A stretch of 64,000 bases of DNA from Candidatus Microthrix parvicella Bio17-1. GTDB taxonomy: Bacteria; Actinomycetota; Acidimicrobiia; Acidimicrobiales; Microtrichaceae. This document shows, in pieces, positions 1-64,000 of this stretch; the stretch's first letter is position 1, and each line of letters begins with the position of its first letter. The notes under the pieces were generated by a model. It was given only the letters and a program-made list of their open reading frames with translations, did not search any database and had not been told where the DNA came from. The position numbers were made by a program, and so were the translations under genes. The stretch covers positions 1,488,001 through 1,552,000 of the forward strand of contig NZ_AMPG01000001.1 of the NCBI RefSeq assembly GCF_000299415.1, given 5' to 3'.

Positions 1-90
1 GCGGGCGACGACCCTCATGCCAAGTTGGCCACCGAGCCCGAGGCGCTTGCCATGGTCGCTGCCTTCATCGACCGGAACCAGGCCAATTGA
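1..90 (+). CDS. C-terminal end of an unidentified protein (partial)
   Basis: The window opens inside a reading frame that runs from base 1 to a TGA at 88-90 and encodes 29 residues ending AFIDRNQAN. The rest of the gene lies upstream. Codon use looks like the neighbours, and the frame stops 4 bases before the convergent YceI gene ends. The fragment is too short to assign; an alpha/beta-hydrolase tail would fit but is a guess. Confidence 0.5.
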   Translation, partial: AGDDPHAKLATEPEALAMVAAFIDRNQAN

Positions 91-94
91 GGTC

Positions 95-661
95 TCAGTC
101 GGTCTTGATGGCCGACACGTCAAAGTTGAGGGTGACCTTCTCGCCCACCAGGACGCCACCCGTGTCGAGGGCGGCGTTGAAGTTGAGGCCCCAGTCCTTT
201 CGGTTGACCACCACTGATCCCTCCAGCCCCATTCGGTGGTTGCCAAAGGGATCGATCGCGGTGCCGGCGAACTCAAACTCCACGACGACCGGCTTGGTCA
301 CGCCTCTCAGGCTGAGGTCGCCGGTGACCCGGTAGGTGTCGTGTCCGGCCGCCTCGATGCTGGTGGACGCAAACGTGATCCGGGGGTGGTTCTCCATGTC
401 GAAAAAGTCGTTGCCCCGCAGGTGGCCATCGCGATCGGCGTTGCCCGTGTCGATGCTGTCGGCCAGGATGTCCAACTTCAGGTGGGAGTTGGACGGGTTC
501 TCCTGATCGAAGTAGCCGGTGCCCTCGAAGGTTCGGAAGGCGCCGCGCACCTTGGTGATCATGGCGTGGCGGGCCACGAACCCAACCTCGCTGTGGGACG
601 GGTCGATCATGTAGGTGCCGGTGGCGATCGCCGGTGTGGTCGTTGCTGTGTCGGTGCTCAT
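95..661 (-). CDS. YceI family protein (188 aa), probably lipid/isoprenoid-binding
   Basis: This is a single YceI lipocalin-like beta-barrel domain, the family that binds polyisoprenoids or other amphipathic lipids. The typical opening GTYMIDPSHSEVGFVARHAMITKVRGAF is seen near residues 16-45, followed by the DHLRGNDFFD segment and a central GDLSLRGVTKPV strand. The length matches cytoplasmic single-domain members, and no signal peptide is visible. I start at the ATG at 661, which has GGAG six bases upstream, rather than the upstream in-frame TTG at 673. The gene diverges from a MarR regulator across a palindrome, so MarR control is likely. Its domain is also found in the two fusion proteins at 31.8 and 34.4 kb. 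Confidence 0.92.
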   Translation of the reverse strand: MSTDTATTTPAIATGTYMIDPSHSEVGFVARHAMITKVRGAFRTFEGTGYFDQENPSNSHLKLDILADSIDTGNADRDGHLRGNDFFDMENHPRITFASTSIEAAGHDTYRVTGDLSLRGVTKPVVVEFEFAGTAIDPFGNHRMGLEGSVVVNRKDWGLNFNAALDTGGVLVGEKVTLNFDVSAIKTD

Positions 662-680
662 GGTGTACTCCAAGGGGGGT

Positions 681-698
681 TAGTTGATACATCAACTA
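681..698. promoter_or_regulatory. MarR-type operator palindrome between yceI and marR
   Basis: TAGTTGAT and ATCAACTA form perfect 8-base arms around a two-base centre (AC). The site lies in the 89-bp gap between divergent YceI and MarR-family genes, 20 bases before the YceI start and 40 bases before the marR -10 box. Symmetry, size and position fit the binding site of the adjacent MarR protein, controlling itself and YceI. Binding is inferred, not shown. Confidence 0.7.
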
Positions 699-737
699 TA
701 TCCCAGAAAGATGACGTGTCAACAACTTCACCTCGGA

Positions 738-743
738 TACACT
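738..743 (+). promoter_or_regulatory. -10 element of leaderless marR promoter
   Basis: TACACT ends 7 bases before the ATG at 751, and no Shine-Dalgarno sequence fits between. This is the spacing expected when transcription starts at the start codon itself. Confidence 0.6.
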
Positions 744-750
744 GGCGCCC

Positions 751-1221
751 ATGGCCGAGCCCAGGTGGTTGACCGATGAAGAGGCCCAGGCGTGGAGGCG
801 TTTCACCACCATGAGGTTTCAGCTGGACGCTCGGCTGGATCGCCAACTCGGCAACACCATCTCGATTCAGGACTACGGCGTCCTCGCCAGCCTCAGCGAG
901 GAACCCAACAAATCGATGCGCATCTCCGAGCTGGGCGAGCGCCTGGGGTGGGAGACCAGCCGCGTCTCACACCAGCTCACCCGCATGGCCAAACGAGGCC
1001 TGGTTGAACGGCGCCGGTGCCCCAACGATGGCCGGGGCTCGCTGGCGGTCGTCACCGATGCCGGGCAGGCCGCCATCGAGGCCGCCGCGCCCGACCACGT
1101 GGCCAGTGTCCGCCACCTTTTCATCGATCTGCTCACCCCGGAAGAACTCAGGATGATCTCCGCCGTGTCGCAGAAGGTCCTTGGCCGCCTCCACGATCCG
1201 GCCGACCCCACGGGGTCCTGA
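751..1221 (+). CDS. MarR family transcriptional regulator (156 aa)
   Basis: This is a winged-helix regulator of the MarR family. The DNA-binding region spans about residues 50-110: a recognition-helix segment RISELGERLGWETSRVSHQLTRMAKRGLVERR followed by the wing CPNDGRGSLAVVTDAG. N- and C-terminal helices suit dimer formation. No cysteine-based redox switch is evident apart from one Cys at the start of the wing, next to the arginines. It diverges from the YceI gene over an 18-bp palindrome, so it probably represses both. The effector is unknown. The ATG at 751 is chosen because a TACACT -10 box lies 7 bases upstream. Confidence 0.9.
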   Translation: MAEPRWLTDEEAQAWRRFTTMRFQLDARLDRQLGNTISIQDYGVLASLSEEPNKSMRISELGERLGWETSRVSHQLTRMAKRGLVERRRCPNDGRGSLAVVTDAGQAAIEAAAPDHVASVRHLFIDLLTPEELRMISAVSQKVLGRLHDPADPTGS

Positions 1222-1264
1222 GGGAGCGACACCCACACACCGGTCCAACGGTCGGCGAGGCCGA

Positions 1265-1544
1265 TACCGTGACGCCATGACATCGGCACACCACACCCGA
1301 CGGCGCCCCAGCAGTGCCTCAAGGGCGGCCGCCGCCATCGCGCTATTGGCCGTCGACCCACAAGCGCTCCGGTGCCCAGCTGTTCTTCGTCCACGGCAGG
1401 TCCGACGGCCTGGTGAACTCCCGCATGGCCTCGGAGCCGGTCCGTCGATACGGGTCGGGTTCGGCGGCCTGGTGCAGCTCGGGCAACCATCTCGATGCGC
1501 AGATCGTGAAGGATGCCGGCACGCTGATCGCCTCCTTGGGCTGA
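1265..1544 (+). pseudogene. Remnant of a secreted alpha/beta hydrolase
   Basis: A TACCGT -10 box at 1265-1270 lies 6 bases before an ATG at 1277. That ATG opens a signal-like N-terminus (RRRP...AAAAIALLAV). About 30 residues later, in another frame, comes FFVHGRSDGLVNS and then GNHLDAQIVKDAGTLIASLG, which resemble the acid-strand and catalytic-His region of alpha/beta hydrolases. The nucleophile-elbow core that should lie between them is missing. The gene therefore looks collapsed by an internal deletion plus a frameshift. The hydrolase resemblance is moderate; spurious coding is the alternative. Confidence 0.4.
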
Positions 1545-1611
1545 TCGGGCCCTGATCTTCGGACGGAGGCCGATAGAATGCGTATTCACCCCTGATCCAG
1601 GAGCACCTGTC

Positions 1612-2028
1612 ATCACCGTTGCAGCGTCCGTCACCGCCCGTTCTGTTCGCAAGCGAGTGGGGGCCGCAGCCGCTGGCATCCTCATGGTTGTCGGTCTGGG
1701 CGCCTGTCGCCCCGAGGGCAACGTGAAGATGCTGCCCACGGTCGACGAGACGGCGAGATCGTTCCGCGAGATGGCTCTCACGGGGCCCTCGTGCGTCGCC
1801 AAGAGCAGTTACGAGCTGAGCTGCACCAGCAGGGAGACGGGTCGCATGTCGAGCTTCGGCAAGGTCGCCAAGGGGTCGACCACCGGCTACTACGACTTCA
1901 AGGACGATCGAGGCCACTCCATCCGTGTCCGGGCCGAGCGCCGGGGCCGCGACCACATCACGTGGAGCAAGAAGACGAGCTCCTGGAACGGGACGTCGAG
2001 CACGTACTCGGGCGGCTTCTGGCGGTAG
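1612..2028 (+). CDS. Small putative lipoprotein, function unknown (138 aa, unusual start)
   Basis: The frame encodes a charged n-region (SVRKR), a hydrophobic stretch and a lipobox VVGLGAC, so the mature protein should be lipid-anchored outside the membrane. The rest is basic and polar, ending STYSGGFWR, with two further cysteines (CVAKSSYELSC) that could form a disulfide. No family is recognised. Start choice is a problem: the only in-frame GTG (1657) would remove the positive n-region. An AGGAG at 1599-1603 points to ATC at 1612 or GTC at 1609, and a TAGAAT -10 box lies at 1573-1578. I use 1612 provisionally. Confidence 0.6.
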   Translation: MTVAASVTARSVRKRVGAAAAGILMVVGLGACRPEGNVKMLPTVDETARSFREMALTGPSCVAKSSYELSCTSRETGRMSSFGKVAKGSTTGYYDFKDDRGHSIRVRAERRGRDHITWSKKTSSWNGTSSTYSGGFWR

Positions 2029-2065
2029 TGCCCGAATGAGGCCGAGGCCCTGCTCGTAGTAGCCG

Positions 2066-2723
2066 GTGGATTCACCCGGGTGGAAGGGCGATGACCCACG
2101 GGCGAAGATCACGTTGGACGACCTGTTGCCCATGAGCAGCGGGTTGGAATGGGAAGAGAGCTATTCCGACGCCGGCGCCGACGTGATCAAGTCGCTGGGC
2201 AGCGACCTCGACCGGGCCCACTACGCCGCGAACAAACCGCTGGTCCACGAGCCCGGCACGTTCTGGGCCTACTCCACCGGCACCGCCAACGCTCGATCCC
2301 AACGGCCTGGTCAGCGGCGGTTCGTGGATGAACATGACACCCCGGGACTTTGCCCGGTTCGGGCTGCTGTACGCCCGGGACGGCGCGTGGGATGGCAAGC
2401 GCATCCTGCCCGCGGGATGGGTGGACTACTCACGCTTGCCCACACCCACCATGGACGAGGGCCGATACGGCGCTCAGTGGTGGCTCGACCCCGAACGACC
2501 CGACCTGTTCTACGCCAACGGGTTTGATGGACAGAGCATCAGCGTGGCACCCGACAAGGACCTGGTGATCGTGGTGCTGTCCAAGGCACCGAATGGCCGG
2601 AACGAACAGGTGTGCAACGACCTGTACGACGCCTTCGGCGTCTCAACCAGGGGTCAGCCCCGTCCGTCCGCCCCAGGCACCGGGCGAAGGTCCGCCGAGG
2701 AACCGATGATCCACATGCCGTGA
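2066..2723 (+). pseudogene. Decayed serine hydrolase of the beta-lactamase/esterase family
   Basis: Two collinear pieces of a class C beta-lactamase-like hydrolase lie in different frames. Frame 2 (2066-2290) carries ITLDDLLPMSSGLEW and HEPGTFWAYSTGTAN. Frame 3 (from about 2292 to 2723) carries DPNGLVSGGSWMNMTPRDFARFGLLY, the WWLDPERPDLFYANGFDGQSI region and VIVVLSKAPNG. The upstream SxxK segment is absent, and about 70 residues are missing at the junction near 2285-2295. The tail runs 70 bp into the convergent nucleotidyltransferase gene. Such a protein could not be active. Only inactivated copies are visible here. Confidence 0.8.
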
Positions 2724-3322
2724 TCGGCGATGTCGACCAAGACGGATTCCAGCGGAAAGCCGCTGTGTCGTGCGGCCGACACTTCCCGACCGGAGTACTC
2801 CAGAATTCGAGCGTCGTTGCCTGTCCACTCGGTGATCAACCAGCTCAGCCCGAGCAATTGCTCGTCCCACCGTTCATAGGTGGCGTCGGTTGCCGGTGTC
2901 TCATCTTCAAACCCGTCACCCGGCTGCACCACAAACACGTCGATGTCGCTCTTGGTGGTCATGGTCCCCCGTGCGGCGGAACCAAACAGGGCGAGTCCAA
3001 GCGGCGACGGGTCCCACTGTTCGACCTCCTCAGCGATCGCATCGGCAAGGCGAGTGCGAAGTTGGGTCAAGCCGAGCACGTGCTCGGCAGCGAGATGCTG
3101 CCGGTTCAGAACGTACGAATTGGTGCGGCCAGTGGTTGTGACATGCACGATCCCCTGCACCACCAACCGTTGGAGCGTGCGCCGAACGCCGGACTCGGAT
3201 CGACCGCCCACGAACCTGTGAACCTGCGGTGCGGTAAAGGAAGCGTTCGCACCCGCGAGCACTTGGAGGACATCCGCGTCGAGCGTCGGGGTGATGACGG
3301 AGAGAGGTCGTGCCAAGTCCAC
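2654..3322 (-). CDS. Winged-helix + nucleotidyltransferase-fold protein (222 aa)
   Basis: The N-terminal 80 residues form a winged helix (APQVHRFVGGRSESGVRRTLQRLVVQGIVHV), and residues about 110-130 hold the Pol-beta superfamily signature GSAARGTMTTKSDIDVFVV, with both catalytic aspartates in the DID motif. The family includes MNT-type antitoxins and AMP-adding enzymes; the partner here is not identifiable. The GTG at 3322 is the start because a TACTAT -10 box lies 7 bases upstream (leaderless). That box is embedded in an 11-bp inverted repeat, so the protein probably represses its own gene. It overlaps the end of a decayed hydrolase. Confidence 0.8.
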   Translation of the reverse strand: MDLARPLSVITPTLDADVLQVLAGANASFTAPQVHRFVGGRSESGVRRTLQRLVVQGIVHVTTTGRTNSYVLNRQHLAAEHVLGLTQLRTRLADAIAEEVEQWDPSPLGLALFGSAARGTMTTKSDIDVFVVQPGDGFEDETPATDATYERWDEQLLGLSWLITEWTGNDARILEYSGREVSAARHSGFPLESVLVDIADHGMWIIGSSADLRPVPGADGRG

Positions 3323-3325
3323 CTG

Positions 3326-3355
3326 CAGAATAGTACAGGTATCGGTACTATTCTG
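3326..3355. promoter_or_regulatory. Inverted-repeat operator over the nucleotidyltransferase promoter
   Basis: Perfect 11-base arms CAGAATAGTAC (3326-3336) and GTACTATTCTG (3345-3355) flank an 8-base spacer. The arm next to the gene contains its minus-strand -10 box TACTAT (3330-3335), so a dimer bound here would block RNA polymerase. The winged-helix domain of the adjacent gene is the obvious candidate ligand. Confidence 0.7.
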
Positions 3356-3371
3356 TAGGCCAGGGGGGCGG

Positions 3372-3842
3372 TCAGCGCTTCTTACCGGCGAGGAAGAGCG
3401 CTACCGCCTTGTCGATTCGCCGCTGTCGGGTCTCGTCGGACTTCGCGCCGGCCACCTGCTCGCAGTGATACCGCTGCAGGCTGTTGGACAATCCGGCAAA
3501 GAACGCCTCCGCCTCAGGATGCGCCTGAAGTGCTGCGGTGAGCTGCGGCGGGACCTCGACCTCTCAAGGCGCGTCGTTCAGCGTGAGCGTGACGCCGATC
3601 GGGTCCCAACTGGTCAGGCCGGTCGCCTTGCGGATCACTGCGCTCACGCTGATCATTGACTGGCCACCCATCACCCCAACGGTGTTTCGGTACTCGTAAC
3701 CGTTGAGGTTGACGTCGACGGGCGGGCGTTTGCCGCCGCCCAGCGTCTGGATCGCCTCGGGCGGAACGACAATGCCGGTCTTGTGACCGAAGGCCGCCAA
3801 CTCGGTGTCGAACGACGCCGTCGCCTGATTCTTGGTTGTCAG
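3372..3842 (-). pseudogene. DUF1905 / YdeI-like protein interrupted by a stop codon
   Basis: The first half (from about 3800 to 3567) is a DUF1905 domain: GHKTGIVVPPEAIQTLGGGKRPPVDVNLNGYEYRNTV and IRKATGLTSWDPIGVTLTLNDAP. A TGA at 3564-3566 interrupts it. The same frame then continues, without a shift, into EVEVPPQLTAALQAHPEAEAFFAGLSNSLQRYHCEQVAGAKSDETRQRRIDKAVALFLAGKKR, the bacteriocin-protection YdeI/OmpD-associated helix region. In relatives the interrupted position is usually Arg, so a single CGA-to-TGA change explains it. No standard start codon precedes the TTG at 3800; I extend to CTG at 3842, which has an AGGA upstream. Confidence 0.75.
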
Positions 3843-3935
3843 GGATTTAGTCTTCCTGGGTGTCGAACACCCCGACCAACCAGGCTACAAAGCGGATGAT
3901 TAACAATCCGCCGCCTGATTCCGTCATGCGGTGGG

Positions 3936-3941
3936 TATGAT
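3936..3941 (+). promoter_or_regulatory. -10 element of leaderless vapBC promoter
   Basis: TATGAT ends exactly 6 bases before the antitoxin ATG at 3948. Upstream, GCGGAT (3893-3898) and ATCCGC (3906-3911) form a short inverted repeat that could be the antitoxin operator. Confidence 0.65.
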
Positions 3942-3947
3942 CGTTGC

Positions 3948-4262
3948 ATGACAAGTCAACTCGCAATCAGGCTCGATGACGACGACCTTGCGGCGTTGGA
4001 CGAACTCGCTCGCCGTGACGGACTCACCCGATCCGAGGCGGTTCGTCGAGCCATTCGACTTCAGACCGAGAACACCATCGCAGCGCAAAACCGCGCCGAA
4101 CTCGACCGGGTAGGCGCGCTGCTCGGGGTCGAGCCGGGGTCACGATGGCTCACCGGCGCCGATGTGATCACAACCCTTCCCGACGACGAGTTCGCTGCCG
4201 ATATCGCCGCTGCACTTGGAGCTGACTCAACCGACGACATGGTGGACCCATGGGCCACCTAG
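3948..4262 (+). CDS. Ribbon-helix-helix antitoxin, VapB type (104 aa)
   Basis: Residues 3-40 form a ribbon-helix-helix DNA-binding fold: a short strand SQLAIRLDDDDL followed by helices with LDELARRDGLTRSEAVRRAIRL. The acidic C-terminus (TTLPDDEFAADIAAALGADSTDDMVDPW) is the part that would neutralise the toxin. Its end overlaps the PIN-domain gene by 13 bp, the usual coupling of type II antitoxin and toxin. The pair should repress its own promoter, whose TATGAT lies 6 bases before the ATG. Confidence 0.88.
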   Translation: MTSQLAIRLDDDDLAALDELARRDGLTRSEAVRRAIRLQTENTIAAQNRAELDRVGALLGVEPGSRWLTGADVITTLPDDEFAADIAAALGADSTDDMVDPWAT

Positions 4263-4675
4263 CCGTTCCACTTCCTGCCGTCTTCGACACCTCCATCTTC
4301 GTTGGCCAGGAACGACGCGGGCTCGGCGTTCTTGCCGAGTGGGCGCCCGTCGTCTCGGTGATCACGGTGGCCGAATTGTCATTCGGAGTAGCGGCTGCCG
4401 GCTCCGAGGAGATCCGCGACCGGAGGGCCGCGACACTGACCGATGCCCGCAGTGCACCAGTGGTTGGCCTTGACGATAACGGTCCGGTGGACGTGGTGAC
4501 TGCTTGGGTACGCCTCAGGAGCGGCCTCGCCGGCAGGATGCCGGCCAATGACTCCTGGATCGCCGCAACCGCCTTGGCACTGAGAATCCCAGTACTCACT
4601 CAAGATGACGATTTCGATGCCGCATCGAAGATGATCCAGGTTGTGCGGGTCCCCTCACCTGCGACCACCGGGTAG
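4250..4675 (+). CDS. PIN-domain toxin, VapC type ribonuclease (141 aa)
   Basis: This is a PIN domain with the acidic residues that bind the catalytic metal: D13 in VFDTSIF, E42 in ITVAELSFG, and aspartates in MPANDSWIAATAL and LTQDDDFD near the end. VapC toxins cut tRNA or rRNA and stop translation when not bound by their antitoxin. It follows the ribbon-helix-helix gene with a 13-bp overlap. The target RNA cannot be told from sequence. All expected acidic positions are intact, so the module is probably active, although it lies beside several decayed genes. Confidence 0.9.
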   Translation: MGHLAVPLPAVFDTSIFVGQERRGLGVLAEWAPVVSVITVAELSFGVAAAGSEEIRDRRAATLTDARSAPVVGLDDNGPVDVVTAWVRLRSGLAGRMPANDSWIAATALALRIPVLTQDDDFDAASKMIQVVRVPSPATTG

Positions 4676-4701
4676 GCCGGTTGTCAATTGGTTGACGTGG
4701 C

Positions 4702-7278
4702 TCAACCCTTGACGGTGATCGGGTCGGAGAGGGCCTGATCGGCGATCACCGTGGGGTCGAGCGAGACGTCCTTCCACTGCTTCTTGGCGAACATCTCGGT
4801 CTGTTCGGTGAACAGCGGAGAGGTCTGGTCATCGGTCTGTCCATAGGTGAGGATCGTGCGGATCTGGGGGCCGCCCTTGGCGAAGTCCACCGACATGATG
4901 AAGCTGGAGCCGTTGGTGACCGGGTAGCCATCGGTGGTGAGGTCCGTGTCGTCGGTGACCCAGTCGGGCAGCTCCCGCACCGGCTCGCTGGTGCCGCCCA
5001 GCCCCCCGCGTCCGACCACGTTGGTGATGCCCTCCGAACCAAAGCCACCAGGTATGGAGGCCCCATCGTCGACACGACCATCCCGCTGGAGTTCGCCGAG
5101 CTTCACGTTGACCTTCAGCTGCTGGGAGTCCATCAGTTGCACCGCTTTGGCCAGGCTGGTGAGCACCGGGTCGCCGTCGGGCCCCGCCTTGACCAGGCCG
5201 TTGGGGGTCTCCAGCGGCTTGGCCGGATCGAACTCGTTGGCCCAGATCGACACATCGCCGAATGCTGCGAGAAACTCGCGCCACACGACGGCACCGACCG
5301 AGTCGGGGTCGAAGTGACCGTCCCACTCATCCAGCACCCTGCAGGCATCCGCGAGATCGATGTCGCCGGCAGGGGCGATCCCATCGCCGGGCTTGTCGTC
5401 CTCTCCGGCGGGGCCCAACAGCGCGTCAACCTTGACCGGGCCGCCAACGGCCTCGCACCGGCCGACCACGTCCTGGCGCAGTTGGGCCGCCGTATAGGCC
5501 TGGTCGTCCAGCGCGGCGGCCTGCAGCTCATCCAAACTGAACTTGTTGTCGTCCCCGGCGAGGCGCTTGGTATCGGCCCCGTCGAGCACCGCAAGATTCT
5601 GCAGGGTTCGGGCGGACCGCTCGGTGTCCTGGCGGCCGTGCAGCGGGGAGTAGTCACCTTCGATCAGCTTGTTGCGGTTGGCCAGCCAAAAGCTGTCGTT
5701 GGCGTTGAATACATAGTCGTCGCGCTCCAACATGGGCATCTCCGAGTACGGCTCGAGCCCCGGATCCCGGGCGCCGTCGACGTCTTCCCAGCGGTTGTAG
5801 CCCTTCGACCCGTCCAGCAGCACCGCACCCGAATCGGCCGCTGCCGACGTGATGAAGTCGCCGTCGAGCGCCTGCTGGTAGGCGGCGAGCGCCTCCTCGG
5901 ACAAACGCGGGGTGGCCGAGGTGTCCGCGTACCAGGCCCGGCCGTCCTTGCTGACGGCGACCGTATTGAACAACGGCACGCCCTGATACTTCTTGTGGGC
6001 CTCGACAAACTCATCGAAGCTGCCCGCCGTGTCCATCGCCCGGTACTGCTCGAGGAACTCGTCGTTGTCGATGTTGGCGTCCCGGTAGGTGATGGCGGTG
6101 TCCCCGGTCCAGCCAACCCCTGGGAAGTCGATGACCGGACCAAACTCGGTGCTCCACATGGTGCGTTTCTGGTCGGTGACCTTGCCCGAATCGTCGGCCA
6201 CCTTCACCGTGATGTCCTTGGACGTCATCTTCTCGGTCTGGCCGTCGATCACATACGAGGTGGGGTCGCCCGGGGCGAGGGCGAGTTTGTAGGCGGTGAA
6301 ACGGTTGCCGGCCGACACGGTGTGGGTCCACGCGAACTCGTCGGTGGTGCCGATGCCCACGCCTGGAAGACCAAGCAACTGGGCGCCGTAGATATCGGAG
6401 GGTTGATCGCCGGTGACCGTGAGGTGGTTCTCCCAAAAGCGCAGCTCTCCCTGCCAGGGGAAGTGCGGGTTGGCCAACAGCATGCCGCCGCCACCCTCCG
6501 AGTTCTTCGATCCGATCGCCCAGCCGTTGGAGCCCTGCTCCTCCGGGGCGACCACGCTGGTGGTCGTCCCGCCCTCCTCGACCGAGGTGGACGAAGCATC
6601 GATCGGGGCTGCGTTTGGCGGTTGCGCTGTGGCGATGAAACCGGTGAGACGGGCGCCGGAGGCATTCAGCGCCACCGCCCGGGCGTAGGCGTACGCATCC
6701 TTGGGGTCAAGTGGTACCACCCACGGCTCACCGGCACACCAGCCGGTGACGCCGTCGGCACCCACCTCCTTCAGTTGGGCGTTCCAACCCGCCACGAAGG
6801 ACGCCATCAGGTCCTTCACATCATCGGAGGCCTTCTCGAAATCGGCATCGGCGATATCGCCGATGCCGATCGAGCGCCAGGCAAAATCGGAGTTGATGTT
6901 CTCGTCCGCTTCCCCGGGCCCCATGAATTCAGCCTTGCGACCCCGAACCTTCAACACCTGATCGGCCAGGCTGCACGCGTGATCCTGACCAGAGGCGTAG
7001 CCCTGCCCGAAGGTGACGTCATCCAACGTCTCCCCGGAGATGTGGGGGACACCACCCTGAGTACGGGTGATCGTGGCCGAGTAGGCGTCGCCAGTGCCGA
7101 TCACCGTTGCTTTGGCGGTGTCGCCATCGTTGGTGTCGCCATCGTTGGTGCAGCCGGTGATGGCCATCGCCGCCGCCAGGCCTGCTGCAAGCAGGGTTCG
7201 GCCTCGGACCAGCCCCTCACTCAGTCGACGGCTTCGAGGAGATTCGGGACGATCCGAGCGTTGCGTGTGGTTTGCCAT
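4702..7278 (-). CDS. Penicillin acylase family lipoprotein (858 aa)
   Basis: This is an Ntn-hydrolase of the penicillin/acyl-homoserine-lactone/aculeacin acylase family. A lipobox LAAAMAITGC anchors it outside the membrane. Residues about 60-249 form the alpha subunit (SATITRTQGGVPHISGE...). The self-processing site and nucleophile is S250 in GSNGWAIG, followed by the conserved NPHFPW segment; the long beta subunit ends with the PVTNGSSFIMSVDF region. Size matches the family (750-850 aa). I start at the ATG at 7278 because the extension to 7374 would precede the signal peptide with an improbable segment. The substrate is unknown. It is transcribed divergently from the SNF2 helicase gene. Confidence 0.9.
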   Translation of the reverse strand: MANHTQRSDRPESPRSRRLSEGLVRGRTLLAAGLAAAMAITGCTNDGDTNDGDTAKATVIGTGDAYSATITRTQGGVPHISGETLDDVTFGQGYASGQDHACSLADQVLKVRGRKAEFMGPGEADENINSDFAWRSIGIGDIADADFEKASDDVKDLMASFVAGWNAQLKEVGADGVTGWCAGEPWVVPLDPKDAYAYARAVALNASGARLTGFIATAQPPNAAPIDASSTSVEEGGTTTSVVAPEEQGSNGWAIGSKNSEGGGGMLLANPHFPWQGELRFWENHLTVTGDQPSDIYGAQLLGLPGVGIGTTDEFAWTHTVSAGNRFTAYKLALAPGDPTSYVIDGQTEKMTSKDITVKVADDSGKVTDQKRTMWSTEFGPVIDFPGVGWTGDTAITYRDANIDNDEFLEQYRAMDTAGSFDEFVEAHKKYQGVPLFNTVAVSKDGRAWYADTSATPRLSEEALAAYQQALDGDFITSAAADSGAVLLDGSKGYNRWEDVDGARDPGLEPYSEMPMLERDDYVFNANDSFWLANRNKLIEGDYSPLHGRQDTERSARTLQNLAVLDGADTKRLAGDDNKFSLDELQAAALDDQAYTAAQLRQDVVGRCEAVGGPVKVDALLGPAGEDDKPGDGIAPAGDIDLADACRVLDEWDGHFDPDSVGAVVWREFLAAFGDVSIWANEFDPAKPLETPNGLVKAGPDGDPVLTSLAKAVQLMDSQQLKVNVKLGELQRDGRVDDGASIPGGFGSEGITNVVGRGGLGGTSEPVRELPDWVTDDTDLTTDGYPVTNGSSFIMSVDFAKGGPQIRTILTYGQTDDQTSPLFTEQTEMFAKKQWKDVSLDPTVIADQALSDPITVKG

Positions 7279-7397
7279 GGCAGCCCTGACACTAATGCGT
7301 TCAACGGCCTTTGACGCCCCCAGACCGGCGAGCCCAGGTCGCGCACACCGGGGACCGCAACTCCGCACCAACATCGAACGCCTGTACGTTCATCGGA

Positions 7398-7403
7398 TAA
7401 CAT
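7398..7403 (+). promoter_or_regulatory. -10 element of leaderless helicase promoter
   Basis: TAACAT ends 7 bases before the ATG at 7411. There is no Shine-Dalgarno sequence between them. Confidence 0.55.
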
Positions 7404-7410
7404 CACCGCC

Positions 7411-10412
<3,002 letters not shown>

Positions 10413-10416
<4 letters not shown>

Positions 10417-11552
10417 GCGGCCCACCCGACAGCACCCCGGACGGCGAGGCTCCGGCCTGGCATGGCCAGTGGCTGCAGACCGCTGCGGAGTGCCTCGACG
10501 TGTCACCCCGGGCGCTCACCGTGGCGCGGACGCGTCTCGGTGAACCGCAGGCGGACGCCACTTCGGCGCTTCGTCTCACCATGGAACCTGGCCGGGTGGT
10601 GGCCGTCGACCCGGCATCCTCGCATCGCACCGTCATGACGATTCGCCAGTGGGGGCCCGCACGATGGGCACGCACCCGCAGCGCGTTGGCCGACGACCTG
10701 GCGATCGAGCGGTCGCTGGCCACCGGCCGCATCCATCCCAGGCTGCGGCACACCATGATGTCCCTGCGGGCCGACCCGATGCCTGGCCGAGCCGACCTGT
10801 CGGCGGAGTGCGGCTGTGGGAGGGATGGCTGCGCTCACCTGGCTTCGCTGCTGGTGGCTGTGGCCAACGAGGTGGCAGACGACCCACTGCTCCTGTTGAT
10901 GCTGCGGGGCGTCGACCGGGGGGACCTGGGTGGCCAATCCCAACTGGACGAGATCCCACCGGGCTGGCCGCGGGCGCGAGACCCCGGTGTGGCCGCCGAG
11001 ACGGTCTGGAAACGCCCGCAGCTCCCGCTGACGCCCGCAGCTCACCGGCCCCCCACCGAACGCACGCGGGTTGGTTCGCCACCCGCAGACAGCGGCCTGA
11101 GCCGGGCTTCGCTGGGAGCATTGGCCGATCTCGCCGCCCATCGAGCGGCCGCACTGCTGGCCGACGCACAACCAGAGGCCGACGGTGGCCTGGGTGTTCT
11201 GGCCGAACGTTTGGTGGAGCGTGGTCTGGCTGCCACCACGGTGGCTGCCAGAAGCGGCCTCAGCAACGACGAGCTCGAAGTGCGCCGACGCGCACGGGTG
11301 CTGGCCGGTGAGGCCGGCCTGGCGGTGCTGCTGGACCGCTTCGACGCAGATCCCGACGACCTGGCCGATGGGGCATCGGCGCTTGGGGGCCGCGTTCGGC
11401 AGCGGGCCAACCTGGTGACGTCAGGGCCGACCGGACGCCAGCTGCGCATCGACCGCAGGGGCAAATGGTGGCTGCTGCGCTCCGATCCCGAACTTGGCTG
11501 GGTGCTCGCCGACGGACCGAGCGACGACCCAGGCACGCTGTGCAGCGACTGA
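10413..11552 (+). CDS. SWIM zinc-finger protein paired with the SNF2 helicase (379 aa)
   Basis: The SWIM motif CxCxnCxH is seen as CGCGRDGCAH at residues 133-142. It is preceded by a beta-rich segment and followed by a helical part (LASLLVAVANEVADDPLLLLMLRGV). SWIM fingers bind DNA or proteins and commonly accompany bacterial SNF2 ATPases. The C-terminal half (from about residue 200) is helical and ends in a compact WWLLRSDPELGWVLADG segment. The ATGA overlap with the helicase gene implies translational coupling. It is longer than the mycobacterial counterpart as I remember it. Confidence 0.85.
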
Positions 11553-11591
11553 CCGGGAACCCTGCTCGTCACCCACCGGTTCGGTACTGGA

Positions 11592-11597
11592 TAGCCT
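11592..11597 (+). promoter_or_regulatory. -10 element of leaderless tetR promoter
   Basis: TAGCCT ends exactly 6 bases before the ATG at 11604. The GGAG at 11600-11603 touches the start codon and is too close to act as a ribosome-binding site. Confidence 0.6.
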
Positions 11598-11603
11598 CCG
11601 GAG

Positions 11604-12251
11604 ATGAGCCGGCCCCACCCTCTCACTCCCGAGCGCATCGTTCGCGCCAGTATCGAATTGGTGGACGAGGAGGGTCTCGATGCCCTGTCCATGAGGAAAC
11701 TGGCGCGGCGCCTTGGGGTGGAGGCCATGTCGTTGTACCACCACGTTCGCTCCAAGGAGGCGCTGCTCGACCTGATGGTCGACCGCATCTTTGACGGGGT
11801 CGAAATCAAGCTCGACGAGGAGCGGTGGCAGGACCAGATGGCCAACGGCATGACCGCCCTGCGGGAAGGCCTGATGGCCCACCCCAACCTGTTGCCGGTG
11901 GTTGCCACTCGCCCCGTCATGAGCGTGGACACGATGGGGCTGGTGGAGTTGGCTTTGGCCGCACTGATCGACGTCGGTTTCACGCTGGAACGGGCCCGCC
12001 AGGTGGTGACCGTGCTGGTGTCGTTCGTCGTCGGACATGCGCTCACCGAGGCCGGCGCCTCCCCCATGATCTTTGACGGCTACGACCGGGAGACTGTGGC
12101 GACGTTTCGCCACAGCATCAACCGGGAGGACCTGCCGTTGGTCGCCTCCACGATCGGGACCACACCCGACGACCGCGAAGCCGAATTCCAACTTGGCGTG
12201 AAATGTCTCGTGCAAGGCATCTCAGCCGAGCTGGAACACGGCCAGATCTGA
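11604..12251 (+). CDS. TetR family transcriptional regulator (215 aa)
   Basis: The N-terminal helix-turn-helix is classic TetR: LTPERIVRASIELVDEEGLDALSMRKLARRLGVEAMSLYHHVRSKEALLDLMVDRI (residues 7-62). The C-terminal ligand domain, with VGFTLERARQVVTVLVSFVVGHALTEAG, resembles the TetR_C group of TetR/tetracycline-type repressors. The gene stands alone with its own leaderless promoter. It is followed 16 bases later by the nucleotidyltransferase-like gene, which may or may not be its target. No clear palindrome is seen upstream. Confidence 0.88.
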   Translation: MSRPHPLTPERIVRASIELVDEEGLDALSMRKLARRLGVEAMSLYHHVRSKEALLDLMVDRIFDGVEIKLDEERWQDQMANGMTALREGLMAHPNLLPVVATRPVMSVDTMGLVELALAALIDVGFTLERARQVVTVLVSFVVGHALTEAGASPMIFDGYDRETVATFRHSINREDLPLVASTIGTTPDDREAEFQLGVKCLVQGISAELEHGQI

Positions 12252-12255
12252 CCCC

Positions 12256-12261
12256 TACGGT
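12256..12261 (+). promoter_or_regulatory. -10 element before the nucleotidyltransferase gene
   Basis: TACGGT ends exactly 6 bases before an in-frame ATC at 12268. By the spacing rule of neighbouring genes this marks ATC as the start of the transcript and perhaps of translation. Confidence 0.45.
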
Positions 12262-12267
12262 GTCGTC

Positions 12268-13098
12268 ATCGCAGCCTCACTGATCCTGTTGGCCGCCGGG
12301 CTGGGAACCCGCTTCGGCGGCCCCAAGCAACTTGAACCGGTTGGTCCCAACGACGAACCGATCTTTGCCATCACCGCCGCGGCGGCGGCACGAGCCGGAA
12401 TCAAGCGCTTGATTCTGGTGACCCGCGCCGAGGTGGAGGAACGTTTGCTGGCAGCGGCCGACACCCACGTGTCCGGCATGGAGGTGGTATCGGTCCGCCA
12501 AGACCTCGCCGGGCCGCCCCGAACCCGTCCGTGGGGCACCGCCCATGCCGTGGCCGCATGCGCCGATGTGCTGGATGGACCTTTCGGTGTGGCCAACGGC
12601 GACGACCTGTACGGCAACCCATCGCTCAGTCTGCTGGCCGATGCCCTCGGCGACCGCCCCGACGAGGGCACCCTGGTGAGTTTCGAGTTGGCGGGCACGC
12701 TCAGCCCCCACGGTGGCGTCTCCCGGGGCATCTGTGACGTCGTCGATGGCACGTTGACCTCGGTGGTGGAGACCCATGGGCTGAAGGCCGATCCGAACGA
12801 TGCCGAGGGCGGCGTGGTCGACGACTCGGGCGGCCGCTACCGCAACGACACGCCTGCATCGATGAACCTCTGGGGGCTCCCCCGAAGAGCGGCGCTCAAC
12901 ATGGCCGAACGCTTCCAACGGTTTCTGGCCGACGACCCCGGACCGGACGACGAATTTCTCCTTCCCACCGAGATTGCCCACATGATGAGCCGGGGGGCGC
13001 TACGGGTCGGGGTGGTGCCGTCTTCTGGTCGATGGACCGGGCTGACCCATCGCGATGATCTGCCCGCTGTGCGCGCCGCCCTTCGCGAGGGCGGGTAA
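12268..13098 (+). CDS. Sugar-nucleotidyltransferase-like enzyme (about 276 aa, non-canonical start)
   Basis: This is a Rossmann-like NTP-transferase. The signature LILLAAGLGTRFGGPKQLEPVGPNDEPIF lies at the very N-terminus and binds the nucleotide, and GTAHAVAACADVLDGPFGVANGDDLYG carries the metal-binding acidic residue. Families of this type join NTP to a sugar phosphate; substrate and product cannot be read here. The catalytic motif leaves no room for a start at the only TTG (12289). The residues before it are read from GTC/GTC/ATC at 12262-12270. ATC at 12268 sits 6 bases after a TACGGT -10 box and is used here. Confidence 0.75.
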   Translation: MAASLILLAAGLGTRFGGPKQLEPVGPNDEPIFAITAAAAARAGIKRLILVTRAEVEERLLAAADTHVSGMEVVSVRQDLAGPPRTRPWGTAHAVAACADVLDGPFGVANGDDLYGNPSLSLLADALGDRPDEGTLVSFELAGTLSPHGGVSRGICDVVDGTLTSVVETHGLKADPNDAEGGVVDDSGGRYRNDTPASMNLWGLPRRAALNMAERFQRFLADDPGPDDEFLLPTEIAHMMSRGALRVGVVPSSGRWTGLTHRDDLPAVRAALREGG

Positions 13099-13115
13099 GC
13101 GCCACCCGAACCGGG

Positions 13116-14555
13116 TCAGAAGCCGCAGGCGTCGACTCCCTCAAACACGCCATTCTGGAATGCCTCGATACGGTCGAACGCCAGGCTGGAGCCTGACGCA
13201 CCCTTCTCGTCGGCGCTGGTGAACTGAATCAACGCCGACAGCGCCTCGTCCAGGTCCCCGCCCGAGATCGACAGCTCGCGGGTCGAGTTCGGGTCGGGTT
13301 CCACTCGATCGGCCACGAGGGACCCGGAATAGGCACCCACCAAGCACGCACGCTGCTCGATACTCTCCTCCGAGGTGATCTTGGCGTCGTCTGCCCCCTG
13401 CTGTGCCTGAAGCGCAACGCCGTAGTGCATGCCCAACAACAGTCCGGTCGCAAAGTCACCCGAGTCGGCGTTGAGCTCCGCCATCCACGGTCCATCGAAA
13501 CGGATCGAATTGTCGCTGGCGCAGTAGAACACCTTGCCGTCGGCGTCGCCTGCGCTCAGGGTGGTGTCACCGCAGGTGACCTTGTCGGTGTCGGGGTCGA
13601 AGCCCTCCACCTTGCTCAGCGGTTTGAAGGAGGGGAAAGCGGCTTTCATCCAAGCGTCGAAGTCCGGCACCAGCGAGTCGACCAGTTTCGAAAACTCCAT
13701 GTTCCCTCCGGTGCTGTACTCCTCCTGGGTGAAAGGCAGTTGCAACACCTCTGGTGGGGTCGTCTCGTAGTCGACGCAGGCCTGCAGGCCCTTGGTAAAC
13801 CCATCCCGGAACGCGCGCACCCGGTCAAATCCCGACCCGTGTGCCGCAGGGTCGTTCGGGTTCGTGCCCGGCTCGTCACGGAACTCCAGCATGCCCCCCA
13901 GTGCCGCGTCGAGACTGCCAGGGGAAAGGCTGAGGTTGGGGCTGTCCCCATCGTCCACCCATTTGGTCCAGGCGCCGGCAAAGCAGTCGGCCTGTTGCTC
14001 GAGGTACACGGTGGGTACGTTGCCCCCGGATATCCCCATCTGGTCCTGAACCGCGTGGCCCCATTCGTGGGCCAGCACCATGGCCACCGCGTAACTGCCG
14101 AAGTTTTTGTACAGCTTGGGGAACAGGTTCTCGTCGTCGAACGCAATGAAGCCGCCCTCGGAGCAATAGAACGCATTACCCACGAGGTCGTCGGCGCTGG
14201 GCTGCTGACCGGTACCGCATGCGGGCGGCGGATTGTTCTGGCTGTAGGCGAAGATCTTGTCGTTGGGGATCGGCTCGAACTCTTGTCCAAAGACCTTCGG
14301 CATCTTGGTGGTCCAGAACGCCTGGATGTCCTCAATCGACAACTCCAGCGTTTCCACATACGGACGGGCGTTCTCCCCCAACGCCGGGCGCCCGGGCTGC
14401 TGGGGCCTGTCTTCACGGTTCGGAATCTCAACCGAGGTGCCGCCGGGACCCGCCGGGGCGGCACCGGTGAGGGCGCGCTGCTCTGAGAGGCCGGTGGAGC
14501 AGGCGGCAGCAACGACTGCAGTGAAGGCGATCAGGGCTATCAGTCGGGTTTTCAT
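13116..14555 (-). CDS. Secreted neutral zinc metallopeptidase, YpfJ-like (479 aa)
   Basis: A short signal and lipobox (FTAVVAAAC) suggest a lipoprotein outside the membrane. The zinc-peptidase motif HEWGH is seen in VLAHEWGHAVQDQMGI, with the third ligand likely the Glu in YLEQQADCFAGAW, as in the putative neutral zinc metallopeptidase family. A second, motif-less copy of the fold appears in the C-terminal half (VFYCASDNSIRF...DFATGLLLGMHYG...QRACLVGAYSGSL), implying an internal duplication. GGGAG precedes the ATG at 14555. The gene converges on the nucleotidyltransferase gene with a 17-base gap. Confidence 0.87.
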   Translation of the reverse strand: MKTRLIALIAFTAVVAAACSTGLSEQRALTGAAPAGPGGTSVEIPNREDRPQQPGRPALGENARPYVETLELSIEDIQAFWTTKMPKVFGQEFEPIPNDKIFAYSQNNPPPACGTGQQPSADDLVGNAFYCSEGGFIAFDDENLFPKLYKNFGSYAVAMVLAHEWGHAVQDQMGISGGNVPTVYLEQQADCFAGAWTKWVDDGDSPNLSLSPGSLDAALGGMLEFRDEPGTNPNDPAAHGSGFDRVRAFRDGFTKGLQACVDYETTPPEVLQLPFTQEEYSTGGNMEFSKLVDSLVPDFDAWMKAAFPSFKPLSKVEGFDPDTDKVTCGDTTLSAGDADGKVFYCASDNSIRFDGPWMAELNADSGDFATGLLLGMHYGVALQAQQGADDAKITSEESIEQRACLVGAYSGSLVADRVEPDPNSTRELSISGGDLDEALSALIQFTSADEKGASGSSLAFDRIEAFQNGVFEGVDACGF

Positions 14556-14665
14556 GTCTCTCCCTTGGGGTGATCCCACGAAGGTATCGGGGCCTTGCCG
14601 ATCGGCAACGCCATTCGGCCTGGGCCTGCAGGCGTTCTCAGCTACGAACTGGGTCACTTCTCAGG

Positions 14666-15391
14666 CTAAGGCCCGTCGCGGCCGGCCGGCATGAGATCGG
14701 CGGTGATGGCCAGATGGTCGCTTCCGTACAGCGCCACCGCCTCCGATGACACCACCCTCAAGCCTCGCACCCCCATCCAATCGATGCGGCGTCGCGCGTT
14801 GGGGTACGGGTAGGTCGGTCCCGTGGGCACGGCGGTCAGGCCCGCCCCCGCGAAGGCCGGCTCGACGAATTCCTCGGTCAGGTTGAAGTCACCCGTGATC
14901 AGCGCCGGGTTCGGGCGGGCCGCCATGGCTGCAGTGACCACAGCGAGTTGCGCAATGGCCTCGATTCGGCCCGAACCGCTGCGCCCGGCGTTCTGTAGAT
15001 GGGCGCCTGCCACGCTGACGGCGCGTCCCCCCAAGGGAATCGCGGTGAGCAGGGCCGAACGGTTTTCGGCCCCGCGCCGCGCCGGCAGGGCAAGCACCTC
15101 GGTGCGTCGGGGCAACGATCGGCTGAGCAGGGCATTGCCGTACCACCCGGGCGTCAGGCGCCGCGCCGGAGCAAACAGCGCGTGATAGCCAAGCCGTTTC
15201 GCCAGCATCTGCGTCTGGTTGCGAAACCGCGATCGCCACACCCGGTGGTCCACCTCACACAACACCACCACGTCGGCGTCCAGCTGGGCGACCCCGGCGA
15301 TCAGGCTTTCACTCTTGGCAAACCAGGTGCTGCCGGGGGCGCCGTGATGAATGTTCCAACACGCCACCCGAAACACCCCCCGCTGAGTCAC
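14666..15391 (-). CDS. Endonuclease/exonuclease/phosphatase family protein (241 aa)
   Basis: The EEP fold is recognisable: VACWNIHHGAPG at the start, metal-binding Glu in LCEVDHRV, the ALLSR strand, LITGDFNL with the catalytic Asp/Asn, RRIDWMGV and the final YGSDHLAI with the catalytic His. Members cut phosphodiester or phosphoester bonds in DNA, inositol phosphates or sphingomyelin. No signal peptide is seen, so it should be cytoplasmic. Its GTG start overlaps the stop of the acyltransferase gene (GTGA), so the two are translationally coupled; a phospholipid link is possible. Confidence 0.87.
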   Translation of the reverse strand: MTQRGVFRVACWNIHHGAPGSTWFAKSESLIAGVAQLDADVVVLCEVDHRVWRSRFRNQTQMLAKRLGYHALFAPARRLTPGWYGNALLSRSLPRRTEVLALPARRGAENRSALLTAIPLGGRAVSVAGAHLQNAGRSGSGRIEAIAQLAVVTAAMAARPNPALITGDFNLTEEFVEPAFAGAGLTAVPTGPTYPYPNARRRIDWMGVRGLRVVSSEAVALYGSDHLAITADLMPAGRDGP

Positions 15392-16419
15392 AACGCAGAG
15401 CGTACCGAAGCGCCTTGTTCCTCAACCCAGACATCCAGGCGGGTCCACAAGTCAAAGAGCCACTCGCGTCGCTCGGCGTGCCCGTCGGGAATGTCACACC
15501 GCGGGATGCGCCACAGCTCGACGGTCACCGGACGCCGAAATGGCAGGGCGGCCAGAATGGCCCGCAACCCGCGCAGCCCGGCCAATCCGTGGTGCGCGAA
15601 CACCACCACGTCGGCCTCGGGAGCCGCATCGAGCAGTGCGAACGTGCCGCCCCAACGGGGCGGCATCGTGTGACGAAGCGCAGCCGCACGGTCCACCAAT
15701 TCGGGGTGATGCTCCCCAAGACGTTCCACGGCTCGGGCCCGCTTCTCCTCGGTGCCGCGGGTCCCCTCGGGGAAGATCACCACGGAGTCGTTCTGCCCCA
15801 GGTCCGAGGCCAGCCTCGACAGTGCCGCGAGTTCCCCTTCGGTGTCGGTGCCGGAGCGGTCGGCGAAGTAGTTGGGCAGGCGGTGGCCCACGACGTCGAG
15901 CAGTGGTACCACCTCCAACTCGCGCTTCAGCACATATCGCAGCGACAGCCCGGAATCACTCAGCGCCAAAGCGGGAAACAGCGTGTCCACCAGGCTGACG
16001 TGGCGGCCCAGCACCATCAGCGGTCCGGGCGTGAGATGCTCGACGCCCTCGATGGAAAACCGCAGACCCAGCACGGAGCTGAGCAGCGCCAGCAGCCGCC
16101 CAACCCACCAACGCTGGAGCGCGCGATGTGCACGCCGGCTCGGCCCACTCTTCAGCGCCAGGCCGAATCCGCTCACGACCCACATGATGGCCACCACGAC
16201 CAACATCGCGCACTCCAAAACGCCGTAGGCGATGGCGAAGATCCAACCACGCACCAAGGGCAGACGGGGACGGAGTCGCAGCAGGTCAACGATCACCATC
16301 AGCGGGAGCGCAACCGGCGCCAGCACAACGAGCGTCACCGTGAGGGCCAGGGTGGCGGGAACCGTGATCAATCGCCGCGTGAGCGGGTTGCGCATCGGCG
16401 ATTCAGCCATTTGATTCAT
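15388..16419 (-). CDS. PlsC-type acyltransferase, membrane-associated (343 aa)
   Basis: Two hydrophobic segments occur near residues 18-45 and 60-85. The lysophospholipid acyltransferase motifs follow: motif I HVSLVD (the HX4D pair) in LGRHVSLVDTLF, and motif III FPEGTRGTEEKRARAV. These enzymes transfer an acyl chain to a lysophospholipid or glycerol phosphate in the inner leaflet. The start at 16419 (MNQMAES) is used; a TACGCT -10-like box lies about 16 bases upstream. It is the first gene of a two-gene unit with the EEP-family protein. Confidence 0.87.
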   Translation of the reverse strand: MNQMAESPMRNPLTRRLITVPATLALTVTLVVLAPVALPLMVIVDLLRLRPRLPLVRGWIFAIAYGVLECAMLVVVAIMWVVSGFGLALKSGPSRRAHRALQRWWVGRLLALLSSVLGLRFSIEGVEHLTPGPLMVLGRHVSLVDTLFPALALSDSGLSLRYVLKRELEVVPLLDVVGHRLPNYFADRSGTDTEGELAALSRLASDLGQNDSVVIFPEGTRGTEEKRARAVERLGEHHPELVDRAAALRHTMPPRWGGTFALLDAAPEADVVVFAHHGLAGLRGLRAILAALPFRRPVTVELWRIPRCDIPDGHAERREWLFDLWTRLDVWVEEQGASVRSAL

Positions 16420-16484
16420 GTTCCATCACGGGAGCGTACCCCCCGATGGCATCGCCCCAACCTCCAAAACAAGACGCCTGACCG

Positions 16485-16490
16485 TAGTCT
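16485..16490 (+). promoter_or_regulatory. -10 element of leaderless hydrolase promoter
   Basis: TAGTCT ends exactly 6 bases before the ATG at 16497. Confidence 0.6.
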
Positions 16491-16496
16491 CGCGAC

Positions 16497-17567
16497 ATGA
16501 ATCAACGCCGCAGTCAGCGAAGCATCCGTCGATCCGCCGCCGTAGTGGTCGCTGCGCTGTTGGGTACCGTCGCGTGCAGCGCCACCGGCGCAACCTCCGT
16601 CGCCAAGTCGGTCGCCTCCACCTCCACCCCCGCATCCCTCTCGACTGCACCCACTTCCACTTCTCCCACGAAAGCGGGCGACGTTCACGACGCCGGCAGC
16701 TTCGCCGTGGGTTCGCGCCAAGTGACCGTGGTCGACGATTCGCGATCCACCGACGCGTGGGGTGGGCGCCCGGAACTACCGCAGCGAACGCTTCCCACGC
16801 AGGTGCTGTATCCGGCCGAGGGCGATACCGAATCCCCCGAGGTCACGCCCAACGCAACCCCCGCTGACGGTCGGTGGCCCCTGGTGGTGTTCTCGCACGG
16901 CCGAGGCGGCACCGGACCCGCCTACGTCAACACGCTCAAGGTATGGGCGTCAGCGGGTTACGTCGTCCTGGCCCCCACCTTCCCGCTGACCAGCGCCGAG
17001 ACACCGGGTACGCCCAAAACCGACGATCTGGTCAATCAGCCCGCCGACGTCAGCCGCCTCATCGACTGGGCCACCGACCTGCCCGCCGAGGAACCTTTGG
17101 CGAGGCAGATCGACACCGAACGAATCGGAGTCGCCGGCCACTCCCTCGGCGGGTTCACCTCGCTGGCCGTCGGGTACAACCCCAAGGTGCGCGACGACAG
17201 GGTGGACGCCGTGGCCGAGTGGGCCGGGTCCTATCTTCCGGGTTTGGCGGACGGTGGAGCGCCGGTTCAGGACGGACCTCCCCTGCTGGCCATTCACGGC
17301 GACGCCGACGGCACCGTGCCCTACGCGCTGGCCCAAAACGCCGTGGATGCAGTCGGCCCACCATGGCGCCTGATCACGTTGGTCGGCGGTGAGCACATTC
17401 CCCCGTACGTCACCGGAACCGCCGACCCTTACGGTGAGGTGGTCACCGACGCCACGCTGGCCTTCTTCGACGCCACGCTCAAGGCCGACCCGACGGGTCA
17501 GGCCCGGCTCGAGCGGGTGGTCAGCCAGGCCGGCGCCGACGTGGCCATTCTGAACACCGGGGAGTAA
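16497..17567 (+). CDS. Alpha/beta hydrolase lipoprotein (356 aa)
   Basis: The signal sequence ends in a lipobox LLGTVAC, followed by a Ser/Thr-rich linker (residues about 30-65) that places the enzyme away from the membrane. The catalytic core has the oxyanion strand PLVVFSHGRGGTG, the nucleophile elbow GHSLGG, the acid strand AIHGDADGTVPY and a His in GGEHIPPY, all intact. The pattern resembles dienelactone-hydrolase or PAF-acetylhydrolase-like esterases. The substrate is unknown. It is followed after 6 bases by the RNB ribonuclease gene, so the two may share a transcript. Confidence 0.85.
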   Translation: MNQRRSQRSIRRSAAVVVAALLGTVACSATGATSVAKSVASTSTPASLSTAPTSTSPTKAGDVHDAGSFAVGSRQVTVVDDSRSTDAWGGRPELPQRTLPTQVLYPAEGDTESPEVTPNATPADGRWPLVVFSHGRGGTGPAYVNTLKVWASAGYVVLAPTFPLTSAETPGTPKTDDLVNQPADVSRLIDWATDLPAEEPLARQIDTERIGVAGHSLGGFTSLAVGYNPKVRDDRVDAVAEWAGSYLPGLADGGAPVQDGPPLLAIHGDADGTVPYALAQNAVDAVGPPWRLITLVGGEHIPPYVTGTADPYGEVVTDATLAFFDATLKADPTGQARLERVVSQAGADVAILNTGE

Positions 17568-17573
17568 GCCAAC

Positions 17574-19181
17574 GTGCCCATCCCCCGTCGACATCTCCGC
17601 CTCGATGACGAACCGATGAACTCGGCGTTGGCGCTGCTGCGGCGCGATCTGGAGGTACCTTCCGGATTCGAGCCCAACGTCTCGAGGGCCGCGCAGACGG
17701 CCACCGACCGGTTCGCCACCAGTCGGACGGACGCCACCGACCTCCCGCTGGTGGCCATCGATCCACCGGGAGCCCGAGACCTGGACCAGGCGTTCGCCCT
17801 GGTCCGCTCCAACGCCGGCTGGGTGCTGCACTACGCCATCGCCGACGTCGCCGCCTTCATTGTGCCCGGCGATGTGATCGACCTCGAGTCGCGCCGGCGA
17901 GGCAGCACCCTGTACCTACCCGACCACAAGGCCCCGCTGCACCCTCGTGAACTGTCCGAGGGAGCCGCCAGCCTGTTACCCGGTGCAGCACGTCCGGCCG
18001 TGTGGTGGAAGCTCACCTTTGACGTCGAGGGCGGTTTGGTCAACACCGAGGTGCGGAGAGCCACGGTACGGGTGCGGGTGGCCACGAGCTACGAGGTGAT
18101 CACCACCATCCTCGCCGACCACGACGGCGCGACCAACCACGAAGCGACCAACCACGAAGCGACCAACCACGAAGCGGCTTCGGCGGAAGGTGTTGGGGTC
18201 TCGGCTCAGTCAATCGATCTGCAGGATCCGGGCAGCGACGCCCTCGGCCCGGCGGCCAAGCGGGGGATCGACCTGGTGGAGGTAGCCACCTCGCTGCGCG
18301 ACTTCGGCAGCTTGCGACTGTCCATTCAGGCCGACCGGGGTGGCGTCAGCCTGCAGCTACCGGAACAGGACGTGCAGGTAGACGCCTCCGGCAACGTGCA
18401 GTTGCTGGCCACGCCCTCGCTTCCGGCCGAAGAGTGGAACGCTCAGATGTCGCTGGCCACCGGCATGGCCGCCGCCGCCTTGATGCTGACCTCAAAAACC
18501 GGCCTACTCCGCACGCTCCCCAGCGCCGAGCCTGAAATTCTCGCCGAGCTGCGACGGGCGTCCGAGGCCCTCGGCCACCGATGGCCCCCTGACGACGATG
18601 CCGCCGCAGGCGGCCCCAACCACGTGTACGGCCAATGGGTTCGGTCGCTTGATCCGTCCACCCCGGTCGGGGCCGCGCTCATGCTCAGCGCCACCAAGGG
18701 GCTGCGCGGCTCGGGGTATGCAGCGTTTCACGGTGAACCCCCCGAACTGACCACGCACGCAGCGGTGGCTGCTCCCTACGCGCACGTCACGGCACCGCTG
18801 CGACGCCTCGGTGACCGCTACGCCACCGAGATGGCGCTGGCCGCGTACGAGCACCGACCGGTCCCGGCTTGGGTGCTCGACCAACTCGACGACCTGCCTC
18901 AGATCCTCAACGACGCGAACCGCCGCGCAGCATCGGTGGATCGGGCGGTGATCGATCTGCTGGAGGCCGCCGAGCTTGCCTCGCAGATCGGTGCCGAGTT
19001 CTCGGCGGTGGTGCTTTCGCACGCGCGAGACGGCCTCCGGGTGCAGGTGACCGATCCGCCGGTCATCGCGGACGCCATTGGGGAGGCGAACGACGGCGAC
19101 ACCGTGCGGGTACGCCTGAGTGACGCCGACCCGATGAAGCGGCTGACCCGCTTCAAGGTCGTCCCCCAACCGGCCGACTGA
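17574..19181 (+). CDS. RNB-domain exoribonuclease, RNase II/R family (535 aa)
   Basis: The RNB catalytic domain starts near residue 60 with AIDPPGARDLDQAFAL, whose clustered aspartates bind the catalytic magnesium. HYAIADVAAFIVPGDVIDLESRRRGSTLYLPD follows, and later GLRGSGYAAF and the conserved YAHVTAPLRRLGDRYATEMAL block. No cold-shock or S1 domains are obvious, so it is a short form that degrades RNA 3' to 5'. A hydrophilic insert at residues about 185-205 contains three copies of a 15-base repeat (NHEAT). GTG at 17574 is the likely start, 6 bases after the preceding gene. Confidence 0.88.
   Translation: MPIPRRHLRLDDEPMNSALALLRRDLEVPSGFEPNVSRAAQTATDRFATSRTDATDLPLVAIDPPGARDLDQAFALVRSNAGWVLHYAIADVAAFIVPGDVIDLESRRRGSTLYLPDHKAPLHPRELSEGAASLLPGAARPAVWWKLTFDVEGGLVNTEVRRATVRVRVATSYEVITTILADHDGATNHEATNHEATNHEAASAEGVGVSAQSIDLQDPGSDALGPAAKRGIDLVEVATSLRDFGSLRLSIQADRGGVSLQLPEQDVQVDASGNVQLLATPSLPAEEWNAQMSLATGMAAAALMLTSKTGLLRTLPSAEPEILAELRRASEALGHRWPPDDDAAAGGPNHVYGQWVRSLDPSTPVGAALMLSATKGLRGSGYAAFHGEPPELTTHAAVAAPYAHVTAPLRRLGDRYATEMALAAYEHRPVPAWVLDQLDDLPQILNDANRRAASVDRAVIDLLEAAELASQIGAEFSAVVLSHARDGLRVQVTDPPVIADAIGEANDGDTVRVRLSDADPMKRLTRFKVVPQPAD
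18129..18173 (+). repeat. 15-bp tandem repeat, three exact copies, inside the RNB gene
   Basis: GCGACCAACCACGAA is repeated three times without a mismatch and encodes Ala-Thr-Asn-His-Glu. The unit is a multiple of three, so copy-number change would keep the frame. It falls in a predicted surface loop between beta strands of the nuclease domain. Confidence 0.95.
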
Positions 19182-19253
19182 GTTACGGCGATTCTTGACG
19201 GGGCGCCACCCCGGACCCCGGCGCCAGGTCGACCCCCGGTACGATCGAGCGCC

Positions 19254-20774
19254 ATGAACCCGGGCAACCACACTGCAACCGAGCCACTTTGCGAACTCAC
19301 CGAGGGCATGCCCATCGTGGTGGGAGGCGACCGCATCGTGCGGGTCACCGCCGAGCTCGCCAGCTCGTTCACCGACGGCGACCGACTGTTGACGGTGCCC
19401 AGCACCGGCGCGCTGTTGCATGTACCCGCCTCGGTTGGGCGGGTCACCGAAGCGGCGGTCGGACGGGCCGCTGCGGCGTTCGCCGACATGGGTGCGGTGT
19501 CCGATCAGGCGGTCACTGCGTTCTTCGAAACGTTCGCCGACCGTCTGGCCGACGACGCCATCTTCGCCCCGATTGCCATGGCCAACGCGGCCGATATTGC
19601 GGCCGCCCAGGCCAAGAGCCGCTCCACCACCCGCCTGGTGCTGAGCGACACGATGCGCTCCGACATGATCGACGGGCTCCGCACCTGGGCAGCGGCCCCG
19701 TCGGGACGCGACCAGGTGGTCGACCGCGTCGAGCACGAGGGCTGGCTGGTGGAGTTGCAGCGGGCCGGGCTGGGCGTCGTGGGTTTTGTATTTGAGGGAC
19801 GTCCCAATGTTTTCGCAGACGCCTGCGGGGTGATCCGCTCGGGTAACACCGTGGTGTTCCGGATTGGGTCCGATGCGCTGGGAACCGCTGAAGCCATCGT
19901 TGAACATGCCCTCAACCCCGCCATCGAGGCCGCCGGGCTACCGGACGGTGCGGCGTCGCTGGTTGCCGCTTCCGAGCGGTCCGCCGGACACGCGCTCTTC
20001 TCTGATCAGCGCCTTGCGCTCGCAGTGGCCCGTGGCTCGGGTGCGGCGGTCGCCCAGTTGGGTGCCGTGGCCCAAGGCGCCGGGGTGCCCGTCAGCTTGC
20101 ACGGCACCGGTGGCGCCTGGATCATCGCCGGCGACTCGGCGGACGCCGACCGTCTTGAAGCGGCAGTGACCGCCTCGCTCGACCGCAAGGTGTGCAACAC
20201 GCTGAACACGGCCATCGTCCTGCGCAGTCGGGCCGACGAACTGGTGCCCCGCGTGCTCGCCGGCCTCGCTGCGGCGGCTGCAAGTCTCCACACCAACCCG
20301 AAGCTCTGGATGCACGAGTCGGCAACCGGTTTGGTGCCCGACTCGTGGATGGCCGAAGCCGCCATCGCCAGAGCCGAGGGCAACGTGACGGAGCCGGGTG
20401 CCGAACCATTGGACGAGACGGGTCTGGGCCGGGAATGGGAATGGGAGGGTTCACCTGAGATCGGCCTGGCGGTGGCCGATGACCTGGCTCAGGCCATGAG
20501 CTGGTTCAACGAATGGTCGCCCCACTTCGTCGTTTCGATCGTCGCCGACGCGACCGACGAGGCCGAGGCCGCCTACCAGGGCTTGGACGCACCGTTCATC
20601 GGCAACGGCTTCACCCGCTGGGTCGATGGCCAATACGCATTCGATCGGCCAGAGTTGGGACTCTCCAACTGGGAACAGGGTCGGCTGTTCGGCCGGGGCG
20701 GGGTGCTTTCGGGCGACTCGGTGTTCACCCTGCGGGCTCGGGTGCACCAAAGCGACCCGTCGGTGCACCGCTGA
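19254..20774 (+). CDS. Glutamate-5-semialdehyde dehydrogenase-like protein (ProA family, 506 aa)
   Basis: From about residue 75 the protein follows gamma-glutamyl phosphate reductase: GVVGFVFEGRPNVFADACGVIRSGNTVVFRIG for NADPH binding, the catalytic C314 in DRKVCNTLNTAIV, and the C-terminal FNEWSPHFVVSIV, FTRWVDGQYAF and GRLFGRGGVLSGDSVFTLR blocks. ProA reduces glutamyl-5-phosphate in proline synthesis. This protein is about 80 residues longer than standard ProA, with an N-terminal extension, and no proB lies beside it. It may be a paralogue with a different acyl-phosphate or aldehyde substrate. A TACGAT box lies 8 bases before the ATG. Confidence 0.8.
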   Translation: MNPGNHTATEPLCELTEGMPIVVGGDRIVRVTAELASSFTDGDRLLTVPSTGALLHVPASVGRVTEAAVGRAAAAFADMGAVSDQAVTAFFETFADRLADDAIFAPIAMANAADIAAAQAKSRSTTRLVLSDTMRSDMIDGLRTWAAAPSGRDQVVDRVEHEGWLVELQRAGLGVVGFVFEGRPNVFADACGVIRSGNTVVFRIGSDALGTAEAIVEHALNPAIEAAGLPDGAASLVAASERSAGHALFSDQRLALAVARGSGAAVAQLGAVAQGAGVPVSLHGTGGAWIIAGDSADADRLEAAVTASLDRKVCNTLNTAIVLRSRADELVPRVLAGLAAAAASLHTNPKLWMHESATGLVPDSWMAEAAIARAEGNVTEPGAEPLDETGLGREWEWEGSPEIGLAVADDLAQAMSWFNEWSPHFVVSIVADATDEAEAAYQGLDAPFIGNGFTRWVDGQYAFDRPELGLSNWEQGRLFGRGGVLSGDSVFTLRARVHQSDPSVHR

Positions 20775-20874
20775 GCCGACGCCCACTGCCGGTTACGACG
20801 CTCGGAGCGTCCAGACCCCATCTCGGGACCATCGCCCCTGTGCGGTGAGCCACTGATGCGGCATCCTGGCAACC

Positions 20875-21393
20875 ATGTCCGATCTCTCGCCCCCTCCTCC
20901 TCCCCCTCCGGTTCTGCCGACCCCTCCACCTGGCGAGCAGGTCCAGGCCACCATCCCCGGCATTATGAGGACGGCCGGCTTCCTGGGGGTGAACAGTCGC
21001 CTCCACACTCTGGTGATCACCAACCAGCGCCTGATTTTCGCGCGTCTCACCGGAGCCGAGTTGAAACGGGTGGTCAAGGGCCTCAGCGAGGGTGCCAAAG
21101 CTGAGGGTAAGGACTGGAAAGGCCGGATGCGGGAGCGGGCGGGTGCCTACCAGGCACTCGCTGACGAGTGCGCCGCCATGAATCCAGATGATCTGTTGGC
21201 CCAACATCCGAAGAACTTCGCAGTCGACCGGGCCACGATCACCAAGGTGAGGTTGCGAACGGTCGACAGGTCGGAGGCGGGTCCCGAGGACCGCCTCACC
21301 ATCACGACCACCGGGAAAAAGTACAAACTGGTCCTGACCGTCACATCACTCAAGCGAACCGCCAAAATCCTGGCCAAGGCACGCTTGCTGTAG
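20875..21393 (+). CDS. Uncharacterised protein with proline-rich N-terminus (172 aa)
   Basis: After a proline-rich leader (residues 6-20), the sequence has alternating beta strands: TLVITNQRLIFARL, then a helical insert with GLSEGAKAEGKDWKGRMRERAGAYQALADECAAM, then KVRLRTVDR, DRLTITTTGKKYKLVLTV and a final helix. The order suggests a split PH-like fold of the kind seen in many actinobacterial proteins, but I do not recognise a named family. There is no signal peptide, so it should be cytoplasmic. It precedes csoR but is separated by the copper operators, so it is probably not part of that unit. Confidence 0.7.
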   Translation: MSDLSPPPPPPPVLPTPPPGEQVQATIPGIMRTAGFLGVNSRLHTLVITNQRLIFARLTGAELKRVVKGLSEGAKAEGKDWKGRMRERAGAYQALADECAAMNPDDLLAQHPKNFAVDRATITKVRLRTVDRSEAGPEDRLTITTTGKKYKLVLTVTSLKRTAKILAKARLL

Positions 21394-21401
21394 CCGAAGT
21401 C

Positions 21402-21439
21402 ATACCCTCCGGGTGTACATGGATACCCCCCTAGGGTAT
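21402..21439. promoter_or_regulatory. Two CsoR-type copper operators upstream of csoR-copA
   Basis: The downstream site has arms ATACCC (21423-21428) and GGGTAT (21434-21439) around a five-base spacer, the TACCC-n-GGGTA form typical of CsoR. It overlaps the TATGAT -10 box at 21437-21442. A second, weaker copy, ATACCC/GGGTGT, lies at 21402-21416 in the -35 region. Together they fit repression of csoR and copA released by Cu(I). Confidence 0.75.
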
Positions 21440-21442
21440 GAT
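21437..21442 (+). promoter_or_regulatory. -10 element of leaderless csoR promoter
   Basis: TATGAT ends exactly 6 bases before the ATG at 21449 and shares its first bases with the CsoR operator. Confidence 0.7.
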
Positions 21443-21448
21443 GGACCC

Positions 21449-21751
21449 ATGAGCGATGATGCGGACGTTGCGCCTGGGTATGCAGAGACCAAGGCCGCGC
21501 ACCTGCGGCGGCTGCGGCGCGTCGAAGGCCAGGTGCGCGGCCTGCAACGGATGATCGAGGACGACAAGTACTGCATCGACGTGCTGACGCAGATCTCAGC
21601 CGCCAATCGGGCGTTGCAGTCCGTCGCATTGAACCTGCTGGACGAGCACCTCCACCATTGCGTCGCCCATGCCGTGACCACCGGGGGCGACGAGGCCACC
21701 GTCAAGCTCAACGAGGCCTCGGCAGCCGTTGCGCGCCTCGTCCGCAGTTGA
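21449..21751 (+). CDS. csoR: CsoR-type copper-sensing repressor (100 aa)
   Basis: This is an all-helical DUF156/CsoR protein: HLRRLRRVEGQVRGLQRMIEDDKYCIDVLTQISAANRALQSVALNLLDEHLHHCV. The Cu(I) ligands C42, H67 and C71 are present with the exact 25- and 4-residue spacing of the mycobacterial protein, which supports copper rather than nickel or formaldehyde sensing. It should repress its own promoter through the operators just upstream and release when copper binds. copA begins 46 bases downstream on the same strand. Confidence 0.93.
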   Translation: MSDDADVAPGYAETKAAHLRRLRRVEGQVRGLQRMIEDDKYCIDVLTQISAANRALQSVALNLLDEHLHHCVAHAVTTGGDEATVKLNEASAAVARLVRS

Positions 21752-21796
21752 CCGCCACGGTCCAGCCAGGCCGCTCCCTCTCGAAAGGATCCAGAC

Positions 21797-24166
21797 ATGA
21801 CGACTCACACCCTTTCCACCAAACCCGGCGACGCCGCATCGCCGGACCTCTGCTCCCTCGACCCCACCGAGCTGTCGGTCAGCGGCATGTCGTGTGCCAG
21901 TTGCGCCGCCAAGGTCGAACGAGCGCTGAACGAGCAGGTCGGTGTCACCGCCACGGTGAACTACGCCACCGCATCGGCCTACATCAACCGTGACTCGACC
22001 ACCCTCACCGTCGACGACCTCATCGGGGTGGTTGAGGGTCTGGGCTACGGCGCCGAACCCGCACCAACGGACAACGACGACCTGGAGGAGGCGGCCGAGG
22101 CTGATGACGCCGCCGCCAAGGCACAGGTGCACGACCTGAAGATTCGCTTTTGGGTCTCGGCCGCGCTGGCCCTGCCGGTCATGGTGATCTCGATGGTGCC
22201 GGCCTGGCAGTTCCGAGGCTGGCAATGGGTTGCGCTCGCATTGACCACCCCCGTGGTGGTGTGGGGAGCACTTCCGTTTCACCGGGCGACGTTGACCAAC
22301 CTGCGGCACGGGACGACCACCATGGACACGCTGGTCTCGCTGGGCGTCTTGGCCGCCTACGGGTGGTCGCTCTGGGCGCTGTTCTTCGGCGGCGCCGGTG
22401 AGCTGGGCATGAAGATGGATATGAGCTGGCTGCCCGCCACCACCGGTTCGGGGGGCATGGGGGACATGCCCGGCATGGACCACACAAGCGGCGCCGCCCC
22501 TCACGAGCTGTACCTCGAGGTTGCCGCTGTCGTCCCCACGTTCCTGCTGGGCGGACGATGGGCAGAAGCCAGGGCCAAGCGCCGTGCAGGTTCGGCGCTT
22601 CGCTCGCTGCTGCGGCTCGGGGCACAGGAGGCACGGGTGGTCGCCGCAGACGGCACCGAGGTCACCGTGCCCGCCTCCGCGGTGAACGTAGGACAACTCC
22701 TCGTCGTGCGCCCCGGGGAGCGCGTCCCCACCGACGGGGAGGTCACCGGTGGCACCAGCACCATCGATGCCAGCCTGCTCACCGGCGAGTCAGTGCCGGT
22801 GGAGGTGGTCCCCGGCGATGCGATCACCGGCGCCACGGTCAACCTGTCGGGTCGCCTCGAGATGCGTGCCACCAGGGTGGGGTCCGACACACAGCTGGCG
22901 CGCATGGGTCGTTTGGTCCGTGACGCCCAGGCCGGCAAGGCCGACGCACAACGCCTGGCCGACCGGGTATCGGCCGTATTCGTTCCCATCGTGCTCCTGA
23001 TCGCCGCCGCTACCCTGACGGCCTGGCTGGCCCTCGGGCAGCCGGTCGATGCCGCCATCGCGGCCGCCGTTGCCGTGTTGGTGATCGCGTGTCCGTGCGC
23101 ACTCGGCCTGGCGACGCCCACCGCCCTTCTGGTTGGTACCGGCCGTGGCTCACAGCTGGGCCTGCTGATCAGCGGACCGCAGGTGTTGGAGGCCACCCGG
23201 GATATCGATGTGATGGTTTTGGACAAGACCGGCACGATCACCGAGGGAATCATGTCCCTCGTCGATGTGGTGCCCGGCCCCGGGACCGAGCGGGCCGAAC
23301 TGCTCCGCCTGGTCGGCTCCGCCGAGTCGGGCAGCGAGCACCCCATCGCAGCTGCAATCACTGACGCTGCACGCTACGAGTTGGGCGATCTGCCCCCCGT
23401 CGAGTCATTAACCAACCATCCGGGGCTGGGGGTTCGAGCCACCGTGATCTCTTCCGGCGAGCACACCCTGGTTCTGGTCGGCCGTCCCGGTCTGCTCGCT
23501 GATGAAGGTCTGGTGTGGCCCGAGGGTCTGAGGTCTCGCGCGGACGAGTTGGGGTCGGACGGGGTCACGGTGGTCGCCGCCGGTTGGGACGGCACGGTGC
23601 GCGGGTTGCTCACGGTGGCCGACACGGTGCGGCCCGACAGCGAGCGGGCGATCGCCGCGCTCGTCGAGCACAACATCACCCCGTGGATGGTCACCGGCGA
23701 TGCCGAGCCGGTGGCTCGGGCGGTTGCCGAGCAGGTGGGCATCGACCCCGATCACGTCGTGGCCGGGGTCATGCCCGAGGACAAGGTCGCCATCGTCGCT
23801 CGGCTTCAGGGCGAGGGGCACCGTGTGGCCATGGCGGGAGATGGGGTCAACGATGCCGCCGCGTTGGCCACTGCCGATTTGGGCATCGCCATGGGTTCGG
23901 GTGCCGACGTGGCGATGGAGGCGTCCGACCTCACCATCGTGTCGGGTGCGCTGATGGGCACCGTCGATGCCATCCGGCTGTCGCGCTCCACGCTGGGCAC
24001 CATCAAGGTCAACCTGTTCTGGGCCTTCGGCTACAACGTGGCTGCGATCCCGCTGGCCGCGGTCGGCCTCCTCACCCCGCTGATCGGCGGGTTGGCCATG
24101 GCGGCGTCATCGGTGCTGGTGGTGCTGAACAGCCTGCGGCTGCGCCGGTTCCAACCCACCCGGTAG
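21797..24166 (+). CDS. copA: Copper-exporting P1B-type ATPase CopA (789 aa)
   Basis: An N-terminal heavy-metal domain with GMSCASC (C33, C36) precedes eight predicted membrane segments. A Met/His-rich loop near residues 210-235 (DMPGMDH) faces outward between early segments. The transport motif CPC is at 432-434, the phosphorylated Asp at D476 in DKTGT, with the TGE loop in LLTGES and GDGVNDAAAL in the ATP domain. The membrane signatures GYN and MAASS near the end define Cu(I) pumps. AAAGGA precedes the ATG. With csoR it forms a copper-export operon. The same window encodes putative copper monooxygenases. Confidence 0.95.
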   Translation: MTTHTLSTKPGDAASPDLCSLDPTELSVSGMSCASCAAKVERALNEQVGVTATVNYATASAYINRDSTTLTVDDLIGVVEGLGYGAEPAPTDNDDLEEAAEADDAAAKAQVHDLKIRFWVSAALALPVMVISMVPAWQFRGWQWVALALTTPVVVWGALPFHRATLTNLRHGTTTMDTLVSLGVLAAYGWSLWALFFGGAGELGMKMDMSWLPATTGSGGMGDMPGMDHTSGAAPHELYLEVAAVVPTFLLGGRWAEARAKRRAGSALRSLLRLGAQEARVVAADGTEVTVPASAVNVGQLLVVRPGERVPTDGEVTGGTSTIDASLLTGESVPVEVVPGDAITGATVNLSGRLEMRATRVGSDTQLARMGRLVRDAQAGKADAQRLADRVSAVFVPIVLLIAAATLTAWLALGQPVDAAIAAAVAVLVIACPCALGLATPTALLVGTGRGSQLGLLISGPQVLEATRDIDVMVLDKTGTITEGIMSLVDVVPGPGTERAELLRLVGSAESGSEHPIAAAITDAARYELGDLPPVESLTNHPGLGVRATVISSGEHTLVLVGRPGLLADEGLVWPEGLRSRADELGSDGVTVVAAGWDGTVRGLLTVADTVRPDSERAIAALVEHNITPWMVTGDAEPVARAVAEQVGIDPDHVVAGVMPEDKVAIVARLQGEGHRVAMAGDGVNDAAALATADLGIAMGSGADVAMEASDLTIVSGALMGTVDAIRLSRSTLGTIKVNLFWAFGYNVAAIPLAAVGLLTPLIGGLAMAASSVLVVLNSLRLRRFQPTR

Positions 24167-24251
24167 CCCGTCCGGGCAGAGGCATCGGGATGGAGCCGCC
24201 GGGCCAGGGTCACGTCAAACGGCGGTCCCGCACCGGCCCAAGCGGCTAGGG

Positions 24252-25538
24252 CTAGGTCTGAGCCAGTTGCTCCACCGGGTGCTTGCGCTTGCCCGGGGTG
24301 AAGGTCACCGGCATGTGCTTGATGCCCTGAATGAAGTTGCTGCGTAGACGCTCGGGCTCACCGACCACCTTGATATCAGGCATACGGGTGGCGATTTCGG
24401 TGAAGATGATCCGCAGCTCGGCCTTGGCCAGGTTGGCGCCCAGGCAATAGTGGGCGCCGCCACCGCCGAAGCCGATCTGGTCGTGGGCGTTATGGCGCTC
24501 GATGTTGAAGGTGTCAGGATCCTCGAACACCGTCTCATCCCGGTTGGCCGACACGTGCCACATGACGATCTTTTCGTCAGCGTCGATCTCGACCCCGCCA
24601 AGCTCGGTGGGTGCTGAGCTCTGACGACGAAAGTGCAGCACAGGTGAGCCCCAGCGAACCATCTCGTCCAGCGCGTTGGGGATCAACTCCGGCAGGTTGC
24701 TTTTCAGCAGGTCCCATTGCCCGGGCGTGCTCGACAGCCCGTGCATGCCGTGGCTGGTTGCGTTGCGGGTGGTCTCGTTGCCGGCGACGGACAGCAGCAA
24801 CATGAACATGCCGAACTCGTCGTCCGAGAGCTTGTCGCCCTCGATCTCGGCGTTCAGCAGCTTGGTGACGATGTCGTCCTTGGGGTCGTTGCGACGCTGC
24901 TCTCGCAACTGCTCGGAGTAGATGTACAGCTCGGTGGCCGCTGCGGTGGCCTCCGGCATGTCGGAGACCTCGCCGTCGGCGGTGTATTCCGGGTCCTGGG
25001 CCCCGATCATCGTGTTGGTCCAGTCGAAGAGCAGGCGTCGGTCGCCTTGGGGTACGCCCATGATCTCGGCGATCGCCTGCAGCGGCAGCTCCATGGCCAG
25101 TTCGGTCACAAAGTCGCATTCCCCCTTCTCGATCACGTTGTCGACGATGATCTCGGCACGGTGCTGCAGGTACTGCTCCAACAGGCCGACCATGCGGGGG
25201 GTGAAGCCCTTGTTGATCAGTCGGCGGTACCGGGTGTGCAGCGGAGGGTCGGTGTCGATCAGCAGGCTGCCGCGGCTGTCGAACCCCGACGGTTGTGGCT
25301 GATCGTGCATCAGCGAGCCCTCCATCTGTGAGGAGAACAAGGTGGTGTCGCGGTTCACATGCGTCAGATCACCGTGCCGAACCACATTCCAGAACCCGGG
25401 TGCGCGCGAGTTGGGGTCCTCATGCCAGGAGACCGGGGCCTCCTCCCGCATTCGTCGGAACATGGCATGGTGGTCGCCTCGGACGTATTGGTCCAGGTCC
25501 AGCACGTCGACGAAATCGGGCTGCACTCGCTTGGTCAC
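24252..25538 (-). CDS. Cytochrome P450 (428 aa)
   Basis: The haem-binding loop FGGGGAHYCLGANLAKAEL carries C365. The I-helix has AGNETTRNATSHGM, the ExxR-like region lies in the K helix, and the Arg-pairing segment is HVSANRDETVF. The VFEDPDTFNIERHNAHDQIGFGGG block is close to actinobacterial P450s acting on sterols, fatty acids or terpenes (CYP125/142-like by memory, unverified). Electron donors are not encoded nearby. I start at the GTG at 25538, which has GGGGGA six bases upstream. It diverges from an epoxide hydrolase across a 22-bp palindrome, suggesting common control. Confidence 0.93.
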   Translation of the reverse strand: MTKRVQPDFVDVLDLDQYVRGDHHAMFRRMREEAPVSWHEDPNSRAPGFWNVVRHGDLTHVNRDTTLFSSQMEGSLMHDQPQPSGFDSRGSLLIDTDPPLHTRYRRLINKGFTPRMVGLLEQYLQHRAEIIVDNVIEKGECDFVTELAMELPLQAIAEIMGVPQGDRRLLFDWTNTMIGAQDPEYTADGEVSDMPEATAAATELYIYSEQLREQRRNDPKDDIVTKLLNAEIEGDKLSDDEFGMFMLLLSVAGNETTRNATSHGMHGLSSTPGQWDLLKSNLPELIPNALDEMVRWGSPVLHFRRQSSAPTELGGVEIDADEKIVMWHVSANRDETVFEDPDTFNIERHNAHDQIGFGGGGAHYCLGANLAKAELRIIFTEIATRMPDIKVVGEPERLRSNFIQGIKHMPVTFTPGKRKHPVEQLAQT

Positions 25539-25563
25539 GTTGATTCCCCCAGCATGGGTTGCT

Positions 25564-25583
25564 GCGCCACGCCTTTGTGGCGC
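25564..25583. repeat. Short inverted repeat upstream of the P450 gene
   Basis: GCGCCAC and GTGGCGC are separated by 6 bases. It lies in the expected leader of the P450 transcript and could be a hairpin or a second regulator site. Confidence 0.5.
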
Positions 25584-25594
25584 TTCATGCACAG

Positions 25595-25616
25595 AAACGA
25601 GAACCGGTTCTCGTTT
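25595..25616. promoter_or_regulatory. 22-bp perfect palindrome between P450 and epoxide hydrolase genes
   Basis: Each arm reads AAACGAGAACC toward the centre, with no mismatch and no spacer. The core AACnnGTT resembles TetR-family operators of lipid-catabolism regulators. The site is 57 bases before the P450 start and 138 before the hydrolase start, so one bound regulator could control both genes. The regulator is not encoded next to it. Confidence 0.75.
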
Positions 25617-25753
25617 TTTGCACCATAGAACATTCGTCGTTCAACGGACACATGGAGGTGCGCGCCATCGGTCACAGCACCCACCCGCTCCAGTTCGTCG
25701 CCCCACTGCCGGACGCGACAAGATCGGACCGCAGGGCAACGCGAGGGGGGACC

Positions 25754-26956
25754 ATGACGGCAACCAACAACGACTGGATTGCGCCGCTTCAGGCGGTACA
25801 CACGGCACCGGGTCCGGTCCCCAACGGATTCGAGGCCACCTCAATCAACGTCCCGGACGAGGTCTTGGATGACCTGCGCCTCCGTCTCGGCCACACCCGC
25901 TGGCCCGACGAGCTGCCCGACGCCGGCTGGGCATACGGCACCAACCGCTCCGTCCTTCAGAGTTTGTGCCGTGCCTGGCGTGATACCTACGACTGGCGGG
26001 CCACCGAGGCGCGGCTCAACGCCTGGCCGCAGTACCGCACCGAGGTCAACGGCACGCCCATCCACGTCATCGTCGCCCGCTCGCCCGAACCTGACGCCAT
26101 GCCGTTGCTCCTCACCCACGGGTGGCCCGGCTCGATCACCGAGTTCCTCGACGTCATCGAGCCGCTGCGCAACCCCGCCGCCCACGGAGGCGACGTCGCT
26201 GATGCCTTCCATGTCGTGGTGCCCTCCCTGCCCGGGTTCGGCTTCTCGGGTCCCACCCCCGAACCAGGATGGGATGTGAAGCGGGTGGCCGAAGCCTGGG
26301 CAGAGCTGATGGCAGGCCTTGGTTTCGATCGGTATATCGCCCAGGGAGGCGATTGGGGCAGCTTCGTCTCGACCTGGCTGGGCCTGGTCGACCCCGAACA
26401 CGTGGCCGGCGTTCACCTCAATATGGCGGTCGGCTTTCCTGGCGACGGCGAGATCACCGACGCTGAGGCTGTCGATCTGACCGCCATGGGCGACTTCCTG
26501 GCCAATGGTTGCGCCTACCAGGAGATCCAAGGCAAGAACCCGCAGACCCTGGCCTACGGCCTGAACGACTCCCCCGCCGGTCTGGCCGGATGGATCCTCG
26601 AGAAGTTCTGGGCTTGGACCGACCATGACGGCGACCTGTTCGACGCCGTTGGACAACAGGCGATCCTCGACAACCTCACCACCTACTGGGTCACGGGCAC
26701 CATCGGCAGTTCAACCCGGATCTACTACGAGACGATGAAAACCGGCCGCTTCGCCACCCACGACGCCAAGGTCGAGGTGCCAACCGCCGTCGCCCAGTTT
26801 CCGGCCGAGATCACCAAGCCGCCCCGTTCGTGGGTGGAGGCCGGCTACAACCTCCAGCGCTATACCCGCTACGACCGGGGCGGGCACTTTGCCGCCCTCG
26901 AAGAACCCGACCTGCTGATCGACGATATCCGGGCCTTCGCCCAAACCGTTCGCTGA
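25754..26956 (+). CDS. Epoxide hydrolase of the EHN/alpha-beta type (400 aa)
   Basis: The first 110 residues are the epoxide hydrolase N-terminal (EHN) domain: FEATSINVPDEVLDDLRLRLGHTRWPDEL...YDWRATEARLNAWPQY. The hydrolase core follows, with oxyanion motif HGWPGS, nucleophile D200 in GGDWGSF, and catalytic H378 in RGGHFAALEEPD. These enzymes open epoxides to diols. GAGGGGGG precedes the ATG at 25754. An upstream extension in the same frame has no coding character and crosses the palindrome. Pairing with a P450 suggests an oxidation followed by ring opening on one substrate. Confidence 0.92.
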   Translation: MTATNNDWIAPLQAVHTAPGPVPNGFEATSINVPDEVLDDLRLRLGHTRWPDELPDAGWAYGTNRSVLQSLCRAWRDTYDWRATEARLNAWPQYRTEVNGTPIHVIVARSPEPDAMPLLLTHGWPGSITEFLDVIEPLRNPAAHGGDVADAFHVVVPSLPGFGFSGPTPEPGWDVKRVAEAWAELMAGLGFDRYIAQGGDWGSFVSTWLGLVDPEHVAGVHLNMAVGFPGDGEITDAEAVDLTAMGDFLANGCAYQEIQGKNPQTLAYGLNDSPAGLAGWILEKFWAWTDHDGDLFDAVGQQAILDNLTTYWVTGTIGSSTRIYYETMKTGRFATHDAKVEVPTAVAQFPAEITKPPRSWVEAGYNLQRYTRYDRGGHFAALEEPDLLIDDIRAFAQTVR

Positions 26957-26969
26957 ACAACCACGCGTC

Positions 26970-27395
26970 TCAGTGAATGGGTTGGTGAGCGCCCTCGTTC
27001 GCAGCCCGCAACCTTCGGGTGGTGCTGACCAGCACGCGCCGGGCCAGGCCGGGCACCTCATCCAACAGCGTGGAGAATTCGCGTGTGCCGATCACCAGCA
27101 GTCGCATCGGGCTGGTGGCCGTCACGGTGGCCGAGCGAGGGCCGGCATCGATCAACGCCAGTTCGCCCACGTACTGGCCGGGGCCGACGGTGGCCAGCAG
27201 TTCACCGTTGCGCACCACGTCGGCGGTGCCCTCCTCGATCACGAACGCCTCCTGGCCCGCGTCCCCCTGTGACATGAGCACCCGCCCCTCCTCGACGTTG
27301 AGTTCGTCGACGATTCGGGCCACGTCGCGCAGTTCCTTGGTGCTGCACTCGGCAAACATGGACAACGCTCCAAGGCGTTCCAAGTAGGCGTCCAT
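26970..27395 (-). CDS. Cyclic nucleotide-binding domain protein (141 aa)
   Basis: This is a single cNMP-binding beta-roll: VLMSQGDAGQEAFVIEEGTADVVRNGELLATVGPGQYVGELALIDAGPRSATVTA. It has the GELALI phosphate-binding cassette, including the Arg in GPRSATV. No DNA-binding domain follows, so it is not a CRP regulator; it probably acts as a sensor subunit or membrane-localised switch. The ATG at 27395 has GGGGGGA upstream and is preferred to the GTG at 27410. It diverges from the etfD-like gene and converges on the epoxide hydrolase gene. Confidence 0.85.
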   Translation of the reverse strand: MDAYLERLGALSMFAECSTKELRDVARIVDELNVEEGRVLMSQGDAGQEAFVIEEGTADVVRNGELLATVGPGQYVGELALIDAGPRSATVTATSPMRLLVIGTREFSTLLDEVPGLARRVLVSTTRRLRAANEGAHQPIH

Positions 27396-27523
27396 CGGTG
27401 TTCCCCCCACGGTTTCGCCGGCCGCTCCCAGCGGCGGGCACGTTGCAAAGGTAGGACATCGAGGCGGTCGGTGCCGCCCAAAAGTTCCCCGTGTCGCACC
27501 TTTGGCAGTAGATTGGAGCCGTT

Positions 27524-29791
27524 ATGGCGACCTCCACCGAGACTCCCAGCGAGACCGACACCGGCGCCAAGCGCCGGTTCCGTCCCTACCAAATCGCGCT
27601 CGTCATCGGCGGTGGCTTTGCGGCCATCACCGCTGCGTCCTATGTGGCCGAGCAGTTGTGGGCCGAGCACTGGGCCGAAACGTATGCCGAGGAGCAGCCG
27701 ATCTCCCGGCTGATGTTCAACAACATCCCGGGCTGGCTGCGCCTGTCGTTCTACGTGCTGGTGGTCGGCGCCATCCTGTATGGCGCCTTCAACTTCTCCA
27801 ATCGGGTGCGCAACTGGGAACGCGGTGGGCCCGACGATCGTCGCACCAAGCCCAAGAACGTCAAGAAGCGCTTGGAGAACATGCGCTCGGGCCTGTACAT
27901 GCAGACCCTGCTGCGCGACCCGGCCGCCGGCGTCATGCACAGCTTCATCTACTTCTCGTTCTTGGTGCTGCTCGCCATCACCACCATCGGCGAGATCAAC
28001 CTGCAGCTGCCGGTGGCCCTCAAGTTTCTGCACGGCGACGTGTACCGGGCCTATGCCTTCATCGCCGATCTCGCCGGCGTGTTCTTCGTGGTTGGTCTGA
28101 TCTGGGCCGTCGTCAGGCGCTACGTGCAGAAGCCCTACCGCATCCGCATCAAGACCAAGGCCGACCACGCCATCGGGCTCGGCGTGCTGCTGGCCATCGG
28201 GGTCACCGGGTTCATCGCCGAGGGTTTCCGCATCGCTCTTGAGGGCATGCCCGAGGGCGACAACCTGGCCTTCATCGGCTACCCCCTGGCTCACGCTCTG
28301 AAGGGCATGGGTGGGCTCGAGTGGTGGCACCGCACCTGGTGGATCGTGCACATCCTCTCGTTCATCGCCTTCCTGGTGGTGCTGCCAACCACCATGCTGC
28401 GCCACATGTTCACCTCGCCGATCAACATGTATCTGAAGGATCGGGACCGCCCCAAGGGCGCCATGAAGGCCATGCCCAACCTGATGGAGACCGAACTGGA
28501 GACGTTCGGCGCCTCGGTGGTGGAGGACTTCACCTGGAAGCAGTTGCTCGACACCGACGCCTGCACCATGTGCGGCCGCTGCACCTCGGTGTGTCCCGCC
28601 TCGGGCACCGGTAAGCCGCTGGACCCACGCGAGATCGTGCTGAAAACCGGTGAGGTCATGGCCGCCACCGGCGACCCACAGGTCAGCCCACCCATCGCGC
28701 TCGACGGCGAGATCACCATCGGCGCCAACAGCCTGTTCGAGCGCATCACGCCCGAGGAGGTGTGGGCCTGCACGTCGTGCAAGGCGTGCGACGAGATCTG
28801 CCCGGTCAACATCGAGATCCTCGACAAGATCCTCGACATGCGCCGCTACCTCACGCTGATGGAGTCCAACTTTCCCACCGAACTCGGCTCCGCCTACCAG
28901 GGCATGGAAAACCAGGGCAATCCTTGGGCGATGCCCCAGAGCGACCGGGCCAAGTGGGCCGACAAGGTCGACGGCATCAAGATCCTCGAAGGCGGCGATC
29001 CGCTCGAGGCTGAATACCTGTACTGGGTCGGCTGCGCCGGCAGTTTCGACGACAAGAACCAGAAGGTCACCCAGGCGGTGGCCAAGCTGTTGCAGCGTGC
29101 CGAGGTCAGCTTCGCCATTCTGGGCCCGTCCGAGCAGTGCACCGGCGACCCGGCCCGCCGTTCCGGCAACGAGTACATCTTCCAGATGCTGGCGATGCAG
29201 AACATCGAGACGCTCGACTCGATGGGCGTGAAGAAGATCATTGCCCAGTGCCCCCATTGCTTCAACACCATCTCCAACGAGTACCCGCAGTTGGGTGGCC
29301 ACTACGAGGTGATCCATCACACCGAGCTGCTCGAGCGCCTCATCGACGAGGGCTCGATCGACATGTCGGGCACCAACTTCGCCGAGCGGATCGTCTACCA
29401 CGACAGCTGCTACCTGGGCCGCCACAACGACATCTACATGGCACCACGCAACATCATCGCCTCCATCGGCGGCGTCGAGGTGGTGGAGGCGCCCCGCAAC
29501 GGCACCGACGGCATGTGCTGTGGCGCCGGTGGCGCCCGCATGTGGATGGAGGAGCACACCGGCAAGCAGATCAACGTGGAACGCAGCCAGGAACTACTGG
29601 CCACCGGCGCCACCCGCATCGCCACCGCCTGCCCGTTCTGCTACGTCATGATCGACGACGGCGTCAAGGGCGAGGGCGTCGATGAGGACGCCGTCAAGGT
29701 GGGCGACATCGCGCTGCACCTGCTCGAGGCCCTCGAAGAGGCCGAGACCCCGGTAGGCCTGCCCCTCAGCGCGGTGACCAACCCGGTGTAG
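27524..29791 (+). CDS. etfD: Membrane Fe-S oxidoreductase, EtfD-like (755 aa)
   Basis: Residues about 20-300 hold six or so membrane segments of NarI/cytochrome b type. Two 4Fe-4S motifs follow, CTMCGRCTSVCP starting at C347 and CTSCKACDEICP starting at C416. Then come two CCG domains typical of heterodisulfide-reductase D proteins, with QCPHCFNT, DSCYLGRHND, GMCCGAGGARMWMEE and ACPFCYVM. This order matches actinobacterial EtfD (Rv0338c type), which passes electrons from ETF, reduced by acyl-CoA dehydrogenases, to menaquinone. A thiolase and an acyl-CoA ligase lie elsewhere in the window. GGAG sits 5 bases before the ATG. Confidence 0.88.
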   Translation: MATSTETPSETDTGAKRRFRPYQIALVIGGGFAAITAASYVAEQLWAEHWAETYAEEQPISRLMFNNIPGWLRLSFYVLVVGAILYGAFNFSNRVRNWERGGPDDRRTKPKNVKKRLENMRSGLYMQTLLRDPAAGVMHSFIYFSFLVLLAITTIGEINLQLPVALKFLHGDVYRAYAFIADLAGVFFVVGLIWAVVRRYVQKPYRIRIKTKADHAIGLGVLLAIGVTGFIAEGFRIALEGMPEGDNLAFIGYPLAHALKGMGGLEWWHRTWWIVHILSFIAFLVVLPTTMLRHMFTSPINMYLKDRDRPKGAMKAMPNLMETELETFGASVVEDFTWKQLLDTDACTMCGRCTSVCPASGTGKPLDPREIVLKTGEVMAATGDPQVSPPIALDGEITIGANSLFERITPEEVWACTSCKACDEICPVNIEILDKILDMRRYLTLMESNFPTELGSAYQGMENQGNPWAMPQSDRAKWADKVDGIKILEGGDPLEAEYLYWVGCAGSFDDKNQKVTQAVAKLLQRAEVSFAILGPSEQCTGDPARRSGNEYIFQMLAMQNIETLDSMGVKKIIAQCPHCFNTISNEYPQLGGHYEVIHHTELLERLIDEGSIDMSGTNFAERIVYHDSCYLGRHNDIYMAPRNIIASIGGVEVVEAPRNGTDGMCCGAGGARMWMEEHTGKQINVERSQELLATGATRIATACPFCYVMIDDGVKGEGVDEDAVKVGDIALHLLEALEEAETPVGLPLSAVTNPV

Positions 29792-29878
29792 AGCGTCGCC
29801 TATTCGAAGATGGCGCTTGCATAGTCGGGATCTCGCGTGCGATGGTTTGTTGAACCATTGGCTTCACCGGGGGGCACC

Positions 29879-30853
29879 ATGCAGCGTTCCATCACATCCA
29901 CTCACCGATTCACCCGGCTTGCCGGCGTTTTGATGATGATCTGTTCGACGTTGGCGCTGTTACCGAGCACCTCTGGCGCCGCCACCAAAGGTGATCTGGC
30001 CGACATCGACGTCGCCCACCACGGCGAAGACGACTACGTGGTGGCCACGCTGTCCAACACCGGCACCATCAAGGTGGAACCCGTCGACTGCACCGAGGAC
30101 ACCACGTGTTCCAGGCATGGCTGGACCACGCTGGGCACCGGGTTCAAGGCGATGCTGATCAATCAACTTGACTACTACGGCACCGTCCTCGTAACCGGCC
30201 GACGCGCCAACGGCGACACCTGGTACCGCAAAGGCTCGTGCGGCGAGACGTACTGTTCGTGGGATTCCAAGTGGCGCAGCATCGGCGGCAAGGTTGTGTC
30301 GGTGCGGAGCGCTCCGGCAAACAACGAGGACTGCGTGCATCTGGCTGCGCTCGGCCCAGCCGGCGGCGTCTTCCAGGCCAAGATCTGCGACTACGGGTTC
30401 GACGGATGGACCTCGCTGGGTGGCAAGCTCGGCCAGGTCGGCGTCGACTGGGACGGGCAGGTGTATGGCACCTCCCGAGCGGGGGCGTTCTACTACGTCG
30501 AGTCGGCCCGCTGGCGTTGGGGCGGCGGCAAGATCACCCAACCGGTCAACGCCGACTTCGACATCGACCTCAAGTGCGGCCTATCGGCCAAAAAGGGCGT
30601 GTGGTGCTTCGATGTCTCGAATCGCACCTGGACCAACTACGGCGGCTACTGGCGTAAGCTGGACGATGCCCAGGTGGTCGCCGGGATCTCCAAGAGCTGG
30701 TCCTTTCAGGTGTTGCGTTCCAACTCGATTCGCGACTGGGGCGGCAGGCTCAATCAAGCGGCAGCGGCGCACTGTCTCAGTGTCGGTGTGGGCGGCGACT
30801 ACCGACCGTGGTACCGCAACTCCTGCTACGGCTATAGCTGGTACCGGCTGTAG
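29879..30853 (+). CDS. Secreted tryptophan-rich repeat protein (324 aa)
   Basis: A signal peptide (RLAGVLMMICSTLALLPSTSGAA) precedes a mature protein built of repeated blocks of about 45 residues with W-x-x-L/I-G-G cores: HGWTTLGTGF, SKWRSIGGKV, DGWTSLGGKL, ARWRWGGGKI, RTWTNYGGYWRKL. Paired cysteines recur (CTEDTTC, CGETYC). The layout suggests a beta-propeller or tectonin-like surface lectin, but I do not recognise a named family. It ends SWYRL. The start at 29879 follows GGGGGG; the frame upstream to 29837 is unlikely to be coding. Confidence 0.75.
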   Translation: MQRSITSTHRFTRLAGVLMMICSTLALLPSTSGAATKGDLADIDVAHHGEDDYVVATLSNTGTIKVEPVDCTEDTTCSRHGWTTLGTGFKAMLINQLDYYGTVLVTGRRANGDTWYRKGSCGETYCSWDSKWRSIGGKVVSVRSAPANNEDCVHLAALGPAGGVFQAKICDYGFDGWTSLGGKLGQVGVDWDGQVYGTSRAGAFYYVESARWRWGGGKITQPVNADFDIDLKCGLSAKKGVWCFDVSNRTWTNYGGYWRKLDDAQVVAGISKSWSFQVLRSNSIRDWGGRLNQAAAAHCLSVGVGGDYRPWYRNSCYGYSWYRL

Positions 30854-30971
30854 CTCGGGCCTCACGCTGATCGACCGAGCCTCAGCCCGTCGTTCCGGTG
30901 GAGGGCTCATCGTGCGGGCCGCTGTCAGCCCGCCCTCCTGCAACCACCAGGGTGATCACGTATCCAGCGCC

Positions 30972-31006
30972 CCCGTCTCAACGTTCATCAGCAACGTTGA
31001 GACGGG
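30972..31006. terminator. Strong hairpin between convergent genes
   Basis: CCCGTCTCAACGTT and AACGTTGAGACGGG form a perfect 14-bp stem with a 7-base loop. It lies between the ends of the secreted repeat protein gene and the dcd gene, both of which point toward it, so a bidirectional terminator is the simplest reading. No T-run follows on either strand, which is common in high-GC actinobacteria. Confidence 0.6.
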
Positions 31007-31098
31007 CAGCAGACCACCCTCCTGATGCGCGGGTACTGCGACACCAACATCAAAGAGACCCGCTGGTCATCTCCCGCTGAGCCTCAGCGGCCCAGAGC

Positions 31099-31668
31099 TC
31101 AGGCGTCGGGGTAATTGGCCGCATAACGCGAGGCGACCGCGCCCTGCTGACCCTGGTATTTGGAACCAAGGCCGGGGTGCCCGTAGGGGCGCTCCGCAGA
31201 ACGATCGAGGTGCTGGAACACCATCTGGGCCACCTTCATGCCAGGGCGCAGCAAGATCGGCAGCGTCGACACGTTGGACAACTCCAACACGATGACGCCG
31301 TGAAAGCCCGGGTCGACAAAGCCCGCTGTGGCATGCACCTGAACACCGAGCCGGCCAAGGCTGGACTTGCCGTTCACCACCCCCACGATGTTGTCGGGAA
31401 GCCCCAGGGTTTCAGCGGTGTGGCCCAGGGCGAACTCACCAGGGTGCAGCACAAAGGGCTCGCCGTCGGGCACCTCGAGTGACTCCATCAGCGCATCGTC
31501 CACCGTGATGGGATCGATGTGGGTGAGGCGGGTATTGCGCATCACCCGAAACTGCCGTCCCAGACGGACGTCGACCGATGCGGGCTGCACCAGATCGGGG
31601 TCGTAGGGGTCGAACACCAACGCACCCGAATCGATGAGTGCACGGATAGAGGCATCGGCAAGGATCAC
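31099..31668 (-). CDS. dcd: dCTP deaminase (189 aa)
   Basis: This trimeric dUTPase-fold enzyme makes dUTP, or dUMP directly, from dCTP. Diagnostic segments are LVQPASVDVRLG, VVNGKSSLGRLGVQVHATAGFVDPGFHGVIVLELSNV with the catalytic Glu, ILLRPGMKVAQM and the GSKYQGQ tail that closes over the nucleotide. The ATAGF form resembles the bifunctional, dUMP-forming mycobacterial enzyme. The GTG at 31668 follows a TAGCTT -10 box by 7 bases, so the mRNA is probably leaderless. It diverges from the first monooxygenase fusion gene. Confidence 0.93.
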   Translation of the reverse strand: MILADASIRALIDSGALVFDPYDPDLVQPASVDVRLGRQFRVMRNTRLTHIDPITVDDALMESLEVPDGEPFVLHPGEFALGHTAETLGLPDNIVGVVNGKSSLGRLGVQVHATAGFVDPGFHGVIVLELSNVSTLPILLRPGMKVAQMVFQHLDRSAERPYGHPGLGSKYQGQQGAVASRYAANYPDA

Positions 31669-31675
31669 GCTGTCG

Positions 31676-31681
31676 AAGCTA
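31676..31681 (-). promoter_or_regulatory. -10 element of leaderless dcd promoter
   Basis: On the minus strand TAGCTT ends 7 bases before the GTG start of dcd. Confidence 0.55.
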
Positions 31682-31826
31682 GTGCCGAGCCCTCAACGAG
31701 GCGCCGGCAGGGCCGGCGTTGTGCTGTCGCAGCGTTTCGGCGATGGAGTATCCTCGCCGGTTACATGGTCGGGTCTGCCCATCGCTTCTGCGAACGGCCG
31801 GCTTTCACAGAGGGGGATCGACAGGT

Positions 31827-33950
31827 ATGACAAACAAGGTGAAGGGCGCCGTGGGCGCCCACCCGGTGTTGGCGGGGTTGGGTGTGCTGGTACTGGTCTG
31901 CGCCGGCGTCGGCGCGTTCGTCTACAACCAAATGTTCGGCCTCCAAACCACCGTCGTCTACTTCGGTGTCCCCGACGCCCCCACCCTCACCGCCAAACCC
32001 GACGAAACCCTGTACCGAATCGACGCCACCAAATCCAAAATCACCTACAACGTCGACGAAAAACTCGCCGGCACCACCCACACCGCCACCGGAACCACCC
32101 GCGGCATCGCCGGTGACATCGCCCTCAACACCAACAACCCCACCACCTCACGCGTCGGCGACATCGTCATCAACGTCCAACAACTCACCTCCGACCAACA
32201 ACTCCGCGACGAACGCCTCCGCCACGACTACCTCGAATCCAACGACTACCAAACCGCCACCTTCTCCCCCACCAAACTCGACGGCCTCCCCACCAAAATC
32301 AGCCAAAACACCCCCTACCCCTTCACCATCACCGGCAACCTCACCGTCAAAGAAACCACCAAACCCGCCACCCTCAAAGCCACCGGCACCCTCAACAACA
32401 ACACCCTCACCATCAACGCCACCACCACCATCTCCCTCTCCGAATTCAACATCGGCCCCATCAACATGGTCGGCTTCGCCCAATCAGGCGACAACGCCAA
32501 ACTCACCTTCAACCTCACCGCCATCAACGCCGCCGACTTCGAAGACACCGACCGCGTCGCCGCCGAACCAACACCCCAACCCCCCAAACCCACCAACACC
32601 TCACCCTCCTTCGCCAAACAGGTCAAACCCATCCTCGAAACCAGCTGCGCCTCATGCCACCAAACCGGCGAAGCAGGCGCACCCTTCTGGGAACTCACCA
32701 ACGCATCAGACGCCGTCCGAATCGCCGACGGCCTCGCACTCATCACCAAATCCGGCTACATGCCCCCCTTCCTCGCCACCAACAAAGGCATCCCCCTCCA
32801 ACACGACCCACGCCTCACCACCACCCAAATCACCACCATCGAAGACTGGGCCAAAGCCGGCGCCCAACTCGACACCCCCAAAACCACCCCCATCAAGGCG
32901 CCCGACGACGTGGCGCTCCACCCGAGGGCCGACAAGACCCTGACGGCGGAGGCCCCCTACCAGGGCTCAACGTCCAAAACCAACGACTACCGCTGCCTGG
33001 TCATGGACCCCCAGGTCACCAAGCCAACCGTCGTGACGGGCTACGAGTTCGTGCCCGACAAGAACGAGTTCGTCCACCACGCGCTCGTGTATCGCATGTC
33101 TGCCGATCGCCGGAAAGGCATCGATGAACGCGACGCCGCGGACCCCGGCACCGGCTACGAGTGCTTCGGCGGCGTGGGCGCAGGCGGCGGTGGGCTGAGC
33201 CCGTCGGGACGATCACGTGGTTCCTCCCTGGTGGCCGGATGGGCGCCCGGAGGTCTGCCTGGCCGCTATCCGGACAACACGGGGCTGAAGCTGGAACCCG
33301 GCGACTTCTTCGTCACCCAGATCCACTACCACTACGTGCACGCTGCACCACCGGACCAGAGCGAACTGGTGCTGCAGGTTGGCGAAGGCGATGCCGCGGA
33401 CTACGACGACGTACAGGTCAGCCAGTACCTCGCACCCGCCGAGATCCCCTGCATGCCCGACGAGAAAGGCCCGTTGTGCACCCGTGAAGCGGCCGTCAAG
33501 GCGCTGGGTGAGGAGTTCGGCCCGGCTGCGCCCATCATCGCCGATGGACTCAACGCCATATGCGGTTCGACCCCGGAGGAGACCGCCAACGTCGACGCCA
33601 ACGGCATCTCGACCACCGGTTGCGAGCACCAGGTTTCCTCCCCCGGCAAGCTCTTGTCGGTCAACGGGCACATGCACGAGTTGGGTCGCACGTTCCGCAT
33701 GACCCTCAATCCCGACACGCCGGATGAGAAGATCCTGCTCGACATCGACCGCTGGGACTTCAACTGGCAGTTCAGCTATGTACCCAAGGAAGACATCACC
33801 CTGACCAAGGACGACGTCATCAAGGTGGAGTGCTCCTGGGACCGCAACCTGATCAACCCCCAGGCGGAACCTCGATGGGTCACCTGGTCCGAGGGCACCG
33901 AAGACGAGATGTGTTTCTCCACGGTCGCCACCGTCAAGCCCCGAGAGTGA
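31827..33950 (+). CDS. Membrane-anchored YceI–cytochrome c–copper monooxygenase fusion, copy 1 (707 aa)
   Basis: One membrane anchor (residues 13-37, PVLAGLGVLVLVCAGVG) puts the rest outside the cell. Residues about 55-240 form a YceI domain (YRIDATKSKITYNVDEKLAGTTH...FTITGNLTVKETTKPATL...). A haem c site CASCH follows (C274, C277, H278). From about 330 comes a full PHM/DBM-type copper type II monooxygenase core: H417-H418 in FVHHALVYRM, HYH at 500-502, HMH at 615-617 and M695 in EDEMC, i.e. ligands for both CuH and CuM. Such enzymes hydroxylate C-H bonds using one-electron donors; the haem domain and the next gene, a cupredoxin, could supply electrons. The substrate is unknown; a YceI-bound lipid is my inference. 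The cupredoxin start overlaps its stop. Confidence 0.85.
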   Translation: MTNKVKGAVGAHPVLAGLGVLVLVCAGVGAFVYNQMFGLQTTVVYFGVPDAPTLTAKPDETLYRIDATKSKITYNVDEKLAGTTHTATGTTRGIAGDIALNTNNPTTSRVGDIVINVQQLTSDQQLRDERLRHDYLESNDYQTATFSPTKLDGLPTKISQNTPYPFTITGNLTVKETTKPATLKATGTLNNNTLTINATTTISLSEFNIGPINMVGFAQSGDNAKLTFNLTAINAADFEDTDRVAAEPTPQPPKPTNTSPSFAKQVKPILETSCASCHQTGEAGAPFWELTNASDAVRIADGLALITKSGYMPPFLATNKGIPLQHDPRLTTTQITTIEDWAKAGAQLDTPKTTPIKAPDDVALHPRADKTLTAEAPYQGSTSKTNDYRCLVMDPQVTKPTVVTGYEFVPDKNEFVHHALVYRMSADRRKGIDERDAADPGTGYECFGGVGAGGGGLSPSGRSRGSSLVAGWAPGGLPGRYPDNTGLKLEPGDFFVTQIHYHYVHAAPPDQSELVLQVGEGDAADYDDVQVSQYLAPAEIPCMPDEKGPLCTREAAVKALGEEFGPAAPIIADGLNAICGSTPEETANVDANGISTTGCEHQVSSPGKLLSVNGHMHELGRTFRMTLNPDTPDEKILLDIDRWDFNWQFSYVPKEDITLTKDDVIKVECSWDRNLINPQAEPRWVTWSEGTEDEMCFSTVATVKPRE
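31863..32896 (+). repeat. 1,034-bp exact direct repeat, copy 1 (anchor + YceI + haem module)
   Basis: It matches 34484-35517 base for base, by line-by-line reading at a constant offset of 2,621. It begins at codon 13 of the fusion gene and stops at the border with the monooxygenase half. Within it Lys is AAA, Glu is GAA and Gln is nearly always CAA; outside, AAG, GAG and CAG dominate. The plus strand is very poor in G. Confidence 0.93.
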
Positions 33951-34366
33951 ACAACCAGCCCGAGCAGACGTCCTCGGTGGAGTCGTCCGAGTCAACCAAC
34001 GGCCCGCGTGCCGGTCGGAGCGGGCGCAACGTGGGCCTTGCCCTCGTCGGGCTCGCCATCATGGTGGCCGTTGGTGGTGCCTGGTTCGCCCTCACCGGAG
34101 GCGCCGCCGACCACCGCTACGTCATCCCGAAGGGCACTGCGGCGCGTCTCGACAATGGCGAACTGATCGAGATCATCCCCCGAGAACTCAGCCTCAAGGC
34201 CGGCGACACGCTGACCGTGGTGAACCATGACGTCGCCGACCACTTCGTGAGCGTCACCCAGGTACCTGCGGGTCAGACCGTTACCTACGAGTTTCCCAGT
34301 CCCGGGGTGTTTGATGGCGCGTGCACCGTGCACCCCCGGGGCTCAGTGCGTATCGACGTCACCTGA
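33947..34366 (+). CDS. Membrane-anchored cupredoxin-like protein (139 aa)
   Basis: After a charged N-terminus, one membrane helix (residues 29-50, VGLALVGLAIMVAVGGAWFAL) anchors a small beta-sandwich outside the membrane. The blue-copper pattern is visible: H99 (VADHFVS), then C126 and H129 in FDGACTVHPRG. The usual axial Met after the last His is absent. Cupredoxins shuttle single electrons. Its GTG start overlaps the stop of the first fusion gene (GTGA), and it is followed by the second fusion gene, so it is the natural electron partner of both. The assignment rests on these motifs only. Confidence 0.75.
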   Translation: MNNQPEQTSSVESSESTNGPRAGRSGRNVGLALVGLAIMVAVGGAWFALTGGAADHRYVIPKGTAARLDNGELIEIIPRELSLKAGDTLTVVNHDVADHFVSVTQVPAGQTVTYEFPSPGVFDGACTVHPRGSVRIDVT

Positions 34367-34447
34367 GACAGCGCCGGGTGGCCTGCCGGGCCGGCATGCC
34401 TCCGGTAGCCTCAATCGCCCGTCCGCCGACCGAAATGAGCACAGTCC

Positions 34448-36664
34448 ATGGTTGGTCGGGTCCGCGGGATGACGGCACAGCATCCGGTGTTGGCGGGGTT
34501 GGGTGTGCTGGTACTGGTCTGCGCCGGCGTCGGCGCGTTCGTCTACAACCAAATGTTCGGCCTCCAAACCACCGTCGTCTACTTCGGTGTCCCCGACGCC
34601 CCCACCCTCACCGCCAAACCCGACGAAACCCTGTACCGAATCGACGCCACCAAATCCAAAATCACCTACAACGTCGACGAAAAACTCGCCGGCACCACCC
34701 ACACCGCCACCGGAACCACCCGCGGCATCGCCGGTGACATCGCCCTCAACACCAACAACCCCACCACCTCACGCGTCGGCGACATCGTCATCAACGTCCA
34801 ACAACTCACCTCCGACCAACAACTCCGCGACGAACGCCTCCGCCACGACTACCTCGAATCCAACGACTACCAAACCGCCACCTTCTCCCCCACCAAACTC
34901 GACGGCCTCCCCACCAAAATCAGCCAAAACACCCCCTACCCCTTCACCATCACCGGCAACCTCACCGTCAAAGAAACCACCAAACCCGCCACCCTCAAAG
35001 CCACCGGCACCCTCAACAACAACACCCTCACCATCAACGCCACCACCACCATCTCCCTCTCCGAATTCAACATCGGCCCCATCAACATGGTCGGCTTCGC
35101 CCAATCAGGCGACAACGCCAAACTCACCTTCAACCTCACCGCCATCAACGCCGCCGACTTCGAAGACACCGACCGCGTCGCCGCCGAACCAACACCCCAA
35201 CCCCCCAAACCCACCAACACCTCACCCTCCTTCGCCAAACAGGTCAAACCCATCCTCGAAACCAGCTGCGCCTCATGCCACCAAACCGGCGAAGCAGGCG
35301 CACCCTTCTGGGAACTCACCAACGCATCAGACGCCGTCCGAATCGCCGACGGCCTCGCACTCATCACCAAATCCGGCTACATGCCCCCCTTCCTCGCCAC
35401 CAACAAAGGCATCCCCCTCCAACACGACCCACGCCTCACCACCACCCAAATCACCACCATCGAAGACTGGGCCAAAGCCGGCGCCCAACTCGACACCCCC
35501 AAAACCACCCCCATCAAACCCAAGGGCAAGGTGATCAACAGAATCGACCCCGACGTCACGTTGCAGGCCGATGCCCCGTACCAAGGCTCCACCAAGCTGA
35601 CCAACGACTACCGCTGCCTGGTCATGGACCCCGAGCTCAAGACCGACACGTCACTGACGGGCTACGAGTTCGTGCCCGACAAGAACGAGTTCGTCCACCA
35701 CGCACTGATCTTCCGTATGGCGGCCGACCTACGCCCCACCGTCGATGCGCGAGACAAGGCCGACCCTGGCACCGGCTACGGATGTTTCGGCGGCGTGGGC
35801 GCCGATGAGGTGGTCCCCAGCCCCAGCGGCATGGGCGGCGGAACCGACCTGGTGGCCGCATGGGCACCGGGACAGAGCAGCGGCACCTTCCCCGACGGGT
35901 CGGGTATGCGCTTGAACCAGGGCGACTTCTTCGTGGTGCAGGTGCACTACCACTTTGTGCACGCGGCACCACCCGACCACTCCGAACTGGCCCTGCGGTT
36001 CGGGAAGGATCCGGTCGACGACTACGACGACATCGCGGTCACCCAGTACCTCGCACCCGCCGAGATCCCCTGCCGACCCGACGAGAAAGGCCCGTTATGT
36101 GGCCGGGACGCCATGATGGACGACCTCGCAGATCGTTACGGATCGTCAGCACCAGTGATCGCCGACGGCCTCAACGGCATGTGCGGCGGCACGCCCGAGA
36201 TGAACGCCAACGTCGATGAGGACGGCATGTCGTACTCATCGTGTGATCACTGGGCCCTGGGGACCGGGCAGGTCGTGTCGGTGTTCGGACACATGCACGA
36301 GTTGGGGGTGGGCTTTCGCCTCACCCTCAACCCGGACACGCCGGACGAGAAGATCCTGCTCGACATCGACCGCTGGGACTTCAACTGGCAACTCAACTAC
36401 GAACCTGCCGACGAGGTGGTGATCAAACCCGGCGACATCGTGCGGGCGGAATGCTCGTGGGACCGAGACCTGATCAACCCACAAACCGAGCCCCGTTGGG
36501 TTTCGTGGGCCGAGGGCACCGAGGACGAGATGTGCTACTCGGCGCTGACCACGCGTGAACAGCATTGGACCGGGACGGAACAGCCACCTGATGGTCCCGA
36601 GATCGAGCCGGGACTGATCGATCCGATCACCCTGGAGGCCGACTCGCCCGAGGCCGCCGACTAG
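34448..36664 (+). CDS. Membrane-anchored YceI–cytochrome c–copper monooxygenase fusion, copy 2 (738 aa)
   Basis: It has the same architecture as the gene at 31827. Residues 13-356 are identical, including anchor, YceI domain and haem site C274/C277/H278. The monooxygenase half is diverged but aligned without gaps through all copper ligands: H417-H418 in FVHHALIFRM, HYH 500-502, HMH 615-617, M695 in EDEMC. It differs mainly around residues 357-368, in the loop after YGCFGGVGA and in a C-terminal tail about 30 residues longer. The ATG at 34448 lies exactly 2,621 bases from the ATG of copy 1, which supports both starts. It ends 10 bases before the convergent DEAD-box gene. Confidence 0.85.
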   Translation: MVGRVRGMTAQHPVLAGLGVLVLVCAGVGAFVYNQMFGLQTTVVYFGVPDAPTLTAKPDETLYRIDATKSKITYNVDEKLAGTTHTATGTTRGIAGDIALNTNNPTTSRVGDIVINVQQLTSDQQLRDERLRHDYLESNDYQTATFSPTKLDGLPTKISQNTPYPFTITGNLTVKETTKPATLKATGTLNNNTLTINATTTISLSEFNIGPINMVGFAQSGDNAKLTFNLTAINAADFEDTDRVAAEPTPQPPKPTNTSPSFAKQVKPILETSCASCHQTGEAGAPFWELTNASDAVRIADGLALITKSGYMPPFLATNKGIPLQHDPRLTTTQITTIEDWAKAGAQLDTPKTTPIKPKGKVINRIDPDVTLQADAPYQGSTKLTNDYRCLVMDPELKTDTSLTGYEFVPDKNEFVHHALIFRMAADLRPTVDARDKADPGTGYGCFGGVGADEVVPSPSGMGGGTDLVAAWAPGQSSGTFPDGSGMRLNQGDFFVVQVHYHFVHAAPPDHSELALRFGKDPVDDYDDIAVTQYLAPAEIPCRPDEKGPLCGRDAMMDDLADRYGSSAPVIADGLNGMCGGTPEMNANVDEDGMSYSSCDHWALGTGQVVSVFGHMHELGVGFRLTLNPDTPDEKILLDIDRWDFNWQLNYEPADEVVIKPGDIVRAECSWDRDLINPQTEPRWVSWAEGTEDEMCYSALTTREQHWTGTEQPPDGPEIEPGLIDPITLEADSPEAAD
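34484..35517 (+). repeat. 1,034-bp exact direct repeat, copy 2
   Basis: This is the second copy of the segment at 31863-32896. The flanks differ at once on both sides: codons 2-12 and everything after the shared ACC-CCC-ATC-AA. Recombination between the copies would delete the first monooxygenase half and the cupredoxin gene while leaving one intact fusion gene. Confidence 0.93.
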
Positions 36665-36674
36665 GTCGCCCAGG

Positions 36675-37958
36675 CTATCGGCGGCCCGAGCTTCCTGAGC
36701 GGGCGCGACCGCTGCCCGAACCCGAGTTCCCTCGGCTCGAACCGCCGCCGGAGTTGCGAGGGTTTCGACGCTTGTTGCCACCCCCACCCTTCGGCCGAGA
36801 CGGCTCGTGCACTGGCACCTGTGCGCGCACGCTCGGCACGAAGGCCACCTCGCTGTCGGCCTGGGGCAGGCCAACCTCACGCTGCAGTTTGCGGAGGTCT
36901 TTGCGCTGATCCGGCTGCACGAGCGAGACCACCTGGCCCTCGGCGCCCGCCCGGGCGGTGCGACCGGAGCGGTGCACGTAATCCTTGGGGTCGGGCGGCA
37001 GATCGAAGTGCAACACGCAGGCCACGCCGTCGACGTGGATCCCACGCGCGGCAACGTCGGTGGCCACCAGCGCCGCCACCTTGCCGTCGGCGAACGCTTC
37101 CAATGCCCGGGTGCGCTGCCCCTGGGAACGCCCACCATGGATCGGCGCCGCTTTGATGCCCACGCGCTTGAGTTGCTTCGCCACCCGGTCGGCGCCGTGG
37201 CGCGTGCGGCAGAACACCACCGTCGGGCCTGCGTCATCGATGAGATCAGCGGAAAGCGCCAGCTTCTGAGGGCGGTCGGCTTCGATGAAGCGATGGCTCA
37301 CGGTGGAAAGGTCGGGTTCGGTTTCCCCAACCTCGTGGCGCACCGGCTGATGCTGATAGCGGTCGACCAGTACCTTCACGTCGTTATCGAGTGTCGCCGA
37401 GTACAGCTGAGTCTGGCGGCGCTTGGCCGTCATGTCCAACAGCTTGCGGACCGTGGGCAGAAAGCCCATGTCGGCCATGCGGTCGGCCTCATCGATCACC
37501 ACCTGGTCGACGTCACCGAGGCTGACACAGCCCTGCTCGATCAGGTCGGTCAACCGTCCTGGACATGCGACGAGGACGTCGACGCCCCGGTTCAGCGCCG
37601 AGCGTTGTGGATTCATGCCGACGCCGCCGTAGACGGCCAGCACGTTGCGGCCCCTGGCCGCCGCCAGCGGCTCAAGCTCGCGACGGATCTGTTCGGCCAA
37701 CTCACGGGTGGGAGACAGCACCAGGGCGCGCGGCTTGCGCGTGGTGCCGCGCCCCACCTGGGCGACCAGTGGCAGGCCGAAGGCCAGCGTCTTACCAGAG
37801 CCGGTTGGGGCACGAGCCAGCACGTCACGGCCGGCGAGAGCGTCGGGGATGGCAGCGACCTGGATGTCAAACGGGAAGACGATGCCGGCGCGTTCAAGCA
37901 CGGCGGACAGGTCGTCGGGCACGCCAAGCGCGCGGAACGAAGGAACGGGGGTATTCAT
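36675..37958 (-). CDS. DEAD-box RNA helicase, RhlE-like (427 aa)
   Basis: Motifs are in order: the Q-motif region FRALGVPDDLSAVLERAGIVFPFDIQVAAIP, APTGSGKT, PTRELAEQI, DEAD in VVIDEADRMADMGF, SAT in LYSATLD, then TVVFCRTRHGADRVAKQL, ATDVAARGIHVDGV and HRSGRTARAG. The tail after residue 385 is Gly/Arg/Ser-rich (GGGGNKRRNPRNSGGG), typical of cold-shock or ribosome-assembly helicases that bind RNA non-specifically. I start at the ATG at 37958; the frame continues upstream to 38201 but lacks helicase features. A leader of more than 50 bases without a gene may be regulatory. Confidence 0.9.
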   Translation of the reverse strand: MNTPVPSFRALGVPDDLSAVLERAGIVFPFDIQVAAIPDALAGRDVLARAPTGSGKTLAFGLPLVAQVGRGTTRKPRALVLSPTRELAEQIRRELEPLAAARGRNVLAVYGGVGMNPQRSALNRGVDVLVACPGRLTDLIEQGCVSLGDVDQVVIDEADRMADMGFLPTVRKLLDMTAKRRQTQLYSATLDNDVKVLVDRYQHQPVRHEVGETEPDLSTVSHRFIEADRPQKLALSADLIDDAGPTVVFCRTRHGADRVAKQLKRVGIKAAPIHGGRSQGQRTRALEAFADGKVAALVATDVAARGIHVDGVACVLHFDLPPDPKDYVHRSGRTARAGAEGQVVSLVQPDQRKDLRKLQREVGLPQADSEVAFVPSVRAQVPVHEPSRPKGGGGNKRRNPRNSGGGSSRGNSGSGSGRARSGSSGRR

Positions 37959-38065
37959 TGAGGGGGACTTTCCTGTTGTGCCCAAACCCCGAGATGGGCA
38001 CGAGCGAAGAACGACCAGCCTAACGCGAACCTTGTCGGTGCTCAGCCGAGTGAGCCCGATGACAC

Positions 38066-38809
38066 TTACCCCGGAAGTTGGGCCGTTGCGGTCAGGGCGT
38101 ACTCCACCGGGCAGACCCCGGTCGGAAGCGTCAGCAGGTGGCGCACCACCTCGCCGATCACCTCGGGGTCGATGCCACGCTCGGCCACGCTGTGTTGCCA
38201 CTGACGGCGATGTTCATCGTCGGCATCGTCGGCCAGGTTGGTCCGCACGAACCCCGGCGACACGGTGGTGACCGCAATGCCGTCGGGTTGCAACTCCATC
38301 CGCAGCGCATCGCCCAGCGCGTGGACGGCGAACTTGGTGGATGCGTAGACGCCACCGTCCACGCTCGCCACCCGGCGACCGGACATCGACGACATGTTGA
38401 TGAGGTTGGGGTGTGCGCTCCGGCGGAGGTAAGGAACGGCCGCATGGGTGGTGGCGAGCAGACCCATGACGTTCACCTCAAAGGCGGCCCGCCACACCTC
38501 GGGGTTGGTGGCCGTGGGCGACCCCAGGTCCATGCGACCGGCATTGTTGATCAGGCCGTCCACCCCGCCCAGTGCTTCCGCCAACTCCTGGACCGCCGTT
38601 GTGGCCGCCGCCAGGTCGGCCACATCGGCGCTGCGCCAGGCCGCGCCAAGTTCGTCTGCGAGCGCGGCGAGCGGCTCGACCCGTCTGGCCAGCAGACCAA
38701 CCGATGCACCCGCCTCCACACACGAGCGTGCAATCGCCTCGCCGATACCGGATGAACCGCCGGTCACGATTACCCGGCGACCATCCAACGACTTCGGTGC
38801 CCCGTCCAT
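38066..38809 (-). CDS. Short-chain dehydrogenase/reductase (247 aa)
   Basis: This is a Rossmann-fold SDR: cofactor loop VTGGSSGIGEAIA near residues 14-27, NNAG in GLINNAGRMD, catalytic Ser in NMSSMSGR, the YxxxK pair in VYASTKFAVHAL, and PGFVRTN after it. Arg in LARRVEPL after the second strand suggests NADP(H). The substrate is unknown. The ATG at 38809 is preferred to the one at 38827 because TACCCT ends 6 bases before it. Confidence 0.87.
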   Translation of the reverse strand: MDGAPKSLDGRRVIVTGGSSGIGEAIARSCVEAGASVGLLARRVEPLAALADELGAAWRSADVADLAAATTAVQELAEALGGVDGLINNAGRMDLGSPTATNPEVWRAAFEVNVMGLLATTHAAVPYLRRSAHPNLINMSSMSGRRVASVDGGVYASTKFAVHALGDALRMELQPDGIAVTTVSPGFVRTNLADDADDEHRRQWQHSVAERGIDPEVIGEVVRHLLTLPTGVCPVEYALTATAQLPG

Positions 38810-38815
38810 GAGCGC

Positions 38816-38821
38816 AGGGTA
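38816..38821 (-). promoter_or_regulatory. -10 element of leaderless SDR promoter
   Basis: On the minus strand TACCCT ends exactly 6 bases before the ATG at 38809. Confidence 0.6.
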
Positions 38822-38931
38822 GGACATGACAGCCTGCGAGATCGCCTCTCAACGATGGTTGGCATCCCACTTACCTGCAACACCGAGCCGCCTTAACATC
38901 TCAAGGCGCAACGCAACCCCGGGGGATCTCC

Positions 38932-39627
38932 ATGACCACACGTTCGATTCGATCAGCGACGGCCAAAGCCGCCGCCGTGCTTGCAGTGGTGCTCGTTGCC
39001 GCCTCGTGCGCCGCCGCAGCCGGGCCACACACCGGTTGGGCCAAGTATTCCATCGCCCCAGGAGCGCACTCGGCCACGGTCGACGCCAACGGTGGCACCA
39101 GCCCCATCGCTGGTCTCACCAGTGTGTCGTCGCGGACGTTCAAGTTCTTCTTCGACTCCTCCGCCAAGTACGTCATCACCGATCCCACCCAGCCCAGCGA
39201 CCAGTTCGACTACAACAAGCTGCCCGGCTTCTCGGACTGCGGGGACATCGACCTGAGCAAGAACGGTGCGATGTTTGGCTGGCGCTGGAGGTTGGATACC
39301 AACCCGAAGCGTCTTGAGGTGGTGCAGTACGCCAACAACAACGGCACTCACCTCTACCCGTCCGCACCGCTCCTCAGCCTCAGCGAGGCCGAGGTGGACG
39401 GCGAACACCCCCTGACCTACTCGGTTCGCATCGGTGGCCCCAACAACTCCAAGTACCTCTTCTCGGTCGAGGGCACGCTGCCCGGTCGGTCGGTCAACGT
39501 CAGCGCCGAACTGCCACGCCAGTGCCCCTCCACGTCAACCACCGGTTCAAAATGGGCCTCCGGCTTCTACTTTGGCGGCACCTCGACCGCTCCGTCCACC
39601 ATCACCGGGTGGATTCAGGAAGGCTGA
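38932..39627 (+). CDS. Secreted or lipid-anchored protein of unknown function (231 aa)
   Basis: A signal sequence ends in AVVLVAASCAAAAG, which could act as a lipobox. The mature part is rich in beta strands and polar loops (KYSIAPGAHSATVDANGG, TFKFFFDSSAKYVITDP, RIGGPNNSKYLFSVEGTLPGRSVNVSAEL). Two cysteines (DCGDIDL and RQCPST) could pair. I recognise no family. GGGGGATCTCC precedes the ATG at 38932. It stands alone between a divergent SDR gene and the ArfB-like gene. Confidence 0.75.
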   Translation: MTTRSIRSATAKAAAVLAVVLVAASCAAAAGPHTGWAKYSIAPGAHSATVDANGGTSPIAGLTSVSSRTFKFFFDSSAKYVITDPTQPSDQFDYNKLPGFSDCGDIDLSKNGAMFGWRWRLDTNPKRLEVVQYANNNGTHLYPSAPLLSLSEAEVDGEHPLTYSVRIGGPNNSKYLFSVEGTLPGRSVNVSAELPRQCPSTSTTGSKWASGFYFGGTSTAPSTITGWIQEG

Positions 39628-39734
39628 TCACGCTGCCCTGCCAGTGACCACCATCGGCGCCGGGGTGTGGACCGCCGGATGCCATCGCCGATACACGTCT
39701 CCCTCGTCAGGGTCCGATGGGCGACACTGGAGCC

Positions 39735-40178
39735 ATGGCAGGCGGCTCACACAAACCGATCCCCAGCGAACGGGGCTTGCAGGTCACCGAGCGTCTCACC
39801 ATCCCCGAGGGCGAGTTGAGCTGGCAGTTCACACGATCCGGCGGCCCCGGCGGACAGCACGCCAACACGTCCGACACCCGCGTTGATGTGCGCTTCGACA
39901 TCGCCAACTCGGCCGTGCTCGACGACCGGCAGCGCTCACGGCTCACCCAGCAATTCGGTGACGAGGCCCGGGTGATCGTCGACCGTCACCGATCACAGTG
40001 GAAGAACCGGGTGGAGGCCCGTTCGCAGCTGGCCGGTCGGATCAGGGCGGCGCTCGCTCCGCCCAAGGCGCCGCGCCGGGCCACCCGCCCCACCCGCGGC
40101 TCCCAGCGGCGACGCCTGGAGGCCAAACGCCAACAGAGCGAGAAGAAGGCCAACCGTCGCCGCCCGGCCGCAGACTGA
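39735..40178 (+). CDS. arfB: ArfB/YaeJ-like peptidyl-tRNA hydrolase, release-factor family (147 aa)
   Basis: This is a release-factor catalytic domain alone: WQFTRSGGPGGQHANTSDTRVDVRFDI with the GGQ at residues 39-41. It is followed by a basic tail (RRRLEAKRQQSEKKANRRRPAAD) that in ArfB enters the empty mRNA channel of a stalled ribosome. It frees nascent chains from ribosomes lacking a stop codon. Length fits ArfB (about 140 aa) and excludes RF1/RF2. The ATG at 39735 is chosen since GACACT ends 6 bases upstream, near the local promoter pattern. Confidence 0.9.
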   Translation: MAGGSHKPIPSERGLQVTERLTIPEGELSWQFTRSGGPGGQHANTSDTRVDVRFDIANSAVLDDRQRSRLTQQFGDEARVIVDRHRSQWKNRVEARSQLAGRIRAALAPPKAPRRATRPTRGSQRRRLEAKRQQSEKKANRRRPAAD

Positions 40179-40203
40179 CACCACGCCGACGGTTGCCGCC
40201 CTG

Positions 40204-40704
40204 CTACAACAACAATTCGAGCTCCCATTCGGTGTAGAGGTCACGCGGCGGCTTGAACGTGTCGGTGCGACCCGTGCGGGTGAACCCAAGGCCGGCGTAG
40301 AGGGCGTCGGCGCCGTGATTGGCACTCGCCACCCACAACACCACCCGGCGGAATCCTTCGCTCCCGGCTCGCTCGACCACCGCACCACTCAAGGCGACCG
40401 CTGTCCGACGGCGCCGACCCGCCGGGGCGACCCACAGGCCGGACAGGTGCGCAGCGGTTGGGTTCTCGCGGTCCGGGCTGGAGGTCACCACGCCCACGTC
40501 GACCCCGTCGAGCACCGCCACCCAGGTGTTCACCGAGGCCAGCCGGGCCCTCCATTCGTCCTCGGTCAGGCCGATCTCCTCCGAAAGCAGCTTGAAGAAC
40601 GACTGCGGGTCCTCCCTCAAACTCGCCAGGCGCAGCGCCCGCACCCGATCCCACTGCTTGGGACCAACCGCCTCGATGGTCAGCGTCGGCTCGGTGAGGT
40701 CCAC
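40204..40704 (-). CDS. GNAT family N-acetyltransferase (166 aa)
   Basis: The acetyl-CoA binding core is LSGLWVAPAGRRRRTAVALSGAVVERAGSEGFRRVVLWVASANHGADALYAGLGFTRTG, with the pyrophosphate loop around residues 97-106 and the final NxxAxxLYxxLGF motif. The opening RALRLASLREDPQSFFKLLSEE is typical of GNATs acting on small amines or protein N-termini. The substrate is unknown. The GTG start lies 6 bases after GAGAAT, a weak form of the local -10 box. It converges on the arfB gene and diverges from mutB. Confidence 0.85.
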   Translation of the reverse strand: MDLTEPTLTIEAVGPKQWDRVRALRLASLREDPQSFFKLLSEEIGLTEDEWRARLASVNTWVAVLDGVDVGVVTSSPDRENPTAAHLSGLWVAPAGRRRRTAVALSGAVVERAGSEGFRRVVLWVASANHGADALYAGLGFTRTGRTDTFKPPRDLYTEWELELLL

Positions 40705-40766
40705 GCACCGATTCTCTCAGGGCCATCGCCATCCTCTCAACAGACCGATCCCACCCAAGGCTCCGG

Positions 40767-40772
40767 TAGCCT
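40767..40772 (+). promoter_or_regulatory. -10 element of leaderless mutB promoter
   Basis: TAGCCT ends exactly 6 bases before the GTG at 40779, which selects that codon over the GTG three bases earlier. Confidence 0.6.
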
Positions 40773-40778
40773 GAGGTG

Positions 40779-42983
<2,205 letters not shown>

Positions 42984-43012
42984 GCATCGGCGTGGTCACC
43001 GATTCGATGGGC

Positions 43013-43018
43013 CATGAT
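43013..43018 (+). promoter_or_regulatory. -10 element of leaderless upp promoter
   Basis: CATGAT, one base from TATGAT, ends exactly 6 bases before the ATG at 43025. Confidence 0.5.
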
Positions 43019-43024
43019 GGGCCC

Positions 43025-43648
43025 ATGCATCTGACCGTTGTGGACCATCCCCTGGCCCAGGCGGCCCTGACCGTGCTGCGGGACGAATCCACTGAGGCCG
43101 CCGGATTTCGGGCGGCCATGAACGCGCTCGCCATCATGCTGATCTACGACGCCACCCGGGAGTTGTCCACCCAGGACATCACCGTGACGACGCCGCTGAC
43201 CGACACGGCTGGGGTGCGCATCGACGCGCCGCCCTACGTGATTCCCGTGTTGCGAGCAGGTCTGGGCATGCTGGCCGGGGCGCTGACCCACCTACCGGAC
43301 GCACCGACCGCGTTCGTGGGAGTGGCCCGCAACGACGACACGCTGATCCCCGAGCCGTACCTGAACTCGTTGCCCGGCGATCTGGACGGCCGAGATGTGC
43401 TGGTGCTGGACCCCATGTTGGCCACCGGCGGCTCGCTCGCTCACGCTGCCGAGTTGATCGGTGACAGCAATCCCGGCAAGGTCACCGCCGTGTGTGTTCT
43501 GGCCGCGCCGGCCGGCGTCGCCACGCTGCGACGCACCGGTGCGGTGGACGCCCTGGTTCTGGCATCGATCGACGACCACTTGAACGATGATGCCTTCATC
43601 GTGCCGGGGCTCGGCGATGCCGGCGATCGTCTGTACGGCCTCGCCTGA
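43025..43648 (+). CDS. upp: Uracil phosphoribosyltransferase (207 aa)
   Basis: It makes UMP from uracil and PRPP in pyrimidine salvage. Typical segments are LTVVDHPLAQAALTVLRDESTEAAGFRAAMNALAIMLIYDATREL, the IPVLRAGLGMLAGA loop, the PRPP-binding VLVLDPMLATGGSLAHA and the C-terminal GDAGDRLYGLA that holds the uracil. Length is standard (about 208 aa). The ATG at 43025 matches family N-termini; the GTG at 42992 would add an unrelated 11 residues. It may be co-transcribed with the glycosylase gene 69 bases downstream. Confidence 0.94.
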   Translation: MHLTVVDHPLAQAALTVLRDESTEAAGFRAAMNALAIMLIYDATRELSTQDITVTTPLTDTAGVRIDAPPYVIPVLRAGLGMLAGALTHLPDAPTAFVGVARNDDTLIPEPYLNSLPGDLDGRDVLVLDPMLATGGSLAHAAELIGDSNPGKVTAVCVLAAPAGVATLRRTGAVDALVLASIDDHLNDDAFIVPGLGDAGDRLYGLA

Positions 43649-43717
43649 CGTTGTGAGCAGCAAAAGTGCCCAATGTGGACACATCTCATGCTCACAACCA
43701 CCTGGGAGGACATGACC

Positions 43718-44305
43718 GTGGGGTTCACTCGGGCCGAACTGGAGCACTTTCGCGACGCACTGGTGCCCGACATGATCGGGCCGGACCTCAAGCTGCTGTT
43801 CGTGGGGATCAACCCCGGACTCTGGAGCGCGGCTGCGCGGACCCACTTCGCCTCACCCAGCAACCGCTTCTATCCTGCGCTGCTGAAGGCGGGCATCATC
43901 GAGCGGGACGTCGACCGCTCCGACGGCATGTCCGATGCCGACCGTGACTACCTCCTCGGCCGAGGCCTGGGCATCACCAACGTGGTCCATCGCGCAACCG
44001 CCAAGGCCTCGGAGCTGACGCGCGACGAGCTTCGAGCCGGTGGTGAACGACTTCGAGCATGCGTTGCCCTGCACCAACCGGCCGTGGTGGCGGTGGCCGG
44101 CATCACCGCCTACCGGGATGCGTTCGCCCGCCCGAAGGCCACCACAGGACTCCAGGACGAGACCTTCGAGGGAATCGAACTGTGGGTGGTGCCCAACCCC
44201 AGCGGGCTCAACGCCCACGAAACCGTCACCTCCCTGGCAGCGGCCTATCGGGCGCCGGCAATTGCCGCCGGCATGGGACTGCACCCGACGGGCGACCTGC
44301 ACTGA
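43718..44305 (+). CDS. mug: G/U mismatch-specific DNA glycosylase, Mug family (195 aa)
   Basis: This uracil-DNA-glycosylase-fold enzyme removes uracil or thymine opposite guanine. Motif 1 is LLFVGINPGLWSAAARTHFASPSNRFYPAL, with the GINPG water-activating loop. Motif 2 is VVPNPSGLNAHE near the end, where Mug proteins carry NPSGLN. The start is GTG at 43718, since GGGAGGA lies 7 bases upstream and the protein then begins MGFTRAELEHFRDALVPD like its relatives; earlier in-frame ATGs at 43673 and 43712 are less likely. It follows upp, and both handle uracil. Confidence 0.92.
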   Translation: MGFTRAELEHFRDALVPDMIGPDLKLLFVGINPGLWSAAARTHFASPSNRFYPALLKAGIIERDVDRSDGMSDADRDYLLGRGLGITNVVHRATAKASELTRDELRAGGERLRACVALHQPAVVAVAGITAYRDAFARPKATTGLQDETFEGIELWVVPNPSGLNAHETVTSLAAAYRAPAIAAGMGLHPTGDLH

Positions 44306-44449
44306 ACCATCTACGACGTTGGCGACAGCGTCGTCATCGGCCGGTGCCAATGGATCGACTCAGGCCTGCTCGGGCACAAGCCCTCTCGGCAGAGCCGGTC
44401 CCCGGCACCCCCTGAGCACCTGGGCCGGGCGGGTGGCAGGCTGGGCGAC

Positions 44450-45241
44450 ATGCGCATCCTCATCACCGGCTGTTCCACCGGCTTTGGCCGAGCCACCTCC
44501 ATCGAGGCCACCCGCCGGGGTCACGAGGTGGTGGCCACCGCCCGGGACATCACAACGCTGACAGACCTCGACGTTGCGCAACGGCTGGTCTTGGACGTCA
44601 CCGATCAGGCCTCAATCGACAGCGCCATGGCCGAGGCAGGAACCGTGGACGCCTTGGTGAACAACGCCGGGGTGGACCGTCACGGCCCGGTGGAGGCCTA
44701 CCCTGAGGACGTTGCCCGCTGGATCATGGACACCAACTTTTGGGGCACGTTTCGCATGACCTGCGCCGTCGCCCCGGCCATGCGGGAGCAGGGCTCAGGC
44801 GTAATCGTCAACATGTCGTCGGTGCAGGGCCGCGTGGGCACGCCACTGGGTGGCATCTACTCGGCATCCAAGGCGGCCATCGAGAGCTACAGCGAGTCGG
44901 CCCACTTCGAGTTGGGACATTTCGGTATCCGTTTGGTGATCATGCAGCCCGGCTACTTCGATACGCCAATGGCCGCCAAAGGCTCGAACGAGCTGGTGGA
45001 CGGCACGGAGTACGAGGCGCTGGCCGAGCAGTGGTCATCCGGGTCGGATTCGCTGAACCCGGCCGGCCGGCCCGGCCCGGAGCCGGTGGCGACGGCCATC
45101 GTCGACGCCATCGAAAACGGCGAGACGCCACTGCGAGTGCCGGTGGGCGACGACGCACATCTGGTGCTTGGTGCACGATCGGCGATGGACGACAGCGAAT
45201 TCGAAGACGTGATGCGAAGCACGCTCAACCTGTATTGGTAG
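44450..45241 (+). CDS. Short-chain dehydrogenase/reductase (263 aa)
   Basis: A classical SDR: cofactor loop ITGCSTGFGRATS (residues 5-17), then DVTDQAS, NNAG in LVNNAGVDRHGPVE, catalytic Ser in NMSSVQGRVG, YSASKAAIESYSESAHFEL with the YxxxK pair, and PGYFDTPM. It resembles oxidoreductases acting on ketones or steroids, but no substrate can be named. CAGGCT, a weak -10 box, lies 7 bases before the ATG. The 144-base gap before it shows nothing else of note. Confidence 0.87.
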   Translation: MRILITGCSTGFGRATSIEATRRGHEVVATARDITTLTDLDVAQRLVLDVTDQASIDSAMAEAGTVDALVNNAGVDRHGPVEAYPEDVARWIMDTNFWGTFRMTCAVAPAMREQGSGVIVNMSSVQGRVGTPLGGIYSASKAAIESYSESAHFELGHFGIRLVIMQPGYFDTPMAAKGSNELVDGTEYEALAEQWSSGSDSLNPAGRPGPEPVATAIVDAIENGETPLRVPVGDDAHLVLGARSAMDDSEFEDVMRSTLNLYW

Positions 45242-45352
45242 GACCGTGTCCGCTCGTCCACAACGGGCTGCGCGACCCGTGGCGATCATCGCAGCCCATT
45301 CCTAGGTTCGCCCCCGAGACCGAATCGTTCGGTCAACGACGGAGGCAACAAC

Positions 45353-46252
45353 ATGGGCTCAACCGCAGGCGAGGGGTTCAACCTGGAGGTGCTGCCCCCT
45401 TGGGCGAGGCCCCTCAAGACCGTGGAGCGGGCCGGCGATCTGCTGAAGATCGTGACCGACATCGTGACCCACCGCTACGAGGCACCGATGGTCGATCCGT
45501 GGCTCGGGTCGCTGACCGTGCCCCATGGTGGCCCGATGTTTGGCTTGACCACGATGGCCGAGGTCGCCCAACACACGGCCCCAAGCAAGTGGCGACTGCT
45601 GGCGTACGACATGATCTCGACCCTGGACCAGATCGGGGGCAAGGCACTGGACGAGATGCTCTCCGACTGGGACCAGGTGAAGGACCGGCTGCGGGTGCGC
45701 ATCTTCGGCGGGCAAAGCGACGACAAGGGCTGGCAGATGTTGGCCAAGCCGTTGGGCCCCACCTCGTACATCGGGCTCGGGATCGTGTTGGACAAGGCGA
45801 TGGGTTCGATCAGTGAGGAACACGCCGGCAGGTGGCCGGTTTCGATCGAGGAGGTCTGGGCAACCGCCGAAATCAACCGGGCCGAACAGGTGCCGGTGAC
45901 CTACGAGATCAGCGCTCGTGAGGGTTGTGCGTTTGCGGTCGTGGAAGGCGACGGCCTGGCGGTGACCGGCCATGCGCTTGACCTTTCGTTGGCCATTCCC
46001 GACCTGTTCTGTCCCCCCGACGTGGCGGTGATGGCGCCTACCGCGCACCATCTGCTGGTGATGCCGAGGATGCCGGACCACGAGGAGCTGCGCTTGGCGT
46101 TCCACCACGCAGGGTTGAAGTGGGCGGAGGACCACGGCAATCGGGTGTCGACGGACGTGTTCCGCTACCGAGGCCCGGCATCGTTGAGCTACGAGCCCCT
46201 GTGGTCGGTTCAGGGGAGCCTTGGTTCGTTCAGCGCCCGGCCCGGCCGCTAG
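45353..46252 (+). CDS. Uncharacterised protein (299 aa)
   Basis: The protein has no signal peptide or membrane segment. It opens with LEVLPPWARPLKTVERAGDLLKIVTDIVTHRYEAPMVDPWLGSLTVPHGGPMFGLTTMAEVAQHTAPSKWRLLAYDMISTLDQ. A central region pairs histidines with acidic residues (MAPTAHHLLVMPRMPDHEELRLAFHHAGLKWAEDHG). I recognise no family. ACGGAGG precedes the ATG at 45353 by 8 bases. Its stop codon overlaps the stop of the convergent CBS-domain gene by 4 bases (CTAG), so the two transcripts must collide or share a terminator. Confidence 0.7.
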   Translation: MGSTAGEGFNLEVLPPWARPLKTVERAGDLLKIVTDIVTHRYEAPMVDPWLGSLTVPHGGPMFGLTTMAEVAQHTAPSKWRLLAYDMISTLDQIGGKALDEMLSDWDQVKDRLRVRIFGGQSDDKGWQMLAKPLGPTSYIGLGIVLDKAMGSISEEHAGRWPVSIEEVWATAEINRAEQVPVTYEISAREGCAFAVVEGDGLAVTGHALDLSLAIPDLFCPPDVAVMAPTAHHLLVMPRMPDHEELRLAFHHAGLKWAEDHGNRVSTDVFRYRGPASLSYEPLWSVQGSLGSFSARPGR

Positions 46253-47385
46253 CGCCGCTCGCCACGCGCCGGCAGGGTGGGGGTGCGGCGACGTGTGTTG
46301 TGGCGCACGCTGCGCAGGCGTCCCTGAACCTTCACCCGCACGGGTGGCTCCGCCACGTCACCGACCACCTCCTCGATCAGATCCCGCAGCGTGACCAGGC
46401 CCAGCGTCAACCCGCCGCGGCTCACCACCAGCGCCAGGTGGACGCGGTCTCGTTGCATGCCCACCAGGACGTCCTCCACCAGGTCGTCGGGCGAGACGGA
46501 GGACACGCCCCGCACGAGGTCACCCGCTGTCTTCTCGACCCGGTCCTGGGAGCCCAACAACAGCACGTCGCGAACCAACACCATGCCGGCAACATCGTCC
46601 AAGTCGGCGCCCCGGGTCACGACGAGGCGGCTGCGTTCGCTGCGACGGGAGGTCTCCTCAATCGCGTCGGCCGCGTCGTGGTCGCTCACTTCGACGATGT
46701 CGTTTCGCTGTGTCATCACCGCCGAAACCGGGGTGGCGTTGAGTTGCAGCCCGCGTGACAACAGTTCCTGATCGGCCGGATGGATACCCACACCGCTTGC
46801 GCCTGCGCCCGACTGACGGATGAGCAGACCAAGGTCGGCGGCACTGTAGGCGGCCGCATCGTCACGGGGCTGTGTGCCGGTCAGCCGAATCAACGCGTTG
46901 GACAACCAATTGAGCACAACGATCAGCGGTCGAAACAACGACACGAAGAAGACGAACGGACGAGCGAGCAGCAACACCGAGCGCTCGGGTGCTGAAATGG
47001 CCACGCTCTTGGGCGCCATCTCACCAAGAACCATGTGGAGGAAGACCACGATCGACAGCCCGACGGTGAAGCCAATGGCGTGCACCACACCCGAAGGCAA
47101 CGTGACCACCCCCCGAAGCGCCGACTCGATGAGGTGGGACATCGCCGGTTCGGCCAATCCACCAAGGCCCAGCGAGCACATGGTGATACCCAACTGGGCA
47201 CCTGCCAGCATGAGCGACAGCTCTTTGGACGCCCGAATGGCGGCAGCCGCCCGGCCATCGCCGTCGACGGCCAACTGCTCCAGGCGCGAACGTCGGGCGG
47301 TGAGCACGGCGAACTCGGCGGCGACGAAGCCGCCGTTGGCCACCAGCAGAAGCAACGACAGGCCAAGTGCCAGTGGCGCGCTCAC
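46249..47385 (-). CDS. CNNM/CBS-domain membrane protein (378 aa)
   Basis: An N-terminal DUF21 transmembrane domain with about four helices (LALGLSLLLLVANGGFVAAEFAVLTARRSRLEQLA...) is followed by a paired CBS module (VMTQRNDIVEVSDHDAADAIEE...DDLVEDVLVGMQRDRVHLALVVSRGGLTLGLVTLRDLIEEVVGDV). The family includes CorC/CNNM magnesium or cobalt exporters formerly called hemolysins. It lacks the C-terminal CorC domain of its neighbour. The GTG start at 47385 overlaps the upstream gene stop (GTGA), so the two are translationally coupled and may form a heterodimer. Confidence 0.88.
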   Translation of the reverse strand: MSAPLALGLSLLLLVANGGFVAAEFAVLTARRSRLEQLAVDGDGRAAAAIRASKELSLMLAGAQLGITMCSLGLGGLAEPAMSHLIESALRGVVTLPSGVVHAIGFTVGLSIVVFLHMVLGEMAPKSVAISAPERSVLLLARPFVFFVSLFRPLIVVLNWLSNALIRLTGTQPRDDAAAYSAADLGLLIRQSGAGASGVGIHPADQELLSRGLQLNATPVSAVMTQRNDIVEVSDHDAADAIEETSRRSERSRLVVTRGADLDDVAGMVLVRDVLLLGSQDRVEKTAGDLVRGVSSVSPDDLVEDVLVGMQRDRVHLALVVSRGGLTLGLVTLRDLIEEVVGDVAEPPVRVKVQGRLRSVRHNTRRRTPTLPARGERR

Positions 47386-48740
47386 GAGCCGCCCTCCGGC
47401 ACGCCCGTCGAAGTTGACCCCGCACCACTCCACCAGGCCGACACCCACTCGACCGCGCGGTGATCCATCGCCTCCACCTCGATCGCAACGGATCCATCAT
47501 CGACCTCAAGGTCGACCACGTCCCCGACGGCGGGCACCGTGCCCAACTCGGTCATCACCAACCCACTGACGGTGTCATACGGGCCCTCGGGCAGCGGCAG
47601 ATCGAAGTCCCGGATCACGTCGGCCACCAGCGCCGAGCCACGTATCCGCCATCCGTCCGCGGTGGCCACGCCCAACTCGGGACCATCGTCGGGCGCGTCG
47701 TACTCATCCTCGATCGGCCCCAGGAGCCGCTCCACCAGGTCTTCCAGCGTGACGATGCCCGCCAGGTCGCCGTACTCGTCGATCACCACCGCCAACTCCT
47801 GGCCCCGCCGACGGAACTGCTCCAGCACATCCTTGGCCGAGGTCGACTCCACCGCCTCCACCGGATGCACGGTCATCAGGTCGACGACACGGGCACTTCG
47901 ACGCTTCTCGGGGCGCACCTCGATCAACTGCTTCAAGCTGACCAACCCGCGCACCTCGTCGATGCCGTCGGCGCTGCGGTGCACCACCGGAAACCGCGTG
48001 TGGGCCATGGCGGCAGCGGCCATGAGATCGGCGCCGGTGGCCGTGTCCGGCAGGGTATCGACCTTGCGACGGGGCACCATCACCTGGTCGGCGGTGAGGT
48101 TGCGAAACTCCAGCACCCGCCCAAGCAACCTCGCCTGGCCCGCCGAGAGACTGCCCTGCTCCGCCGCCGCCTCGACGATGTAGTCGAGATCCTCGATGGT
48201 GACGGTGGCATCGATCTCATCGACAGCATGCAGGCCGAAGCGCGCCAGGAGCGCATTTGCGGAACCGTCGAACAGGCGAACGACCGGCCCAAAAAGCCGC
48301 ATGTAGATGGCGAGGCCGCGAGCCTGGCGCCGGGCCACCTGTTCGGGTTTCGCAATGGCGTAGTTCTTGGGGGCGAGCTCGCCCAGGACCATCTGGGCCA
48401 CCACCGCCACCAGGAAGGCCAACGCGGTGGAACTGGCTGTGCGGATCGCCCCGGTGACACCGATGGCTTCGAACAGCGGGCGGAACAAAGCCTCGAAAAC
48501 CGGCTCGGTGATGAACCCCAACACCAGGGATGTCACCGTGATGCCGAACTGCGCACCAGACAACATGAACCCCAACCGACTCAACACCGATATTGCCCGG
48601 CCCGAAGCCTGGTCACCGTCGGCGGCGGCCTCCTCCAGCCGGTGGCGACGTACCGCCACGTAGCCGAACTCGGCTGCGACAAACCATGCGTTGGCCGCGA
48701 TGAGAGCGAAGATGGCGAGCAGGCCGAGGAAGGTCGTCAT
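47382..48740 (-). CDS. CNNM/CorC-type transporter with CBS and CorC domains (452 aa)
   Basis: Order: DUF21 membrane domain (LGLLAIFALIAANAWFVAAEFGYVAVRRHRLEEAA...VVAQMVLGELAPKNYAIAKPEQVARR), CBS pair around residues 200-340 (VMVPRRKVDTLPDTATGADLMAAAAM, MTVHPVEAVESTSAKDVLEQFRRRGQELAVVIDEYGDLAGIVTLEDLVERLLG), then a C-terminal CorC_HlyC domain (GWRIRGSALVADVIRDFDLPLPEGPYDTVSGLV). It likely moves Mg2+ or Co2+. The ATG at 48740 is preferred to the upstream 48797 because the extra residues are not part of the family. It shares an inverted-repeat promoter region with meaB. Confidence 0.9.
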   Translation of the reverse strand: MTTFLGLLAIFALIAANAWFVAAEFGYVAVRRHRLEEAAADGDQASGRAISVLSRLGFMLSGAQFGITVTSLVLGFITEPVFEALFRPLFEAIGVTGAIRTASSTALAFLVAVVAQMVLGELAPKNYAIAKPEQVARRQARGLAIYMRLFGPVVRLFDGSANALLARFGLHAVDEIDATVTIEDLDYIVEAAAEQGSLSAGQARLLGRVLEFRNLTADQVMVPRRKVDTLPDTATGADLMAAAAMAHTRFPVVHRSADGIDEVRGLVSLKQLIEVRPEKRRSARVVDLMTVHPVEAVESTSAKDVLEQFRRRGQELAVVIDEYGDLAGIVTLEDLVERLLGPIEDEYDAPDDGPELGVATADGWRIRGSALVADVIRDFDLPLPEGPYDTVSGLVMTELGTVPAVGDVVDLEVDDGSVAIEVEAMDHRAVEWVSAWWSGAGSTSTGVPEGGS

Positions 48741-48764
48741 GGGGTGCGCGAACGCCTGCGGAAG

Positions 48765-48802
48765 CCTAGTTGCCGCGGGGCACGGTCTCGGCGGCAACTA
48801 GG
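48765..48802. promoter_or_regulatory. 12-bp inverted repeat carrying both divergent -10 boxes
   Basis: CCTAGTTGCCGC (48765-48776) and GCGGCAACTAGG (48791-48802) are perfect inverted arms 14 bases apart. The left arm contains TAGGCT on the minus strand and the right arm runs into TAGGTT on the plus strand, which are -10 candidates for the CNNM gene and meaB. A symmetric regulator site or simply paired promoters would explain it. Confidence 0.6.
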
Positions 48803-48813
48803 TTGGGCGACCG

Positions 48814-49827
48814 ATGGCTGCGGTGTGGGACGTCGAGCGCTACGTACAGGGCACCAGGTCTGGCGACCGGGCGGTACTCGGCCGCACGATCACCCTGATC
48901 GAAAGCAGCCGTCCCGAACACCGCACGGTGGCACGCGAGGTACTGGCCCGGTTGATGCCCTACACCGGCGGGGCGCATCGAATCGGCATCACCGGCGTGC
49001 CGGGCGTGGGTAAGAGCACGTTTATCGACAAGCTGGGAGTCAACCTGACCGCCGCCGGCAACCGGGTCGCCGTGTTGGCGGTCGATCCCTCCAGTTCGCG
49101 CACCGGCGGATCGATCCTGGGTGACAAGACACGCATGGCACGCCTGGCGGTCGACCCGCAGGCGTTCGTGCGACCATCGCCCACCGGCTCCACGCTGGGC
49201 GGGGTCACCAGCATGACCCGGGAAACGATGCTGGTCTGCGAAGCCGCCGGGTACGACGTGGTGCTGGTGGAAACCGTGGGCGTCGGCCAGTCCGAGACCA
49301 TGGTGGCCGACATGGTGGACATGTTCTGCGTCCTCATGCTGCCCGGCGCCGGCGATGAGCTGCAGGGCATCAAGAAGGGCATTCTGGAGCTTGCCGACCT
49401 GGTGGCGGTCAACAAAGCCGACGGCGACAATGTTCAGCGGGCCAACCTGGCGGTCGCCGACCTCAAACGAGCGCTTCACTTGTTGGTGCCTGCCAGCCCC
49501 AACTGGTCGCCTCCGGTGCTGAGCACATCGGCCCTCACCAACGCCGGCCTGGACGACCTCTGGGCACAGATGGCCGAGCATCGCCAACGGATGACGGCGT
49601 CCGGCGAGTGGGATGAGCGCCGACGCAACCAGCAGGTCCGGTGGTTGTGGGCCCTGTTGGAGGACCACATGCGCGCCGACCTCCGGGGCAGTCAGGCGGT
49701 GGCCGACGCGCTGATCGAGGCAGAGCAGCGGGTGCGCAATGGCACCGAACCGGCGCCGGTGGCCGCCGCCGCGGTCTGGGATCGCTACACCGGCAGAGAC
49801 GACCGAGCGGGCCACCCCGTCCGATGA
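48814..49827 (+). CDS. meaB: Methylmalonyl-CoA mutase-associated GTPase MeaB (337 aa)
   Basis: This is a G3E/SRP-type GTPase that protects and reloads cobalamin in methylmalonyl-CoA mutase. Walker A is GITGVPGVGKST with K67. VDPSSSRTGGSILGDKTRM is the switch region, VETVGVGQSE the G3 motif, and NKADGDN the base-recognition motif. The C-terminal helices (RRRNQQVRWLWALLEDHMRADL) form the dimer arm. Length is standard (about 330 aa). The partner mutB is 6 kb upstream on the same strand rather than adjacent. Confidence 0.94.
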   Translation: MAAVWDVERYVQGTRSGDRAVLGRTITLIESSRPEHRTVAREVLARLMPYTGGAHRIGITGVPGVGKSTFIDKLGVNLTAAGNRVAVLAVDPSSSRTGGSILGDKTRMARLAVDPQAFVRPSPTGSTLGGVTSMTRETMLVCEAAGYDVVLVETVGVGQSETMVADMVDMFCVLMLPGAGDELQGIKKGILELADLVAVNKADGDNVQRANLAVADLKRALHLLVPASPNWSPPVLSTSALTNAGLDDLWAQMAEHRQRMTASGEWDERRRNQQVRWLWALLEDHMRADLRGSQAVADALIEAEQRVRNGTEPAPVAAAAVWDRYTGRDDRAGHPVR

Positions 49828-49876
49828 CGCAGGTGGCCGTCGTCGCTGGGACCTGCTGCCGACTCGATCTGAGTAG

Positions 49877-49960
49877 TGCGCGAGGAGGGACTTGAACCCT
49901 CACGTCCTTTCGGACACTGGAACCTGAATCCAGCGCGTCTGCCAATTCCGCCACTCGCGC
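49877..49960 (-). tRNA. tRNA-Leu (anticodon CAG)
   Basis: The minus strand folds into a class II tRNA. A 7-bp acceptor stem is formed by GCGCGAG at the 5' end and CTCGCGC with discriminator A at the 3' end. There is a D-arm GGCGGAATTGGCAGAC, an anticodon stem CTGGA/TCCAG with loop TTCAGGT (anticodon at 49924-49926), a long variable arm and a T-arm GAGGGTTCAAGTCCCTC. CCA is not encoded. A leucine tRNA also precedes fhaA in mycobacteria. Confidence 0.95.
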
Positions 49961-50071
49961 GTGGCTTGCGTCGCACAGCGTAGAGGTTTGACGGGCGCTG
50001 TGCACACCCGGATCGAAGCGAACACGGCGGAAAGATCGAGCCGGTCGACCTACGAGTGGCGCGAAGGTGGG

Positions 50072-50077
50072 TATCGT
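50072..50077 (+). promoter_or_regulatory. -10 element of leaderless fhaA promoter
   Basis: TATCGT ends 7 bases before the GTG at 50085. Confidence 0.55.
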
Positions 50078-50084
50078 GTGCCCC

Positions 50085-50741
50085 GTGGGTATCCAAGGAT
50101 TCGAACGTCGGCTGGAACACCTCATCGAGGGCACCTTCGCCCGGGTGTTCCGCAGTGGTCTCAACCCGGTCGAATTGGGCCGCAAACTCGTCCGGACACT
50201 CGACGACAAAAGGTCGGTTGGTGTCAACGGCCGCGTCATCGTTCCAAACGACTTCACCTTCGTCCTCGCTGAGGACGACTACGAGCAACTGGCCGACATG
50301 GCCGGGGTGCTCGCCCGGGACCTGGGCGATGCCGCTCGTGAGCACGCCAGGGACATGGGCTACTCCTTTGCCGGTCCCATCCAAACCACCTTCGTGGTCT
50401 CACCCGATCTGCGCCCAGGCGTGTTCGAGGTTGAGGCCACCCACAAGGAGGGCGATGGCTCGCCGGTCGGCAGCCTGTTGTTGCCCACGGGCGACAGGGT
50501 CCCCCTGGGGCAGTACGTCGTCTCCGTGGGCCGCCAGACCGACTGCACCATCGTGTTGGGTGACCCCAAGGTGTCGCGACGTCATGCCGAGGTTCGCCCG
50601 TCAGGCGACGGTTTCGTGCTGGTCGACCTCAACTCCACAAACGGCAGCTACATCAACCGTCAACGCATCAGCCAGCACCAATTGGTCGACGGCGACGAAC
50701 TGGGCTTCGGTCACACCTACTTCTTCTTCGAGGCCTTCTGA
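50085..50741 (+). CDS. fhaA: FHA-domain protein FhaA with DUF3662 domain (218 aa)
   Basis: Residues 1-110 are the DUF3662 domain (FERRLEHLIEGTFARVFRSGLNPVELGRKLVRTLDDKRSVG...VNGRVIVPNDFTFVLAEDDY). Residues 135-215 are a forkhead-associated domain with the phosphothreonine-binding SVGRQTDCTIVLGDPKVSRRHAEV and LVDLNSTNGSYIN. FhaA binds phosphorylated partners of PknB and helps control peptidoglycan precursor flux. The long linker of the mycobacterial protein is absent. The GTG at 50085 follows TATCGT by 7 bases. First gene of the cell-wall kinase cluster. Confidence 0.93.
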   Translation: MGIQGFERRLEHLIEGTFARVFRSGLNPVELGRKLVRTLDDKRSVGVNGRVIVPNDFTFVLAEDDYEQLADMAGVLARDLGDAAREHARDMGYSFAGPIQTTFVVSPDLRPGVFEVEATHKEGDGSPVGSLLLPTGDRVPLGQYVVSVGRQTDCTIVLGDPKVSRRHAEVRPSGDGFVLVDLNSTNGSYINRQRISQHQLVDGDELGFGHTYFFFEAF

Positions 50742-50745
50742 GGTT

Positions 50746-50770
50746 CGGCGGCACCGGACCGGTGCCGCCG
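50746..50770. promoter_or_regulatory. 12-bp inverted repeat in the fhaB -35 region
   Basis: CGGCGGCACCGG and CCGGTGCCGCCG are perfect arms around a single A at 50758. The repeat begins 4 bases after the fhaA stop and ends 5 bases before the fhaB -10 box, so it covers the -35 position. It could be an operator or a terminator/attenuator hairpin for fhaA read-through; no T-run follows. Confidence 0.55.
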
Positions 50771-50775
50771 GCCGA

Positions 50776-50781
50776 TAATCT
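50776..50781 (+). promoter_or_regulatory. -10 element of leaderless fhaB promoter
   Basis: TAATCT ends exactly 6 bases before the GTG at 50788, giving fhaB and the genes after it their own promoter. Confidence 0.6.
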
Positions 50782-50787
50782 CCCTTC

Positions 50788-51252
50788 GTGCCCGAGCAAC
50801 TGCTCAACCTCCTCAAGATCTGTCTGCTGGTCTTGCTGTACCTGTTCTTCCTGCGCGTGCTCCGAGCCGTGTGGGCCGAGGTGAGTGTCACCAACGGGTC
50901 CGCAGTGGTCACCGGGGGGGAACCCAAGCGGTTCAGCCGACGGAGATCCACCGGCGGAACCAGGGCGCCCCAGGGTCTTCGAGTGCTGGAACCGGCCGAT
51001 TGGGCCGGGCGTGCCATGCAGATGGCCCCACACATCACCATCGGTCGAGACCCAGGATCCACTCTGCCGCTCACGGACAACTATCTGTCGCACCAACACG
51101 CCCGCATTGTCGAACGTGACGGGGACTACCTGTTGGAGGATCTGGGCTCCACCAACGGCACCTACCTCAACGGGAAACGCATGTCGGCACCGGCGCCGTT
51201 GCGCCGGGGCGACCGGGTGCAGGCAGGCAACCTGGTGGTCGAGGTCACATGA
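50788..51252 (+). CDS. fhaB: Membrane-anchored FHA-domain protein FhaB (154 aa)
   Basis: One N-terminal membrane helix (LLNLLKICLLVLLYLFFLRVLRAVW) is followed by a short linker and an FHA domain, ITIGRDPGSTLPLTDNYLSHQHARIVERDGDYLLEDLGSTNGTYLNGKRM, with the conserved Arg, Ser-His and Thr-Asn residues that grip phosphothreonine. FhaB (FipA in mycobacteria) links PknA/PknB signalling to FtsZ and septum formation. Its last 4 bases overlap the pstP start (ATGA), so the two are coupled. Confidence 0.93.
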   Translation: MPEQLLNLLKICLLVLLYLFFLRVLRAVWAEVSVTNGSAVVTGGEPKRFSRRRSTGGTRAPQGLRVLEPADWAGRAMQMAPHITIGRDPGSTLPLTDNYLSHQHARIVERDGDYLLEDLGSTNGTYLNGKRMSAPAPLRRGDRVQAGNLVVEVT

Positions 51253-52760
51253 TCTCCTTCACCTGGGGAGGTGCCACCCACACCGGCCGAGTTCGTTCGA
51301 TGAACCAGGACAATCTGTTGGCGAACGATGGGCTCTTCGCGGTTGCCGACGGCATGGGTGGGCACCTCGGCGGCGAGGTGGCGTCGGAGCGGTCGCTGGA
51401 CGTGCTGCGCAACTCCAATCCGTCGGGCCTGGAGGCGCTGGTGGATGCGGTCCACGCCGCCAACCTTGCGGTACACACCGAATCGGCGGCAAACCCCGAG
51501 TTGCGCGGTATGGGTACGACCTTGGTGGCCGTCGTGCGTACCGAGGACGACCAGTTGGCCCTCATCAACGTGGGCGACTCACGCATCTATCAGTACCGCT
51601 CAGGCACGCTCAAGCAGCTCTCCGAGGACCACTCGTTGGTGGAGTCCATGGTGCGCAGAGGCCAGATCACGGCTGAAGCAGCCCTCACCCACCCGCAACG
51701 CAACGTGGTTCTGCGGGCTCTCGGAGTCGACGCAGACGTCGATCTTGATGCCTGGACCCTGCGACCGGTCGACGGCGACCGGCTGGTTTTGTGCAGCGAC
51801 GGCCTGTTCAACGAGGTTTCAGGCGATCAAATCGCCGGAATTCTGGCAGGTCACCCCGACCCGCAGGCCGCCGCCGAACGGCTGGTGGAGGCCGCAAACG
51901 AGGGGGGCGGTCGCGACAACATCACCGTGATCGTGGTGGACGTGCAGGCCACGCCCGACGACACCCCGGTGGAGGAACGACTCACGCAGGTGCTCTTCGC
52001 AGATCAGGCGATCGCCACACACGAGGACGACACCACGCGGGAGGTGGCGGTTCCCGTCGGGGCCCGTCCGCCCGAGGAGCCAGACGATCCACTGCCGCCG
52101 GCACCGGCGGCAGGCGACGTCGCCCCCACCAACGCACCTGATCAGGGCGACGTCGACCCGGCTCACGCCGGGGAGGTCGACGACCCACCCTCCCGTTCGG
52201 TGGTGCGCACCATGGCGTTCCTCACCGCCATCGTCCTGACATTCGGCGTGGCGCTGGCCGGTGTGGGCCTCTGGGGCCGTATGTCATGGTTCGTCGCCAT
52301 CTCGGACACCGAACAGGTGACCGTGTATCAGGGGCGACCCGGCGGGTTTCTATGGTTTCAGCCGACGGTGATCGACCAGACGGCGCTGCGGACCGACGAC
52401 CTGGAGCAGGCCGATCTGTTGGAGCTCGACCCCGGAAAGATCTTCAGCGGGCGGGCGGCCGCCGAAACCTACGTGGCGAACCTGAACCAGCGTGCTCGCG
52501 ACCGGGCCACCACCACCACCCGGGCCACCACCACCACTCAGGTGGCCACCACCACCACCAGGAAGCCGAAGGCCACCACCACTCAGCAACCCAAGGTCGG
52601 CGCCACGGCGAAGCCCAAGCCGGTGACCACCAAGTCGCCCGCCACGGCACGGCCCCAAACCGCTCCGCAGGCACCCGCAACCACCGCCAAGAAGGCGAAC
52701 TCGCTGCGGTCCCCGCCGAACCGACCGGCCCCCGGGGCGCTCCCCTCGGGAGGCCCATGA
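51249..52760 (+). CDS. pstP: PP2C-type Ser/Thr phosphatase PstP (503 aa)
   Basis: The catalytic PPM domain (residues 1-240) has VRSMNQDN, VADGMGGHLGGEVAS, INVGDSRIYQYR, VLCSDGLFNEVSGDQIAGIL and GGGRDNITVIVV, which supply the metal-binding aspartates. A linker, one membrane helix (AFLTAIVLTFGVALAGVGLWG, about residues 320-340) and an extracellular region follow, ending in a Thr/Lys/Pro-rich tail (about residues 415-503). It reverses phosphorylation by PknB. The start codon overlaps fhaB and its stop overlaps rodA by 4 bases. Confidence 0.94.
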   Translation: MISFTWGGATHTGRVRSMNQDNLLANDGLFAVADGMGGHLGGEVASERSLDVLRNSNPSGLEALVDAVHAANLAVHTESAANPELRGMGTTLVAVVRTEDDQLALINVGDSRIYQYRSGTLKQLSEDHSLVESMVRRGQITAEAALTHPQRNVVLRALGVDADVDLDAWTLRPVDGDRLVLCSDGLFNEVSGDQIAGILAGHPDPQAAAERLVEAANEGGGRDNITVIVVDVQATPDDTPVEERLTQVLFADQAIATHEDDTTREVAVPVGARPPEEPDDPLPPAPAAGDVAPTNAPDQGDVDPAHAGEVDDPPSRSVVRTMAFLTAIVLTFGVALAGVGLWGRMSWFVAISDTEQVTVYQGRPGGFLWFQPTVIDQTALRTDDLEQADLLELDPGKIFSGRAAAETYVANLNQRARDRATTTTRATTTTQVATTTTRKPKATTTQQPKVGATAKPKPVTTKSPATARPQTAPQAPATTAKKANSLRSPPNRPAPGALPSGGP

Positions 52761-54088
52761 ACGGCAAGGACCGCCGAACGACGGAGCTGGGGTTGATCCT
52801 GCTCGGCCTGGTGATCATCGGCGCCGCCTACACGCTCGCCAGCCTTGGCAGCCGTGCGTCGCTCCCCGCCGACGTGGTGCCGTTCCTGGCCATGGTGGTG
52901 GCCCTGGTCATCGTCGCCCACATCGCAGTGCGTCGGTTGGCCCCGAACGCCGACGGCATCATTCTGCCGGTGGTGGCGCTCCTCAACGGGTTGGGCTACG
53001 TCTTCATCGCCCGCATCGACCAGGACCTGGCGATCAAGCAGGCCGGCTGGACCGCAGTGGGCGTGGTGGCATTCGTTGCGACCCTGGCGTTGGTCCGAAA
53101 AGTGAAGACACTCGCCAACTACGGGTACACGCTGTTGTTCATCGGTCTCGGCCTCCTGTTGTTACCGCTGCTCCCCGTGGTCGGGAAAGAGATCAACGGT
53201 GCCAGAATCTGGATCAACCTCGGCGGTTTCTCGGTGCAGCCCGCCGAGTTCGCCAAGATCGCACTGATCTTGTTCTTTGCCACCTATTTGGTGAAGAACC
53301 GTGAACTGCTCGGGCTGACCAACTGGCGGCTCGGGCCGCTGCACCTGCCCGCACCCAAGTTTCTCGCCCCGGTCATCCTGGCCTGGGGCGTCGCCCTGCT
53401 GGTCATGATCGCCCAGAAGGACCTCGGCTCGGCGTTGTTGTTCTTCGTGCTGTTCCTGTCAATGATGTGGATCGCAACCGAGCGGCTGATCTACCCGGTG
53501 ATGGGTGGCCTGTTGTTCGCTGCGGGAGCCACAATTGCGTGGTCGCAGCTGGGCCACGTACAGGATCGGGTGACCGCCTGGCTGAATCCCTGGGATGTTG
53601 CCGGTGGGTCCGGCTACCAAATCGTCCAGGGCACCTATGCGCTGGCGTGGGGCGGCATGGGCGGCCAGGGCTTGGGCAGGGGTTACGGCATACCGGGGTT
53701 GGGCAAGGCATTCGTGGCCACCGACTCGATCTTCGTGGTGATCGGTGAGGAACTGGGGGTGTTCGGGTCCACCGCGGTGCTGGCGGCGTTCCTCCTCATC
53801 GCCGGGGCCGGATTCCGCATCGCCATGCGTGCCGACGACCCCTACCACAAGCTGCTGGCGGCCGGGCTCACCGTGTCGCTGACCTTCCAGGCCTTCGTCA
53901 TCATGGGAGGCCTGCTTCGGGTACTCCCGCTCACGGGCATCACGCTGCCGTTTCTGTCCTACGGCGGCTCCTCGCTGGTGGCCAACTACGTGCTGGTTGC
54001 GCTCCTCATCCGCACCTCCGACGAGGTGTACGACCGGTCCGACGGTGCGGCGCGACGCAGCCGTGTTCGGATCGGGGTCGGCCAGTGA
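52757..54088 (+). CDS. rodA: SEDS peptidoglycan polymerase, RodA/FtsW family (443 aa)
   Basis: About ten to twelve membrane segments span the protein. SEDS signatures include LGYVFIARID, GARIWINLGGFSVQPAEFAKIALILFFATYLV (polymerase core), AQKDLGSALLFFVLF, WGGMGGQGLGRGYG and the C-terminal LPLTGITLPFLSYGGSSLVANYVLVALLI. It polymerises lipid II glycan strands with its partner transpeptidase PbpA, encoded immediately downstream with a 4-base overlap. Order pstP-rodA-pbpA-pknB matches mycobacteria, so RodA is preferred over FtsW. Confidence 0.93.
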   Translation: MNGKDRRTTELGLILLGLVIIGAAYTLASLGSRASLPADVVPFLAMVVALVIVAHIAVRRLAPNADGIILPVVALLNGLGYVFIARIDQDLAIKQAGWTAVGVVAFVATLALVRKVKTLANYGYTLLFIGLGLLLLPLLPVVGKEINGARIWINLGGFSVQPAEFAKIALILFFATYLVKNRELLGLTNWRLGPLHLPAPKFLAPVILAWGVALLVMIAQKDLGSALLFFVLFLSMMWIATERLIYPVMGGLLFAAGATIAWSQLGHVQDRVTAWLNPWDVAGGSGYQIVQGTYALAWGGMGGQGLGRGYGIPGLGKAFVATDSIFVVIGEELGVFGSTAVLAAFLLIAGAGFRIAMRADDPYHKLLAAGLTVSLTFQAFVIMGGLLRVLPLTGITLPFLSYGGSSLVANYVLVALLIRTSDEVYDRSDGAARRSRVRIGVGQ

Positions 54089-55635
54089 ACACACAGATCC
54101 GTCGCCTGGCCCTGGGCATGGTGCTGCTCTACTCGGCCCTGTTCGTGCGCCTCAACGTGGTGCAGGTGTTCTCCTCGGGCGATTTGAATGCCAGAGAGGG
54201 CAACAACCGCCAGAATCTGCGCGACTTTGATCGTCCTCGGGGCAAGATTCAAACCTCGGACGGCACCGTGGTCGCCTTCACCGAGGAGGTCAAGGGCAAG
54301 CGCTTCGAATACCAGCGCAACTACCCAACCGGCGAGTTGTTCGCCCACGTCACCGGCTACTTCACGCTCGAGCTGGGCTCCACGGGGGTTGAGCGGAGCT
54401 ACGGCGATGACCTCTCGGGGCAATCCAGCAGCCTTGAGCTCCGTGCCCTCACCAATCTGTTCAACGCCGATGCGAACACCGGCGACGTGGTGCTGTCACT
54501 TCGCAGCGACGTACAACAGGCCGCACGCGACGGCCTCGGCGACCGTCGCGGCTCGGTGGTGGCCCTCGACCCACGCACCGGAGCAATCTTGGCGCTTTGG
54601 TCGTATCCCAGTTACGACCCAAACCTGCTGGTCGACGACAACGGTGCCGACGCCATCGGCGTCAAGACGCTGCTGGACGGCGCGCCCGACAAGCCACTGC
54701 TGGCCCGGTCGTACCGCGAACTGTTTGCGCCCGGATCCACCTTCAAGGTGGTGACCGGATCCGCCGGGATTCGTTCCGGCGACGTGAGTTTGATGTCACC
54801 GAGCTACCCGGAGCGCACCGAGTGGACGCCGCCGGGGACCACCAGGCCGTTGTCCAACTTCGACGGAGCCCTGTGCGGCGGCCCCCTGATCGAGGTGCTC
54901 CGAGTCTCGTGCAACACCGCTTTCGCCGAGATGGGCGCCCGCACCCTCGGGCCCGAGGCGCTGGTTGACACCGCAGTCGACTTCGGCTTTGGCTCCAAAC
55001 CTCCAATCGACATCCCAGGCGCCGTCGCCTCGGAGATCCCCACCGATTACGGCAAGGCGCTTGGCCCGTTTCCCGATGGGGACGGCGGCACGGTGTACGA
55101 GGACACCCCGGCGCTGGCCCAGGTGGCAATCGGCCAGGGCAATGCCCGGGCCACCCCGCTCCAGATGGCGATGACGGCCGGTGCGATCGGCAACGAGGGC
55201 ATCATCATGGAGCCTCATGTTGCAGCCGAGGTTCGCGACACCGAGGGCAACGTCGTACGCGAGGTGAAGCCCACCGTGTGGAAGCGCCCGCTGAAGAAGG
55301 AACAGGCCGCCGCCATGAGAACCGCCATGGACGGCGTGGTGGCGGACGGCACGGCCACGGAACTGGACGTGCCCGGCTTCAAGGTGGGCGGCAAGACCGG
55401 CACCGCGCAGACCGTCGCAGGGGAGGACCGCTCGCACGCCTGGATCATCGGCTACGCCGGGCCCGAGGGGGAGCCGGCCGAGGTGGCCGTCGCCGTGATC
55501 GTGGAGGCCCAGCCGAAGGTGTCCGAACAAACCGGGGGCCGAGTGGCGGCCCCGATCGCACAGCGGGTCCTTCGTGCCGCGCTGAGCCCCGTCCCTGCGT
55601 CCGCAGGGCTGCCGAACGAGCTTGGGGGCAACTGA
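54085..55635 (+). CDS. pbpA: Class B penicillin-binding protein PbpA (516 aa)
   Basis: After one N-terminal membrane helix, the dimerisation region holds RGKIQTSDGTVVAFTEE and the transpeptidase domain starts near residue 140. Active-site motifs: SxxK at S218-K221 in PGSTFKVV, SxN in RVSCNTAF, and KTG at K437 in GGKTGTAQTV. It cross-links new peptidoglycan alongside RodA. The GTG start overlaps the rodA stop (GTGA). A 106-base gap with no clear gene follows before pknB. Confidence 0.94.
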   Translation: MNTQIRRLALGMVLLYSALFVRLNVVQVFSSGDLNAREGNNRQNLRDFDRPRGKIQTSDGTVVAFTEEVKGKRFEYQRNYPTGELFAHVTGYFTLELGSTGVERSYGDDLSGQSSSLELRALTNLFNADANTGDVVLSLRSDVQQAARDGLGDRRGSVVALDPRTGAILALWSYPSYDPNLLVDDNGADAIGVKTLLDGAPDKPLLARSYRELFAPGSTFKVVTGSAGIRSGDVSLMSPSYPERTEWTPPGTTRPLSNFDGALCGGPLIEVLRVSCNTAFAEMGARTLGPEALVDTAVDFGFGSKPPIDIPGAVASEIPTDYGKALGPFPDGDGGTVYEDTPALAQVAIGQGNARATPLQMAMTAGAIGNEGIIMEPHVAAEVRDTEGNVVREVKPTVWKRPLKKEQAAAMRTAMDGVVADGTATELDVPGFKVGGKTGTAQTVAGEDRSHAWIIGYAGPEGEPAEVAVAVIVEAQPKVSEQTGGRVAAPIAQRVLRAALSPVPASAGLPNELGGN

Positions 55636-55741
55636 TGAGCACCCTGGCCGATGCGACCAGAGCCGCTCCGGTGAAGCCATCTCACAGAAGATCGCCCGGT
55701 GCGCCATTGGACGATGGCGCCACCGGTAGAGTGTGTCCACG

Positions 55742-57811
55742 ATGAGCCAGCCGGTCGAGGTGCTGAGCGATCGCTACGAACTACACCGAAAGCTGGCTCG
55801 CGGTGGCATGGCAGACGTGTGGCTCGCTCGCGATCGGGTGCTTGATCGACCCGTCGCGGTCAAGATCATGTTTGCCGAGTTCGCCACCGACCAGCTGTTC
55901 GTGGAGCGGTTCCGGCGGGAGGCCAAGTCGGCGGGCAACCTGAACCACCCCAATATCGTGGGCGTCTACGACTGGGGCGAACAGGGTGGCACCTACTACA
56001 TCGTGATGGAGTACATCAACGGCCAATCGGTGGCCGAGGTGCTGCGCGCTGAGGGCCCTCTGCACCCGAGACGCGCCGCAGAGATTGCGGCCGACGTGGC
56101 AGAGGCCTTGGGGTTCGCTCATGCGGAGGGGGTCATTCACCGAGACATCAAGCCGGGCAACATCATGTTGACCAGCACGGGTCGCGCAAAGGTGACCGAC
56201 TTTGGGATCGCGCGGCTGGCCACCGCACCCAACAACGAACTGACCAAGGCCGGGTCGGTCATGGGAACTGCCACCTACTTCTCGCCCGAACAGGCCCAGG
56301 GGCACACGCTCGATGGTCGCAGCGACCTGTATTCGCTCGGGGCGGTGCTCTTCGAGATGCTGACCGGCGAGGCGCCGTTTCAGGCCGAGTCGCCAGTGGC
56401 CATCGCCTACAAGCACGTGCAGGAACGACCGCGCCGACCGGCATCGATCATGGCGGGTCTCCCGTTTGCAGCCGAGGCGATCACCCTCCGACTGCTGACA
56501 AAGAATCCCGCCAACCGTTATCCGGACGCCACCGAACTACGCGACGACCTGCACCGGTTCCTCGCCGGCCAGACCACACGCGCCGAAATGGCCCTTCAGC
56601 GGGCCCAGGCCGCCGCCCCGGCCGGCGGCACCGCCGCCACCCAGGTCGTCACCACCACGCCCGGCGCCGTCGACGCAACCCAGGTGGTCCCAGCGCAGCA
56701 GCCCGAGGAGGAGCCCGAACCGGAAGAAGACCGGTCACGTTCCAAGCGGTTCGTCTTCATCCTGATCGCACTGCTCGTGCTGGCGCTGCTGGTGGCGGGA
56801 GGCATCGTGGCAGCGCTCAACAGCGGGCCCTCCACCGCAGAGGTGCCCAACGTGTTGGACCGCCCGCTCGATGAGGCGGTCAAAATACTCGAGGACGAAG
56901 GATTCAAGGCGGAGCCCGTTGCTCTTGAAAACAACAAGGCAAAGGCCAATGCCGTCTACGCCACGGATCCCAAGGCCGGCGTCGAGGCGGAGGAGGGCTC
57001 AACGGTCAAGGTCGTCTACAACCCGTCCGACGCCCAGGAGGTGGTTCCCGACGTTCGCGGCATGCTCTACGACGATGCCAAGGCGGTGCTGGCCGCCAAG
57101 GGGTTCACCAGGGTCAAGCCCGCCGATGTCGAGGGGGCCCAGGGGGAACCCGGCACGGTCAAGGAACAACTGCCGGTGGCGCTCAGCCTGGCTCGACCCT
57201 CCGATGAGATCACCTTGCGCATCGTGCCGATCCCAACGGTCACCGATGTGCCCAGCGTTGCCGGCCTGACTCAAGAACAGGCCCGAGCGACGCTGGAGGC
57301 CGCCGGTTTCGTCGTGGCCAGCACCAGCACTGAGGCCTCCGACCGCATCGCCGCCGGCAAGGCAACGCGCACCGACCCGTCCGGCAGCGCTGATCTTGGC
57401 AGCGAACTTGTCCTGTTCGTCTCAAGCGGACCCGCCAACGTGGAGGTGCCGTCGGTTGTCAACCTGACCGAGCAGGCCGCTCAGCAGAAGCTCCGGGCGA
57501 AGGGCTTCAAACCTGAGACCGAGACCAAGGCCACGGAGAACCGCTCTGCAGACAACATCGTGTTGTCGTCCAACCCTGCCGGGGGCGAGTCGGTGCAGGC
57601 GGGCTCGACCGTGACGCTTCAGGTGGGCAGCTTCCGTGAGCCCACCACCCAGGCACCCACACCCACCCAGCCACCTCCCACCCAGCCACCTCCCACCCAG
57701 CCACCGGCGACGAAACCGCCCCCGACCGAAGCGCCAACGACCGTGGCCCCGACGACCACTTCTTCGCCCCCCCCGACCACGACGGCCCCCACCACTACCA
57801 ACCAACCCTGA
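55742..57811 (+). CDS. pknB: Transmembrane Ser/Thr kinase PknB with PASTA domains (689 aa)
   Basis: The kinase domain (residues 10-270) has RKLARGGMADVW, catalytic K41 in VAVKIM, HRDIKPGNIM with D135, DFGIARL, and the activation-loop Thr residues before GTATYFSPEQAQG. A membrane helix spans about 335-358. Outside are four PASTA repeats (VPNVLDRPLDEAV, VPDVRGMLYDDAKAVL, VPSVAGLTQEQARATL, VPSVVNLTEQAAQQKL), which sense muropeptides or lipid II. A Pro/Thr tail (PTQPPPTQPP) ends the protein. ATG 55742 is used; TAGAGT lies 9 bases upstream. The next gene starts on the last base of its stop codon. Confidence 0.94.
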   Translation: MSQPVEVLSDRYELHRKLARGGMADVWLARDRVLDRPVAVKIMFAEFATDQLFVERFRREAKSAGNLNHPNIVGVYDWGEQGGTYYIVMEYINGQSVAEVLRAEGPLHPRRAAEIAADVAEALGFAHAEGVIHRDIKPGNIMLTSTGRAKVTDFGIARLATAPNNELTKAGSVMGTATYFSPEQAQGHTLDGRSDLYSLGAVLFEMLTGEAPFQAESPVAIAYKHVQERPRRPASIMAGLPFAAEAITLRLLTKNPANRYPDATELRDDLHRFLAGQTTRAEMALQRAQAAAPAGGTAATQVVTTTPGAVDATQVVPAQQPEEEPEPEEDRSRSKRFVFILIALLVLALLVAGGIVAALNSGPSTAEVPNVLDRPLDEAVKILEDEGFKAEPVALENNKAKANAVYATDPKAGVEAEEGSTVKVVYNPSDAQEVVPDVRGMLYDDAKAVLAAKGFTRVKPADVEGAQGEPGTVKEQLPVALSLARPSDEITLRIVPIPTVTDVPSVAGLTQEQARATLEAAGFVVASTSTEASDRIAAGKATRTDPSGSADLGSELVLFVSSGPANVEVPSVVNLTEQAAQQKLRAKGFKPETETKATENRSADNIVLSSNPAGGESVQAGSTVTLQVGSFREPTTQAPTPTQPPPTQPPPTQPPATKPPPTEAPTTVAPTTTSSPPPTTTAPTTTNQP

Positions 57812-58857
57812 TGTCCACGCCCGATCCGGTTTCGCCGACGGACCAAACCGATGGTTCCGTCATCGGGCAACCCGAGCATCCGCAGGGGGAAACGGCTGAC
57901 GAGTTGCGCAGGCGTGGCCTACGGTCCGGGCGACTCGTGGTGTTGATCTTCCTGGCGCTGCTTGGCGCCGGAGTGCCGCTGTTGGCCTTGTCGCCCACCC
58001 TCAATCCAGCCGACCTGCTGCTGGGTCGCTACCGCTATCAAGATGCCCCTGAGCTGTTGGGAATGACTCAGCCAAAGGCCATCCAGGCGCTCGTCCGAGA
58101 GGGCCTCAGCTCATCGTCTGCCTTCGCGTTCTCCGCCAACACGCCACGCGGTGAGATCACCGCCCAGGATCCGCCCCCCGGAGAGCCGGTGCGGCGTGGT
58201 GGCAAGGTCAAACTCACGGTGTCCCGGGGTCAGGAGGACTTCGTGGTTCCCGAGTTGGTGGGAAGCACCCGAGCTTCGGTGGAGAAGCTCTTCGACAATA
58301 CCGGGGTCAAGGTCGAAGTCGTCGAGTTTCCCAGCGAGAACGACGTTGCCGGCGAGGTGATCCGCCAGGACCCGCTGCCTGGCAATGTGCTCCGAACCGG
58401 TAACACGCTCTCGCTGGTGGTCTCCATGGGCGCCGAGCGACGCGACGTGCCCGAGGTCCGTCGGCTGCCCTCCGACGGTGCTGCATTCATTCTCGGAAAT
58501 GCCGGGTTCATTGTGGAGAAGGTGACCAAGGAGCGAGACCCGTTCCTCCCCAAAGGTGCCGTGCTCCGAACCAAGCCGGCCGCCGGCCAGAACCTGAACA
58601 AGGGGACCAAGGTGGAGCTGGTCGTGAGCGACGGCCCTCCCCAGGCGAAGGTGCCCGGCCTGGTGGGAACCCAGGAGACCCAGGCCATCGAGTCGTTGGA
58701 GTCTGTGGGGATCATCGCCGCCACCACCACCGAGTTGGTGAATCCCAGGGATCCCAACAACGGCAAGGTGCTCAGCCAGGTGCCCGACGCAGGCACCATG
58801 TTGGACCCGGGCGATGTGGTCGAGTTGACCGTTGCCCGCGGGGGTGCTCCCGGATGA
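57811..58857 (+). CDS. PASTA-domain membrane protein without a kinase (348 aa)
   Basis: A short cytoplasmic part (residues 1-45) and one membrane helix (LVVLIFLALLGAGVPLLALS) are followed by four PASTA-like repeats: APELLGMTQPKAIQALV, VPELVGSTRASVEKLF, VPEVRRLPSDGAAFIL and VPGLVGTQETQAIESL. There is no kinase or transpeptidase domain. It begins on the last base of the pknB stop (TGATG) and overlaps the next gene by ATGA, so it is made together with PknB. It may compete for or present the same cell-wall ligand. It occupies the cluster where other actinobacteria also carry pknA. Confidence 0.85.
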   Translation: MSTPDPVSPTDQTDGSVIGQPEHPQGETADELRRRGLRSGRLVVLIFLALLGAGVPLLALSPTLNPADLLLGRYRYQDAPELLGMTQPKAIQALVREGLSSSSAFAFSANTPRGEITAQDPPPGEPVRRGGKVKLTVSRGQEDFVVPELVGSTRASVEKLFDNTGVKVEVVEFPSENDVAGEVIRQDPLPGNVLRTGNTLSLVVSMGAERRDVPEVRRLPSDGAAFILGNAGFIVEKVTKERDPFLPKGAVLRTKPAAGQNLNKGTKVELVVSDGPPQAKVPGLVGTQETQAIESLESVGIIAATTTELVNPRDPNNGKVLSQVPDAGTMLDPGDVVELTVARGGAPG

Positions 58858-60122
58858 GCCCTCCCACGACCTCAACCGACGCTGCGAGACACGACCGGGT
58901 CACCGAGTTGGGTGGCTTCGAGGTGGTTGACGGTGGCGGACGGTGGGTGTCACTGACCTTTGCGCTGATCGCGCTCGTGGCGTTGATGTGGCTCTCGGTG
59001 GACGCCTTCAGCCAGCGATTGGGCGTCGACCGTGACCTGGCTGTACCCGACATCCAGGTTCAGGACTTCACCGGCCAAGGCCTCGCCGATGCCCAGCGGG
59101 AGGTGGAGGCCAGCGGTCTGGTGGCCACCATCGAGTTCCGGGCCAACGATCTGAGCGACTATCCACCCGGCACCATCTTCACCCAACGGCCCCTGGAGGG
59201 CACCAAATTGCCGGCGGGCGCACGAGTAACCCTCATCGGTAGTTCCGGGCCGTCCCAGTTCGTCGTGCCCGACGTAACCGGCCAGGAACTTGAGGAAGCC
59301 GAGCAATTGCTGAACGCCACCGGCCTCCTCCCAAAGGCGGTGCCGGAGTATTCCGACAGCGTCAGGGTGAACGAGGTCATCGAGAGCAGGCCCCGCTCGG
59401 GCACCGAGGCCGCCCAGGGCAGCACCGTCAGCATCGTGGTATCGGCGGGCTACGCACCCCGCAGAGTCCCAAAGATGGTGGATGTGCAGGCCCAAAAAGC
59501 CCTCAACCTGCTCGGTCGAAGCGGGCTCGGCGTCGGCAGCATCGACACGGTGTACCGCCAGGGCGCCAAGGCGGGCAACGTGCTGGAGACGTCACCGCCT
59601 GCGGGCACGGTGCTCACTCGGAACTCCGCCGTCGACGTGGTGATCGCAGGGCCGCCGCCCACAGTGAGCGTTCCCTCGGTGGAGGGTTTGTCCCAGAGTC
59701 GAGCCGAGGGCGAGGTGGTCGACGCCGGGCTGACCGTCAAGTTGCTGTTGCTGCAGGTACCGCGCGGGAGTCCCGACGATGGCCGGGTCATCAGCCAGGG
59801 TGTTCCGCCACAGACCTCCGTCGACCCCGGGTTCGAGGTGGAACTGATCGTCGGTCGAGCGCCGCCGCCCCCACCAACGCTGCCCCCGGCCACCACCTCG
59901 GCCCCGGTGACCATCGAGCCCCCGGTCGAGCAACCGGAGGCCACGGACGTCGGGCCCCAAACGCCTGAGCCGACCGCGCCGCCGCCCGTCACCGCACCAC
60001 CCGAGACCACGCCTCCGGTCACCGCACCACCCGAGACCACGCCTCCGGTCCCTCCGGTCACCGCACCACCCGAGACGACCGAACCGCCGCCGACGGTCGA
60101 GGTACCGGTGGCCGGCGGTTAG
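58854..60122 (+). CDS. Second kinase-less PASTA-domain membrane protein (422 aa)
   Basis: A short cytoplasmic start and one membrane helix (SLTFALIALVALMWLSVDAF, residues about 31-50) are followed by PASTA repeats: VPDIQVQDFTGQGLADAQREV, VPDVTGQELEEAEQLL, VPKMVDVQAQKALNLL and VPSVEGLSQSRAEGEVV. The last 90 residues are a Pro/Thr/Glu tail with repeated VTAPPETTPP units, suited to threading the cell wall. Coupled to the preceding gene by an ATGA overlap. It ends 17 bases before the convergent trpG-like gene. Confidence 0.85.
   Translation: MSPPTTSTDAARHDRVTELGGFEVVDGGGRWVSLTFALIALVALMWLSVDAFSQRLGVDRDLAVPDIQVQDFTGQGLADAQREVEASGLVATIEFRANDLSDYPPGTIFTQRPLEGTKLPAGARVTLIGSSGPSQFVVPDVTGQELEEAEQLLNATGLLPKAVPEYSDSVRVNEVIESRPRSGTEAAQGSTVSIVVSAGYAPRRVPKMVDVQAQKALNLLGRSGLGVGSIDTVYRQGAKAGNVLETSPPAGTVLTRNSAVDVVIAGPPPTVSVPSVEGLSQSRAEGEVVDAGLTVKLLLLQVPRGSPDDGRVISQGVPPQTSVDPGFEVELIVGRAPPPPPTLPPATTSAPVTIEPPVEQPEATDVGPQTPEPTAPPPVTAPPETTPPVTAPPETTPPVPPVTAPPETTEPPPTVEVPVAGG
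59988..60077 (+). repeat. Imperfect tandem repeat encoding the Pro/Thr tail
   Basis: Units of about 30 bases beginning GTCACCGCACCACCCGAGAC recur three times and encode VTAPPETTPP or a close variant. They form the C-terminal tail of the second PASTA protein. Confidence 0.75.
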
Positions 60123-60139
60123 ACGAAGTCGCCGCGCGG

Positions 60140-60727
60140 TCAGGCAGCCGCACGAGCGAGGTTGAGGAAGTTGGCCAGCAGTTCGTGTCCGCCCGTGGTC
60201 AAAATCGACTCGGGGTGGAACTGCACCGCCTCGGTCGGCTGGGTTCGGTGGCGAAGCCCCATCACCAGGCCATCCTCGGTGGTTGCGCTGACCTCGAGGT
60301 GTGCCGGCACTGTTGCGGCATCGACGATCAGGGAGTGATAGCGGGTGGCCTCAAACGGGTTGGGCAGCCCGACAAAAACACCACGTCCGTCGTGGCTGAT
60401 CAGCGACGTCTTGCCGTGCATCACCTGCGGGGCACGAATCACCGATGCCCCGCCCACCTCCCCAAGGCACTGCAACCCCAGACAAACCCCCAGAATGGGG
60501 ATCCGGCCGCCGAGCTTCTCCAGCACCTCCATCGACACCCCGGCATCGACCGGTCGACCCGGGCCGGGCGAGATGAGGAGCCCGTCGGGCGTCAGCGCGA
60601 CGATCTCATCAACCGTGACGGCATCATTGCGAAACACCAGCGGTTCCACACCGAGTTCACCCAGGTACTGAACCAGGTTGTAAGTGAAGCTGTCGTAGTT
60701 GTCGATCACCAGAATGCGGGCGGACAC
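60140..60727 (-). CDS. trpG: Glutamine amidotransferase, anthranilate/aminodeoxychorismate synthase component II (195 aa)
   Basis: This class I amidotransferase releases ammonia from glutamine for a chorismate-using partner. It has the opening ILVIDNYDSFTYNLVQYLGELG, the oxyanion GLLISPGPGRPVDAG, the nucleophile elbow GVCLGLQCLGE, and the catalytic His-Glu in EAVQFHPESILTTGG. The same gene sits between pknB and crgA in mycobacteria. It could serve TrpE or PabB; no partner is nearby. The GTG start lies 6 bases after TAGCCT, so the transcript is leaderless. Confidence 0.92.
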   Translation of the reverse strand: MSARILVIDNYDSFTYNLVQYLGELGVEPLVFRNDAVTVDEIVALTPDGLLISPGPGRPVDAGVSMEVLEKLGGRIPILGVCLGLQCLGEVGGASVIRAPQVMHGKTSLISHDGRGVFVGLPNPFEATRYHSLIVDAATVPAHLEVSATTEDGLVMGLRHRTQPTEAVQFHPESILTTGGHELLANFLNLARAAA

Positions 60728-60733
60728 GCGGGC

Positions 60734-60739
60734 AGGCTA
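60734..60739 (-). promoter_or_regulatory. -10 element of leaderless trpG promoter
   Basis: On the minus strand TAGCCT ends exactly 6 bases before the GTG at 60727. Confidence 0.6.
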
Positions 60740-60762
60740 GCTGCGGCACTCACGTCGGCCGG

Positions 60763-60768
60763 TAGTGT
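60763..60768 (+). promoter_or_regulatory. -10 element of leaderless crgA promoter
   Basis: TAGTGT ends exactly 6 bases before the ATG at 60775. Confidence 0.6.
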
Positions 60769-60774
60769 GTGGGA

Positions 60775-61194
60775 ATGGCCAAGCCCACCAAGCGCCGCAT
60801 CGACGGCGAACACTCCCGACGAGTCACGCCCAAGGGCGGGCAGGACGCCCCCACGAAGCGGCCGGGTACAGACGATGCAGCCGCTGACGAGGCAGCCGGC
60901 CGCGCCCGACCCCTGAAGCCGGGCACCGGGGCGTCGGACGCCAAGCAGCGTTCCAAGAAGGTTGCCGATCACAGCGAGTCTCGGCGCTATACACCGCCCA
61001 GCCATGTGGACATGCCATCGCCATGGTGGGTCCCTGCGCTCATGTGGACCTTCATCGGCGGCGGGGGTCTGGCCATCATCCTGAACTACGCAGGGGTGCT
61101 GCCCGGTACCAGCGGCGGAGCCAACGGTTGGTATCTGATCGGCGGCCTCGTGGCCATCCTGGCCGGCATCATGACGGCCACCCAATACCGCTGA
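60775..61194 (+). CDS. crgA: Cell division protein CrgA (139 aa)
   Basis: A basic, hydrophilic N-terminal half (AKPTKRRIDGEHSRRVTPKGG...) precedes two membrane helices, WWVPALMWTFIGGGGLAIILNYAGVLP and NGWYLIGGLVAILAGIMTATQYR, the pair that defines CrgA. The protein helps assemble the divisome and recruits penicillin-binding proteins in actinobacteria. It is longer than the mycobacterial 93-residue form through its N-terminus. The ATG at 60775 is fixed by the TAGTGT box 6 bases upstream; the GTG at 60769 is rejected. It diverges from trpG. Confidence 0.9.
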   Translation: MAKPTKRRIDGEHSRRVTPKGGQDAPTKRPGTDDAAADEAAGRARPLKPGTGASDAKQRSKKVADHSESRRYTPPSHVDMPSPWWVPALMWTFIGGGGLAIILNYAGVLPGTSGGANGWYLIGGLVAILAGIMTATQYR

Positions 61195-61257
61195 CCCTCA
61201 CTCCCCTCAACTTGGAGCGTTACAGGGAAGTTACATCGGTGTCACTTGCCCCCAGGT

Positions 61258-61277
61258 TTATCCACAGGTGGGGATAA
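61258..61277. promoter_or_regulatory. Pair of convergent DnaA-like boxes
   Basis: TTATCCACA (61258-61266) is the consensus DnaA box. Two bases further, TGGGGATAA (61269-61277) is a box in the opposite direction, one base from consensus. They lie between the convergent crgA and zinc-ribbon protein genes. The role is unknown; a replication-linked or titration site is possible. Confidence 0.55.
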
Positions 61278-61307
61278 CCCGCTCGGCGGCATTCCGCCGC
61301 CGCTCGA

Positions 61308-61715
61308 TCACTCGATCGGGGTGATCAGGTCCATATCTTCCATGCAGTGACGAGGTGGCTCGGGGTTCTCGTCCAACGCGGCGGTCATTCTCACTTCGGT
61401 GCCGCACAGGCTGCAGCGATACACCAGCTTGACCTTGCGAAGGGTGCCCGGGTCGGGTGGTGGCGGCAGCGGGGTCGACATCGAACGGGCCATGGCGATG
61501 CCCGGGTACAACAGCAAACCAATGGCAACCACCGCAACCGCGGCGCGCCAAGGGTTCACCTCCCAGATACCCACCATGGCGCCCCACACCCCTGCGGCCA
61601 GCGCAAGCCTGAACACCCAGGAACGTCGTCGCCCCAGCACCGTCTGCCACGGCTCCTGCGGTTCGTCGTCGGTGCCTGCAGGCGTCGGGCTCAACGATGG
61701 GGTCTGATCATCCAC
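61308..61715 (-). CDS. Small membrane protein with a C-terminal zinc-ribbon-like motif (135 aa)
   Basis: Residues about 32-50 and 55-75 form two membrane helices (VFRLALAAGVWGAMVGIW and WRAAVAVVAIGLLLYPGIAMARS). The C-terminus holds YRCSLCGTEVRMTAALDENPEPPRHCMEDMDL, a CxxC plus HC pattern that could bind zinc. I recognise no named family. The GTG at 61715 is the start used; no better one is visible. The gene converges on crgA. Confidence 0.75.
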   Translation of the reverse strand: MDDQTPSLSPTPAGTDDEPQEPWQTVLGRRRSWVFRLALAAGVWGAMVGIWEVNPWRAAVAVVAIGLLLYPGIAMARSMSTPLPPPPDPGTLRKVKLVYRCSLCGTEVRMTAALDENPEPPRHCMEDMDLITPIE

Positions 61716-61782
61716 GACCTTCAGTCTGCCCCGTTGCTCGGCCGCCGGCCTACCGCCGACGACCGAGGGTGCTCACCGAGGA

Positions 61783-62991
61783 TCAGCCCAGACGTTCGAT
61801 GATGGCGGCGTTCGCCAAGCCGCCGCCCTCGCACATGGTCTGCAGCCCGTAGCGGCCGCCGGTGCGCTCCAACTCGTTCAGCAGGGTGGCCAGCAGTTTG
61901 GTGCCGGAGGCGCCCAGCGGGTGACCCAGGGCAATGGCGCCGCCGTTGACGTTGACCTTGGCGTCGAAGGTGTCGTCATCCAGGCCCATGTCCGCCTTCC
62001 ATGCCAACACAACCGAGGCGAACGCCTCGTTCACCTCGAACAGGTCGATGTCGTCCACGCTCATCCCGGCACGAGCCAGCACCTTCTGGGTGGAGGGGAT
62101 CGGGCCGGTCAGCATGGTCACCGGGTTCACACCGGCCAGCGAGAACGCATGGAAGCGAGCACGGGGGGTGAGGCCCAACTCGGCCGCCTTTTCCTCGGAC
62201 ATGATCAGTGCAGCGGAGGCACCGTCGGTGATCTGTGAGCTGTTGGCCGCTGTCACCTTGCCGACGTCGGGCTTGAAGGCGGGCTTCAACTTGGCGAGAC
62301 CCTCGGCAGTGGTCCCGGGGCGGATCCCCTCGTCCTGGGTGACCGGCGCATCCTCGATGGTGACCTCGCCGGTCTCCTTGTCGCGGCGGCGACCCTGAAC
62401 CGGAATGATCTCGTTGTCGAAGCGGCCCTCGTCGCGAGCCCGTTCGGCGAACTGCTGGGACCGAGCACCGAAGGCGTCCAGGTCCTCTCGGCTGAGGCCC
62501 CACTGATCGGCGATCATTTCAGCGGAGATGCCTTGGGGCACCAGGCCACCCTGGTCGATGTAGCGGTCGTTCATGCCCTCGGTGAAGGGAAACCCGACAC
62601 CCTTGGAAACCGAGGCACCCATCGGCACCAGGCTCATCTCCTCAACCCCCGCAGCGACGACCACGTCGTAGGCGCCGGCCATAACCCCCTGGGCTGCGAA
62701 GGTATAGGCCTGCTGGGAGGAACCGCACTGACGGTCGATGGTGGTGGCGGGCACGGAGTCCGGCCAGCCGGCCGCCAGCACAGCGTTACGGCCGATGTTG
62801 AGCCCCTGCGCGCCCACCTGCATGACGCACCCCATGATCACGTCGTCCACCAGCGACGGGTCCAGGTTGTTGCGCTTCTGGAGCGCCATCAGCACCTCGG
62901 CCGCCAGGTCCACTGGATGCCATCCCGAAAGGACGCCGTTGCGCCTCCCCCCTGCGGTGCGGACAACATCGACGATCACGGCGTTCGGCAT
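61783..62991 (-). CDS. Acetyl-CoA acyltransferase (thiolase, 402 aa)
   Basis: This thiolase cleaves 3-ketoacyl-CoA in beta-oxidation or condenses acetyl-CoA. The acylated C89 is in TIDRQCGSSQQA. The second half has VNVNGGAIALGHPLGASGTK with the catalytic His and ends with the second Cys in TMCEGGGLANAAII. The VEEMSLVPMGA segment is typical of FadA-type degradative thiolases. GGAG lies 8 bases before the ATG. It diverges from the acyl-CoA ligase gene, and both serve fatty-acid breakdown. Confidence 0.94.
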   Translation of the reverse strand: MPNAVIVDVVRTAGGRRNGVLSGWHPVDLAAEVLMALQKRNNLDPSLVDDVIMGCVMQVGAQGLNIGRNAVLAAGWPDSVPATTIDRQCGSSQQAYTFAAQGVMAGAYDVVVAAGVEEMSLVPMGASVSKGVGFPFTEGMNDRYIDQGGLVPQGISAEMIADQWGLSREDLDAFGARSQQFAERARDEGRFDNEIIPVQGRRRDKETGEVTIEDAPVTQDEGIRPGTTAEGLAKLKPAFKPDVGKVTAANSSQITDGASAALIMSEEKAAELGLTPRARFHAFSLAGVNPVTMLTGPIPSTQKVLARAGMSVDDIDLFEVNEAFASVVLAWKADMGLDDDTFDAKVNVNGGAIALGHPLGASGTKLLATLLNELERTGGRYGLQTMCEGGGLANAAIIERLG

Positions 62992-63186
62992 GGAGGTGCT
63001 CCCAAGTGAATCTGTGTAGTGGGCTTCTTGACTGGGCGGTCAAGTCTTCCTCAACCCAACCGGAGGGTCAATCGCAGCGGCCGATTGCACATTGCGACCG
63101 CAGCCTGTGACCCACCGCACATCTGAGGACTACCCTGCTACCTACACGAGAACCCGCACCGGCCGGGTGCAAGGGGAAGGATCACC

Positions 63187-64000
63187 ATGACGCTGACCGA
63201 CGACGAGATTCTTGCAAGAGTCGAGGGCCAGACTGTTCCCACCGCCTTCATGGCCACCGTTGCCGCCTATGGCGACCATGTGGCGCTTCGGTCGATGGTT
63301 GGGGACGGCTGGAGGCAACTCACCTTCAACCAGTACGCCGAACAGGTGGCCACAGCGGCCGCCGGCCTGCGCGCTGTCGGTGTCGGCAAGGGCGACCGCG
63401 TCGTCATCATGATGCGCAACATTCCCGAGTTTCACATCGTCGACCTGGCGACCACGTTTCTGGGCGCAACTCCCATCTCGATCTACAACAGTTCGTCACC
63501 AGACCAGGTGGCATACCTGGTCGGCGACTGTGCCGCCAAGGTCGCGGTCGTGGAGGGCGAGGGCTTCGCGTCGCGTTTCCGAGCCGTGCGCGATCAGCTT
63601 CCCGCTCTCGAGAGCCTGGTGATGCTGAACGACGCCGACGCCGACGCCGACGCCGTGGCGTGGGATGCGTTCATGGCCCACGATCCCCTCGATCTGACCG
63701 TTGAGGTCAACAACGCCTCACCCGAGGATCTGGCCACCGTCATCTACACCTCCGGCACCACCGGTAACCCAAAGGGCGTCATGTTGAGTCACCTCAACAT
63801 CGTGTGGACCGGGGAGTCGCTGCGTGAGACGTTCCCATTTCCCGAGACCGCCGGGGTCAGGGTGATGTCGTATCTGCCGATGGCTCACATCGCCGAGCGC
63901 ATGACGTCGCACTATGCCAGTGCGATCATGGCCTACGACGTGTGTTGTTGCCCAGAGTTCTCCGAACTCACCGCCCACATCGGGGCGGTGCATCCCAACC
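63187..64000 (+). CDS. Long-chain fatty-acyl-CoA ligase, N-terminal part (partial)
   Basis: The gene runs off the window; 271 residues are visible. It shows the AMP-binding enzyme start (VAAYGDHVALRSM...LTFNQYAEQVATAAAGLRAVGVGKGDRVVIMMRNIPEFHIVDLATTFLGATPISIYNSSSPDQVAYLVGD) and the ATP-binding loop VIYTSGTTGNPKGVMLSH, followed by SYLPMAHIAERM. This matches FadD15-like ligases that activate fatty acids for oxidation. GGAAGG lies about 6 bases before the ATG. An acidic run DADADADA at about residues 150-157 comes from a GACGCC tandem repeat. Confidence 0.92.
   Translation, partial: MTLTDDEILARVEGQTVPTAFMATVAAYGDHVALRSMVGDGWRQLTFNQYAEQVATAAAGLRAVGVGKGDRVVIMMRNIPEFHIVDLATTFLGATPISIYNSSSPDQVAYLVGDCAAKVAVVEGEGFASRFRAVRDQLPALESLVMLNDADADADAVAWDAFMAHDPLDLTVEVNNASPEDLATVIYTSGTTGNPKGVMLSHLNIVWTGESLRETFPFPETAGVRVMSYLPMAHIAERMTSHYASAIMAYDVCCCPEFSELTAHIGAVHPN
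63631..63654 (+). repeat. GACGCC hexamer repeated four times in the ligase gene
   Basis: Four exact GACGCC units encode Asp-Ala four times in a surface loop between the first subdomain and the ATP-binding loop. Copy-number changes would keep the frame. Confidence 0.9.

Follow-up and report, generated by a model that had tools for sequence, protein, structure and literature searches.

Two neighboring genes of Candidatus Microthrix parvicella Bio17-1 encode membrane-anchored proteins in which a YceI domain, a single c-type haem domain and a copper core of the PHM/DBM type follow one another in one chain, an architecture that is real and conserved. Both are read from the forward strand of the window, by which we mean the whole 64,000-nucleotide stretch analyzed here (positions 1,488,001 to 1,552,000 of contig NZ_AMPG01000001.1). 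Fusion A (31827..33950, 707 residues) has an anchor helix at about residues 13-37, YceI at 63-232, the c-haem domain at about 258-345 and the PHM-type core at about 370-705. Fusion B (34448..36664, 738 residues) begins with the same N-terminal module and continues into a diverged PHM-type core with an extra C-terminal tail. Between them lies a probable membrane-anchored cupredoxin of 139 residues with a GTG start (33947..34366, forward strand); all three open reading frames and their starts are as the initial annotation described them. We regard it as an evenly balanced proposition that A and B are PHM/DBM-fold copper monooxygenases with a built-in reductase, one shared electron-input module being fitted to two cores.

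A Lys or Arg precedes the N-terminal membrane helix of both proteins, and we infer an outward-facing topology for the anchor. The cofactor residues carry the same numbers in A and B: C274-x2-C277-H278 with axial M312 for the haem, H417, H418 and H500 for the CuH site, and H615, H617 and M695 for the CuM site. The anchor, the YceI domain, the CxxCH motif and these six copper ligands had all been named in the initial annotation and are all present; M312 is an addition to that list. H502, which the annotation counted as a further ligand, does not hold up. No residue of PHM aligns with it, it is replaced by N, Y or Q in five of seven homologs from other phyla, and it is N in L082 and L083; thus, it is not a general ligand.

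By profile, predicted fold and conservation, both cores show the PHM/DBM fold and ligand set. In Pfam, Cu2_monooxygen scored 28.7 bits in A and 25.0 bits in B, below its curated cut-off of 30, and Cu2_monoox_C scored 22.6 and 21.8 bits, below its curated cut-off of 23. When A alone was compared with the PDB by phmmer, YceI and cytochrome chains matched and no PHM or DBH was found at E<=1, and the NCBIfam matches of both fusions were all weak and of the YceI type. A profile built from 21 sequences matched rat PHM (2.7e-11) and human DBH (6.2e-6). The best 30 Foldseek matches of the fusion model were all PHM or DBH, with E-values down to 2.2e-13 and TM-scores, by target length, of 0.37-0.67. That AlphaFold2 model has a mean pLDDT of 60, with the haem and copper parts mostly at 60-93; within the core, pLDDT falls below 50 at 448-456, 537-549, 566-587 and 674-694, the last stretch directly preceding M695. 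The YceI part (pLDDT 29-42) was left unmodelled because the alignment behind the model held one other YceI protein.

All six copper ligands are present in each of 45 aligned sequences, comprising the two from the window, 36 from its order and seven from other phyla, these last being seven of the 19 loci found in a scan of contigs described below. (A further alignment, A1, took 17 of the 19, leaving out L009, which is split, and L019, which is cut by a contig end.) In a second alignment, Q498 and Q648 are each kept in 53 of 53 sequences, and they align with the second-sphere Gln residues of PHM that we take to be Q170 and Q272, the latter number also appearing in PDB titles. At the places of R240, N316 and Y318, which bind the peptide carboxylate in PHM, A has N613, F697 and T699, so the peptide-binding residues are not kept. 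Across the 53 sequences, position 697 is always F or Y, position 699 is T, S, G, A or P in 52, and position 613, the R240 place, is L, F, M, N or W in 51, mostly L, F or M. Judged by these three places, the A and B cores are probably not peptidylglycine-hydroxylating PHM proper.

The YceI domain scores 90 bits in Pfam in both A and B, above the cut-off of 23.7, and the YceI structures matched by A with phmmer are 1y0g, 7bwl, 5ixh and 1wub. The haem domain matches Cytochrome_CBB3 at about 17.5 bits, below the cut-off of 27; its CxxCH motif and axial Met are kept in 43 of the 45 aligned sequences, the exceptions being L082 and L083, which have no haem site. In the window's genome CcmF was detected (180 bits) and ResB was not. 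Genes for cytochrome c maturation sit close to the fusion in one family, f34: Pfam identifies CcmF and CcmH on L067 and CcmF, a redoxin and CcmH on L069, and BLASTP places L066 in all three clusters (ccmF, redoxin, ccmH) and L068 in the CcmF cluster. A stand-alone YceI protein is also encoded in the window (98-673, minus strand), and contig C4 of the same genome holds a further YceI open reading frame. An additional protein with a mono-haem cytochrome c domain is mentioned for Ca. M. parvicella in PMC8267870, and is possibly one of the two fusions.

The initial annotation proposed surveying this architecture, together with its cupredoxin neighbors, across taxa. Counting as complete any fusion covered by a single match from residue 34 or earlier to residue 675 or later of a 681-residue query, we found the fusion at 55 places; these lie in 51 of the 397 genomes examined from the order and span nine families (f1, f3, f6, f7, f27, f34, f42, f53 and f56). 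Three further fusions are incomplete, in G658 and at a second place in G632 (contig end) and in G707 (two pieces). Matches of any extent at 1e-60 occur in 93 of the 397 genomes, and in 40 of these 93 they start at residue 126 or later, that is, without the whole YceI domain. A smaller, overlapping draw gave 24 places in 21 of 198 genomes. Across the phylum, 8 of 396 genomes carry full fusions, all eight in the same order, and the genomes searched yielded no fusion beyond that order. The 397- and 396-genome searches scored two candidates per genome, so that further copies can be missed, and the genomes, many of them fragmented, were drawn evenly from larger groups. Three genomes (G005, G019 and G675) have two complete fusions on different contigs; adjacent twins were seen only in the window's genome among these 397, many of which are in fragments. 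No neighbor conserved across families was found around the fusions, with genes called crudely by codon position, a procedure that can miss small ones.

The part comprising haem and PHM core has a wider distribution. A scan of a contig set of 84,980 species with six peptide patterns, which is not exhaustive, matched it at 19 loci in Planctomycetota, Myxococcota, Acidobacteriota, Verrucomicrobiota and at least one unassigned bacterium. These proteins likewise place a haem before the same copper core, at 26-35% identity to A, but differ from A and B in their other domains: none of the ten scanned has YceI at E 0.01, three of the ten have a redoxin domain before the haem (L005, L015 and L019), and two have TPR repeats after the core (L018 and L020). 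Within the order, nine relatives without YceI begin like lipoproteins, the lipobox being judged by eye; for L070-L081, the absence of YceI was judged by alignment rather than Pfam. At least one of these YceI-less proteins, L075, is nested among fusions in the haem-PHM tree with support of 0.92 and 0.96. YceI therefore appears dispensable to the core, and this placement suggests that it can be lost from fusions. The trees were built from 53 sequences, all from the order; YceI is present in 41 of these, which belong to the 55 complete fusions, and L082, L083 and the other phyla were left out. Two scans of viral contigs returned no relatives, and a plasmid collection gave one match, in Nonomuraea, to the copper core only. 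The initial annotation had presented the pair as a candidate new system; the architecture is real, but the fusion is a conserved family of one order, and haem-PHM proteins without YceI are found in other phyla as well.

The small protein between the fusions has candidate type 1 copper ligands (H99, C126 and H129) and no Met at the axial position of amicyanin. At E<=1 it has 20 PDB matches, and every one has the cupredoxin fold, a weak but uniform result (best 0.0025). An NCBIfam amicyanin match (0.0012) is far below its cut-off, Pfam at 0.1 gave no cupredoxin and SH3 alone, itself below cut-off, and a single-sequence model (pLDDT 43) was uninformative. We consider the protein probably a membrane-anchored cupredoxin. 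Its GTG start lies inside GTGA, overlapping the stop codon of A by four bases, which suggests that it is translationally coupled to A. The ligands and the stop/start overlap are thus as first annotated, but the gene was found only at this locus: BLASTP at 1e-4 detected no relative among open reading frames of at least 80 residues in 55 loci from elsewhere. The proposed survey of cupredoxin neighbors came up empty; by this search the cupredoxin is not a conserved partner of the fusions, which weakens the earlier reading.

A copper sensor and exporter in the window had also been cited as fitting a copper-using cell. Both genes are real, a CsoR-like metal-sensitive repressor (21413..21751, plus strand; PF02583, 1.1e-28) and a P-type heavy-metal ATPase with an HMA domain (21797..24166, plus strand), but they lie 7.7-10.4 kb upstream of the fusions with other genes between, and we imply no tie to the fusions. 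Adjoining the ATPase is a cytochrome P450 beside an epoxide hydrolase (24255-25592, minus strand, and 25559-26956, plus strand).

Describing A and B as twins captured their like architectures but not how unevenly they have diverged. A 1,034-bp segment covering anchor, YceI and haem (31863..32896, plus strand) is repeated exactly at 34484..35517 (plus strand), so that the YceI domains are identical, whereas the cores share 63% protein identity. The repeat starts at codon 13 and stops at codon 357, inside the linker that joins the haem domain to the PHM core, and this end may reflect where homology allowed recombination. Because the cores are 63% identical and the modules identical, the cores separated earlier than the modules; the two cores group together in the tree with support of 0.98. 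We infer that gene conversion or copying recently made the modules identical or kept them so.

The repeated module also stands out in composition. Its coding strand is 74% A+C, its third positions are C79 A18 G2 T1 as against C53 G32 A8 T7 in A's core, and its codons (31905-32894 and 34526-35515) include AAA 17 to AAG 0, GAA 12 to GAG 0, ACC 53 to ACG 0 and CTC 25 to CTG 1. The amino acid make-up is likewise G-poor, unlike that of 39 orthologs: Thr reaches 16.5% (mean 10.0, maximum 13.9 in the orthologs) and Asn 6.9% (mean 2.1, maximum 4.2). Among 907 windows of 500 bp, taken from the window and twenty stretches of its own genome, the four lowest in G+T all come from the two copies, and A and B have the lowest G3 of 327 genes of at least 150 residues in that genome sample.

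The EF-Tu gene tuf of the same genome (L150:63-1247, also L152) shows the mirror pattern, with third positions G57 T35 C8 A1 and, on L150, Leu codons TTG 24 and CTG 1. It is present twice, in copies that differ at 1 base in 1,185. A tuf match was found in 15 of 33 genomes of the family and, with two partial matches left out, all four genomes with two copies have a C-poor tuf (C3 0.08-0.23); in eight of nine full single-copy genes C3 is 0.37-0.55 (five of the eight from one genus), and it is 0.17 in the ninth (G586). One possibility is that sequences which gene conversion holds near-identical, such as the module and the tuf copies, drift in this lineage to an extreme strand-asymmetric composition.

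Three other accounts were considered and rejected: for the codon bias, a translational optimum, since ribosomal protein genes are ordinary and without the bias, and deamination, since four-fold sites moved to C and not A; for the module itself, import from a known donor, since the best whole-query match outside the genome is 54% identical. The module's best identities in the aligned set are 51% for YceI and 58% for haem. An N-terminal tree places A and B with L048 and L050 at support of 0.11 and 0.50, and the core tree agrees at 0.94 and 0.96. Import from an unsampled relative may have occurred. Elsewhere in the genome, internal near-identical repeats at L101:6127-6937 and L118:1343-1792 are also strand-asymmetric (G+T 0.60-0.67), and a 1.7-kb near-identical dispersed repeat shared by L101 and L107 is without such asymmetry. 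The minus strand of L118, at about 12.6-12.8 kb, has a 494-residue open reading frame with a Ser/Thr-rich repeat tail and a stretch of A/C-ending codons, presumably an ice-binding protein of the DUF3494 type, and L109 has four tRNA-Ser genes in 17 kb, three with anticodon CGA.

As the initial annotation anticipated, we found no description of the combination of YceI, haem c and PHM among the matches listed in the literature searched, and no papers there that bring the YceI and PHM domain names together. PHM and DBH (Cu2_monooxygen/Cu2_monoox_C) have in common with A and B the fold, the CuH and CuM ligand residues and the equivalents of Q170 and Q272. Unlike PHM and DBH, A and B are bacterial, membrane-anchored and fused to haem c and YceI, and unlike PHM, their family has other residues at the R240, N316 and Y318 places.

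Two published systems resemble the N-terminal half. Cbp2D of Cellvibrio japonicus, described as a candidate electron donor to LPMOs, combines CBM2, YceI/X158, FN3 and two cytochrome c domains; its X183 haem domain reduces copper LPMOs, although transfer from CjX183 to the LPMO is slow, and its physiological role is still given as open (PMC8981238). Like A and B, it joins YceI and c-type haem in one secreted chain, with a copper oxygenase as the reduced partner; unlike them, its chain is separate from the oxygenase, which is an LPMO, and no PHM domain is named for it (PMC8981238). A YceI domain of this X158 type was crystallized with ubiquinone-8 (PMC10154616), and in most of the YceI structures solved the barrel contains either ubiquinone-8 or an octaprenyl compound (PMC9113575; PMC10154616). 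YceI lipocalins also pair or fuse with cytochrome b561, BcnA/LcoA being fused in many alphaproteobacteria (PMC9113575). BcnA/LcoA thus resembles A and B in coupling YceI to a membrane haem protein, but is described with b-type membrane haems, no copper core and a part in defence against lipid peroxidation (PMC9113575).

By analogy with Cbp2D and the YceI-cytochrome b561 pairs, we favor YceI and haem as an electron-input module, delivering electrons from quinol to CuH, over YceI as a presenter of substrate. In the proposed route, single electrons would come from a reduced isoprenoid quinone bound inside the YceI barrel, or from a different respiratory donor, and reach the c-type haem at H278/M312, which would in turn reduce CuH (H417, H418 and H500); CuM (H615, H617 and M695) would then activate O2 and hydroxylate a C-H bond of an extracytoplasmic substrate. 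Anchor, YceI and haem would form one module fitted identically to two diverged cores, giving two substrate ranges with one electron supply. Quinone binding, the electron route, oxygenase activity and separate substrates for A and B are all predictions from sequence and comparison. Consistent with the electron-input reading, YceI and haem are shared as a unit, and a redoxin can occupy the N-terminal place elsewhere. The earlier proposal that haem c replaces ascorbate as donor is plausible.

The initial annotation instead assigned YceI the task of capturing an isoprenoid or other lipid and presenting it to the core for hydroxylation, with haem c and the cupredoxin giving electrons. YceI barrels do bind isoprenoids (PMC9113575), Ca. 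Microthrix accumulates long-chain fatty acids according to the title of the Bio17-1 genome paper, and the loss of the PHM peptide-binding residues leaves room for such a substrate. However, A and B have identical YceI domains on cores that differ by 37%, relatives retain the core without YceI, and the cupredoxin has no relative in 55 other loci; with Cbp2D, the YceI-cytochrome b561 pairs and the duplication of YceI and haem as one unit also weighing against it, we consider lipid presentation unlikely. Still less probable, in our judgment, is that the fusions are envelope antioxidants, in which a YceI lipocalin of the BcnA kind, haem and copper remove lipid peroxyl radicals or peroxides with no hydroxylation. 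The model for this is BcnA, a YceI protein that together with a cytochrome b561 guards Burkholderia membranes against lipid peroxidation (PMC9113575), but both copper sites and two second-sphere Gln residues are fully conserved, which points to PHM-type oxygen chemistry.

The same conservation bears on the idea that the PHM-fold protein is an oxidase or a copper-dependent electron relay that hydroxylates no substrate. The open substrate and the lack of a neighbor conserved across families would suit such a role, but all 45 aligned sequences carry the oxygenase ligand sets at CuH and CuM, and we give this reading little credence. A separate concern is whether assembly produced part of the perfect match over 1,034 bp by collapsing two similar but non-identical modules into one consensus. 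Short reads resolve repeats of such length poorly, and the genus is represented by one genome; against this, the window contains no N, the copies lead into copper cores that are clearly distinct genes, and the tuf pair in the same genome keeps its 1 difference in 1,185 bases. An assembly artifact therefore seems rather improbable.

The fusions bear on two questions: how a PHM/DBM-type enzyme obtains single electrons without ascorbate as donor, and what role a YceI domain plays once linked to a cytochrome. Since nine families of one order have copper core and presumed donor module on one chain, both become addressable on a single polypeptide, and the A/B pair offers a natural domain swap. On a broader view, which we hold to be less likely than not, the fusions would constitute a self-sufficient family of the PHM/DBM class, fed from the membrane quinone pool through in-chain YceI and haem c without ascorbate, in which one reductase module is kept while the cores diversify, and the window's genome would catch this process in the act.
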